Assembly (NCBI GenBank): GCA_020055645.1
Contig: CM034546.1
Coordinates: forward strand, 102,238,001-102,302,000
Reading direction: 5' to 3'
From: Tomocerus qinae
Taxonomy: Eukaryota; Arthropoda; Collembola; Entomobryomorpha; Tomoceridae
DNA: 64,000 nt
Below are positions 1-64,000 of the stretch, piece after piece (the stretch's first letter is position 1; each line of letters begins with the position of its first letter). Under the pieces are notes generated by a model that saw nothing but the letters and a program-made list of their open reading frames with translations, had not been told where the DNA came from and ran no database searches. The translations under genes and the position numbers were made by a program.

Positions 1-73
1 CATGGGGATAATACGTTTATAGCATTCTTAGAGTAAGCGAAGCGACAACCCACCAAAAATTACATCTTCTTTG

Positions 74-209
74 CAGCCAGTTTAGATAGGAAAACTGGGT
101 GCAGGCCCCGGGGGAATCAGTGGCTGTATCCATGACCACGGGATTTTTCACAGCTAAAAGTCAACTGAATGCACCCAAACCTAATTCGTATCACGTTCGA
201 TGCACACTG
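74..209 (-). mobile_element. Truncated copy of a hAT-type palindromic MITE
   Basis: This stretch is the reverse complement of most of the intact element at 225-456. It covers the central GC-rich part and ends in the same terminal CACACTG at 203-209. About 40 bp of one terminal inverted repeat is missing between roughly 183 and 193, and the far end (before 74) no longer matches. It lies head-to-head with the next copy, so 193-210 and 224-241 form an 18-bp hairpin stem around a 13-base loop. No target duplication can be assigned. The left side may continue into a diverged or different family member reaching the window edge. Confidence 0.75.
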
Positions 210-224
210 GTCAATATTGTAGAC

Positions 225-456
225 CAGTGTGCATCGAACGTTATAGGGTGACGACAATAGAATGTTTTGCTCTCTTTCTGCAGCCAGTTCGAGGTTTGGG
301 TGCATTCAGTTGACTTTTAGCTGTGAAAAATCCCGTGGTCATGGATACAGCCACTGATGCCCCCGGGACCTGCACCCAGTTTTCCTATCTAAACTGGCTG
401 CAGAAAAAGAGCAAAACATCCTGTTTTCGTCACCCTATAACGTTCGATGCACACTG
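225..456 (+). mobile_element. Intact non-autonomous hAT-like MITE, copy 1
   Basis: This is a 232-bp element with terminal inverted repeats of about 65 bp that begin CAGTGTGCATCGAACG. It is flanked by a perfect 8-bp duplication, TTGTAGAC, at 217-224 and 457-464. An 8-bp duplication with a CAGTG terminus (the YARNG pattern) is the hallmark of the hAT superfamily. A central TA in the duplication is what Buster-type hATs prefer. It has no coding capacity, so it must have been moved by an unlinked transposase. A near-identical copy lies at 21268-21501. Confidence 0.88.
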
Positions 457-592
457 TTGTAGACTGTGACTATGCTGGATGCTGCAATATAAAATTATGC
501 AATCTTTTCCTCGTAGCAGAAGAAAGAAACTTCTTGTCACGTTTAGAATTTTGCTCCACCAACATGCATTGTTTCTTTTATACTGACTATGA

Positions 593-650
593 TACAGGTA
601 ATACCAATCAAATGCGCTTAGTAGGTTTCATATAATTATATTATTTTGTC
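593..650 (+). repeat. 58-bp direct repeat, copy A
   Basis: The 58 bases starting TACAGGTAATACCAATCAAA and ending TATTATTTTGTC recur without a mismatch at 895-952, 302 bp downstream. The sequences around the two copies are unrelated, so this is not a simple tandem duplication. It could be the short terminal repeats of a degenerate element or a recent gene-conversion tract. The family is unknown. Confidence 0.85.
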
Positions 651-894
651 TAATCAAGATTTCCTGTATTCTATTCTTATCACTTCGTAATAAGAGAATC
701 AAGAGTCGGAGTCAAATTTTTTGAAAATCACCTTAGTTACTAACTAATTACGAGGCATTTTTGTTTAAAATCCCACCCCTTCTTTTCAGAATAAATTGGC
801 ACAAAAGCATACTAAATAAAATGGTAGTACATGGTAGAATACTTCCGTGTACCAACTTATGCTAAATGAAATTTTCGGGGAAAAAAGAGCACGG

Positions 895-952
895 TACAGG
901 TAATACCAATCAAATGCGCTTAGTAGGTTTCATATAATTATATTATTTTGTC
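895..952 (+). repeat. 58-bp direct repeat, copy B
   Basis: Second identical copy of the repeat at 593-650. The 244 bp between the copies (651-894) has no coding potential and no inverted ends that I can see. No short target duplication flanks the pair. Confidence 0.85.
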
Positions 953-3900
953 CATTTATCTATGTAATATTTGGTGTTTCTTCAGTATTAGACATTAGAA
1001 ACTTCATAATACGAATTTCATCCTGTAAATATTTCTGTAGGTTTACAATGACAATACATGGTGAAAGTTCTAAGAATAGTTTCTATTATAGCCTACCGTG
1101 TATGTATAATTCTCATTTATCGAACCGACTCGACGTATCTATCTATGTTCTAACTATGTAGTTTATTGTTTTACAATACTGACGACTACGATGCCCACGA
1201 GTCTGCGATAAGTATAACTATTACATTTAAAAGTCTAAGAAAAACAAGCATTGAAGGTTTTTGTGCATGTAAATAAGGAAGAATAAAAACCATACCTTCG
1301 ATTACATAGTATTAAATTTGGTCACCACACCTTTCTACAAGAATTCGACCAAGAGACCAATAACCACAATAGATAAATCTAATTTATGACACACGGGCTT
1401 GATATGTATTTATCTCTCTGTATTTTAATAAATTCAATAAACCCAAACCTGTTATTACGAGCTATCAACAAATACTGTAGGACAGCAAAACTATAGTGGG
1501 TAGACTGACTGACCCTGTATGCAATTTTCCTCGGAATTGGTAAAATAAACTTTGAAAGTTTTATTCTAGCCTTCTTTGTACCAGTAAGAAGAAAGTGTAC
1601 TGTATATATTATTTTTCTTATCAAATGGTGGAACCATAAATTAAGATCTATCAGGAGGTTTCATATTTATATATTACAGTCTTGTCTTGATTTTCTCTAG
1701 TATCTAGATGTAAGGTTAGAAGAAGTGTGCAACAAAAAATACGGACAAAAGTTTGCAATCTAAAATGTATATGCTTGGTACAAACACAAAGGTATAACAT
1801 ATTTTAAACTTTCTGTTTCAGTTTGTACATCAACTCCCTAAACAGACATAGTCTTAGTCAATAACATCGTCCAATAACGTCGGATCAGATGCACAAACGC
1901 TGAATGGATTCCATATATATGTAGGATTTGGGTGGATATCATATATAATCATATATGGGGAGGTGTCAGTGGATTCATGTTACTGTTAGCCATTTGATAC
2001 AATTACACATACCAGTAGAGTAAGGAGGGCTAGGCCGTCAATATACTAAAAATACACGGACAACTTAGTGCAGTAACAAGGACCCATACCAAAAGAAAAG
2101 TGCTTTCTCGCGCAATGGGCAATGGGATTTTCTCATGATAAAAGCAAAGGAGCGAGGCAAGGAGCGGAGAAAGCAAATAAAACCTGCAGACAGCGAAAGT
2201 CAACTCTCTGCTGAGGTCTCTCGACCAAAAACAAGCTCAAATGAATAAAAAAAAACTCCCATGTAAACAGCAATTGGTCTATCTAGTGAGTTTGATCTAG
2301 TGGAGCGGAGCACCAACCTATAAATACATCATCTGATGGGATGATCGTGGGAGCTTTAGATGGACGAAATCAGTTGATAAGAAGTTGCATTGCAATTCTG
2401 TGACGTGACGTGTGTGGACAATTACTTTTGGGACTGGATTGGGACTGCTGAAGACATATTAATAATTGGTGTCGAATGGAATATTAACAAAAAGAACTGC
2501 CTTCGAAAGGTGTAGGGTGGTGTTCATGAGAATCTCCTTTGATAACTAGACTGATTTATAATAATAATTCAACGAATCTCTCTGTTAACTGACAAATGTT
2601 ATTTATTACTGAAAATATACCGTAATATTTCGTCTAGAAGGAGCTAACGAACGACATAAGACAAATGACACGTAATACTGTTAATATTGCATTTAGTGAA
2701 CTCTTACGAAAAGCAATAACCTCAGCAATTAACAAATAAAGACTGATCGCCTTTATATAGGATATAAATAGAATATACTGTAGCACGTTTCTTCTGCAAT
2801 AAACAGTAATAAAACTTATACAATTGGAAGATACTTTTTATGGCTAGCTGAAATATTCCAGCGCATCAAGTTTTGATTGTGCACCTACAATTAACTGACA
2901 ATACTCTTTTGAGGATCTGTGACTTAATTCATTTTAACCGACATATTGTTTACAGTCAATTTATGTACTGTAAAATAAACACTGTAACTTCCATCCATTG
3001 AAGACAGCTGTAATAAACTGGTGAGTACTCAAAATTTTGTTTCTTGAACGGTTTTAGCACAGAAGTTTTAGCGAAATTCTTATGAACCAACTAATTGTAG
3101 ACTTTAGGTTTTTTTAAAAAAATCGACTAAACAGTTTGTAACTGAGTTGAATCTCAAGATTTTATCAAAGAAGCATAGCATATAATGTGGGGAGTAATAG
3201 TTCGGAGAACTAAACTTATCTCGCAAGATATTAATATCCTGAAAACGGGTGCTAGAAAGGCTAAAGGGCAATTTAATTGATTTTTCGGGTCCGGCTGGTT
3301 TGTACAATAAATTGAGACTGGAAAGTCAAAAATGTGGTAGACCATTATTGCTAGAATAAGGGGTAATTACTAATCTAACAACATATTATGATATTGTTCT
3401 CTGACAAATGCGGTAGTTGTTAGATTGGAGTTGTGAACAAACGTAATGTGCAGCTAAGTTTGCAATCTGATACTAGCTGCATACCATTTTATTTATTACT
3501 TCAGTTTTGTCTGCCTTTGTATGTGAGGTACCTAAGTAGTTGCCCAACCATATTAGTAAGTAGTAGTATAAATATACACAAACAGAAATGAATATAAAAA
3601 TTATTACAGTTGTGAATGAACCCTTTTTACACTTATTAAATACATAAATACTCGTATGCGGTAGATTATTCATTACTACCTTAACTGTATGCTGGCGACT
3701 GTGTTAAATATATACAGGAGGGTATAGATTACTTATATACCTTAGGCATTGTTTGCCTTTGGCCTTTGGACAACACGTTAATGATTTATTTATTACTATG
3801 AGTGTTATGTAAGGTTGGATTATACAATCAGTCGTAGTTGGCTTATTATTTATCCTTACAAAGGTTTATGCTAAATGTATTGAGTGGGTAAAGAAAAGAT

Positions 3901-6900
3901 TACAAAGTTTGTACCACTTCACTTATGGTATAGTAATTCTAAAAGTATCAATATTCAGGATATTCTATTGCCTTAAAATAATACAAGTTGGGATACATAA
4001 ATAAGTAATACGTTAATACGTTTAACTGTAAACTAACCTCCAATGAAATTTATTTTAAGGTCAGATCTACTACACATAACTCTCATTCCCACCAAACACC
4101 ATATAAAATGTTGCGCATTCCCCTACACTATAGCCTCCACTACATTATAGTATTCTTTACCCCAAATATTTAAATCTCTTTCAGAGATGGTTATAATTTA
4201 TGCAGACTAAAGCGTTATTGTACTAAAGTACATGTTACCAAATAAAATAAACGCTCTGGCTTGATGGAAACTGTTGATCTTTCCCTCTTGGACGTGGCTT
4301 CCTGAAAACTTAGTTTTGAGATAGAAGATTTATCAGATCAGCTACCCCATTTCCTTAAAAGGAAAATAAATACATTCATAGCAGCAGAAAATTATAATTT
4401 CATATTACGTAACGGTTTTAAAAATTAAAGTAAAGCATTGTGCTTACTGTAAAGCACATTACTTTTTGTTTTCGTTCGATACTTGTAGAAAGTAGTAATT
4501 TTTCAAGGTTGGAAATAGAACTTTTGTGGAAACCACTTCCGAGCGTTAGGGAAAAGTCTTACAATGAGAACTGTTAAATTTAGGCTCATAGCATTTAGTG
4601 GTTGGGAAGTTGTTAATGCAAGTGACTTAAAATGTTAAGGAAGAAAGCCACTAAAGCCAGGCTGGTTTACAGTCTGAAATCTGAGATGGTTGCGTGATTG
4701 GGGTGAATAAGTTGGTTAGAAACATAAAAAGGACAAGAAATGCTGGAACTATATACATCTCAGATTCTTGGTAAAGCAATTCTTCTCCGATGATATCTCT
4801 GCCACAAACTATATTTAAAGTTGGCTTTGCGTCATTACTTCCTTGCTAACATCTCGCTAATAGCAGTAATGAGTTCGGTGAGCAAAAAGACATTTACAGA
4901 ATTAGATTCACTTCAGAGATCTAGAACTGCATGCTGAAAAGCCTATACAAGTGCAAATAGATAGTAATCTAATAACTGTTTAATGTAACCCTTAAGAACG
5001 CATCTAATGAACCGTGGGGCAAACGTCTTTACAGATCCTTAAACCTCATTATCTACCATCGCCTGTCTTTGCTTTGTTTACCATTTGAAAGATAGTATAG
5101 TCTTAGTGTAACTCTTTGTTTAACTAGGTTTTACCAGGAGTATAAGCCAAATGGAGTTACGTATAATGAAATAAAAAGTTTTCTCAAGCTTCTACCGAGG
5201 TCTTGATTTTAACTAGTATTCTCTACAATATGTATCTCCAATTATTTAGAATTAGTAGCGGTAGCGGCTAGAGGGACAATTGGACACTCAAAGGAATAAT
5301 TGGCAATTTACAATTGTGAGATTATACTGATTGTCACACAATTGTTGTGTTTTGTTAAGTGTTTTGCTAGGCGAAAGTGAATTACCTTTATTTTAATTGC
5401 CAATAGAATTATTCAGAGACTACCAACGTCTATTCAATACTACTTACTTGGACCCGTTGCTTTGGGATGTGTCTAAGCTCTATTTGCTAAACGCTCTTGT
5501 ACTAAACTGCAAGATATGATGATATGACACGGAGGTAGTGGCACTTGAATGATTTTTACTCCTTTTGTAGGCGAAAGAGAAACATGTACGAGTTCCCTAT
5601 TCATAAAATACTTTGTGAGTAGATGAATGTAAATATAAATCAGAACGGATAACATTCAACATTCTGGTCCATAAATATGTATTATATTTTCTGTTTACTT
5701 AGTGTATTTGCAACCTCTCTGTGTTTGAAATATATATGAATCACTGAATGTATAATGTCTGTTTAGAATAATAATCGTTGAATAATGTAGTACCTTATAT
5801 GATAATTATTATTGGTAAGAGAGGTGAATAGAAGGAAAATTGAAACTAACTCTTTGAAAGGAAATTGTAAAATGTATGTACATTATGTACAGTTCAATAT
5901 TAGTATAGGTGCACTATAGATAAAATATGGTTGTGTGGGAGTTACTTGCGAGAGAACAGTAGGGACAAATCACAGAGATGTCTAGTAACGCAGAATTTCA
6001 TTTTTCAAGCTCCAATTGCTATTAGTAGAGTCTAATATAGTCATAGCATGGCTATGGCAAGGTATAATTACAGACGAACAGATGTAAATAAAGTTGGTTT
6101 ATTGTTAAAATGCATATTATTGTGTTTCAATACCTTATGTACTACCAACACCACAAGAACAGTCGTAAATATTGAACTCAGCTAACAAAACTCTACCTAC
6201 CGCGTTATTCTGCATAATTATTTCTTATGGATTATGAACGCTTTGACCTTTTTTGTTTGTGACTACACTTGCTGTAGTCAACTGAAAAATTCGTGTTGCT
6301 AGTTATGTTGAAATGTAACCCTGTCAGATATTAACTGAAAGTCTCAGAATGATATATTGTTACAGAATACTGTATTATTGTCTGTAGATGAAAGAAAACA
6401 ATGGCTAAAGAATATTCATTCTTAATGATGTTCTCTTTCCACCAAGTGCAGTTGTACTAAAAGTAAATTACCGAAGCAGACTTTTAGAAACGTCTATATA
6501 ACAACGCATATAGCCACCAAATGAAACGAAAACGCCATTGCTCCAGATTAGTCTCTAGTTCATGTATCTATGGTCATATAAAGAATCTATTATTATTGTG
6601 CAGCGTGTTATTACTAGCAGGTGGGTGGTTGTGGGAGCATTTTGTACTTCACAGATTTTTTACTAATTCATTTAGTTGCCTTCGACTCTATTCGTTTTGT
6701 GATACGAATACAGAATAAGTGCAGTTAACTTTTTAATGCATTAAGATACGCCCTCCTAATGAAAGAAATCCCAAAGTCTAGCTATATACAGATAGCTGGA
6801 AATTACTAAATGTAGTTTTTACCTAAATGCTCTAGTTTGAGCAACACGAACTCGAGAATAAAATTTTTAAGTATTACATAGTAGTGGATATACATGAGTT

Positions 6901-9900
6901 ACAATGTATTGACATGATAATGAAAGCACACACACTACGATTTGTTTAGCCTGTCTGGTCTGTCATTCTAAATTATAAACTTTTAGGATGAAATGTTCGT
7001 GCTAATTGAATGGTCATTCACATAAATAAATACAGAAAGTATTTACATTTAAACTTATAAGTACATGTCCATATCCACTTCTCTTTGATGATGGTAATAC
7101 TCTACAATGTTGGTATGCTTTTGAAAATCCACAAGCATCACTTAATTACATTTTCAATACATGAACCCTGAAAATCAAATTGACGTCATTCGGTGTGGCG
7201 TAGTAAATATGTAACATGTAACTCACTAATTCGATGTACTACCTTATTGCTGGTACTCACTACATTAAAATAAGTTTCAATCACGCACTAAATAGTAGTT
7301 GTCTATAGAATCCAATTCATTCGCATTGTCAATTGCTATTTTCATCATATTTACTTCTAAAATGCATGTCAAGCATAATAATACAGATGGGCATTGATTA
7401 TAATCTGAGTTTGAAATGTATGAGATCAAATCTGTTTTATAAACATATCTGATAAAATAATTTTCATTTTCTGTTGTGTTGTAATTATATTTTTGTCCAT
7501 TCTTAGTAGTAGTGATAATTGTTGGTGTTGTAATTCCAGAGCAGTGATGTAGATAGCATTTCGGTGTAAAATGTAAAGTAAACTATTTCCTATCTGTAAA
7601 TGAGATATGTATTCTGGAGTGTAAGGACCTGTGGGAAGAATAACTGTTAAACAAGTTGGTGTTTAATCTTCCAATTCCTTGGCTCCACATCAATAGTGAT
7701 GAGATGTCTCATTTAGTACCTCATAAAATCATAAAGCTTTAAATAGTAGATCGAGAGGAAACCTACACATCTGGATACTAATCCTTTTTGGTGTTGTCTT
7801 GCCATACTTACAGACAGGTATACATTATTTATAAAAATACCGCATTCCATTTTGTAGCAAGGTGGAATTGTCTGTCTGGCTACGGCGCAGAGTGAATGCC
7901 ATAAGGAAAAGGGATGCTAATTGAAATTTAGAGTGAAATGAAGCTGAGTGTGCCCAATAGCACTAAAAACAAGAGAGGATCACAAAAGATCACCTGAGCA
8001 TTTATGAAGCAGAGAGTCTTATTGATTCTTTTGTGTTGTGTGAAGTTTGTTTGTACAGTGTATTATTTCAGCTTACGTAGCATGAAAAGAAAAATGAAAA
8101 ACAAGCTACATAATAATATTAAAAGCACACACACACACATTAAGTATATAGGCATATCGCATAGGTTATTAAATTCGTATCTCATTACACAGCGCAGTAG
8201 CCTTTAGCCTATATGTACTTCCTCTTGAGTACTTTAACCCTCAGCATAAGATGTACTACATACTTTTGTATGGTAGAAGAAACTGTAAAGCAAATGTTGC
8301 ACACCATTACTACTACATGCACTACTCTGTGAATGGTAGAATGTACCTGAAATATGTATAAGTTCTTTGAGTACGAAGTAAAACAGTAGTCCCTGCAGGT
8401 TAATGCAATGTAGACAAAGGAAAGAGACAAAATAAACACGATCATATATCCTACTGCAAGTCTCTCGTGTAACTTTTATGTGACACAGAAAAGTAACTAG
8501 GTTTCCAATCCTGCTTCCCTCTAAGTCTTGATAAGATGCTTGTCATGTTTCCTTCGACTATATAGCTTATTGTTGTTTGGAGTTTGGTCTCTACCTGTGC
8601 ACACTCTATCTATCTTCCTATGTATTATAGTGATATAATTTCAGTTTAATTTACATCATTGTTGTCTACATAGAACGTTTAATATATTCAGCTGTTCTAT
8701 ATACATACGTAGTACTTACTTTTAACATGGACCTTAGGGGACTGTGTCTTCTGTAATGGTCATGTGCATTTATCTTGTGACTTAGAAATCCAGGTCTCCT
8801 ATATATAAGAAAAGATATAGGTAGGCACAATTGTTGACTTGTTTTCATGACTGTCAGTAATGTAAAGGGCTTTGGAGAGTAAAGGAGAGTAGGTATATGC
8901 ATAAGGATAGTACTGCGTACCTATCTTATCACTTTATACACAGCTATGTACAGTCCAAGTCCAAATCTTGGCTATCTCACAACACAATAAGCTCAGTCAG
9001 CTACGAAATTTGAACATGATTGTCTGTATAGTAAAAAGAACAGTACTTTGTACTACTGGAATCTGGAATGCGAACATGCCTACCTAAAAAACATCCGAGA
9101 TTGTTATTGTGCTGGATCAGCTATGTAATTTACAAATCAAACTGCTCTGTTGCAGATGAGTTAAAAGAGTGTGAAATGAAAGATACTTGAGTTCAATTCG
9201 TTTAGTCTAATTTTAACCATTTGTGTTCAGTATCTGTATGTGGTTTAGGCAAAAGAAAGAACTGTTACGTTTGTGTTTGTGTTGCGGTGAGTTGCGTAGC
9301 CTTTTGCTAAATAACACTTGTGAATATAGATAAGTAGCAACTTGTATACAGCACATACAAATAGCTCGCAGCTAAAATATTATCATAGTCGTACCAAACA
9401 GAAACAAATTGAAGTGCTATGCATATGCATAATACTGGATGAACAGAAAAACATTGTGACCCGTACATCTCTATAATGAACCTGCATGCATGCAGATATA
9501 TACTACACTGCTAATCTCTCCTGCACAAGCTAACTGATCGTCAGAGGTAGTTGGTTTATTGGTCCGACGTCCGACCCGACTTGCCTTACAATTACAATTG
9601 TGGCACTAAGTCTATTGGTAACAATCTACGCTTCATCGTCAGTCGATTGAAGCCAACTACGCGATAAACACAATGCTATTAAAATAACAATAAATCCATC
9701 CTGCAAACAAAAAAATATTCTCAAAACCTTTTGTGCCAAGATCAAGTCAATTGGAAAGACTTGCATATTTATACAAACATTGTTCCATCCTGTTAAGACT
9801 CACTTTAACTAGGAATATTTACATTTACACTACAGTTGGTGTATTTGCGCCTTGACTTTCAATTTTCAGTTTATTTGTCTCAATCTCTGACTGATCATCT

Positions 9901-11654
9901 GTGCACTCGAATGTGTCTAATACTTACTGCATGTGCAACATTGTATACTTAAGACAGTATTAAGTTCACCTTTACCGGTTTTTATCCGACAGATACAAAT
10001 ATAGCACATGTCTGCAAAAGTTCTGAACTACGGGGAAATACATACAAAGAATTGTGTCTCCTCTCTGACAATTTATAGTGTACAAAATTGAGAGTTTTAT
10101 AAATAGATTATTAAGATACTAAACTTTAAAGGAAATAGTGCGATGGTGTGATGCAATTTTACTTATGTAACTGAATCATGAGCTAAACTGTTTAACCTAC
10201 TCTTGAGATTCAAAAGAGAAAGTTGTACAAATTGTCGGAAATTTTATTATCTAAAGTTCAGACTGCCTGTGATTGTATTAAATAGTTCTTGTGCAAGTCC
10301 TTAAAGTTTTCATACTAGCTGCTATTTCCGTAGCACGTGGGAAATCCAATTTGCAATTTGCAAAACACCTGAAGCTTAATCGAACAACATGAATAACATG
10401 ATCATGATGTGTATGTGCTCTAATTTTTTCAAATTTTATTCGTATATTTTATGTTATATTGGTTGTATAATGATTTTACAATGTTCGTTGCAAATCTACT
10501 TTGCCTTGGTGCACACCTATAGAGACAGACATATTATTATTACACAGATTTTCATGGAAAACAGGTAGTAATTTCCATATCGGTAACAATGGTCTTCGTC
10601 GTTCGTACTATATGGGTATTTATAGCATAGCTTAATTAGCATAATTTAATAATTGACATAAATTCATGAAATTGAAAACTGTTGCTGGAATAAGCACTTG
10701 AGTGACAGAAATCGAAATGATAGAGTCAATGGAAAATTTTGCTGTGTCTACTAATAGTAAGTTAAACCTGATATAAATAAAATAGATAAAATCCCTTGCA
10801 CTAAAGTAATTGTTGAGAATAAAGGAGCAACATTTCTTGGGCTGTCCTTCCTCGCCTCATAACCTTAAGCATCCTGTCTTTCTACATATTTAGTGATACA
10901 GTTTTTAATGTAGGAAGTCAGTACGGTAGAAAAATAACCACAGCCAACTTGTGCACAGATCGCTTTTTTAGATTAAGATTGCTCCCAGCCAATCTTTGGT
11001 TTCTGTGTGCAACAAGTTGTAAACAAAATAACATCCTATAGAATTATCTCGTTGGCCATGCTCTTTTCTATGTTAAACCCAAACTCAATGTAACGTACAA
11101 TTAGATTGGCGTGAGCCAATAGTCGAGTTTTGTTCAGTTAAATTCCATTGCATGATGACATGCTACAAAATCTAGAAAGACAAAGAGAGTAGCTCTTAAT
11201 TGTCCTGCCTTTATAACATTGGTGCTATATAGTAGAAGTTGAGGATTTACAAGACCATGGGGGACAGTTACTACTCTAAGAACTAGTAAAATCTGGCACA
11301 GAGCGGAGATAGGAGAGTATTTCGTGACACTTTTGTCTCTTTGTTGCCTAATGAAAGTATCTTTCAGTACTGTTAGCTCAATAGTAATTCGGTTATCGAG
11401 CAATACGTTTCATTTTGGAAGAAGCCAACACTGATACAGTTGATTAGCTACGTTTTCTAAGTTAACTACTCCCAAGTGCTAGTGAAATTTAGCCGATAAA
11501 CAATCGGAAGGATTTTCCGAATGGAAATTAGTTCAACCGTGTACATTAATAGTGCCACATCATTGAAACGCTACCCGATCTTACTTAGTTTTTAGAAATC
11601 AGTTGAAAATTGTGTGCGAATCGGTGTAAAATACTGTTTCTTCCGGAATTTAAA

Positions 11655-11853
11655 ATGCCATTGCTTTTGTTCACAGCTTCAAAGCGAGCGGATCGCTCTT
11701 GGCGACGCCCAAGTGCATTTTTTACTATCGGAGAAGGGTCCGAGGCCGAAGATTCGGACCAATACAATGAATTTGATTCTGATGATGAAATATCTGGGAA
11801 GCCAAAAAGAAAAATCTCGACAGCTATCATCTACTCATCAAACTCCAGTTTAG
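11655..11853 (+). CDS. TBC1D24: Alternative first exon 1a of the TBC1D24-like gene
   Basis: ATG at 11655 opens 66 codons plus one base, ending at a strong GTAAGTT donor. The split codon is completed by the acceptor at 17414, giving Glu. The peptide starts MPLLLFTASKRADRSWRR, then turns acidic (GEGSEAEDSDQ, DSDDE) and ends Lys/Ser-rich. It is probably a disordered leader. Upstream frame extension (to 11610) uses only non-ATG codons, so 11655 is the preferred start. Exon 1b at 16650-16755 ends in the same phase and is the alternative. Confidence 0.65.
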
Positions 11854-14800
11854 GTAAGTTAAAAGGGAAATTTCATTATCTAAAGTGATTATGATTTGTC
11901 ATTGGTTCTTTCATTTCCCCTTCCTGAATAATCTGATTCTTGTACAAATCTAGTAGCATAGTAAAAGAATACACTACAGATAAGTCTATTTACACTTAAA
12001 AATTTCAAATAGCTGTGCTTATATTTAACACAAGTGTTTCGTTGCATAAATTACAGTTCGTTAGTGTTAGGTATACGGGCAGACTCTTATGTCTCATTAT
12101 TTAACTCTCGTCTCAACTTATTATCTCACATTTATTTGTATTGCGATTACAAAGTGCAAATAGTAAATAGGCATGCATCCTGCATCCATACACTTGTGTA
12201 TTCAATTTTATCATTACTATTAGCTCAATAGTAATTCTTGAATTATTTTGCATTCTACCTACTATGCATATAGATAATATTTGAAGTACAGATAGGAGAA
12301 GTAGAACAGAAAAGTGATCCAATTTCCAGATTGATAATATTCCCAAGATATTGAGAAATTGATGATCATGTAATTTGAGCATAACACGAAACGAGACGAA
12401 ATTGTATACAATTCGCATGCAATTACATTAACAATGATATTAGATACGTAAAATTACAGCTCCTCATTTTATTATACTCGTTATGAGCAAAAGAGAACAT
12501 GGAAGCTTCTTTATCCTTCCCTTGAGGCACCTTTACCTAGTATAATATCGGAAATATAATACAAAACAAGTAGCAGCTACGTATAACACGATAGCATAAA
12601 TCATAAATTGTAATTCTATACACTAAATAACTCGAATGACTCAAGTTAGCCTTAGCCACTTGATTGACTCAGTCATGGACATGGAAATCTACATAAAGTC
12701 AGGTGTTTGTCCAATATACATTTAGAGTAGACGTAAATAGTGTAAACTACTTAGCAGTGTGTAGATCCTGTTTCTGGGAACACATTAAATTTACTTGGTC
12801 ATAATACTAACTGGGCAATTAAGTAAATCATTATGTCATGGTTTATCAATAGTTAGTAAATGTGTTTAAGGCTATAGATAGAGAATTACTTATCGTCTAT
12901 TTACTTCCCTATGACTGTTACAAAGTATTGAATAGATTAAGGACTACGTAGTACATGTGTGTATGTAGACTGTTTTCGTAGAATCGTCCTTCAAACTCAT
13001 TTTCATATACAATAGCTGTCAATAAGAGAAAAAAAGTCCATGTTCTCTTTCTTTAGAGACTCCTCGCTCGTTAGTCTAATTTCCAAGTGAATAATGTCTA
13101 TGAGCAGATGTTAAGTGATGAGATTTTACTACATAATAATAAAGACTTTCACGGGCTCAGCGGAAGTTTTCTATTTTCATTATACGTGTCTGCCAACACC
13201 GCAACAGATTATTGTGCATTGTAAATTATTACGTCGAATTACAATCACAATAGAGCTCTGCTGATATGGATAATTTGTAAATTATACGTATACCTAGTAG
13301 GGGCTATATATTTTCGAGAAAAGCCAGTCACTGCGACGCATAAGGATGCAAATGGGATCTAGCCCTAGATTGTATATTCAATGGCTGATTTGACATGAAT
13401 GACATAAATTATAGATTCCACATGTTTATGACATGTATGGCTGCACATTCTTCATAGCTTTATCCAATTCCATGCAGTCTTGATTGCGTTTCGCTTGATA
13501 AACACTATAATCTTAGGTTTAGAGTATCTGTTTTCTCTTCTGCTCGTTTAGAATTAGTCATTCACACCTTTCATTCACCATGGAGTATTATGGTTATGAG
13601 TACTTAACTCACCTGTCACTATTAGCTTCATTCAAAATAACTAATTTAACACGGAAGGCCACACACGATGCATTAGATATTCCAACTCCCGGATTTGGAT
13701 TTTATAATCAATTCAACTAATTTATGCTGACACACGTGCTTTGTCATCACCATGTCATACATCTTAGACCAATACTTATTTTTCACATCATATTGACACT
13801 TTGGCATTGGGCCTGAAATCATTTCCAGTTTGATAAGACTATTTCTAAAGCAATCAAAAACAAGAATCCTTCAATTGCTAATGCACACAAAGATAATTGC
13901 TAATTAATTATGCCTGATTGGTTTGTGATATCTGTCATTTTAAAATTCATCAATATTCACACATTGAGCATCATCATTGCGAAAAACTATTATCGGACAC
14001 AATTCACAAGTACTTTGAGAATTACGCAGTCGATTTTTCGAGAGCAATTGCCAAATTACTCAAATGTATATTCCTCCATCTCATGCATGTTTCAAGTTCA
14101 AGTTTAAATGTCTACCATAGTACTATTAATAACTAAAGTCAAATATAGTATTAGCATGGAGTTTACAATTGCAACGGAGATGATTATACTATTGACATTG
14201 ATAGGATTAGCAATCCAGTAAACACAGATAAATATTTGTGAATAAATATGATGATGTGCCAATAATAAACTGCAATAATAATGCTAATTGTACTAAAATA
14301 CGCTGTTCCACTCTCTCTCTCCCACTTAAGGCTATTTTATAATTTTGGCATGAAATTGCATGCTCTGCAGATACATAAGTGTATTGGAAACTCAACCCCA
14401 AAGATTCATATATGCTGTATTAACTCTTTTCGGCCTCTGATTTCGTGAATGACAGTGATTCAAATTGAAACTATTGTTAGGATTTTTCATCTGAAAGCGT
14501 TACAATACTATAAAGCTACATCACACAAACCGAATACCATTACTATTTTACAACACTTACAAATAAAAAGTTAATAGATGAAAATCCGCATCCTTCTCAT
14601 GTTAAGTAGATATTGTATGGGAGGATATTCTGCAGTGTTTATTGTTAAATTCAATTTAGCTTTCCTACCTTTACAACTACCTGCTAATTAAAATGGGGCA
14701 TGCAATGATTCCTCACTTAAGTATCTCTTACTGTGATGCTTAAAAATTAGTACTTGAGTTGGATTATGGCTACTCACATCTCATGAATGCTATTTCAAAA

Positions 14801-17800
14801 CTGATTGAGTCAGCTTCAAAAAAGTTATTTGCTTGTAGAGTTGTAGAGAACCAACTGTTTTTTAATGACAGTATTATACATGCTGTTTTATTTTATAACA
14901 ATGCACTACCATGCAGATAGAAGAAGCTATTTATATTCAATAGGCATAAATACATAATTGAAAGTATACTTTAGTATGAGATAGAGAACTATAATGGCAT
15001 TAATATAATATTTGCAGTCAAATATTAAACAGTCATAACAAAGCCGTAAAGGCAGCGCCAGTAGAATTGAGTAGAGCCTCTTAAAAAACAGCATGAAGTT
15101 GTATTAAGGTCTTTTCGTGACCCAAGTGACCTATTTTCATTTTATTATGGAACAACATGCATGTTTCTAGGATTTTAATTAATGAATCATAAATTGAATA
15201 AATTGGAACCGGAATATTTTGACTTCCGTTCCAGCCTGACTTTGTCGCATTTGAAATACTGCATTAAGCTAATAGGATTGTTCCAGAAACTGAATTTTCA
15301 ATGAAGGAACAAAGTGCATTAATAAACTGGAAAGCAAATGCACTCATCATCAAAGTTCTTACATCACATAGCCCATCAGGGAATAACATATGCTATACAG
15401 CAATAATTACAGCATAGATGTTGCTTAGTAGGCATGTGTGAAATAATTAACTACAATGCATTATTAAAACTTTCTAACTTAACGTTAGCTTACAAATAGC
15501 AGCAAAATTATCAGGAGTAATGCAAGCAAGTGATGTATAAATGTATACTAACTAGTAGCACCGGGTGGGGATTGGAATCTTGTGTCGTATCCCCTAACAG
15601 AATTCTAGACAATGTGTTAACTAGGTAATGTATTTTAAAAACGTGTATATTTGGGGTTCATCCTTTAGGAAGAGACACGAGGAGGATTGAACAGCTTTGT
15701 CTACCCTTTAGTTGAAAAGTACCTTTATTGGGTTTTAGTTGTGAACATGTTGTAGGGTAATTAACTATTGTCTTTCTACTTAGATGTGCACCTACTACAA
15801 TGAATTGTTATGCGATATGGTTCATTATTATTTCATTGTACTTGCCCAAGTCCGATTTCAGTGATGTTTAGGTTATGAAAAGCAGACATGTGATTCCAAT
15901 GTAATTGCTATGCATATTCACGCTTCGTTAAATCTTATATCACTTGTGTATATTTCATCCATATTCATTTTCCTAGTTATTTATAGACAATAATGGTGTC
16001 CTATGTTTGCGTGTCCAACTAGCAATCTATCTAACTAACGTGTCCACACATCTATTCTAACAATGAATACAAAGCGCCATTAGGATTCCCGAAACCCTAT
16101 TCACACCTTAATTTCAGTTGAGAGTCAGAAACGAATCTCTTTAAAAGCAATTTAAAACCAAAAAACTCTGCATTTCGCTATTATTTGGAGAGATAGAAAT
16201 AATTCTGTAAAAATTACACATTTACAACACTTGGAGTTGTATAGCACGTTTATTTGCCAAAGGTCTTAGAGATTCACAGACTGCAGTCATACAAGAAACA
16301 CTTGTTCTAACCATCAGCTGGTTGTCTTGAAATAAAAGCTGTTCTCTGATGTGTGATCTGCTACGTGTTGTTGTTGTTGTTGAAACACCAGAAGGTTACA
16401 TTTACATACGCGACCAACATCAGACTAATTTTAAGAATGTTTACAACTGAACAGACAGCAATGTGGTTTTGATATTTGTACTATTAGATTGTTAGTGCTA
16501 TTACTACGTTTCATTTAGTACAATACACGTATACAAACCTTATACTACAAAGAGATATTTTTAATCGTAAACTTGATTAATTTGCGATTACTATTACGAC
16601 TCAGTGCAACTCTATTTTCGAAACTGTTGTTTGAGTGACACTTTTCCAAATGGGTCGCTGGTCGTTTTTCGACGCATACTGTTCAGATAACTTCCTCCGC
16701 CAGCTTTATGATCTACAATCCCTTCAGTACTATGGATATAGTTATACAAGCTCAAGTATGTTATATGTTACCTTTATACTATTGACACAAATCTAATATA
16801 CTTCCTTGTAGTTAACGTTTTACATTGAAGGATATTTTCTAAATATGGTGAGAGTGGAGTTTTATGTGCAAGCTTTATCACATAATGTAGAAACCAAATA
16901 GCTTTTTCCATGTGTTTTTAAGTATCTTTTAAATGAAGATACATTATTGCGGTGATAAAAATGATAAACCCAACTGATTACATTAGTAGCAGGAAAGTCT
17001 TACACACAATTAGGTAGGGATTTAATATTTATTTGTGCAGAAGAATGGTGCATAAAAAGTATAGTAGTGTACTATGTAGTTAAGTAACATTACAGGTTTA
17101 CTTCTACTTAATATGTATCCAGATGGGGATTTAGTTATCATAGTTATCTTTATCTTGCATCTTGCAGTAAAATAATATTGTAAACATGGTGGATGTAGCA
17201 CAGATTCATTAAAAAGGGTTTAAAAGGATGAAGATAAAAACGACAAAAGAGCAGAAAAGATGTATGGTTAAAATGTCATAATCTATTTAAAATAAAAATT
17301 GGGGATTTGAATGGATAATGTGTACCTTATGTTGTGATTTCGTAATTGTATAAATAGTAGTACCTATTTGTGACATTGAATTTAGATGTGAGACTGGTGT
17401 ATTTAATTTGCAGAGAGTGACACGGAGTTGGGTTTGGAGTTGTTGGTGCGCCGGAAGGATCGTCGTATAAGTGTGGCCCCAATGCATGCGGGTCTTCAGA
17501 CATGGGTAGACGCCAAAGGTTTGGAGGTAGCTGCTGGTCAAACTACGGTAACACCCGGTGGTTTGACACTGCAATTACCTCCGGTGATTCACCAAAGGAA
17601 AAAGCTGTCGTACGATGACGTCAAGGAGTTGCTGAATAATGGAAAATTGAAAGAAGCTAAGAATGCCGTGCGAGATAGCGATTGGGATTTAACAGACGAA
17701 ATTCGATCTCGTCTCTGGCCTCTCCTAGATTCAATCCATGAGGCTAACCGAACCAGTGCCAATCTAGATGGATTCTATTGGGAGACAGTCACTCAGCTTT

Positions 17801-20638
17801 ATGGCTCCGACGGTAATAAAAATAAAAAACTATACTACTGTGGTAAACTTTACGTACACTTACACTTAATTCCCTTTACACACTCCCACCGAGATACAAT
17901 TAACGAGGGAAGCGAGTTAAGTAAAGTATCTAATAAGAAATTGGTGTTTTTACAGAACTTCCTGACAAGAGTACTTTACCAGGATTTGTGGAGCACAGAA
18001 ACTATTACCAACTTTCATCCGAGGGAAAGTCCATTTGCGATAGGATTGTATCTGTAGTGGGATATGCCTACCCGGAAATTACTTATTGTCCCCTTTTGCT
18101 CCCTGTTGCCTCGCTCTTTCTGCACTACGTCGAGGTACTTACTCTCTTCTATTGCTCTCCAGGATTTTCTATCTCTCTCTCTTTCATAACATCTCTCGAA
18201 TTCGGTTTACAAAGGAATTTTTACGGAGGCTGTTTAAGCCGAGAATGCTGTTCATTCTTCTTCACAGCAAGATTTTATGGAGAGATGTATGTGGAGTGGA
18301 ATATAAATTGTCTAATGGAATTCTGTTGTCGCTTCGTTGATTTCAGGAGGAGAAAACATACAACTGCATTTGCACACTACTTTCAGCTCGGCAAAAAGTC
18401 TTTCTAACACAAACGAAATTGCAATGGGAGGTTACGAATGTCACCGCAATGCAGCTCACCAAAAAATTTTCCGTACGCTTTCAATTATCTTTGTACTAGT
18501 TTAAAAAGTTTGAAATGTTACGGCCCAAATTATAATCCTTTTAGTATTCTAATCAAAACTTTCATTCGAGTTTAGAAGTCTGCCTTCAACTTTGTGGCTC
18601 GACAGGTCAAACCTGGAGAAAAGATCGAGCAGCTTTTCAACGGATGGATTTGGTGGATTTTTAGAGACTTGCCACTGGCTCATTTGGTAATTTTAAATTG
18701 CTACATTTCTATGTTTATTGCATTGGTGATGAATTCAAACAATCGAATTTATTTTCTTGTTCCACATTTTCAATAGGCAAGAGTTATGGATTGTTTCCTT
18801 GTGGAAGGAATGAAGGTTCTGTACCGGGTGGCAATAGCCATCTTGCTCAATTTCAGCAAGGCCGCCAGTTCCGACTCAACGTGGTCTAGTCAACTAGAGA
18901 ATTCTGGACTGGAGAATACAATTTCGAAATATTGCCAAAGTTTGCCTGTAAGTAATACAGCTGTACTTTCCGCTGTACATTCCATGAAGTTTTGCTAGAT
19001 GTTCGAGAAATGTACATCGATTTGTTTTTTTTTTTTGCAGATGACACCGCAAAGGCTGCTAAAGACAGCATTTTCGATCCGAGCATTCCGAGGCTCTGAA
19101 ATTAGGAAAACGTCGACAAAAGTGGAGTTAGTTTTGAAGAGCAAGTCAACGGGGAAGGATGGGAAATTGCAACGCTCGAAGTCCTCAGAAAATATGCCAA
19201 CGAGCCAATCGCAACATGATATTCAGATGATGTCTCATACTTTGGCTATCAAAGAAGTGAGTCATCCGCCCATGGTGATGCCCCTGTCTTTTTTAACAAT
19301 ACTAATATTTCACACAAGTAGTAATAGCAATTCTGCCGGAATTGGTCTTCGTCTTACATACTAACTATGCAATTACTCCCTTAATTCTTCTCACGCTCTT
19401 GCTGTAGTAAATTAGAAACGGTTTCGCAAAGCATTTTTCTATTTTGCAAGGTACTCTAGTTCGAAAATATTTTAGCTTTTCTGGCTTTTCAGAGTAAATA
19501 ATGTACAGCCTTTAATTACGCTAGTATAATTACCAGTAAGTTTCCTTTGCTTTGAACTTAATATCTGATGGTAAAAATGCGTTGTTGTATTCCGTGCTAA
19601 AAACTAAAAATTAACTGGTAAACAAACTTTTTACACGCTGCTGGAAACCAATTTGACTGAATTGGGTTAAAGGGTAAAACTACGCCAGAGCATAAAACTC
19701 AATCTATGGGTCATTATCTTATTAATGATCTCAAGTCAACTATTGCCTGTAAAGACGATGTAAGTGAACCACTTAGTCATTATTTTGTAGTCGTTGGTTG
19801 GGTAAATCTTTCTGAACTTTCAAGCTTGGCTATTTGGACAAAAATTCTAATTATGTTTTGATTTATAAATGTGAATGACCTGAGATTTAATTTTTGGTGT
19901 GAATAGCTACTAATGGTTTGGCAATGGCTACCAGTGAGAATAACTATGTACCAGCCAATCATGTTGTATACGACTGAAGAACACGGCTGTTCCCTCACGA
20001 CCTTCTTTAACCGAGTGGAAAATCACGAGCCTACAATTCTCACCATAAAAACCACGAACAATGAAGTAAGTTTGAGGAAGATTGTGAAATTTTATTACAA
20101 CTACTCCAAATAAAATGGAGCGACTCTTGTTAGTTCTGGGAATAACACTTTGTTTCAATGATAGGTCTTTGGGGCTTACTGTTCAAGTGCTTGGGCACTA
20201 CGAAACACAAAAGATGAGCGTGGAGAACGTCAGCGATATTTTGGAACTGGAGAAACATTCCTGTTCAGTTTGAGACCGGAAATGGTGAAGTATCCCTGGG
20301 TAGGCATTCAGCCTCGTAAAGACGACGAAAATGAAGATGATACTTCGAATGGCAATAATAAAATCCATCACTCAGCTGAGCTCTTTATGCACGCTGACAC
20401 TCACATGATCTCCATTGGAGGAGGGTATGTAAACTTGTTATCTTGCTACAATAGTAATATGAAGTATTATTTTACATAATATTCCCCTATTTCCAGGAAA
20501 GGACAAGGTTTGGTTTTAGATGAAGATCTGAGATTTGGAAAGACAGAAAATTGCCAAACTTTTGAAAACCCTCCTCTAGTCCCATCCAAAGACTTTGAAG
20601 TTTGCGTGATAGAGGTGATTGGTTTTAGTGGCATGTAA
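11655..20638 (+). CDS. TBC1D24: TBC1D24/Skywalker-like protein (TBC plus TLDc domains)
   Basis: Ten coding exons: 11655-11853, 17414-17812, 17956-18134, 18347-18472, 18576-18686, 18777-18947, 19041-19256, 19907-20065, 20165-20424 and 20497-20638 (stop TAA). All junctions are GT-AG and keep frame, giving about 653 residues; human TBC1D24 is about 560. Residues 1-66 are a charged, Ser-rich leader. The TBC domain runs from about 110 to 350, with the family-diagnostic ARVMDCFLVEGMKVLYRVA after a Trp-rich helix. A basic segment (FSIRAFRGSEIRK) aligns with the phosphoinositide-binding region of the family. The TLDc domain fills about 468-653, including EHGCSLTTFF, HEPTILTIKTT, FGTGE and the GGGKGQGL loop. 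Known family members bind ARF6 and phosphoinositides, act in synaptic-vesicle and endosomal traffic and oxidative-stress resistance, and lack a catalytic Arg/Gln finger. The assignment is firm; the start is less so because a second first exon exists. Confidence 0.9.
11854..16649 (+). other. Long first intron of the TBC1D24-like gene
   Basis: This is a 4.8-kb AT-rich interval between the two alternative first exons. I see no further exon or recognisable mobile element. The 3' part should contain the promoter for the internal start, but no defined motif can be named. Confidence 0.5.
16650..16755 (+). CDS. TBC1D24: Alternative first exon 1b of the TBC1D24-like gene
   Basis: ATG at 16650 opens 35 codons plus one base, ending at a GTATGT donor. 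This is the same phase-1 junction as exon 1a, so it joins 17414 in frame (split codon Lys). The peptide is short and aromatic-rich (MGRWSFFDAYCSDNF, then YYGYSY), quite unlike the acidic exon 1a. Use of this start would give about 622 residues. The matching phase, open frame and good donor support a real alternative promoter, but transcript data are needed to rule out chance. Confidence 0.5.
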
Positions 20639-20642
20639 TAAA
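20637..20642 (+). terminator. Polyadenylation hexamer overlapping the TBC1D24 stop codon
   Basis: AATAAA begins at the second base of the TAA stop (20636-20638) and is followed by further AATAAT-type sequence. If used, the 3' UTR would be only a few tens of bases. Other hexamers may lie downstream, so this is a candidate only. Confidence 0.4.
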
Positions 20643-21267
20643 TAATAATGTCCGCTATCCACCATAAAAACGATTTAGTCATCTATCTCTCGTTTCGCTT
20701 TAAAACCGCCAATTGAAGGAGTCCGAGTGTGCATGTCATGCAGAAGTGGAGAAAGGAAAGAACATGGGAAAGTTGAAACCTACTGAAAACCGAGAGAAAA
20801 GTCTTATTTTATTTATGTATTCTAATTGGGTTACTGGCAAGTACCATTACTTCATAATGTTATGTGAAGATGTTAGAACTTATTCCTCAGTGCTGCTTGT
20901 GGCATCTATTCCAAGTCATAATATAATAATATTGTTATACGTTTAGAGGTCTTAATTATACAGTCATTAGCAACTAAGTAAGGTTTTCCGCAGAGGAACT
21001 AATAGCGTTCAGTAGTTAAAAATAATGATTATTGCAAATGAATAATCCACACATAGCTGCGCTGAAATTAACTCTAGCGATAATGTCTGTACATAGATAT
21101 ATCCCAGTGCAGCCATTGCATTTATTTATAATTAAAATATTGTTTTTTTAAATATAGGTAAGGTTAGATTTTCAATGATTCAGAAATTTTGTTGCCTTTA
21201 ATCAGAGATACGTAATTGTTACAACAAAAGTGGCTTCTACAACAAACAAACCATATGTTGTATAGCC

Positions 21268-21501
21268 CAGTGTGCATCGAACGTTATAGGGTGACGATAA
21301 TAGAATGTTTTGCTCTCTTTCTGCAGCCAGTTTGAGGTTTGGGTGCATTCAGTTGACTTTTAGCTGTGAAAAATCCCGTGGTCATGGATACGCAGCCACT
21401 GATTCCCCCGGGGCCTGCACCCAGTTTTCCTATCTAAACTGGCTGCAGAAAGAGAGCAAAACATTCTATTATCGTCACCCTATAACGTTCGATGCACACT
21501 G
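21268..21501 (+). mobile_element. Intact non-autonomous hAT-like MITE, copy 2
   Basis: This 234-bp element is nearly identical to the one at 225-456. It has the same CAGTGTGCATCGAACG termini and terminal inverted repeats of about 65 bp. It is flanked by a different perfect 8-bp duplication, GTATAGCC, at 21260-21267 and 21502-21509. Two insertions with distinct duplications establish the element boundaries. The target again has a central TA. The high similarity of the copies suggests fairly recent activity. Confidence 0.9.
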
Positions 21502-21509
21502 GTATAGCC

Positions 21510-24500
21510 TTTAGGTGTTGATAACTTATTAAGTAATTGTAGTAACTAATATTAATCATACATAGTAATCAGTGTTGCAGAAACTTTATTTCCTGAATTT
21601 CGATCTGATTTTGAGATAAGAGAGGCTAATAAAGCGTTTCTACTATAAATCCCAACCCAATTCCAAAAGCGCATCTACTTATGCATTAAACATGATAATA
21701 GCAATAAATATATAGTAATTGTATGTAGAATTTGTAATAGTAACGTAGCAAATCCTTTTTCTATCCACCAAACTGGCTTATTATGTGTGTGTAACTAAAA
21801 CTCAAGTTCTGCTGAAGCTGAACTTGAGTGATAGATTTAGTAAGAATAAGAATATTGCCCAGTTTATTGTATAATCGTATTCTGTAGTATTTGTTGTATA
21901 ATTAAGGTGTTTGCCATGCTGTGCCCATGCAAATAAGGAACTAACTATTACAACCTAAAATTAAATTCAAGTTAAACTGTGTTTGTCTAATAATCCTGAG
22001 ACAATACCAATTTGCAATTACAGATAATTTATTGTTGTACCAAATATGCAGTTTGCAATTGCATTATACATGTTGAGTGTAATCCACTTATGGTGATTAG
22101 TTTAGCTGTATTGCATAAAAAGTAGTCAAATGAAATTGTATTGTAAGTAGCTTGTGTGGTCGACTATTTAGCAGTTAGTCACTGATGAAGTGCATATCGC
22201 TGTATTATCTTGTCATTGGCACCAACTACTCACTACTAACACCAACCACCAAACTGTTGACTGAAACTTAGTCTTTGTGAGGGCAATCAATTGGCAAAGA
22301 TAAACAATATCTTGTAAGGACTTATCTCTGTCTGCCTTTGATGTTAATGCTACATAAAATTACTCTTGATATTAGAAAATAAGAACTTAGCCAGTACTGA
22401 TAGTCTCCAAATTCTAAATAGTATTTTTTAGAAAAAATGTTCACCTTGTCTGATATCAGAGTGATTGTAGACTAGACATATAAAAAATCCCCCAATCAAA
22501 CCAACTAATTGAATCAGTCACTGTAGTTTTCAAATACAATAACATTAACCCTTATTGAAAGTAGCAAAACTAAACAAGTAGTGGACGCAATATTATACTG
22601 ATAAAATATACAATGCAGAGATAGCATAATAAAGCAAAGCAACTAAAAGTATAATGTACGTAAATGCATAAATAGCAATAAGTACAAATTAAATATTGAT
22701 ATATAGAAATCTATCTTTAGCTAACTAAAAACATACATTATACCTAAACATTGTAGGAGTGCGGTGAACATGTAGTAGTAGGTGTAGGACATATTATTAC
22801 ATAATAGTGTGTATGCAGTAAATTATGTGATTGATAAGTGTTGACAGTATTCAAGGTATCAGTGTCCACATACAGAAACAATAAAACCAACTTGACATGT
22901 GCATTTGCTATTACAGAGATAAAATTAAGTTCGTACAATGCATTAGGATTTACAATGCGTAGTATTGTTAGTAAATAACAGTAGACTAAGCTAAATGGCC
23001 CACCTTGTAACAAAACTCATTTACTATTATTACCCACAAAAGATAAAAGTGTAGTTTACAAAGTGTTATATGCTTGGATGTCCCTATAGACTCAGAAATC
23101 GTTATGTAGTAGTGTTATAGTGTAATGAGACTGCAAATGCAACAAATGCTCCTGTCCTATCTGGTCTATTAAATGTAGTTAACTAATTATTATTTAGACT
23201 GAATCAATACACTGCTGAAATCCTATGTTATGTAATATACATTGTTAACCTTCTCTGAAGTAAAGGAAACCCATTTATTATTTGCAATTCTAATGCAAGC
23301 TAAATCAGCTTTCTTTTTTGCATGCTCAACTTGTTAACTCTAATTTGTACATCTTCACAAGTTCACACATTAGTTACGAGGTAGAATATGAAAAAATGGT
23401 AATTGCATTGTCCTGTATCTAATTTTTTTTGTTGCTCGTTTTTGGCATTGTCATTTACTAACCAATGCCATCAGTAATACTTGAAGAAGTTTCGTGATTT
23501 ATCTCTGTTTACTACGCCCTTGTGCTATAACATTTATTGATGTTCACAATTTTTAATTCAACCTAGGATTTACAAAATTATTATTGATGTACCATTTAAT
23601 GAGGTAATTAATTGATAATAGTCAAGCATCTGTTTACTTGGTTTACCCGCATTTCTTGCTTATTTATTCAGGGAGACACAATAATATTAATGTTCTTTAT
23701 ATAGATACTGATAAATTGTGCAATTCAATACAATTGCCTATGCATGTCTAATGCCTGTGAATGGAGATAATGTAGAATTAATTATTTCATCAAGAGCAGA
23801 GGACAAGAATATTAATATTCAGATATTTTACAATTAATTGCGGGTTACAGTATACAGATTCAATGAGGTGATGGATATTGCCTGTTCCAGTAGCCACACA
23901 GGGAGTTGTATTATAGTTTCAAATGCCTTTGTGATGTAATTTAAGTTTTTGGAAAGTACCATGTGTAAATTAAGTAACATAGATTTTGCTAGATAGTTTC
24001 CTGTGTAAGATCTGTAATGTCATCAGACCTATAGGAAATGATGTATATAAGAGTTTACATAAGATAAGTAGCAAGTAATTGTACTGATGATTGTTTACGT
24101 ATTACTTATTATTTTCTACTAATTATTTACATACCTAAGCGTATTATAGCAATGCAGTAATTGTTATTGTTTAAGCCCGGTCTCCATTAACCAATAAACT
24201 AATCCGAAGTTCTAATTGAATGTTGTATAATGGTATGTAAAGAAATGAACTGTACGATGTTTACTTGTGGTAGAAATAAACTCAGCATCAAAAAATAACG
24301 ATTTCTTCAGTTTGCCTTCTTTTTACCATTCCATACTAATAAATAAATATACTAGGAGTAATCTGATATAATTGTTTCGTTTACATATTTACAATGCATA
24401 TAGTTATATCATTGGGGGATTATTGGGGGCGAATTTAGTGATTTGAGAATTTCTTTGAATTTTCTCGTACTTCATTCAGTCTACAAATTGTTTACATATA

Positions 24501-27500
24501 TTGAACTATTGAACTGGTATTGTGGTATATACACCTATCCATATTTTACTGCAGTAAATTTTGATTAGCGTAATTCACAGTCATCGCCGTTTGTTTTCGA
24601 ATAAGAACCGAAGGGATGTCTTTTGTGTATCAACTAAATGAGCATTTGCCCTCATAATATATTAAGTGCCAAAATCATGGACTTTCTAGCTTTACTCACA
24701 CCCTAAGCAAAATAGTAGAGCTAATAATATTATTTATCAACTGAGTAGATGCGAGAGGACGTAATTCCTATTAATGAAGAGACTTGGATGTTTACGTAAT
24801 GGGCATGTAGGAATAGAAAAGTGTATTAGTAGTAGAGACTCCTTATCTTTTACTCTTCTCAATGAAATGAGGTCACAAAAAGCGATAAGAAATGAGCCAG
24901 TATTACATTACAAGAGTAGAGAGCAGAAATCAACTCCATTGACTTGAGACATGTAAATAAATACATTGATTTCCGGAATTGCAATTTGTAAATGTTTGTC
25001 TAAGTACAGTTGTACATGTTATGATACGTATTTCAACACTATGGCATTGATGATCTTGTTGCATGCTTATGAAAGAGATTTGATTTAATAAGTGTCAATG
25101 AGAAGTTTGAAGGAAACTATTATCACTATAATTTCGTCCACCTCCTCTGCTCAGTTATAAAAATATGATAACCAGTGCTATCTCAGCATTAGAAAATGAA
25201 TAATCCTCAATTCTCCATGAAATACTTGGAATTGGAAGAACATAATATTATATATCGTTTGTCTACTAAAATTAAACCTCGTGCTACCTTTCACTTGTAG
25301 TTTTCTTTGTCAGATTTTATTTTCAGGCATCGTTTTCATCCCAGAACAAAATTAATGATGACTTCATGAGTGAAGATTTGTATATGTCATGTTAATCTCA
25401 ACTTTGAATGGTAGAATATTATTTTGTCCAATACCCAAGAGCTTTCGCGAGTCTGTGACAAATAATGTTTTCAGATAAAGTACATGACGTGTTTTGCTAG
25501 GATTGTTCAGACTCTTTGTCACCAGAACACATCTTATTGGAAAATAAAGTTGTATAGATATATACAGACCAATTGTGTTATTATCAAGCGTAGCAATAAG
25601 AATTGTTGTAGATTGATACAGTTTTCAATTCTGTGAAATTCCCATTTTGAAGATGTAAGGATACAATGTGACGAATTGTACATTCCAGATCGATTTATAA
25701 TCATTGTTGTACATCAAGTCAAAGCAACTGCAGGATTTGAAGTTTCTTAGGCAGAAAAGCGAGATAGGAGGAGATATTCTTACAAGTCTCACAGGACTGT
25801 GGATGAGCGCGTATTATTCTATTGTCGAAGCCAGCAAACAATAAGCGAAGCTAGCATAAGGGATAAGAGACAAGTAGACAAAGATTGCAAGGGATTTTCG
25901 GTATTTTGGTGATACATAAGGAAACCTATATTGAATTGTTGAATTGAGTGTGGCCTGGCATAGCTGAACTTAGTTTAACTCACAGAGTCAGAATGTGGCT
26001 AGCAGGATCTGTAAACAAATACATAAAACCTTCCTAAACATACACATACAGACTTGGTACACTTTTCTACCCTCTATAGATTGCATGTGATGCCATACCG
26101 TATTCCCTAGCATAATACTCAACTTTATATTACCTATCACTACATCATCACGCCAATAGTATCTTCGCAGTGTATTATCTACGTATCATATAGATATAAA
26201 GTTTAATATCGAATTGATTATTACAAAACATTCGGAATCCAAAGAATAAATTATTAATTTTACTGATGCTTGTAATTAGTCGAAAAGTCTAGAGTTAGAA
26301 ACACTGGTTTGATTTGACAATGTATGGCAGAGCACCTATCTATACAGGAACCATAGCGTAATAGGAAGTGTTGGTGTAAGTATGTGTTTATTTCCAATCA
26401 TGGTTAGAGTTTTTATAGTGTAAGTCTGTACACGAGTTGAAATAGTTTAGGGTACTAAGGATAAAGGTTAGTATAGGTATTTTAGAGCATTCTGCATTTG
26501 GAGGCTGGAGAGGACTGGAGATGAGATTGCACTGCCTGAGTTGTTCATAGAGAGAGAGAAGAGGAAAGAGGAGGAGATGAAACACTTTGAAAGCAACACA
26601 TCCATATAATATACAGTAAGTAAGGCAAATAAGTATCGGTGTTAGGTGGGAGAGAAGTTAGTCTCACTTAAAGTATATAGATAGCCAAGAAGAATGAAAT
26701 AAAAAACGGCTGTGCTCAACTTACTCCAACAGTGTGAGTGGGTATGCTTATTCTTAAATAATGTAGAGAAAGATGTTTTTACAATACACACTCACGTATT
26801 TATGTGCTAAGAATGTCGATGTGATCTGAGTGTAGGTCTTAGTACTCCGTCCGTCGGCTCTCTGGCAAAACGACTTCCTTTAGTCATTCGTGGCATTTGG
26901 TGGATGAGGGACTCGGGTCCTCTTCTTGTCCACTACTACTTAATATCTAACAAAACAACTTTAACCGCAAAGTATTCCTTAATTCTAAATAATTCAGACA
27001 CAATTCGCAGTGTGTGTTTTTACAAATGCCGGTAGCCGGCTATTTACATCTAGAAAATCTAATGAAATTAGGATAAAGAGATTGTATCTACTTTAGTGAA
27101 GTAAAACTTGAGAAAATGAAAACAGGGTTTTCCAGTTGATCTTTCGTTTGTATTAGGCTCGCCAATTTTATTTTCGTCATTAGCCGGTCTATATATTGAA
27201 TTATTAGTACTCGTATATTTATATGCATTACAAATCGCTTTGTAGAGAATTTTTTTACTTTGTTATCTGAGAAGAGTTATAAATCCATTTATAATTTAGT
27301 TCATCGGAGAATGAATGGGATTCTAGTACTTGGAGGGTGTGCAGTTTAATTCAACAAGTGGAGAGACAGTCGGAGTCTCACTTTCATGATCGTCGCATAG
27401 AGATCCTCTAAAATCCTCTCGTAGAAAACGTTCCAATTGTTAGCACCGATGATATCCGAGGAAAGAGACTAAAAAGGATGTATTGCTGGACATCAGAATG

Positions 27501-30500
27501 AAGACGGAGGAGCAGTGAATGAAGAAAACGTAAGTGGAGTGTGTAGTGGCTATTAAGTAGAGATACGGAGACAGACAGCCAGACGAGTCGAAAGGAAGAT
27601 TCTCTTTGTGAATCAGTATAGTGTTGTGTTTTAAGTGGTGGAGTGTGCTCTCATCTTCATTCACATAATTCTTCGGCTGACCATCTCAGGGATTTTCAAA
27701 TTAAATTAACTCCGCCAGCTTTTCCAAGCATTAATTTTGGTTTCCGACATGTAAAATTAAGTGAGGTAATTGTGCGGTGTGTGTGGTGAGGTACGGCGGG
27801 ATGTGGCCTGCCCACAACTACTAAATCAACTAGTCAAACACGCCGATTGAAAATTCTATGAGTCTGTAGAGAAGCCAACGCACGGATTTTACACAGACCC
27901 TTTTTCTGCTTTACTTTGACATTCGTTTTCTACATTTTTCAGCAAGATGAAAGCTAAATCCAAGTTTTGTGATACATTTCCACATACAGCTGTAAGGTGG
28001 AAAGGGATACATTTCGGGGATGTCCTCTGTAAATGGTAAGTTCGTATCAACCTTCTAAATACTACGTGATGTGCTACATTTCTGAATGATTTTCTATGGA
28101 TAAACAAATATTTAGCCTTCTTTCAAATGTATATTATAAAAAGCATTGCTACATAATCAATTGAGGTCCAATGGAACAGTCCAAAGATTATCGATCATCT
28201 TTATTCTCCCATTCATTGCAATGTACACTAAAGAGTCGAGGTGTAGGCTCTCTTATAAATTTCACAAATGAACAAGGACAATAATTTTCCACAGCATCTT
28301 GCCATGTGAAGATCAGTCCATACATTGAGAATGTCATAAATGTATCTCGAAGTCTGTGAGTCTGAGACCCCCGTCAGCGTCTCATTTTACATCAGGCTAT
28401 ATTTATTTTGGCTTGTGCAATACTCTCGACATTATGCAAGCATCTACTTTTTTAACAGCATGCTCAATAATTTATATTTACTCAAGTAATGTAATTTCCG
28501 TAAACAATAGTCACAATCTCCTGTCCCATCCCTGGGTGAATATTCTTGAATAGTCATACAGTCTGTATCAACGCAAATATCAATGAACATAATAATTATA
28601 ATTGCATTGTAAAATGATATTTTAGGTTGGCTCTATGGTTTGTGTACCAGACCTTTGTAGTGTATACTCCAACTGCGGACGCCGTAAGTCTCACTCTTTC
28701 CCTTCTCCGAAACTAATCATAAAATAATTATAATGCATAAATTAAGCAAGCTTTTGCAGATCTCCTTACACTTAGCCTACACGCAACAGACCGGCTTGGC
28801 TCAACTTATCTATAGACCCTCTTTGACTCACATCCTGCTTCCTTGCACATCTCATAATAGTTCCTTGTGTTAACTCAATTTGATAAAACTTATGTCCGTG
28901 GCTATTATGGAGTGTTGATGTTCTACTTTTACTCTTATGCAGTTCATCTCCACAAATAGTAATCAAAACACTCACTATAATTAAAACAGTAGAGTCATTC
29001 ATCTTTTCTTGCAAATTTTACATACTCATGATGCTTAAAACTATCTTTAATTTTAATTATGTGCTCATAATAACCTCCCATGATTTAATTTCACATCTCT
29101 ACAGGGAAATTCAGTATTATTAAGCAACTCACTATCCTATAAACACGAAAATAATTTCATACAAAGGTCTTTAATACATAATATTAAGAACCACACTTGC
29201 AACACCAAGATCGACTTTAATATGCGATGCAATCAATTGATGTATAGATCATTTTGTAATGTAAAATGTAATGTATTGTAATGTATTTGTAATATTTAAC
29301 AACCGTTTAGCGAATATTTCGTCAGCCATAATAAATGCTGTACTAGAGATTTGTAGATTTTATACTACTTAACTGCTTGGAAAACATTTTCAATGAAAGC
29401 GAAAGGTACAAAGAATTAGTAAATTCTGCTCGAATGAAAATAATATTCATACGTGTAAATCTGGGAGTAGTATTACTTTTTGCTAAATTCTAATTTTTGC
29501 TAGTTATCATGTAATAGGGTGATAGCTGATGAAAGTTTGAGGGCTGTTACTCAGAAGAGTGTGTAGAATAAAAATGTGGTAAATGCAAAATGTTTATCGA
29601 GCGTTTCCTAGAGTTTAGGAATGTAAGACAATACAAAAAATTGAAATTGTAAAAAGTAGTGAACAAATATAGCCTACTAATCGTATGAATGTAACTTCCG
29701 AGAGTTGGGAGTAGTAAATACGAAATGCCTAATTGAAGACATGAAGATAAGTTAGTGTATATATAGACAGTGTGTAGAAGATACATGGAAATAAACAAGG
29801 TACCTATATAGTAGTCTGTTAATAATGTATTCACAATTAAGTGTTTCTACTCTATAGATACGCATATAGGAGAGCAGTTTAACTGGAAAGAAGTGTATCC
29901 TAATAAAGTTGCCCATCTTGTGTATGTAGACATTAGCAATGTTGTTGACTTTGTCTATTGACAATCAAATCCCACGTAATCCACGGAAAATTGCCAACAA
30001 ACTGCCAATCTACGATCCTTTTTCTTATCTCCAAGTGGAGGATCTGCACTGCAGTGCACTTACTTTATGTACATACGATTAAAGGTACATTTAGTAAGAG
30101 GAACATTAATTCCTGAGTCTGCCCACACTCTGACTCTTCTAGTCAGACAACTTGTAGCTACATATATAGAATGCATACATTTGTATATGTATTTGTATGT
30201 ACAGCACATAACACTTTCTTTAACTCACCTCGACATTCAATTCACCATCCTACAACTTACATGCACAGCTAACCCAGACAAGTTGTCTCTTCCCAACAGC
30301 TATCTCCAATCTACACACCACCACACTCTTCATCTTCTCAATCTCTGAATATATATCCTATCTTTATTATATTATAATCCCTATTCAAATAGGTAGTTCC
30401 AGTTCAGTAAACAATTGTTTTCAGAAACCTACTACTATTTAAATGGCAATATGAAATCGCACCCTCTTCCCCTTTTATTGAGTTATTTAAATTGAAGTCC

Positions 30501-33500
30501 CTATCCTCACGGATATAAATGTCTGAACACAAGTCAAGAGTTTGAGTTGCATCTGTCAAGTCAATCAAGTTAAGTCACAGGTACGAGATTCATGCCTCAC
30601 AGTCACAGTACGGTTCTTCATTAAATAGAACGAACTCTCATAATTCCATGCCATGTGTGGGATGTTGAATCAAATGAATAACATTTCTATGTATTCTTCT
30701 CTACTCAATTGACTTTTCCTATTTACATTTTCTACTTTATTACCATCTCTCTTTACATCTTGTCCTGCTACTCCCACTTTGTCCTCATTTTCTCTATACC
30801 GTTCATAGCCCTTAACTTTTCATATTTCAATTTTCTATTCAAAGACTAACTGCAGTCTGAAAGAAAGGATTTCGATAAACGAATAGAAATGAATACATGC
30901 ATTACTGAAATAGTGCATAATAAAGAGCCGCACTAATCCTACGTAATCTTTTGCAGAGACACTAAACATGGCAGTCGAATCATAATACTATGCAAAAAGA
31001 CGTGATTTGCTTATGAATATGCAATCTTCATGCTCCACTATAATTTAGTACCCTGCATAAATGTAAATGGTCTGATAATACCTAATCGATACCTTTGTTC
31101 TCCGCAATTTGATATCAACTTGTTTCTAAAGGAGATTTTCAGAATTTATTGATCCACTCGGTTGAATTTTAATCTACACAAAATATTCGTGTATCCTTCA
31201 ACAGTTTTAGCTATTCATGAATATAAAGTGTAGGAATTTAGTGACCTGTAGAGAAAACGTAAAATTACTAAAAACATTTTTTGAGAATGAAACTGCATTT
31301 TCCTAGCCAAAATAAAATGTAGTCGTCCACTGGTTAGTATTATAAGTTGTATTGCGTAAAATTGCTACATTCCTTAGAAATATACCGTTGTTTGAGAGTG
31401 AAGTTGTAACAATATTAATAAATAAATGATAATTCTGTCATCTGAATGTCAACCGATGTGATTGTCATATGAATATGTGCTTATCGAAGACAATAAGAGT
31501 CATAACTCACGAAATTATACAAATTGGAGTCGGAAGGACTCGTACTGATATAGTAGAAGGGACATAAAAAGACAAATGATTCCTTATTTGGAATATTTAC
31601 TTATTTTTTAGAGTCCGAACTGTTGTACTATTGCTCTGAGCAATTGTGTAGGTACATCTCTTTGTATTTGTGTAGCTTTTTATTAGGAGCTCCTTGGATT
31701 TCCTTAACCTGACATTGAGGAGGTCTATAGAAGAAATGGAATGGTAGTAGTAGATATATGTAGAGAAGGACAACGTACGTGTAAACGGAGGAGAGTGTTA
31801 TTGTGATGTGAGCGGAGGATCGGGAAAGGAATTAGGTATGCATGCCTTGCCTTTCTTGTTTCTTTGAATGCATGCAGATGCATTTCTGTCTGTTCTCTCC
31901 GTTGCTTTCGTCTCGTCTGCCTCTTCCTGCCTGCCACTCTTTTATAAACTGTTAATTTAACTATCCAATCTGGAAGAATCTCACAATAAGCTGTCTCTCT
32001 CACTCAATATTTTTACATCAAGCCTCTTTTTCTACTCTCCACATACATTATCCTCTTTTAATCCTACACAAATATACTACACTCACACAAAAATTATACT
32101 CTACTACTACTACGTGTACATATTCTCTTTTTTGATGCACAAAATGTATTTATAGTACCAAGTATAGTATATTATACACAATGCAAATAGAAAATTCATT
32201 TGCTTAAGCTAACGAAACATTTGTTATGAACTTTTAGTTCCAGCGTTTATTTTCTTTGAGTTTCGTTCGGAGAGTCTTCCGCTGAGTCTTCTCGAATCTT
32301 CTTCTTTTGAGAACTTGTGTATTTATGGTATATATCTTCTAGATGTACACAGGAAAGTCAACTTGACATGGCAAGACTCTCGAATCTCTTTATTTAAAAC
32401 ACTACCTTGCGATCTTCTCTGACTTCTGAAGATAAAGTTTACATATACTTAACATGTATTATGCTGTATTCTTAAAAAACCATCCTTAAGGCTACATTAC
32501 AAAGCATTGTTGCATTCTGTGTACATAATTCTTAAAAGAAAAAGTAATGATAGTGTTAGGCACTATTCTTAATATATAGAAGACTTCTAAATACACGCTC
32601 AATACTTGAAATAAATTATGTGATAGGGAGAGAGCGGAGGTAACTAATCACTAATCAGCTGGAGGATGACGATTACTATTCGGCAATACCTAATAGATCC
32701 ATTGTAAGGAAGCAATATAAAAGTATTGGTCATGAAGAAAGGTTTTAACGACCCTAACTGGCGTAATAATCCTCTGCCAAATGCTCTTATGCAATTTAAT
32801 AGGCAGATAATGTCGGATTATCTGTTATTTACGAATACAGATACGAAACTAGACAGCCGCTGCAGTCCTCGACGCACTTCTTTATCAACCGCTCCGTGTA
32901 CATCTTCAAAAACATTCCTTTCGACATGATGCATTCAAGGCTGTGAACGAAACCCATGCTTTAAGTGTGATCTGTAATCGCCGCGTAATTGCACTCTGAG
33001 ACTGCAAGTGCATCCAATCGGCAGTAATAAGGGGGAATAAGTTACTCTCTACTCTCATATTTAGCACATGGATCATGTCTAGGAATGGCAATTAACAAAC
33101 CAGTGGAATCTACATTTCTATTTCCCTTATCTTCCATCCCATCCCAAGCACGAAAAATTCTTATATATCCCATTCATTTTCCGGGCTTGCAGTTCAAGAG
33201 AATTCACTTTTAGGTTACAATGAAAGATTTAGATCCCACCACACATCCTAATGATAAGATAGACGGATAATTGGTTTTCCCTTTGCCCTTGCAAAAACAA
33301 ACATTATTTAAAAGCAACTGAAAATTTAAACCAACTAAGTGCATTTTGTAGCCTGGTTGTAAGCCGCACTCATTTCCGATAGCGGTGTGGAATCAATGAT
33401 TTATAGAAGCGTATATTCAGATTTTGTAAACTTCAGGACATACAGCCCTCACAGTCTATGAGCAAATTATCCTCGTTGAACATTTGACCTATTTTGTTAT

Positions 33501-36500
33501 TTTTTATCAAAAATGTTGCCGTAAAACGAAAATTTTTGGTTGTTTTCAGTTTCAAATTTCCTAAAGGGGTTCCCTAAATTAATTTCTTGTTACGACTCTG
33601 AGAAAAATCTTTGAGTTTGGATTCGGTTGATTGCTTTAAAGTGAAAAGGAACCGCTTAGGTAGTGAAAAGTATAATGAACGGATGTATGGTAACTTTATG
33701 AGTACCATTACACATTGGAAATTCGATTAGGGAAATAGCCGGCAAAGTAGTAAAGTAACTGAGCATGGATTTTTAATAAAGAGGTGTGTTCGTGGTTATT
33801 GTAGTGTCTGTGTTAGATCGTGTAATGTAAGGCACTTGATTCTGGTCAGGAAATCAGGAGCGCTAAAGGATTTAGGTAAATGGTTAACAATAGGTGAAGG
33901 TGAAAAGGTGAGTTGAAGGGAAGAACGGAACGAACGCTCCTTCCTTCTTGTTCACTCCATCAGATGATTTCCTGATATTTTTAAGGAATTTCCCCTTGGG
34001 AATAAAGGAAGATGAGCGAAGGGAAGATGTATAAGTACCCAGGAGATAGAAAATGAGGACGAGAGAGACGAGACCGGGTCGGACGTCGGATTTGGCTTTC
34101 ATTTCATCTGTCCGTGCATCTGGTAAAGTTGAATATGTAATTAGGTGGGTACTGTGAGGCTAGGAGATAAACATCATCTCCGTACTATTTAATGCGGGTG
34201 ACTCGAGTTTATAAAGACCTGGGAGGCGGAAACTCGTTATGTCTTCTTGTGTGTACTATACTTGTAATTGCTATATCTCCCGCACCTGTACATACTCTCT
34301 CCTTTATCAGCACTACACTATCTTAATATCCTAGTCCTTTCTAACACAATTCTTCTATTCGGAATTAAGGTAATCCAATTTCTTTGCTCAACACAATCAT
34401 GTAGTATCAAGTCCACTATGGCTGAGATGGAGTGCATAAGTATGTTGTTACGTTCTCCGTCTTATGACTCCATTTCAATGCAGTTCAGTCTGGCCATCAA
34501 AAATAGTGAATTAACCATAAATGTAGCTGACCTGACTTGAATGAAGTACATACCAGATTTACTGGTACTTACTATATATCACTATATGCTATAAAAAATA
34601 AAATTACAATCAGCTATAGACAAACTACTATTAGATTTACATATATGGAGTGGTGAATAGATAGCAGTTAGTAGAAATTTGAAGGTAGAACTAAACTGGA
34701 AAGATCTCACCTGGGCTGACTCACTTGGAGAACCACTTGCTCCTTATCTGCATAGGTACTGACAATCTGGATTAAGTATCTCTTGTGCTGGATTGGATTC
34801 AACCATTCTAATACAATTTGGAATGATTTTTCTCTTTTCCAATCCCTTACTCATTACATCTCTCTTTTCTTATTTTAATCATTGTAATCATACTTACTAT
34901 ACCTTAATATCCATACTCTAGTACTGGAGAGTAATGTATGTCTGTATATCCCAGAATAATCAAGTTTATGCATTAACCTTAATATTTGAAGACTAAGACC
35001 AGTAACAGCAAGGAAAACTGATCTCTTATAATACATTACATTCTATGTAGACTGGATTTGATTATTCTACACCTGAGCTTGTCCATTTCATTGTGGAAAA
35101 TCATTTTTCTCTTTCAGTGACTAATCCACTTTTAGAAATGTAAAATATATTACTGTAACGCAAGGAGGTCTGTCACTGTCCCTTATAAATAATATCTCGT
35201 GTATGCCATCCTTCAACATATTATAGGGAAGTCACTATATACAGAGCTAGATTGTGAGTACCCCGTAGGAAGTTATTTAGAAATAATGATATGATATTTA
35301 CACTAGTAGAGAAGCATGTAACTTTAATCCAGGATTATCATTAGATCCGACATCATTACGCGAGGTGAGTTCTTATTGTCAGTGCATTGCTAAGTCCCCT
35401 TGAGTCCAAGAATTTAAATGACACTTGTAACTAAACTGAGATCTAACAAAAGATAAAAATATCCACTCCACACGTTCAACGGGACTTGACTATGGAATTC
35501 AATGGGGTTACATTATAATTCTAGTGCTACATACACTTCATTTGGTACTATGTTATGTACTAAGGCATAGTAATCTGACAAGTTTGTCAAGTGATTGCTG
35601 CACTTACTAAATATACAGTTAGACGTGTTTTCAGGTTTAGAATCAATGAAGCAGTTAAAACTGATTTTATTGTGTTTACTCAGTAAACTACTTACATCAA
35701 GCTATTTGGAGATGCAATAAATTCTTTCGATTTAAAAGTGAAAATATCAGCTACCGTACACACGCTAGTAACTCAACACATAAAATTGTACGTATTTAGC
35801 AACAAAAGCATGTTTTAAGTTTCACAATTAGTACAAGCAAAATTGGGTAAGAAACAAATCTAACTTATAATAATATTAAAATTAATGCGGGGTAAATATA
35901 AATCATCATTGGCAATTTATTAACTCACTGCCGTAATTTTCTGCATAAACTATAGAATATTCGTGAAACAAATTCAAAGCTTATAAGATAGTTGTAGCTT
36001 GTCTCTGCTGTATTAACTTTTGTGTAAAATTAGTGTGTATGTAGTTTATCTGGTAAGCTGGATAGAGGAAACGCTTTTCCTGTCACACTCTGCACATATT
36101 GAACTGTTTCTACTATTTCTATAGGAGAATCAATGTTCGTCTTGTTGGAGAAATCTCTGTCATCCCCAGAAACAGCCTTCTGAATCTTCTGATATCATTA
36201 TGCATATTGGAAACGTAGCAGAGTCAATATATGTATTTTAGTACGTCCTTTTGACACACATGGTGTTATTCACCTCTGTTTTTGTCATGCTACTTCTGAG
36301 AATTGCACTTGAGATTTTAAAACAATAAAATTGCATTCATGAAACACATTATCTTTCTAGGACTAGAAAATTGACTTTCTAGAAGGAAAATTTTGTTACA
36401 GAAGTAATTCTGTCGTACAACTAACCTACATTTCAGATTCTTCATTTGAAGACATAAATTATGTAATGTAATATGAAGGTATGCTGTTTGAGTGATGGAA

Positions 36501-37831
36501 AGTAAAATTAATCTTAGAAATGTGTTTATTGTGAGGAGGTCGGAGGTAGACGAATCTTTTGTGTGTGTTTTCAACAAGTATTCCCACACATTCCGGTCCA
36601 TTACCTCATCCTCCACCGAGGGCACTCAACAGAACCTTCCGTTTCTATTCATTCATCATTCACATGTTTGCATTGTTAGACAGTCCCTTCATTGTATTGT
36701 CGTAATCCTGTTAAAAGAACTCGTCGTGTTTACGTAGGTGCTAACCAAAGAGACATAAAGGTGCTAAACATGTCTAACAGTTGCTCAGTTGTCATTTGAC
36801 ACTCCAGAAGACAAAACTTTAACTTCTGAGATACACACAACTATTCCTTTTTTGAAATCATTTAACTTGACCATTTTCCCAGACACCTTTTTGGTGCCAT
36901 TCTTGCCTTAAGGTTATAATATCCAAATATTTACTCCTCTGCGACCATGCTTACTTATTAAACAATGCCTTAAAAGAACTCACGATTACGTATTAAGCAA
37001 AATTAATTATTGTCTCTAGCTACTCGATTAAAACATCCATTGTTAACAAAGCCCGAACATTATAAATCAACTAGTATCATGATCATCTAAGAGTCAACGC
37101 ACAAAAAATGGAGATCTCAATTATACAATACACTTTTGGTTCTTGCCGACAGATATTTACCTATCTTATTATTGCAAACATATTATTCATTTACCTTTAA
37201 AGACAATTCTTGGATCTAAAAGTTAAAAAATTGACTGTGCTGCACTGTAATGAAGATGTTTTAAATTATTTCGACCTATCTGCACCGATATACAAAGTGA
37301 AAAGGTTTGTGAACTGATTTCAGTTCACGGTGACAGCTTGATCATTACTGGTGGTGATCTACATATTTTAGAGTCTTTAGAGACAAACTAATATTACAAA
37401 TCTTAGGACAATCTCAATATAAGGCAAACGTTACATAATGAATCCATTTTAATTTAGTAATTAATTATTGTATTAAATATTAATAGCATTATAGATTTTG
37501 TGTTGTCTTGTTGATTCATAATTACAACATTAAGTTGTAGGTGGTGGATGAACAAAATATTGCATTCATCAGATGTGAAAAATTAATTTTTTTGTTGCCA
37601 TTAATCAGTCGGACTGGTGGCACAGTTTCGTTTTAGTGGATGAAGACATTTTACGTGAGTGAGCAAAGGGCGAGGTCATCCTCCCCATTTCATGCGTACA
37701 CATTATAGAAATGAGGGAGAGCCCAAGACCTAGATTTGCTTATCAATTTCCCATTCCTTACCGCAGATAACGTTCATTCAAAGCATAAATAAACACTAAC
37801 ATTGCTCTTTTCATTCCTTACATCATCTACT
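21510..37831. other. About 16 kb with no supportable gene
   Basis: Both strands show only short, low-complexity open frames (none above about 95 codons) with no domain, no splice-linked series and no Gly-X-Y coding. It separates the TBC1D24-like gene from the collagen gene and should include the collagen promoter at its right end. No tRNA, CRISPR or clear terminal-repeat element was found by eye. Non-coding RNAs cannot be excluded. Confidence 0.5.
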
Positions 37832-40800
37832 ATGTATTTGAGTTGCCATTGCTTTACTAAATTATTTTTAGCTAGCTTACTGCTTGTATGCAATCAACTG
37901 ACAAAAGTACTAATTATTTCTTGGAATTGTATAATTCGCAGCAATATAATCCCTACGAAGAAAACGGATACAACAGAGGTGATGAAAACGGATATAACCG
38001 AGGCGATGAAAACGGATACAACCGAGGTGGAGAAAACGGACATAATCGAGGTGGAGAAAACGGATATAATCGAGGAGGTGGAGAAAATGGATACAACCGA
38101 GGTGGAGGTGGAGACGACAGTTATTTCTCTAGAAGTTCAAGCAATGGTAATAGTAGGAGAGGAGACAGTCGAGATCGGGCTAGAGAACGTGATGAACCTG
38201 ATTATTCCTACGGATATGGTGAGAGAGAAAGAGAGCGAGGTCATGACCGAGAGCGGGAAAGAATTGGATACGGACTGGACACTTCTCCAGGAGCTGGCTA
38301 CCCTTATGAGAGACCATCGGCTCCAGTATCTGCAGAAGGCAATACTTCTCGCTGCTCTTCCTGCTGTCAACCAAGATGTTTAGCTGAAAAGGGATCCAGG
38401 GTTAGTTCTTTTACATTCTGTATCTATTTATAAAAGAATGAAAAGCTATCTTGAAAATCTCATTCTTAAGATTAAGATCAAACTATTACATCTGTGTGCA
38501 ATGCAAGAAATGCATCATCATAAATAATTGTGGACGCAGAATCGTTTGTAACAATAGGAAACGTAGTAATTGGTTTCTTTTTTACTCCTCGCTGGGCAGA
38601 GCAGTAGGAGCAAGGTATTATTTTCATTTGGTAGGAGCGCATTCTGCTAAAATATTGTTTCCCTCCTCTTTAATAATTTTTGAGGGATTCCTTAAACGAG
38701 GCATTGCACTTTTAAGGAGATTCATTATTGGTAGTAAGTTGCCGTATAAAGGTGGAAATATCTATATTAGGAGAATGTGTTACTGAATTACACGGGAGTG
38801 GATTATGATGTGGATGATTATTGAGACGTAGGAGCTGGAGAGATGAGATTGGAAGTGAGTGAGATGAGATTTGTTGGGGTTGAGTGGGGCTAAGCTGTGG
38901 CTCATGGCTCCCCTCGCTCTCTATTAATCATCCCATCATCGGCTCTCTTTTCACAGACTCTCGTTCGACTTCTCTCATTCCATCATGTACTCTTTGACTG
39001 GAGACACAAACACATTCGTGTGTACACGAACAAATACACAACTCACAGGCACTACGTACTTTGCATACTCACAATGTCCCTTCAGCCATCGCCTGCTTCT
39101 CTTCCTATGCATAAACAGATATCTTTATTATTGATGTGTTTATGTAGGACGTCTCGCTTTAAGTCGCTCCCTCATCCTCCTCGTGGATTTCACAAATACA
39201 AACTAAAACAAAACTCACTCAGTCTCTCTTCCTTTAATAGAGTCTTCTCGTGTCCTTAGGGAACACACCAGTCAACTTGAGATATAGATGTACCTTGCAC
39301 CCTTACCCATTTATCCCTTTTATAGATTACATATTATTTTTGTACCATTCATAATGCACTACGATGGACAAACTTACAAGAAATGGTATAAATTGTATCC
39401 ATACGGAATATGCCTTGTTTCTGGCACAGAATATACTAAATACCTTATCTTCAATCTACACTAAAGCTAAGATTTATGTTTCTAACATGTCTGCTTAGAT
39501 CTGGAGATTTATGACACTTGATATCTACTCGGATCTGATAAAGACCTGAACAGAGTATATAATATAGCTATAGAAGTACTATTCATGCCGAGTAGGAAAC
39601 AAGTACAAATGTTCCGTTGTTTCAGAAATCCCTATTTTCTGGCCTGGAAGCAATTAGTACTCTTTTCACACAAAATTGACATCTGATCCGGGTAGCTGAT
39701 TTGTTCCGTTGTGTGTGATTGCCAGTCGTGTGGGCTTTTTTGACGAGCCCCTTAATACCATGCGTGTAATTTCTACCCTTCGGTTAGTTGAAGTCAAATC
39801 CTCAACTAATTGGTGCACATATACTAAGTATAATATTACATATACAATACACTTGAAAACCCAACAAGAACAAGAAAAGAAACATCTACTTACTACTCCA
39901 TAGTCTCACATCATTATGCAATTTATTGAGTTATACTTTGTAAATATTTGTCATGCAAGCCATATATGTTGAAAGTTGAAATTGTGTTCAGCTATAGGGA
40001 AAAACATTAATTTTTAGTGGATAGGTATACTAAATATTTGATATACTATGTATATCCAATTTTGTGAAGGTAAAAATGCACCAGTAACGATGCAATGACA
40101 GTGTTATTGAGTTTAGAAACTATGTACATAGATATTCAGAAAGTAATAGCCATTATGCTTACTATGTGCTAAGGCATAAGCATAAAATAAATATGCATGC
40201 ACAAATGCCCATTATTCGTTGATTTATTAATGCAATGTCACATTTTGTGAACTTATTTCTCGCTTTTAAAACAAGAGTCCTTACTGATCTTTATGTGTAG
40301 AGTTCATCATATTTCATCTAATAGTTTACACATACGAAAATTTTTTCATGCTTAGAATACACGCAAAACGGACAAATTAAATGATAAAACCGGATTATAA
40401 TTTTTGTTGTGCCATCTTATTTGTGACAAAACCATCATGCACCATTTTTTTCCAGGATATTAATATATTGAATATTTTTATTTAATGCAGATTCGAAACT
40501 AAATTGACTAATAGTTAATAATGTGTGTTTGACATTTGCAACTACATTAGTTTGCATATCTATCAAGAGCACGACAATATTCTACTGGAATGTGACGAAA
40601 ATAAGTGTTTGAAAATAGAATGCACCTAAATAAATGTAAAGCCACAAAATGTCTTTTGATTATAGATGTAGGAGACGAAGAAAAGAAGAATGTTTGGTAG
40701 AGTAATGTGAAGTGTACCTTTCGACCTCATCCTTTCTTCCTCAATTTTGTACGCACATGGTACATATACTTATGCAGGGGATACAAAATAGAACTTTGAA

Positions 40801-43800
40801 CGTTGCATAATATAAGTAGATAGGGTGCGTAGTGCATAGATATATGCATTGGGAAGGCTCGGAGATATTTACTTTGGTGAATATAAAAAGGCAGAGTCGT
40901 GTGTAGTTTTTTATCGTTGGAAATCTTGAAAAATAATATTTCAACTTTGCTCTGGAGCATAATAAAGAAGACAGGGGAAGGAAGGAGAGAAAAGAAAACC
41001 CGTGCTACACAGTCTACGCTGAATGCACATTAACGTGAATGGATCTGCTGAGACATTTACGAAGCATAAACGAAATGAAATGCATGACATGACAATTGGC
41101 ATCGCGTCAATCTCTTGCATACCATGTTCCTTGTAATAATACCGGTTTGAGCTTAGACATCAAAATTAAGCCGGTCCTGAATCTCGAAAATACTTGAGGC
41201 AGTAGTGAAGTAGTAATAGTCTCCCTAATAACTATTAACTAGTACATTAATGCTACACTAGATTCTGGTACTAATCCTAACTTATTGGAGATGTTTCATT
41301 ATGGCTACTATATAATCCTCTATAGTGTTGGATATTATTAATCATAGTTATTAAGTGGTTATGTAAACGAAGACGAGAATATTTTGAGCAGAGCATGAGG
41401 CGTGAGAATCTCATTGAGAAGACACACCACACCTATTAGTAACATCTTTTCTACTCGTGAAAGCCTCCATTGTCAAGTTTTACAGTAGAACGATACATAA
41501 ATAAGGGTGTTTAGTGTTTTATATTTATAGCATACAAATCTCTAATACACACCAACATCTATTTATCTTTAACTAGTTTCATTTCTTATACACACGCGTT
41601 TTTTGTATTCTACAGTACTAAATGCATAGTGTATTTGTACTCTTGGACAGTAATAACTTTGCAGTTAAATCATTTTGGTATTATCCGTTAAATGTAAGGT
41701 AGAATGATTTGTGTGCGTAAGTCATCAAAATGCACAACAGGGAAGTTAAAATGGGACGATAAAATCTTCAAAATAAACACACGTTTATATACTACAGGCT
41801 CATTCAATCTAAAAAATGTAATAGAGGGATAAACGATATAATATCCCCTTGAATTACTTATGCGAGATAATGCACCTGCATTCTCCATGTGTATTTTAGT
41901 AATAAACACTGAAGACACGTTTTACTATTTACGAGAGTCTGGCTCGAACATGCGGTAGGTGGTACACTCTCTGAAAAGTAAAAGCACGTTTCCAATGTCT
42001 AAATGCTAACCATTCCTACTGACATAGCACGTAGTGTGACGATATGCTTCTCATTGCTATGTGTAATAACTGTAGTGAAATAGATCATAACATTCGGTAA
42101 ATTATGCGCCTAGGTCTCACCAGACGCTAAATGTATAATAAGATGCAATTGCACATGGAATGTGTTATGTAATTTTAGACTGTTTTTCCTATACCTTGTC
42201 TCAGTTTGACTCACTGAACTTGGCCGTGCTGTTATTTCGAATATCTGAATACTTTTGCTTCAAAAGAGCTCTGAACTTCTCCTACGCAAACCTCTGCTTT
42301 AATTTGAAAATATCCGAATCTCGTACAGATGAGACAGTCTAAGACAAATAAACATCTTTGGATGTGTATATTCTGCATTATTATGCTCACGAGAACTTGA
42401 AACGGAAGGGAAAACGAGCGGCTGTCGCGTGCGGTGCACTTTTCCTTTTCTAATTTTCTTCCTCAAATAAATTGTTATTGCGACAATGCTGACTGATTGA
42501 AGAAGCTAATGAATATTTATTATTTTAGGGACCACCTGGAGTAACTGGGCTACAGGGAGACAAGGGTCAAGTTGGATTCCCGGGAATGGAAGGTTTACCT
42601 GGTCCAAAGGGAGATAAAGGAGATGCTGGAATTCAGGGACCTCGTGGCCCTAAGGGAGACCGTGTAAGACAAATTTCTTTTCTACTCATTTTCTATTCTG
42701 ATCAAGATGTTTCTATTGTAAAACTTTATTTTCCTAACAGGGTAAAATGGGAATGCCTGGTTTCCCGGGTATACCTGGTATCCCAGGTCTTCAAGGAATT
42801 CAAGGAGCAGCCGGAACTCCAGGAACCGATGGTTGTAATGGAACTGACGTAATAATTGTTTTTTACCTTTGCTGTATCATAAATCTCAGATGATAATATT
42901 TCTTTCTTCATTGTGGTTGATGTGTGTAGGGCAGCCCAGGGATTTCAGGTTTGCCGGGTAATCCTGGACCAAGAGGATATGCTGGGAATCCGGGAGAAAA
43001 AGGCTTTAAGGGAGAACCGGCTATAGCTAGACCAGGAGGAAAGGGGCAAAAGGGAGAACCAGGACTTGTAGGACAAAGTGGACCAGTCGGTCCGCCCGGA
43101 CTTCCTGGGATAGACGGAACAAAAGGCACCAAAGGAGATTCTGGTCTTCCCGTATGCAACTTTTAAAACTAATTTTTCACAACCAACTAGTTCTAACGGA
43201 TTTTACTAACAGATTTGTTTTTATTCTCATAACTAAAGGGGGCTCCGGGATTGGCTGGGCTGAAAGGAATAAAAGGAGAAACGTGTGTAGCTTTTGAGGG
43301 ACAAAGAGGAGACAAGGGAGATAAGGGTGCAAAAGGCCCTCCTGGAGCACCTGGAAATAATTACACGTTTGCTGGATCCAATGAAACTGTTTTTGTCGGG
43401 CCAAAAGGAGATATGGGAATGAAAGGAGAGCGAGGAGATGTAGGCAGCTCCGGAATGCCTGGACCTATTGGATCACCAGGTTTTCCGGGAATTCCTGGCG
43501 AATCTGGCATGAAAGGAGAAAAAGGACTTCCTGGACCAGTCGGACCAAGAGTAAGATAAATTACCATTGATCAGATATTAGCAATTCTTGGAGATATTTT
43601 ATTTCTCTTGATCACCCTTGCTAATGACGTTGTTAAAATAATTAAATTTTCCCTTACGATTTCTTTAATAGTTATCGATCATAAACAAGTTTTTTAATTA
43701 TTTAGGGTAGAGATGGCTATCCAGGGCCAGTGGGACCATCAGGACAAAAAGGTGATCGAGGAGAATCTGGTTTGCCAGGTCTGTCTGGTTTGAAAGGGCA

Positions 43801-46800
43801 AAAGGGAGATCCGGGACGTGATGGAGAAAAAGGTTTCATCGGATTGCCAGGACCACAAGGTCCTTCTGGGGTAATTACATCTAAAATTTCAATGTGGTTG
43901 TACGAATATTAACATTTGGGTGGAAATATAAATTTTCTCTTTGTTTTAGTGTTTAAAAGGCATTGCTGGCTTACCTGGCGATGAAGGTCCTAGAGGATAC
44001 CCTGGATTACCTGGACCGAAAGGTGAAGATGGTGTGCCAGGACTACCCGGAATAACTGGATCACCTGGGCCAGTCGGAGGTAGAGGATTGCCTGGACGCG
44101 ACGGACTAGAAGGATTACCAGGAATAAAAGGACAAAAGGGTGAAGGTGGTTTGATGGGTTTGCCCGGTGAAAGAGGCTTTGTCGGACTTCCTGGTCCTAA
44201 TGGTCAACCTGGTGCTCCCGGAAGACCTGGAGAGAAAGGATTATCTATCATTGGACCAAAGGGAATGGATGGGGCACCCGGCCGTGATGGGTTACCTGGA
44301 CAGAAGGGAGAACGAGGATTTCCTGGACCCCAAGGTGCATCTGGTGATTCACAACAAGGAATTCCCGGAGGCAGGGGACCACAAGGTTGGTGCATTTAAC
44401 TATTCGCAATTTCATTTCTTTGGCGATTACATGATGCTTTTGGTAAAGGTCCTAAGGGCACTGCGGGAAGAGACGGAGTTCCAGGCCGACCTGGCATTCC
44501 CGGATCAGAAGGACAAAAGGGAGATCACGGAGGAGCTTGCTCTGATTGCCGTCCTGGAGAACCTGGTATCAAAGGGGAGCGTGGAGTTAATGGAATTTCT
44601 GGGTTACCCGGAGCCAGAGGCCAACCTGGTGAAAGAGGTTACCCCGGTGAACGTGGAGAAGATGGTTTACCAGGGATTTCAGGCCTTCCAGGGAAAGATG
44701 GTGAGCCCGGTTTTCAAGGAGCACCAGGAAGCAAAGGAGAAAAAGGAAATTCGGCTGTAGCTCCTGTTATTGAGGGACCACCTGGCATGAAAGGAGAAAA
44801 AGGAGAGGTAGGCAGAGCAGGATTTCCAGGCGCGCCTGGTCAAGAAGGTCAGAAAGGTTTTCCTGGATACTTGGGACTCTCTGGACAAAAAGGGGACAAA
44901 GGGGATCGGGGCCAACCAGGCTTAGATGGAATTCCTGGGAGTCCAGGAATAAACGGCTTCAAGGGTGACAAGGGAGAAAGCATCAGAGGCGACCGCGGGT
45001 ACCCAGGAAGAGATGGAGCACCAGGATTTAAGGGAGGCCCGGGTCCTCAAGGTCCCAAAGGTGAAGAGGCTAAATGTCCGGAAAATATTATGGACTTACA
45101 AAAGGGACCGAAGGGAATGACTGGACCACCTGGTCCAGCTGGTGATAAAGGTGATATGGGATTAAAAGGAAATCCGGGATTACCAGGAAGAACAGTAAGA
45201 ACTTGATTATGTAATTTATGGTAGGATATTCTTAGCATGGGTGCAGTCAGCATTTTTCATTTTTTCAGCTTTTATTTGCGCCAAAAATAACTTACCGTAG
45301 ATTCTAGAATTATTAGAACACCAATTAAGTAATTGTGAAAGTAATGATTGTCTCCAAATAGTTTGGTTGTATTTATTTAAATAGGGAGACCGTGGTTACA
45401 AAGGGGAACCTGGACCACCTGGACCTGTTGGTCCGCGAGGATTACCTGGACCTCGAGGAGATAAAGGAAACATGGGACCTTTGGGCTTTAATGGCGAACC
45501 TGGAGAGCCAGGACGCCCTGGTATATACCAAAACATATTTGCAAATTAAATACAAAGTATTGTGCATTTACTTGGTTGATAGCCTCTATCAAATACTATA
45601 GGTATATCTGGACGACCTGGATTATCTGGATTGAAGGGTGAACCTGGAATTCCTGGTATTGGACCACCTGGACCTCCCGGTTCGAAAGGAGACAAAGGAG
45701 AGACCGGATTAATTGGTTTGCCGGGAAAACCTGGACTGTCAGGCATTCAGGGAGCACCAGGGTTCCCCGGTGAAAAGGGAGACATCGGACAGAATGGATT
45801 GGATGGTCTTCGGGGACCGAAAGGCGACCCAGGACCTGTTGGACCACCTGGAATTCCAGGACCCAGAGGACCTCAAGGGCAGTCCGGATTAGATGGAAAA
45901 ATTGGAGCGATTGGAATCCCTGGTGAACCTGGAGCAGCGGGTCTGCCTGGATTTCCAGGTACATTTTTACACTGTCAGCTATAAACGCAAAGGTATTATA
46001 TTTAAAGATTTTATTCCATTTAAACAATGGCAGGTCCAAAGGGAGAAACAGGATTAGGTGGTGTAGACGGACAAAAAGGTTTCGTAGGCCCCAGAGGATT
46101 CCCTGGAGCCCCCGGTGTTCCTGGAATGGACGGATTACCTGGAGAAAAAGGTGATAAAGGTGATCGAGGATTAGATGGCTTCCCAGGAATTCCAGGACCC
46201 AAGGGAGATGCAGGTTCGTTTGGACAACTGGGAGACAAAGGGGATAGAGGATTATCTGGACTTCCGGGGCCTGTAGGTGCTCCTGGTTTGACGGGACCTA
46301 AGGGAGAAAGAGGACCGCCGGGATTAGCGGTAACAAAAATTATTTATTTTATGTACTATATTCTGGCTACAACTTAGCTATAATCAGCTACAGCTCAGTC
46401 ATTAGTATTAATGTTGCTCTTTTCCCCGGATCAGATACTAAATAACCTACACCGCTTTTGCTTGAATTTTTAGGGACTGAAAGGTGAACCTGGAAGAGCG
46501 TCAGAGAAGGGCATAAAAGGTGATAGAGGGCCTGAAGGCTTACGTGGTGCTCCTGGCACTCCTGGTATTGATGGGCTACCTGGAGAGAAAGGTGACGTTG
46601 GGCTTCCAGGATTTGGACCACCGGGATTCCAAGGTCTAAAGGGAGAGAGGGGTCAACCAGGTCTGTCTGGATTACCGGGTCCTCAAGGACCCCCAGGATC
46701 TGAAGGAATACCTGGGTTCCCAGGTAGCAAAGGAGACAGGGTAACCAAACTAGTCATTCTACTAAGACAATTTATCGGCTTTCCTGTCATAAAATGTATA

Positions 46801-48978
46801 CATGGTATCCATATAGCCTATTTGTGTCGCCCCACACAATATTACATACACCGTTTGGAGTTGGCGCACGTAGGAAATGGAAGGCAACGGATTACAAATA
46901 TACAATCTTATAAAATGTTTTTTGACTTTTCAAAGGGTTCCGTTGGAATTCCTGGAGCCCCCGGTGAACCTTGTCTTGATGGAATGCCCGGAGATAAGGG
47001 TGATCGTGGCTTCCCTGGAATTGAAGGTCCTCATGGACCAAAGGGCGACAAAGGAAACCCGGGTCAAGCAGGGTTTGACGGAACAAAGGGAGAACGAGGA
47101 GGCCCTGGTAGCCCTGGTCTTCCAGGTTTCCCTGGTGAAAAAGGTCCGAAAGGAGATACTGGGCGAGGGGTTGCAGGACCACCTGGTCAGCTCGGACCCC
47201 CTGGCCTGCCTGGACAAAAGGGAGATATAGGTCTCAGAGGTTTAGATGGAAGTCCCGGTGCCAGAGGAGAAAATGGTTTGCCTGGTCCTGCTGGACTACC
47301 CGGAAGAAAAGGAAATGAAGGACCGCGAGGAGAGATGGGAGAACGAGGTCCTCCAGGGCCTGCTTCCCAGACTGCGAGGGGAGAGAAAGGCTTGCCAGGT
47401 CCTCCTGGACCTCCAGGTCGAGATGGTGTTCCTGGTACTAGAGGAGATAAGGGTGAGCCTGGATTCCCAGGTTTGCCTGGTACTAAAGGCCAAATAGGAG
47501 AGCCAGGACCCATTGGACCTCCGGGAGAAAAGGGTGATCGAGGAATTCCGGGGCTTTCGGGTATTTATTTTCGTATTTTTATTACTTTTAAAGTATGGTT
47601 TAGAGTACCTAATAGCCAATGTAATATTCAAATCCAGGTATACCTGGAAACGATGGACGACCTGGAAATGTCGGATTTGATGGTCAACCGGGATTGGCTG
47701 GAGAGAAGGGAGATCGAGGACTCCCTGGCATACCAGGAATTCCTGCAAGCAAAGGAGAACGTGGAATACCTGGTGAATCTGGACTTCCTGGCCTGATGGG
47801 TCCAAAAGGAGAACGAGGACTAGATGGACTCAATGGAGTTCAGGGTCCTACTGGTCCGAAAGGAGATCGTGGATTAGACGGATTACCCGGAGCTAAAGGA
47901 GCAATTGGTCAACCTGGTCAGAGAGGAGACAGAGGAGAGCCTGGCCATTCTGGACCATCTGGCCCAAAAGGTTGAGACGATTATATGGCATATACATTTC
48001 ATTGTATGTAATTTACAGTTTTGATAATTGGTATTACTAGGTGAACCTGGTGTCCCTGGTCTATCTGGACTAGAAGGAAAAATGGGACCACCTGGTGTGC
48101 CTGGTGCTCCTGGCTTAAACGGTTTTAAAGGAGAGCCAGGTCGTCCAGGTTTGAATGGCGTACCAGGACCTCCGGGGGTAGCTGGACTAAAGGGTGATCG
48201 TGGTTTTGATGGTCCAGTCGGAGTTGCAGGGGCAAATGGGGCACCTGGACTGAAAGGAAGGCCTGGAGAACCGTGCAAAGAATCGGAGGAATACCTGTCT
48301 GGAATCCTTTTGGTCCGTCACAGTCAATCTACATCAGTTCCCCAATGTCCTGATGGACAAGTTCGACTCTGGGATGGTTACAGTTTATTGTACATCGAAG
48401 GCAATGAAAAGGCTCATCATCAAGATTTAGGATTCGCAGGGTCCTGTATTCGTCGTTTTAGCACGATGCCTTTCTTATTCTGTGACATCAATGACGTCTG
48501 CAATTACGCCAGTAGAAACGATAAATCCTACTGGTTGTCTACGAATGGAGCTATACCAATGATGCCCGTCTCAGAAGATGCAATTCGTCAACACATTTCC
48601 AGGTGCGTTGTCTGTGAAGCGCCGACGAACGTCATTGCATTTCATAGTCAGAGCTTAGACATTCCAAATTGTCCTCGCGGATGGAGCAGTTTATGGATTG
48701 GTTACAGTTTCGTTATGTACACGGCAGCCGGTGCCCAAGGGGGTGGTCAATCTTTGGCCAGTCCCGGTTCGTGTCTGGAGAGTTTCCGGGCTACACCTTT
48801 CATTGAGTGTAGCGGCTCTAGAGGAACTTGTCATTACTTTGCTAATAAATATTCTTTCTGGTTGGCCACAATCGAAGATAGTGATCAGTTTGAGAAACCA
48901 CAGAGTCAAACACTCAAGAGTGGTAACCTACGATCACGTATATCAAGATGCCAAGTGTGTATAAAATCCTCAGGGTAA
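37832..48978 (+). CDS. Type IV collagen alpha chain with RGD-repeat N-terminal extension
   Basis: Proposed exons: 37832-37906, 37942-38400, 42529-42663, 42741-42848, 42930-43151, 43239-43550, 43706-43870, 43950-44385, 44449-45194, 45385-45520, 45602-45958, 46034-46329, 46474-46740, 46936-47560, 47638-47970 and 48041-48978. This gives about 1,869 residues (human alpha1 has about 1,670). In order: signal peptide ([10 protein letters not shown] core), about 153 residues of repeats, RGD motifs and a Cys cluster (CSSCCQPRC), then an interrupted Gly-X-Y helix with a 7S-like GCNGT site, then NC1 with two C4 repeats and 12 cysteines. Introns are phase 0 or 1, and the phase-1 introns split Gly codons. 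The product is a secreted basement-membrane network former. Exons from 42529 on are very secure, the 37942 exon is likely, and the signal-peptide exon is tentative. NC1 mixes alpha1- and alpha2-like residues, so no subtype symbol is given. Confidence 0.93.
37960..38112 (+). repeat. In-frame coding minisatellite ([16 protein letters not shown], six units)
   Basis: Four 24-bp units are followed by units of 27 and 30 bp, each starting GAAAAYGGAYAYAA. They encode ENGYNRGD twice, [16 protein letters not shown], then versions with extra Gly. The first two units contain RGD, and a third RGD followed by Ser lies just downstream (RRGDSRD). The unit length is a multiple of three and the frame is intact throughout, which points to coding constraint. 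Unit number may vary between alleles. Confidence 0.9.
38401..42528 (+). other. Long intron of the collagen IV gene
   Basis: This is a 4.1-kb interval between the N-terminal repeat exon (donor GTTAGT) and the first Gly-X-Y exon (acceptor TATTTTAG). Both ends are phase 0. Several open frames of 60-120 codons inside (for example 38897-39259) lack domains or links, and I treat them as chance. A missed short 7S exon cannot be fully excluded. Confidence 0.6.
48298..48975 (+). other. NC1 domain of the collagen IV chain
   Basis: The last 226 codons form the non-collagenous trimerisation domain, with two homologous C4 halves of six cysteines each. Diagnostic strings are [25 protein letters not shown] and SYWLST in the first half, and [30 protein letters not shown] and [12 protein letters not shown] in the second. 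A Met near PMMP and a Lys in TLKSGNLR lie where the Met-Lys sulfilimine crosslink forms in known collagen IV, so crosslinking by peroxidasin is possible (inference). Confidence 0.95.
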
Positions 48979-50180
48979 ACATTTAGACCTTGAAAGAACA
49001 GTTAACCAGAAATAATATAATTATAAAAGGATTGTAAACATAATTAAGTGTATTACTGTTAATCACTTTGTCAAGCTGCTAGATTGTAACTTATATATAC
49101 TATAATATATATATTTACATAATATAATAAGTTAAATATAGTTGTTTTATATTATCACTCTTTACTACGTCAGTAAAGGTTGCGTATGTAAATTTCTGTA
49201 GAAAAGTATATGTACTAATAATTGGGTACTATTTTATTTAGCGTTTTGTTGTGGTGCTAATTATCTCCTAAATATGGGGCCAAATACGTTTCAATTGTTC
49301 ACACTTTCATAATTAGGTAAAGGGGAAATATTCCTCAGAGATAACTCATGTTCTTAAATGAAAGCCAAAATAATTAATTAGTAGGATAGATTGGTTCTAT
49401 CTAAGTCATCCGTTATTTCATCTATCATCATTCGTTACTCGTAAGAAGTTCCTGACAATAATCATTCTACGAAACAAAAAAATTTCCGTCTTTGTTCTAA
49501 ATATCTGTGGACCAACCATATTGTTAAGAGGTCATTCATTGATGATACACAAAATGTATTTGGGTATGGTATAGCTCACCAAGAGGTTTCGTAATATGTA
49601 ATTTGTTAAAATGTAATTGTTCACTTTGTAAATAGTTGATAGTAATTAACAATAATAGTAAGATCATTAAAATTTTGAGAAAATACCCAAAGAACGAGCT
49701 TCAATGTACAGCAAATAGAAATAGTAGGTATTAATTTTTCTAATTAAAAACACTAATAATTATATTATCTTTAAAATAGTAGCAAGTGGTCTGATCGCTA
49801 TATCCAATATTCTCCATTTCTCTATTATATGCCATTTAAAGATCCCTAAAAACATTTTTGCCATAACTGTATGACTTTTAATTGAAACTATAACGCAACT
49901 ATTTTCACATAATGAAAAAACCTACACAATATTTAACTTTAAGTGCGTCCATTTAAAATAGTAAATACGCATAGTGAAAACATTATATAAATCAAATAAA
50001 TTTTTTTTCGAATAATGTGAAAATATCGTATTATGGATGTGAACCAACATAAAAAGTGCCTTTTCTTATACCTTCTATGTGATATAAAATTTTTAAAAGA
50101 TGATCACCACAACGTAGCGCTGCGAAACGTGGTTTTAGCGGAATTCTGATATAGTTATAGACAAAGTGATTTGAATGTTT

Positions 50181-50350
50181 CCAGGGCTCCGCCCTCAGGG
50201 ACAAAGTGACGACATGCTCTAGAAAACTGGTTTCCCCCAACCAGTTCTCCGAATCGAAATCGGGGGTAAAGTAGTTGGAAAGAACTGGTTGGGGGAAACC
50301 AGTTTTCTGGAGCATGTCGTCACCTTGCCCCTGAGAGGCGTAGCCATGGG
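50181..50350. mobile_element. Short foldback (inverted-repeat) element
   Basis: Two arms of about 65-70 bp are near-perfect reverse complements: left from about 50181 (GGCTCCGCC, GTGACGACATGCTC), right ending about 50350. They are separated by only about 35 bp. Each arm itself contains a smaller palindrome (AACTGG...CCAGTT). The result is a strong cruciform, typical of a MITE or foldback element. I could not find a target-site duplication, so the superfamily is unassigned and the outer limits are approximate. Confidence 0.75.
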
Positions 50351-51193
50351 ACCAATCAAGGCATCTTGGTTATAGAGTTAGAAATATATAACGATAGCTA
50401 TATACTTACTTATAATTTCATGCTGCCATAATATAATGTCACTGCCAATTAGCCATCTCGGATAAACTACATCCATTTCACCTGCATAGATATTAATTAA
50501 AATATATCTCAATGGGAATAAATACATCAATGTTTACTACTCCCCTTTTTGCTAAACAGAGTAATTAGAATAATTAAGAGCAATTAATGATTGAATAATA
50601 CAAATAAAAGATGTATAAAGTGTACTGGTGAAAAAAAAGTAATTATATATACCTAGTGTAATAACTATTAGGTGCTTAACCGTAATACAGAAACTTTCAC
50701 TGCCATTTTACCATTATTACTTTATACTGTTTAACTTTTATAAGACAATTTTTTTGCTTTCCGTTATTTCAAAACACTTTTGTGTACCTACTATTAGTAC
50801 CAGTTGTTTAAGTTAAAGCTTACATTATCCAATAGCATAATTAAGCATTCACTGTCATAAAAATCAAAAATTTCACATTAACCGTACTAATGCAGGTATA
50901 ATTCTCAACAGTTCGTCCTGTACCATTTATAGTAAATGAATAAAGTATAAAAATTAGCTAAACTTATTTTTTTAATTGTGATAAAAATTAAAAATATTAC
51001 ATAGTTCAAGCCTAACTTCATTTTTATCGGATACCAATTTATTGGCATTGGGCATAAAATTGACACTGCTGAGTTCGCCGTTCGCTAGATATAAATGGTC
51101 ACAGTCATCAGTTTGGGTCTGAATCTCTGAACAATAATATAATTGGGGTTTCCATTTCCAGAAGACATGAAAAACTACTACGGTACTAAGTAT

Positions 51194-51445
51194 CAAGGAC
51201 GTATTTAGGGATGGGCTTTACGGGCTGAAGCCCCCCCCCCCCCGAAATCCAAGAAAAAGGGAATTTTTTTCTCAAAATAGCAAAAAATTTCGCGCTCCGC
51301 GCGATTATTTGCCATTTTTAGGCCATTTTTGACTCATTTCCTTCAAAAAATGGCAAAAATTTTCGCGCTACGCGCGAATATATATACTTAAAATATCTAT
51401 TGGAAATCTAGCCCCCTCCGAAACTCAGTTCTGCATACGTGCTTG
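51194..51445. mobile_element. hAT-like MITE with GC-rich internal subrepeats
   Basis: Terminal inverted repeats CAAGGACGTAT and CAAGCACGTAT (read inward) are flanked by a perfect 8-bp duplication, CTAAGTAT, at 51186-51193 and 51446-51453. The CAAGG terminus fits the hAT YARNG pattern, and the duplication fits nTnnnnAn. The interior holds a run of 13 C at 51231-51243 and two copies of a TTTCGCGCTMCGCGCGA motif (about 51288 and 51361), each next to a GCCATTTTT/AAAAATGGC-type sequence. There is no coding capacity. It is a different family from the 232-bp elements. Confidence 0.82.
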
Positions 51446-52059
51446 CTAAGTATGTTTAAATTATAACCTCAATGTTGACTGCATGGTTGGATTGGAAGTT
51501 AGAATTATTAGCAAATTCCTAAAAACCTAACTATAGATATCGAAGGGTTCATTTGATCTTTTTATAGGGCAATTTTTTCACAGATCAATTTCATTGACAG
51601 TGCAGTATGACATGGGGACAAAACTCGCTGTTACATTTCTTCATGAAACCACCCACAAACTACTTTTTTGCCCATGAACATGATTTATATATCTCAAGGT
51701 GTGATTTCATTTTAAAAATATTCAATCAAATCTGTCATGCATGTATAAAACGATTTTGGAACTGAAGTATATCAGAACCTAAAAATTAGACAATTTTTAA
51801 CGAAATAGTAATCTCCCCCTCCCCCCGACAAAAATAATAATTGTCATTATCTGAATTTTTTTTTCAAACTTGGTGCCTTTTCTAGGACAAAGGGATAGAA
51901 TGCGCATTGGTTTACTATAGCTACTGCTAGTGACGGGAACGGGAAAACAAAGAAAATAATCAGTAGTATATTTACATTTTTCAGGGAAGTCGAGCAGTTA
52001 GTCGAGTGGGGCCAGTGGAGTGATTAGTGTCACGTTTTTCCTCTTCTGTTCTGGTGTAG

Positions 52060-55000
52060 GTTCCGATCCGAAGTATTCCAGTATTGCCTTTGAATTATGC
52101 TCCATGTTCGGAACATGATTTTTCTAGCAGTCTTTCCTGGAAAGCAATAATCAAGGAAGAAATTTGGTACTCATTTTTGCAGTTCCAGTTCCACCAAGCA
52201 AAAGTAACCATAAAAGAATTGGTCAATGTGATATATGACCCATTTCTCTTCTATTTCGAGCACAATTCCCAATTTTTTAAAGATTTTTGTTCAATCATAG
52301 GTGAGATATTGCCTTCTCGCATAAATACATTATACGAAAATTGACATTAAACCAATTATTACTGATAAATATTGAGCAAAATTTATATGAAATTGTGTTG
52401 AATTAGATACGACTATGTCGATTCCTTTGATTATCGGAAGCTCCACACGACGAAACAGACCAGGTATTTTACGACCAAGGAATACTCCTGCTATTCCAAT
52501 TTTGGAGGAGAAAAATGTCGAGAAACCTTGTGCCAGTAAAGAGAAGGGAAGTCAAACAGTAACTTCTGGATCAAATGAAAATAAGGAAAACGTAACTACC
52601 ATTGAAACGAAAATTTTAAAGGTTTGTCACAGGAAGGGGAACCAGCCGCATCAAAATATTACCAGCAATCGCCAAGAAATCTCTGTGACCCAATGTCTGG
52701 ATCCATTTAACACAATGCTACCTGAAGAAGTTAGTACAATTTTTAACTTTGAAAACGTAACTAGTCCTTTCTAACTTCAGTATATATGTATTATTTGCAA
52801 ATAGAGTTATTGTCAAGATTTTTTTTAACAAACTAACAACACGACACACTGACACTTGACATGCTCTTGTTTATATCGATTGCTAAAAGAAACAGAAGAA
52901 TATTTTCCTCGAACATGCAAGGTTATTGTTATAATTCCAACCAACATTCTATTTTATTTTTTCACAGATGAGACACTTCATTTTTGAAAAACTATCATTT
53001 GAGGATCTACTCGTTTGTAGAACTGTGTCCAAAGCATGGCAAAAAGCCGTGGAGTCATTCAACAAGTTTCATGTCATAATTGATGATTCAAAAGATTTTA
53101 GTGGCACATGTAGCATTAGAATGAAAGTGTGCGAGATACACACATTGATGAGTTCTCAAAATCGACATTTATTTCAAGCTTCAACTCCAGATAGTGTTGA
53201 GATTGTCAAGCGCATCAGTCAATGGAATTTTGGGGAAATGGCAGCAAAATGGCATAACTTAACCAGATTAAGAATTGGTTGGAAAGCATTAATCAGTGTC
53301 TTTTTATTCCGAAATTGTGCTAAATACCCGACAAAAGAGGAAATGGTGATGGGATGGGATCAAGGAGGAAATAGAGCTGCATGCGGATTTTTGCCTGATT
53401 TAGAATGCATCTGTCTTGAAGTCGCTACCTCGGTGGATGGAGAAATGTTCAAAATTCTCAATCAAAACCTCGGATACTTACTTCAATGGCAATATCCATC
53501 TCTAGCTCACATTACAGTAAGATTCCTGAAAACGTTCATTTTCTGTTCTTATTCATATGTATAGATTGATTTGTGATATAGATATCTGATTAATTTGAAA
53601 TTTTTTTTATTTACAGATTAACTTTCTTGAGAATAGCGTACAACAGGAGTTACTCAGCAAAGTCAGTTCATTTGTTCGTAGTCACGCTCCCACCTTAAAG
53701 AAAATAGATATTCAATTCAGTAATTTAAACCGTAGAATTCCAAGATGCATTCCTCAGCGATCCTTACTTTTCGACACAGACATCTGGGATTGGAAATGCC
53801 GTTCTCATATATCGAAAGGCCACCCTATTAAATTATCTGAATACAGTCTTGAATATCCTTATAAAAACTCGGCAATTGAGAAAGAAGATAATTCCAAAAA
53901 ATGGCAGCAAATTCTACAGCATGAAAGACAATTTGAGTTATTAATTATTTCTAAACTTCAGCTGAATATTCGTCGTGCCGACTACTTCTACTTTTTCATC
54001 AAAATGTATTCTGAACAACTTACAACAATCGAACTGATCAATATATCCGTCTATGACATCGAAAAGCAGGACAAAATGACTCCAGTCGACATCAACTTGT
54101 TTAAGGATTGTGTCAATCTGAAAGCATTGGGCCTATGGCGAGCGCCCATTCTTTTAAATGAAGTGGTGCCTGAAGCGTCAAGTGAAATAATAAACTTATC
54201 TTGCTTACCAAAATCAATTTCTAGCCTAACTCTTGATGGTCTTCCTGTTCAGAGTGCTGAATTACTGACTATGATACAAAACCTAAACCATCTCTCCAAG
54301 TTTAGCTATTCACGTGCCGCTATGCCTCGAAGAAATCACCTTCCACTAAGTGGAGTCACTTTAGAAGTACTGGTAGCTCTAATGACTCACTCGTGCCTGG
54401 CTAAAATGGACGTTATGACTGCGTCTTCAGTGCCTCGAGACTTTCATACTGACACAGAAATCGGGGTTTCAACCTTAATTTCAACAAAAAAGTGGAACAT
54501 ACAAGACATCAGACAATTATGGTACAATTGCGTAAAGATAACCATGGTACGTAATTTCACTGTCAAAAAAATTCCTTGAGCTAAATATTTTTAAGACTAT
54601 GCACACATTCTTGTCTACAAAAATTACACAACCGTTTCCTGTTTGTTTTCGTTCTCATTACATCTATATAACCATACTATTATTGTTATAATTATTTTTG
54701 CTTGTTTTTATATTGCGATTTGCAATGGTTTATTTATGTTCCATTCTACGTAAACGTAGCAGTATGTATTTATACACTACGAGATATTTATTTTATGAGT
54801 CTAAGGGGTAATTTAAAATGTAAGTGATGATTTAAGAATGTTTTATTTTCATATTGTTAACTGTTTTTAAAGGAATAACAAAATTCGTTCATAAGCAGTT
54901 TGTTCCTGTTGACTTTGCGTTTTTAAATCCTATAAGAAATATAATTCTTAGGGATGGGAATATGGGATTGGGGGTTTTTATGCGTTTTTAGAAAGCACTG

Positions 55001-55077
55001 CAACAATTATGACGTTATGGAATTTACCGGACAATTCAAAAGTTTTCGAACAAATGAAAGGAACAGAGCAACATTAA
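52060..55077 (+). CDS. F-box protein with LRR-like C-terminal region
   Basis: Exons 52060-52300, 52407-52729, 52968-53516, 53617-54546 and 54952-55077 (stop TAA) join in frame with GT-AG introns. From the first exon to the stop there are about 722 codons. The F-box straddles the 52729/52968 junction: FNTMLPEE, then MRHFIFEKLSFEDLLVCRTVSKAW, matching the LP..L...IF..L...DL......V...W signature. Before it is a basic, Ser/Thr-rich linker. After it come leucine-patterned segments (LTRLRIGWKAL, LKALGLWRAPI, ISSLTLDGLPV) suggesting degenerate LRRs. Such proteins are substrate receptors of SCF (Skp1-cullin-F-box) ubiquitin ligases. The first ATG is 52415, but the upstream exon is open for 80 codons and phase-compatible, so the true start is probably further 5'. 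The terminal exon is short; reading through its donor gives an alternative stop at 54579. Confidence 0.78.
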
Positions 55078-55416
55078 AAGGGAGTGGTATAAGATTTTAA
55101 TTAATAGGTTTTTTAAGAAGGGATCTTAAATCCAAAGACATACAACACATTACACGACATTGTTTTTGTGGCAAAAGCTGACAAATAAAAATCACAATAA
55201 TTGGGCCATTACGGCCTTCATTGACTAGAATTACACATTATATGTATATGTATTATTATAATAATTTTTACAAAACTAAAATACATTACTTACACATTAT
55301 AAATCTATACGAATAACATTTACTGTAGAGAAGACAGTTTATGCGTCATTAAATTATAGAAAATAGAAAGGTATAAAGAAAATAGAAGTTAAAAGTATGT
55401 TCATACATTCTGAGCT
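55078..55416. other. Convergent intergenic gap between the F-box gene and PIGX
   Basis: This 339-bp AT-rich interval separates the stops of two convergent genes and must hold both 3' UTRs. Apart from the AATAAA listed at 55184-55189 for the + strand gene, I see no clear poly(A) hexamer for PIGX on the minus strand and no gene. Confidence 0.6.
55184..55189 (+). terminator. Polyadenylation hexamer of the F-box gene
   Basis: AATAAA lies 107 bp past the F-box stop and before the convergent PIGX stop. It is the nearest canonical signal on this strand. Confidence 0.5.
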
Positions 55417-56815
55417 TTAATCCTGATGAGAATGTCCTCCTTGTGGATCACTCTCGGAGATCAAGCGAGCCTTAGCTCTTATTAAAGTGATTGCCACGAA
55501 AACAGTTCCACCGAGAACAACCAAAATCGTTACACAAGTTATTAACATTTTTGAATCAGCATCCCCGACTGGAATATAGACGGTGCTTCCTTTAGAGTTC
55601 TAATAAAGTTAAAAACAAATCAAATGTTAACTAATTTAAACGTGCATCAAAACAAAATATCAGCTTAATTTTGTAAAAATAGAGCGTTCTTTTTCTTGCC
55701 GATTTAAAAGGAAGTGATATCCACAAGCAGTTTGAATCGATAGACGCACTATTGCAAAGTGTTTCTTCCATGTGACATTGCTCTTCTACTAGCTCATGGT
55801 TCCAGTTTTGGCACCGTAATAGCAATTTTGGAAGTGGTATTGTTACAGGAACATAGCCTCCTGGATTAATGACTCCACTGGCCCCCCTGCTACTGTACAG
55901 GCGATGTTTTAACCGAGAATGGCTCAAAGGTTTTTGATATCGAAAATGAATTGGCATTTTGACTTCCACTGTTGAGATCAGATTACCTTAAAACAAACAA
56001 TTTTAATTGCTTTGAACCATTATAGTATTGAGCTTAAATATGTATTTGTGCATGTGGTTTTCAGTTTCATTGTACAACAGACAGCAGAATGTAAGTTTCG
56101 AAAAATAGAGAGGTTTTCTAGAGTATACCAGTCGGGACAGCTTGTAATTGGACAAAAACCGTAGAATTCGATTTTGCCAGCCAAGCAGGACTTTCCAAAT
56201 CCGTCCAGTTATTTAGGACCTTCAAATAATTACGAAGTTCGGGTATTCTAGCAATTTCATACGGATCAACAAATACATCTGGTGTGAGTGTAGCCAAAAT
56301 TGCGAAAAGACATTCTCCATCAGCAAAATTTGTAAACGGAATGATTGAAGTAGTAACTGTGACTTCAACAGTGTCTTCTAAATCTCTGTAAATAAAAAGT
56401 GTTAAGTTGAGGGTTTAATGAAACGTATTAGAATAAGATGTAATAATATTAGGTAATGTATAAATAGACGTTTCTCACAACTCCAGGATAACTCAGACAG
56501 GTATAGGAGTCATTTCAATACCTATTCATGTTAATTTGGTGACCGGTCACCAATTGTGAGAAACCCCTATAGAGATTCATAAATTCAAAATACAGGCAAA
56601 ATATGTATAGAAGTTAGAAGTAACCTGTGAAATCCTTCTTTGGTAATAAATCGTATCAAATTGGCATGTAATCCTTGTATAAATGAGCAATTTCGCTGCA
56701 GAATCTCATTTTGAACCAAATTATTACCAAGTGCTGATGCGCCAGTAACAGAATTTCCAAACAAACAGAAAAGCCATAAGTATAAAAATATGGCAAACTT
56801 AGCGATTAGACCCAT
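55417..56815 (-). CDS. PIGX: PIG-X-like subunit of GPI mannosyltransferase I
   Basis: Minus-strand exons 56815-56625, 56385-56129, 55986-55700 and 55599-55417 (stop TAA) keep frame and give about 305 residues (human PIG-X is about 260). A signal peptide opens the protein (MGLIAKFAIFLYLWLFCLFG), followed by a lumenal domain and one C-terminal membrane span (MLITCVTILVVLGGTVFVAI) with a short basic tail. The family pattern is visible: FHRDLEDTVEV, then HFRYQKPL, GGYVPVTIPLPKLLLRC, a Cys/Trp motif and YIPVG just before the membrane span. PIG-X/Pbn1 stabilises the ER mannosyltransferase PIG-M, which adds the first mannose to GPI precursors. Its third intron uses a GC donor (GCAAGA). The C-terminus converges on the F-box gene, and the start faces CHMP6 across a shared 5' region. 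Confidence 0.8.
56470..56564. repeat. Small inverted-repeat element in PIGX intron 1
   Basis: GTTTCTCACAA at the left is repeated inverted as TTGTGAGAAAC at the right, 95 bp end to end. Within it lies a perfect 18-bp palindrome, TTGGTGACCGGTCACCAA (56536-56553). It resembles a tiny MITE, but no target duplication is clear. Confidence 0.5.
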
Positions 56816-57750
56816 TCCTTTAGAAGTTTACAACAAAATTGTCTCTTCCGAGTAAAAAATAACATTTATAACTATTAAACTGAAGTATTTCGGATCGGAA
56901 ATAGAAAAAATAAACTGATTATTGAATTCAATTCAAAATTGTAAAGTGACAGAAATTGAATCAAACCAACGTCGCGCCGTCCCGGGTCAATTATCTCAGA
57001 ATATAATGACGTATTCCAAAAGTTAGCGCTAAATTTGAAAATAAAAAGGGTGTAGGTGTAGAAAGAGTGTCTCAATTCAATCCTCCAGAAAATCCTCTCC
57101 AGCCCATTAGCCAGAATTTAGGTTAAAAATAATTACTGTAAAAGGAAAAGTAAATAGAGCCCTGGGATTTCTTTGTAAGTTATTTGGCACGCGAATTTCA
57201 TTGTTATCATTTTTGAAGTTGTTTTATGCGAAATAAATATGGAAATAAACAGTATTCAACAGTGACATTATGCGGTTGTCTAGGATAATAGAGGTAGTTG
57301 CCAAGACAGTTGCCAATAAAATTTTGCGTTTTTCTGAAAACCTTTCAAAATTCGCTTATGGAAATTCGGGCTCCCAGGGCTCTATTTACTTTTCCTTCGA
57401 CAGTAGGATATAAAAAGTAGGTTCTAAACTTAGTTATCTATTCAAAGAAGCCTTCTTTAGCTGTTAACCGAATTGACAGACTGATCGGTAACTCCTTTGT
57501 TAAATATATAAAAAAATAAATACAGAATTATCAGATGTTTTTATCCTTTTTATTTTTATGCCAATTTAGTACGCAATACTCGGAAGTAGTGTTGTAGTTG
57601 TAGAGTTGGGGGTTATTTTTTACTACCGTTGTTTCATTTTAAGGTTAATATTATGATGGTACAGAGTACAGTACAGTACATTTAACAGCTATTTTATGGT
57701 GATGCTTCAATTTATTGTTTTCAAACAGGTTAAAATACATCCTTCTCAAG
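56816..57750. promoter_or_regulatory. Shared 5' region between divergent PIGX and CHMP6
   Basis: The 935 bp between the two start codons must contain both promoters and 5' UTRs, a head-to-head arrangement typical of housekeeping genes. No TATA box is placed convincingly for either gene. A 268-bp MITE (57136-57403) occupies the middle, leaving about 320 bp towards PIGX and 347 bp towards CHMP6. Confidence 0.6.
57136..57403. mobile_element. TA-flanked MITE inside the PIGX/CHMP6 promoter interval
   Basis: Terminal inverted repeats of about 35 bp start CTGT, then share AAGGAAAAGTAAATAGAGC and CCTGGGA, at 57136 and (inverted) ending at 57403. Both ends abut TA (57134-57135 and 57404-57405), consistent with a TA target-site duplication as made by Tc1/mariner-type transposases. 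It is 268 bp with no coding. The TA evidence is weak on its own because the region is AT-rich, but the repeats are clear. Confidence 0.75.
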
Positions 57751-59053
57751 ATGGGTGCATTTTTTGGGAAAAATAAAAAGCCACCGTCCCCTCCTTCCCG
57801 AATTACAGAACAGGACAGAGCAGTATTGGTTAGAAAAATTATCCGTTATTATTTCTTATGATATTGATATATGTATATTTATGTTACAGTTATGGGTATA
57901 AAATTTAATACATTTATTTATTACCGTTGCATTAGTTTGCACAAATTACGACTAATCAACAAGTGACAAGTAGTGTAGTATATAGTATATATACTAGTAT
58001 ACATAGCTTGGGTTGGGAATTGGGTTACAGTTCCCTAAATAATTAATCTCCTCGTGTGTAATAAAATAATTTTTGGTTTATTATAGGATTTAAAAAAGCA
58101 AAGGGATCAATTGAAACAGTATCAAAAAAATATTACAATTACTCTCGCAAAGGAGCGTGAATTAGCTAAGAAGTTGCTGCTCGACGGAAAAAAGGAGTAA
58201 TATTTTGTTTTATTACGTTTAAAAGTTTTCAAATTGATTGGATATGTTTTCGTTTAGCTTCCTTAAACTATTCTTACTTTGTAGAAGTTTGAATTGCAAT
58301 TACAGGGCTTTAATTCGGCTGACACCTTTCCTTATTAGAGCGGTTTAGAACAAGCTATTTACTTCTAACAGTTTTTATTAATCATCTAAATTGTTAATTG
58401 TAGCCGAGCAAAACTGTTACTAAAGAAGAAAAGATTCCAAGAAACTTTACTGCAAAAATCTGAAGATCAATTAGACAACATTGAGCAAATGTGTTCAAGC
58501 TTAGAGTTCGCTCAGTTGGAAATGAAGGTAACAATGTCAATTAAAATTTAGTAGTTGTTTTTCTTCGTTCACTTCTACCAATTCTTCCATATATAATAAT
58601 CTGTTGTTGTTTATGTCTTAATGCATTAAATGCTATACTCAGGTAATGGAAGGATTGAAAAATGGTAACGAGGCGCTGAAGAAGGTGCACGACATGATGT
58701 CCATAGAAGATATTGAGAAGATCTTAGACGAAACTCGAGAAGGTGTAGAAAAACAGAACGAAATCGACGCACTCCTAAGCAACAATTTGAGTCCAGAAGA
58801 CTTAGAAGAGGTAGAAACGGAGCTGGAAAAGATCATGGCGGAAGAAAACGTCCAAATACAATTATCTCCCGATTCGGAAGTTGTCTCTTTGCCTGATGTC
58901 CCAGAGACTCCTCTTCCAGAATTGCAAGGTCGGGGTTTAGTTGTAATTGCGTGACAAATCTTTACGAAACCGGTTTCTAATAATAATGTTTAAATTTTAG
59001 AAAAAGAGCCTGCCATCCGCAGAGCTGAGAAGGTCATGGTTGCTGCTTCTTAA
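57751..59053 (+). CDS. CHMP6: Charged multivesicular body protein 6 (ESCRT-III subunit)
   Basis: Five exons: 57751-57828, 58087-58196, 58404-58527, 58643-58928 and 59001-59053 (stop TAA). All are GT-AG and in frame, giving 216 residues (human CHMP6 is about 200). An N-terminal MG gives the myristoylation-type start (MGAFFGKNKKPP). A basic Snf7 core follows (KKQRDQLKQYQ, RAKLLLKKKRFQETLL, LEFAQLEMKVMEGLKNGNEAL), then the acidic autoinhibitory half with MSIEDIEKILDETREGVE. The MIM2-like SLPDVPETPLPELQ near the C-terminus is the motif by which CHMP6 binds the VPS4 MIT domain. CHMP6 (yeast Vps20) links ESCRT-II to Snf7/CHMP4 polymerisation at endosomes. It is divergent from PIGX. Confidence 0.95.
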
Positions 59054-61966
59054 AATGGCCAAAAATGATTCTACATGGACGCTTACTGCGGATAGCACAA
59101 TGTCGCCTATTAACATACATACAAAAGTGCTAGTGCTGCTCTACTTTATAATACTAATCTACGTCTACGTGGTAGCAAACACTCTAATTTTCACTTTGTG
59201 CTAATCTACTTTAACAAGATTTTGATCGTTATTTTACTAAAAAACGACCATGCAATCCATTCAGTTCTTCATTGTTTTCTAGTTAATCTTAGTGAGGAGA
59301 ATTGTCCGTGAAATTGTAAAATATAATATTGTCTGATAATAGTGTACTTAAATACATTAATGTTACAATGTTAATAGGCTGTCTAAAATAATTATTGATA
59401 GGCTAACTGCAGTAGTAAAAGCGGCTATTAGGCAATGGTATTTCTAAAATGATGTAAATGTTGTTGCTGCCGCTGCCAGGCAAGATACAATTTATAATTT
59501 ATACGCGTAAAATTTGTATAAAACAAGTCAAACAATCAATCAAAACAAGTGCTGTGCTAATAAAGCTAGTTAGCTGTACAACAAAATACCATAACATTAC
59601 AACTTAAAAATATACGTACCAAGATAATGAAAGTTTACTTTCGTACCTTCTACCTACGTATGTAAAATAGATACTATTCTGCAATAGGTGTAGCCTCAAT
59701 ATAGTATAGCTAAATTATCTACATTTTGATGCATAGCAAATTGTTGTGTAAATTATACCATTAAATACTATCTAGGTGCCCAAACTACGTAGTAGGCTGT
59801 AGGTGAAGTCAGTTAATAGTGTATAATATAAACTCTGTTGTCAAACACTAAGTAGTACGTTGGTAGAATTTTGTGGGGTAAAAATAGTCACCTCTAAATG
59901 TTCACTTGATATTAAATTATTATATAAATTAGTGTAAATTGTCAACTACCTACCTAAAAACTGTAAATATTATGTAAATCAGCAATAGACTAACTAAATG
60001 TATCCATTTGCACTGACGATATCGTAAACAGTAAAGTAAGGAATAGTGCTTACCTTAATTCTAGCATTATAGTATATTATGACTGCTATGCTGAGATGAA
60101 TATTGATTTGACAGAGTATCTAAAGTACTGATCTGATATTATATTGTAAAGTGTAAAATAACTGAAATGTAACGACGAATTTCCCAATATTCGGGAAAGT
60201 GGATGCGCTTTCATTAGGTTAATTAAATATAAAACTACTCAAGTCTACATGCAAGTTAATTACATCAAGCGTATATTAAACTTATACGTTTTGATGGGAT
60301 ATATCAGCTACGCTATGCCTTCTTTTCCAAATGTCGGTCTTTGTACATTTAAAAAGGACAGAGGTGAATGTTTATGTGTAAATGACACCTGCTAGAATTT
60401 GACATTTATTACAATAGGTACTTTGAAAACGACTAAATTCCTATTATGTTACGCTACGAATTACAGATCTGATAATTAACCATTAGTCATTTTCTTCGTA
60501 TAGTCGTTGTTGCAAATGTGTCATGGGATATGATTGGGATATAAAATGAATTGTAATTTCATAGAATCCATTATATATCTGTCCTGAATGAAAAGGATAC
60601 TAATACTATAAAGGCGATAAATATATAGTGTGCTACTTATTGCTGCTGTTGTGTGCTGCATTTGTAATAAATAATTATGTTGTATGAGCGTATGTATTAA
60701 TGTAATGTTCGTATCGTACTGTATAACTTTTGCATTGACTGTTGTAAAACAAATGTACTATTCTCTGTGAAAATTATTGTTTGTAAATTGTAATTACAAG
60801 GAAATGTGTACCGTTGTATATTAAAATAAGAAACTTGCTGGCTGTTTGTATTGTTCTGTATATGCTATTGTGTACATTGGGGCTTATTTAGCACTCAGTC
60901 ATTTCAGTCGAATTTGCATGCATGTACTATTGTTGTTTATGTATGCTATTTTAACGATTTCCTGAAAACTAATTAGTACTGCTTGCTTTTTGCCTGTTCC
61001 TCATAATTTTGCTGATTAATTTGTAGTCATCATATAGAAATAGAAAACAAGGAAAGATGAACGGACTATAATGGAAATTGTCTGTTGGCTGTGCTCTTTG
61101 CCATTTTTGTTTGGATTTTTTACTATCAATTAATTATACTCATCTTCTATTCTTATGTTGCAGTTAGTTTATACATTTTGCTAGCCAATTTAGACATCGG
61201 AATTTTTTGATATTTCAACCTTAGGCTAAACAATTAAGATTTAATTGACACAATAATGACCTATTAAGTATTATAGATAACATTCCTCCTTACTATAATA
61301 TAACAACCTTTTCCTGTTATTTCCAATGTAAGATAGGATGAGGGCCAGAGCTACAATTTCTTTACTTCAAGATCATGTAAACATAGAAATATCAAAAACA
61401 TTGATGAACAAATTGATTAGTTAACTTAAAGTTACTACAATTATGCAACACATAAACATTGGCACTGGACCTGTACTAATATTTAATTCTATGACCATTG
61501 ACTACTAATTGAATGAAACATCTGTACTCTGTAGTGTCCATTTTATTGAAGCAGCTAGCAATCTTGCATTTGGAAAAATCAATTTAAGAATAGTATAATC
61601 TCGTAATGTAGGGAAATTACTGTCCATTTGCACTGATGTTATTACATGTAATTACATGTATAGGTACATTTTACACTGAAACATGAAGTATGCAATTAAC
61701 CAATGATGTCAAGAATAACTGAGAACAATAACGTAAAAAGCCTTTCTAAGACCTAGTTGATGCTTTTTGGTGCAAAAAGCTACTCATGATAATTAAACTA
61801 TTATCTTTATTATTATTATATGACCATTATGTATACCTTTTAAACTATTTTGTAGTTTAATGTTTGTAGGACAATTCCAGGGTTTACTTTTACAAACTTC
61901 ACACAATTACAATCACCTACTAACATTCCTATTCCTCCTACTAATGTTACTGACGTTGACGTTACT
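59054..61966. other. CHMP6 3' region and intergenic DNA
   Basis: AT-rich with no gene seen. A tandem palindromic ATTACATGTA pair sits at about 61641-61660. The first clear AATAAA after the CHMP6 stop is at 59559-59564. The interval ends at the target duplication of the Mutator-like element. Confidence 0.5.
59559..59564 (+). terminator. Candidate CHMP6 polyadenylation hexamer
   Basis: AATAAA about 505 bp downstream of the CHMP6 stop. It is the first canonical hexamer I found on this strand, so the 3' UTR may be about 0.5 kb. Variant signals could be used earlier. Confidence 0.35.
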
Positions 61967-61975
61967 GTTTATGTG

Positions 61976-63260
61976 GTATCCGGAGATTTCGTCAATAAAA
62001 TTTCGACAATTGACAATGGTGATTCCGACAATAGGTAAAAGGTGATTCCGATAATGTTAAAGGAGATATCGATAATGTCAATGGGGAATTCGACAATGAA
62101 TAGGAATATACTAATGTTGTACTCTGTAATTCTGTGATGTTGTCTGTAGTGTATTATTTGCTACTTGATAAGACGTAAATTAGTACTCCTCATTTGGTTT
62201 CTTCGCTCGTAATCTCCCTTAGTCCAAGATAACAAAAGCAAGACAGAAGCCACGTACGTAAAATTATTTGAAGCTATTGTTTCTTCAAACATAGGAGAAG
62301 TGTGGCAGCCTAGAGAAGTTATAATTGATTTTTGAAATGGAAGTTAAAAACGCTTTGAATTTTGTTTTACCAAGCACTCAGGTATACAATATATTGACCC
62401 AAACACAAGTATTAGCTTGAATTTCAGGTCCATGATAGCATTAGCATTTGTACCACAGAATGAAATAAGGATTCGTTTTTTAGAACTCAGGACTACTTTC
62501 CCATCAATTCTCACTCAATATGTTGAAAAGAATTGGATAGGCACTTGGACAAGTCAACCAACTTTCCCTCCAGATATGTGGAATTGCTACCAGCGTAGTT
62601 TATCAGAGATTCCGCGTACTACTAATAGCCAGGAGGGTTTTCATAACATCATAACTCGATTAATCTAAGGTTTAGAACGTATCATCCTAGATTTTGGTGT
62701 TTCATTGAAAAATTACAGTTAGAGGAGAGCAAGTGGCATTTAGCTGTACAACGAATAGATGCATGTTTATGGAAAATGGCAATAAATATGTCCTATTGGA
62801 CAGCAGAATAAGGAAAGTCATTGTAACTTACAATACCATTGATACTGCACGATATTGTGCTGCTATAGCCCACTTATTAGACAGTAGCAATAAAAAGATT
62901 ATAAGAAGAAACAGAATGATTGAAGAAGCCTCTGACACAGAAGGTGCATGATGAGAATGCTGCAATATAAGTTATGGCCATTATGAGTATCATAAATAGA
63001 ATTATAAAGATATAATGAACAGACTACAGAATATTAACATTGACTACGGAATTTTAAAAGTACAACGCTAATACTGCTAATTGGCATATTATTATGTTTA
63101 CATGGTATGACATTTTGTGTGAATAAAATAAATTTTTGATTTGTCGATATCTCCATTGTCATTGTCGAATAATCCTTTACCATTGTCGATATTAAACTTT
63201 TTCTTGTCGAAATCTCCTTTGTCAATTGTCGAAATTGTATTGACGAATTCTCCTACAACC
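61976..63260 (+). mobile_element. Decayed Mutator-like element (MULE) with 9-bp target duplication
   Basis: The 1,285-bp element is flanked by a perfect 9-bp direct repeat, GTTTATGTG, at 61967-61975 and 63261-63269. Nine base pairs is the Mutator-family duplication length. Inverted repeats of about 120-130 bp occupy both ends (about 61976-62098 and 63132-63260). They are built of imperfect units of about 20-23 bp around GGAGATTTCGACAATG. Between them lies a frameshifted MULE-type transposase remnant. The terminal bases differ slightly (GTATCCGGAG versus GGTTGTAGGAG), so one end may have lost or gained a base. Confidence 0.85.
62231..62951 (+). pseudogene. MULE-type transposase remnant, frameshifted
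   Basis: Fragments in successive frames match the order of a Mutator-family transposase: ATYVKLFEAIV, then PREVIIDF and a frame change into EMEVKNALNFVLPS (the catalytic-core DFE region). Next comes PPDMWNCYQRSLSEIPRTTNSQEGFHN (62576-62656), the highly characteristic C-terminal block, then stops, then RTYHPRFWCFIEKLQLEE in another frame and a tail with ARYCAAIAHLL. At least three frame breaks and no N-terminal half or FLYWCH-type finger are seen. The element is not autonomous. A host-domesticated gene is unlikely given the breaks and its position inside the inverted repeats. Confidence 0.82.
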
Positions 63261-63269
63261 GTTTATGTG

Positions 63270-64000
63270 TAGGTGTAGACTAGCAATTATGATAATTATA
63301 ACTCTATCAAAACAGTTTTACTCACTGTATGACGCATGAATTTATTGATTCTAATACTTTTAAAATTTTCAGACTCATCTCTCTAATCAATAAAATATAA
63401 AATACCACACTGGGTTTTGATGCTATTAGAACAACCAAGTTAAATCCAGAACAGGACTTGTTAGGGTAAAAGTCTGTGGGATTAACTAAGGTTAAAACGA
63501 GCAATTCAGAATTAATAATAAACTAACCTTTCATCTAATACTGCTAAAGAAATATAACTCACATAATAAAACCTGAATACATTCAGTCACCAGATACCAG
63601 AATGGGTAATTGAATAATCCTAATAAAAGCTTTCAATACATTTCCTTCAGTGCAGAAACTCACATTTATTTGAAGAATTTTTCAAAAAGTTCATCACACA
63701 TGCTTAAGAAACTATAAATTTTTCTACTTTAACTTATTATACTTACTAACTAGGGCCGCTTATCGTCATTTTTAAGAGTTGAAACCATGATATGAAATAC
63801 AAACTCACTGGCTCTTATCCAGTGATTTGAAATTAACATAATATAAATACTTAGGAAAATTATGACTAAATACACTATTGTGATAGAGAAAAGTAAGGAT
63901 TTAGTCTACCCCATGATTTACCTGTTTTCACAACTACGGGAAGTCTAACTGACAGTTTGAAACAAGATTCCATCACATCGCGTATTTCGCATGCGACTTG
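63270..64000. other. Right-hand window end, nothing recognised
   Basis: 731 bp of AT-rich sequence with only one 60-codon minus-strand frame (63322-63504) that shows no domain or splice link. No repeat or RNA gene is visible. Confidence 0.5.

What the first reader, a model, noticed from the sequence alone, without database searches (positions are those of the whole stretch)
37942..38400. Collagen IV chain with an RGD-bearing ENGYNRG repeat domain before the triple helix
Seen: an exon encodes six ENGYNRG(D/G) units, three RGD motifs (two in repeats, one RGDS), an Arg/Glu/Asp-rich stretch with tyrosines, and a Cys cluster. It ends in phase 0 at a GT donor. The next exon downstream on this strand starts in phase 0 with GPPG and runs into an unmistakable collagen IV helix. 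Known: collagen IV N-termini are normally a short signal peptide plus a Cys-rich 7S region, with no long low-complexity RGD domain. Inference: this chain carries a new, non-helical, probably integrin-binding, charged N-terminal module that could change 7S network assembly or cell adhesion.
Basis: partly seen in the sequence, partly recalled or inferred. Interest (0 to 1): 0.82.

Follow-up and report, generated by a model that had tools for sequence, protein, structure and literature searches.

The report
Collagen IV with disordered repeat-bearing N-terminus
An arthropod (probably springtail) gene for collagen IV, the main net-forming protein of basement membranes, carries a floppy repeat-rich stretch in front of its normal start region; the stretch looks real and unusual, but its suggested cell-binding role is unproven.

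Summary
The exon is real and most likely belongs to a collagen IV gene. Window 37942-38400 encodes 153 residues: six ENG(Y/H)NRG units, three RGDs, a charged Tyr-containing stretch and four Cys. It joins in phase 0 (donor 38401, acceptor 42529) to a 1457-residue interrupted Gly-X-Y helix and an NC1 domain. The "Cys cluster" is not a new module: [20 protein letters not shown] is the ordinary 7S start. What is unusual is the 137 residues before it. They look disordered and are absent from the only other helix-bearing collagen IV gene found in this genome, whose signal-peptide exon leads straight into its Cys cluster. Repeat copies differ more by synonymous than nonsynonymous changes only in the collagen frame. 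The RGD claim is weak: two of three RGDs sit in repeat units, four of six units read RGG, and six more RGDs lie in the helix. The signal-peptide exon is unresolved: a TATA/Inr-like pair and a hydrophobic ATG exon lie just upstream (37784-37885), but the implied 56-base intron is shorter, and its splice sites weaker, than any in my reference set. No transcript and no orthologue could be examined. Verdict: a pre-7S variant of a known protein, moderately interesting.

The parts
37784..37816 (+). TATA-like CATAAATA and initiator-like TCATTC (A at 37813), 29 bases apart: candidate core promoter
   Evidence: 2 such pairs on the + strand of the 64-kb window, 0 on the minus strand; 100 first-order Markov sequences gave mean 0.7, maximum 4. 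Motif form chosen after seeing the site
37832..37885 (+). candidate signal-peptide exon [18 protein letters not shown] (uncertain)
   Evidence: 7th of 12 rows; did not pass the stricter thresholds; donor 3.0 bits, below the weakest (3.2) of 76 donors; no cleavage site passed the simple rule after splicing
37886..37941 (+). candidate 56-base first intron with TACTAAT branch-like motif (uncertain)
   Evidence: shorter than all 75 introns modelled in the two collagen IV genes (minimum 63); acceptor 0.3 bits
37942..38352 (+). pre-7S segment, 137 residues: leader, six ENG(Y/H)NRG units, Arg/Glu/Asp/Ser/Tyr-rich stretch, one NTS sequon
   Evidence: disorder of the whole 153 residues: hydropathy 0.291 against boundary 0.42, mean pLDDT 47
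37959..38107 (+). 24-base tandem repeat array, 6.1 copies
38353..38400 (+). 7S N-terminal Cys cluster and linker [16 protein letters not shown], ending at donor 38401
38401..42528 (+). 4.1-kb intron
42529..48255 (+). helix-coding exons with 13 introns; helix 1457 residues, 18 Gly-X-Y segments of 9 or more residues, 95% in Gly-X-Y; end approximate
48256..48978 (+). NC1 domain (two C4 repeats), approximate start; stop codon 48976-48978

Best explanation
The exon is the first mature-protein exon found of a Cg25C-like collagen IV chain. A conventional four-Cys 7S start is preceded by 137 disordered, charged, Tyr/Gly/Arg-rich residues, whose six repeat units arose by tandem duplication of a 24-base element. 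In the assembled net these segments would protrude as flexible, nearly charge-neutral brushes at each 7S junction. There they most likely act as spacers that tune how 7S ends pack or what they touch, and only possibly as integrin ligands. Shown: sequence, reading frame, splice signals of the join to the helix, absence from the sibling chain. Inferred: the transcript, secretion, position at the 7S node, brush role. The confidence given is for the anatomy; rivals 1 and 2 share that anatomy and differ on function.
For: Repeat differences lean synonymous only in this frame. Good donor 38401 and acceptor 42529 (both in the training set). In-phase chain of 1844 residues with its single stop at the end. 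NC1 matches C4 and solved NC1 domains (mammalian alpha2 367 and 366 bits, 8tys_A, which I take for fly Cg25c, 364, alpha5 363, alpha1 354 and 351, Viking 255-256). Sibling gene on C5: a signal-like exon leads directly to SCAGCNFEPCFCKGQKG. No other match of the 153 residues at E 0.001 in the 334-Mb genome (6 candidates scored; counts of repeats there are lower bounds). Hydropathy and pLDDT 47 with no residue at 70 or more fit disorder.
Against: No transcript. The acceptor at 37942 is weak (0.3 bits). No convincing signal-peptide exon was found between 18 and 37.9 kb, although the same search ranks the sibling's signal exon first of the 8 rows shown. The disorder model used a single sequence without an alignment. 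No orthologue from another species could be compared, so maintenance rests on non-independent repeat pairs within one gene.
Confidence: 0.75

Rival explanations
1. Integrin-binding module: the RGDs in the flexible segment are real ligands for an RGD-binding integrin at 7S junctions, as the first reader suggested (same anatomy, different function).
For: Three RGDs in an apparently exposed, disordered segment; three or more occur in 0.2% of residue shuffles. RGDS at residue 73 lies outside the repeats.
Against: Two of three RGDs lie in repeat units 1 and 2, so they are not independent; four of six units read RGG; at least one RGD arises in 26% of shuffles. Six more RGDs lie in the helix. The integrin alpha search was uninformative: PF08441 found nothing here or in the 14 control genomes.
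Confidence: 0.12
2. Neutral low-complexity expansion: replication slippage lengthened a tolerated pre-7S spacer that has no specific role (same anatomy, no function).
For: Clean 24-base tandem array; the sibling chain lacks any such segment.
Against: Differences between copies lean synonymous in the coding frame (36 against 22), although a few changes are counted over many pairs and 22 nonsynonymous differences remain.
Confidence: 0.3
3. Separate gene: the exon belongs to another transcript, for example the frame-2 ORF read without splicing from ATG 37832.
For: Frame 2 is open from 37793 to 38383 and includes a hydrophobic leader. The acceptor at 37942 is weak.
Against: The repeats show 8 synonymous against 33 nonsynonymous differences in that frame, and it stays open over the exon in 22% of codon reshuffles that keep the collagen-frame peptide. 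The frame-1 ORF ends in a 7S start and a donor in phase with the helix.
Confidence: 0.06

Closest known systems
Drosophila Cg25C, collagen alpha-1(IV)
   Same: NC1 similar at 364 bits (8tys_A, which I take for Cg25c). Recalled, not tested: C-x-P-K-C-I-A-E-K-G-x-R-G 7S start and a non-helical segment with an RGD before it.
   Different: Recalled fly segment is shorter and has no ENGYNRG repeats. Fly 7S has three N-terminal Cys (PMC10694668, passages seen); this chain has four.
Second collagen IV gene of the same genome (C5:12.962-12.976 Mb)
   Same: Signal-like exon, four-Cys 7S start, interrupted helix, C4 matches.
   Different: No pre-7S segment; 63 introns modelled in its helix part (62 kept), against 13 in the helix/NC1 part of the window gene.
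Drosophila Pericardin
   Same: Collagen IV-like matrix protein with one RGD near its C-terminus that the authors consider a possible integrin anchor (PMC5936059, passages seen).
   Different: RGD at the other end, and the protein is collagen IV-like, not a canonical chain.

Membership tests
Collagen IV | C-terminal NC1 with two C4 domains | tested here: met
   PF01413 E=3.2e-87, two stretches
Collagen IV | Long Gly-X-Y domain with many interruptions | tested here: met
   1457 residues, 18 segments, 17 interruptions
Collagen IV | N-terminal 7S Cys cluster directly before the helix | tested here: met
   Cys 138, 141, 142, 146, then AEKGSR and GPPG; splice join inferred, no transcript
Collagen IV | Pair of Cys within a helix interruption (cystine-knot type; described so in PMC10694668, passages) | tested here: met
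   interruption CSDCRP with Cys 643 and 646; homology of its position not tested
Collagen IV | Signal peptide | tested here: inconclusive
   candidate at 37832 with weak splice sites; no strong alternative in 18-37.9 kb
Integrin RGD ligand | RGD required for cell adhesion | not testable with these tools
   only the sequence motif is present
Integrin RGD ligand | RGD enriched beyond composition and conserved | tested here: inconclusive
   three or more in 0.2% of shuffles, one or more in 26%; 2 of 6 units carry RGD; no orthologues available

The most novel reading that the evidence does not exclude
In this lineage the collagen IV 7S node has gained a multivalent disordered RGD/Tyr brush that binds integrins or is cross-linked through tyrosines, adding a cell-adhesive or cross-linking function at the 7S end of the net.
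Probability: 0.12. Interest if true: 0.65.

Novelty: new variant of a known kind. Interest (0 to 1): 0.36.

Why it matters
Collagen IV is one of the most conserved animal matrix proteins (general knowledge). A lineage that adds a long disordered segment at the 7S junction gives a natural test of how much the junction tolerates and whether adhesion can be added there. If the segment is only a tolerated spacer, it still suggests that the stretch before the 7S Cys cluster is free to evolve.

Tried and rejected
Rejected: the Cys cluster as part of a new module. Not pursued: two loose pattern matches for another collagen N-terminus, one in the 4.1-kb intron (ORF at 42333) and one between 20 and 37.9 kb (33000); neither shows Gly-X-Y or an AEKG-like end, and their splice sites were not tested. 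Set aside: 18786-18947 as signal exon, although it ranks first in the window, because it weakly matches the end of the RabGAP-TBC domain (E=0.039, below the curated cut-off) and so probably belongs to the upstream gene.

Led nowhere: Pfam at E 0.01 and PDB at E 1 with the 153 residues; Rfam on the window; telomere motifs in eight 3-kb contig ends, no arrays; integrin alpha family (silent in the controls too); integrin beta (not completed).

Papers. Searches (collagen IV with RGD, 7S, arthropod or integrin words; short motifs, 0 papers; Collembola and collagen IV, 2 papers; N-terminal extension, 3 papers) listed no paper whose title or abstract start describes such a repeat segment. Only listings were seen except for passages of PMC10694668, PMC5936059 and PMC10432511. 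The library lacks most subscription journals.

Limits of the statistics. Introns come from my own Gly-X-Y-guided models of two genes, not transcripts. Of 63 C5 introns, one of 46 bases was dropped as implausible before scoring. In the first window model an intron at 45061 was removed and one at 47917 replaced by hand. Donor 38401 and acceptor 42529 were in the training set. The signal-exon search was loosened; the 37832 candidate appears only in the second list. I left the odds as first written; the best explanation now says which part its confidence covers.

Full report
Observation. Tandem Repeats Finder reports a 24-base array at 37959-38107 with 6.1 copies. The 153 residues match nothing in Pfam at E 0.01 and nothing in the PDB at E 1. 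In the 334,443,149-base assembly the only match at E 0.001 is the window itself; 6 candidates were scored, and the tool warns that counts of repeats are lower bounds.

Is it coding, and in which frame? Because the period is 24 bases, other frames stay open too: frame 2 runs from 37793 to 38383. Over all pairs of the six units, base differences are 36 synonymous and 22 nonsynonymous in the collagen frame, 8 and 33 in the frame shifted by one, 2 and 47 in the third. Pairs are not independent, so this is an indication and not a test. The shifted frame stays open in 22% of codon reshuffles that keep the peptide.

Does it belong to the collagen? Donor 38401 scores 8.3 bits (median of 76 donors 7.6) and acceptor 42529 scores 13.7 (maximum of 76 is 14.0), with matrices from 75 introns modelled in two collagen IV genes plus these two sites themselves. 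The joined chain, 15 exons, is 1844 residues with its one stop at the end. The residues at the join, [16 protein letters not shown] then GPPGVTG, are a collagen IV 7S start. The helix is 1457 residues with 18 Gly-X-Y segments. The NC1 matches Pfam C4 at E=3.2e-87. Among solved chains it scores 367 and 366 bits with mammalian alpha2, 364 with 8tys_A (named alpha-1(IV), in the entry with Viking; I take it for fly Cg25c), 363 with alpha5, 354 and 351 with alpha1, 341 with alpha4, 324 with alpha3, and 255-256 with fly Viking. I therefore call it Cg25C-like; no tree was built.

The sibling chain. Pfam C4 matches (12 in all) fall in three places of the genome: the window; C5 near 12.975 Mb; and C1 near 16.97 Mb. 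The C5 gene has a helix for which 63 introns were modelled. Its best upstream exon encodes MTKLTLDHRIIYLWSFFLLLLFLPSFSDG (donor 9.0 bits) and would splice in phase 0 to SCAGCNFEPCFCKGQKGLGG. It shows no pre-7S segment. Its NC1 exons were not joined. The C1 place holds two tandem NC1-like fragments with stops and frame changes, and no run of five Gly-X-Y triplets within the 40 kb scanned; I take them for decayed copies.

Signal peptide. The search that ranks the sibling's signal exon first gives no equal candidate here. The top rows (18786/18810) are probably part of a TBC-domain gene (weak). The nearest candidate, ATG 37832, is 7th of 12 rows and did not pass the stricter thresholds. It needs a 56-base intron, while the shortest of 75 modelled is 63, and its donor (3.0) and acceptor (0.3) fall below the weakest sites of the set (3.2 and 0.4). 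In its favour, a TATA-like box (37784) and an initiator-like site (A at 37813) stand 29 bases apart just upstream. Such pairs occur twice on the + strand of the window and not on the minus strand; Markov sequences gave mean 0.7 and maximum 4, and I chose the motif form after seeing the site. Another in-frame acceptor, exon start 37876, scores 2.4. The 5' end is unresolved.

RGD. Shuffling the residues gives three or more RGDs in 0.2% of cases and at least one in 26%. Two of the three lie in repeat units 1 and 2, while units 3 to 6 read RGG. The helix has six RGDs of its own. The motif is present, but evidence that it is selected is weak. The integrin alpha search returned nothing in this genome or in the control genomes and says nothing either way; the integrin beta search did not complete.

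How it may work. The 153 residues hold 24 basic and 27 acidic residues and 14 tyrosines, with mean hydropathy well on the disordered side. An AlphaFold model from the single sequence has mean pLDDT 47 and no residue at 70 or more; without an alignment this is weak evidence. In known collagen IV, protomers assemble through their N-terminal 7S regions and C-terminal NC1 domains (PMC10694668, passages seen). A disordered extension before the Cys cluster would stick out from the 7S junction. A spacer or brush role is my inference; tyrosine cross-linking is speculation.

Organism. The assembly size (334.44 Mb) and second contig (71,848,904 bases) agree with what I recall for the springtail Tomocerus qinae (334.44 Mb, N50 71.85 Mb). 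No call confirmed those figures, so the identification is a recollection.

Verdict. A real exon of a real collagen IV gene, with an unusual repeat-bearing, apparently disordered pre-7S segment. The Cys cluster is ordinary, the integrin role is unproven, and the signal exon is unresolved. It is a new variant of a known kind.

Noticed in passing
L005, L007, L008, L010-L013 (G000 C1:16970999-16979135, minus strand): Two tandem NC1-like fragments resembling the window gene's NC1, broken by stops and frame changes and without a collagen helix in the 40 kb scanned: probably decayed copies.
   Followed up: partly
window 37793-38383 (+): A second frame, open across the repeat exon, includes a hydrophobic leader at ATG 37832 and would encode Thr/Glu/Val-type repeats if unspliced; the pattern of differences among repeats disfavours it.
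   Followed up: yes
window 42529-48978 against L014-L016: The window gene has 13 modelled introns in its helix/NC1 part, the sibling collagen IV gene on C5 has 63 (62 kept) in its helix part: a large difference in intron number between two chains of one genome.
   Followed up: no
window 18786-18947 (+): Short open frame weakly matching the end of the RabGAP-TBC domain (E=0.039, below cut-off), probably an exon of an upstream TBC gene.
   Followed up: partly
window 52935-53564 and 58622-58954 (+): Open frames matching F-box (PF00646, E=1.5e-06) and Snf7 (PF03357, E=2.2e-19) downstream of the collagen gene.
   Followed up: no
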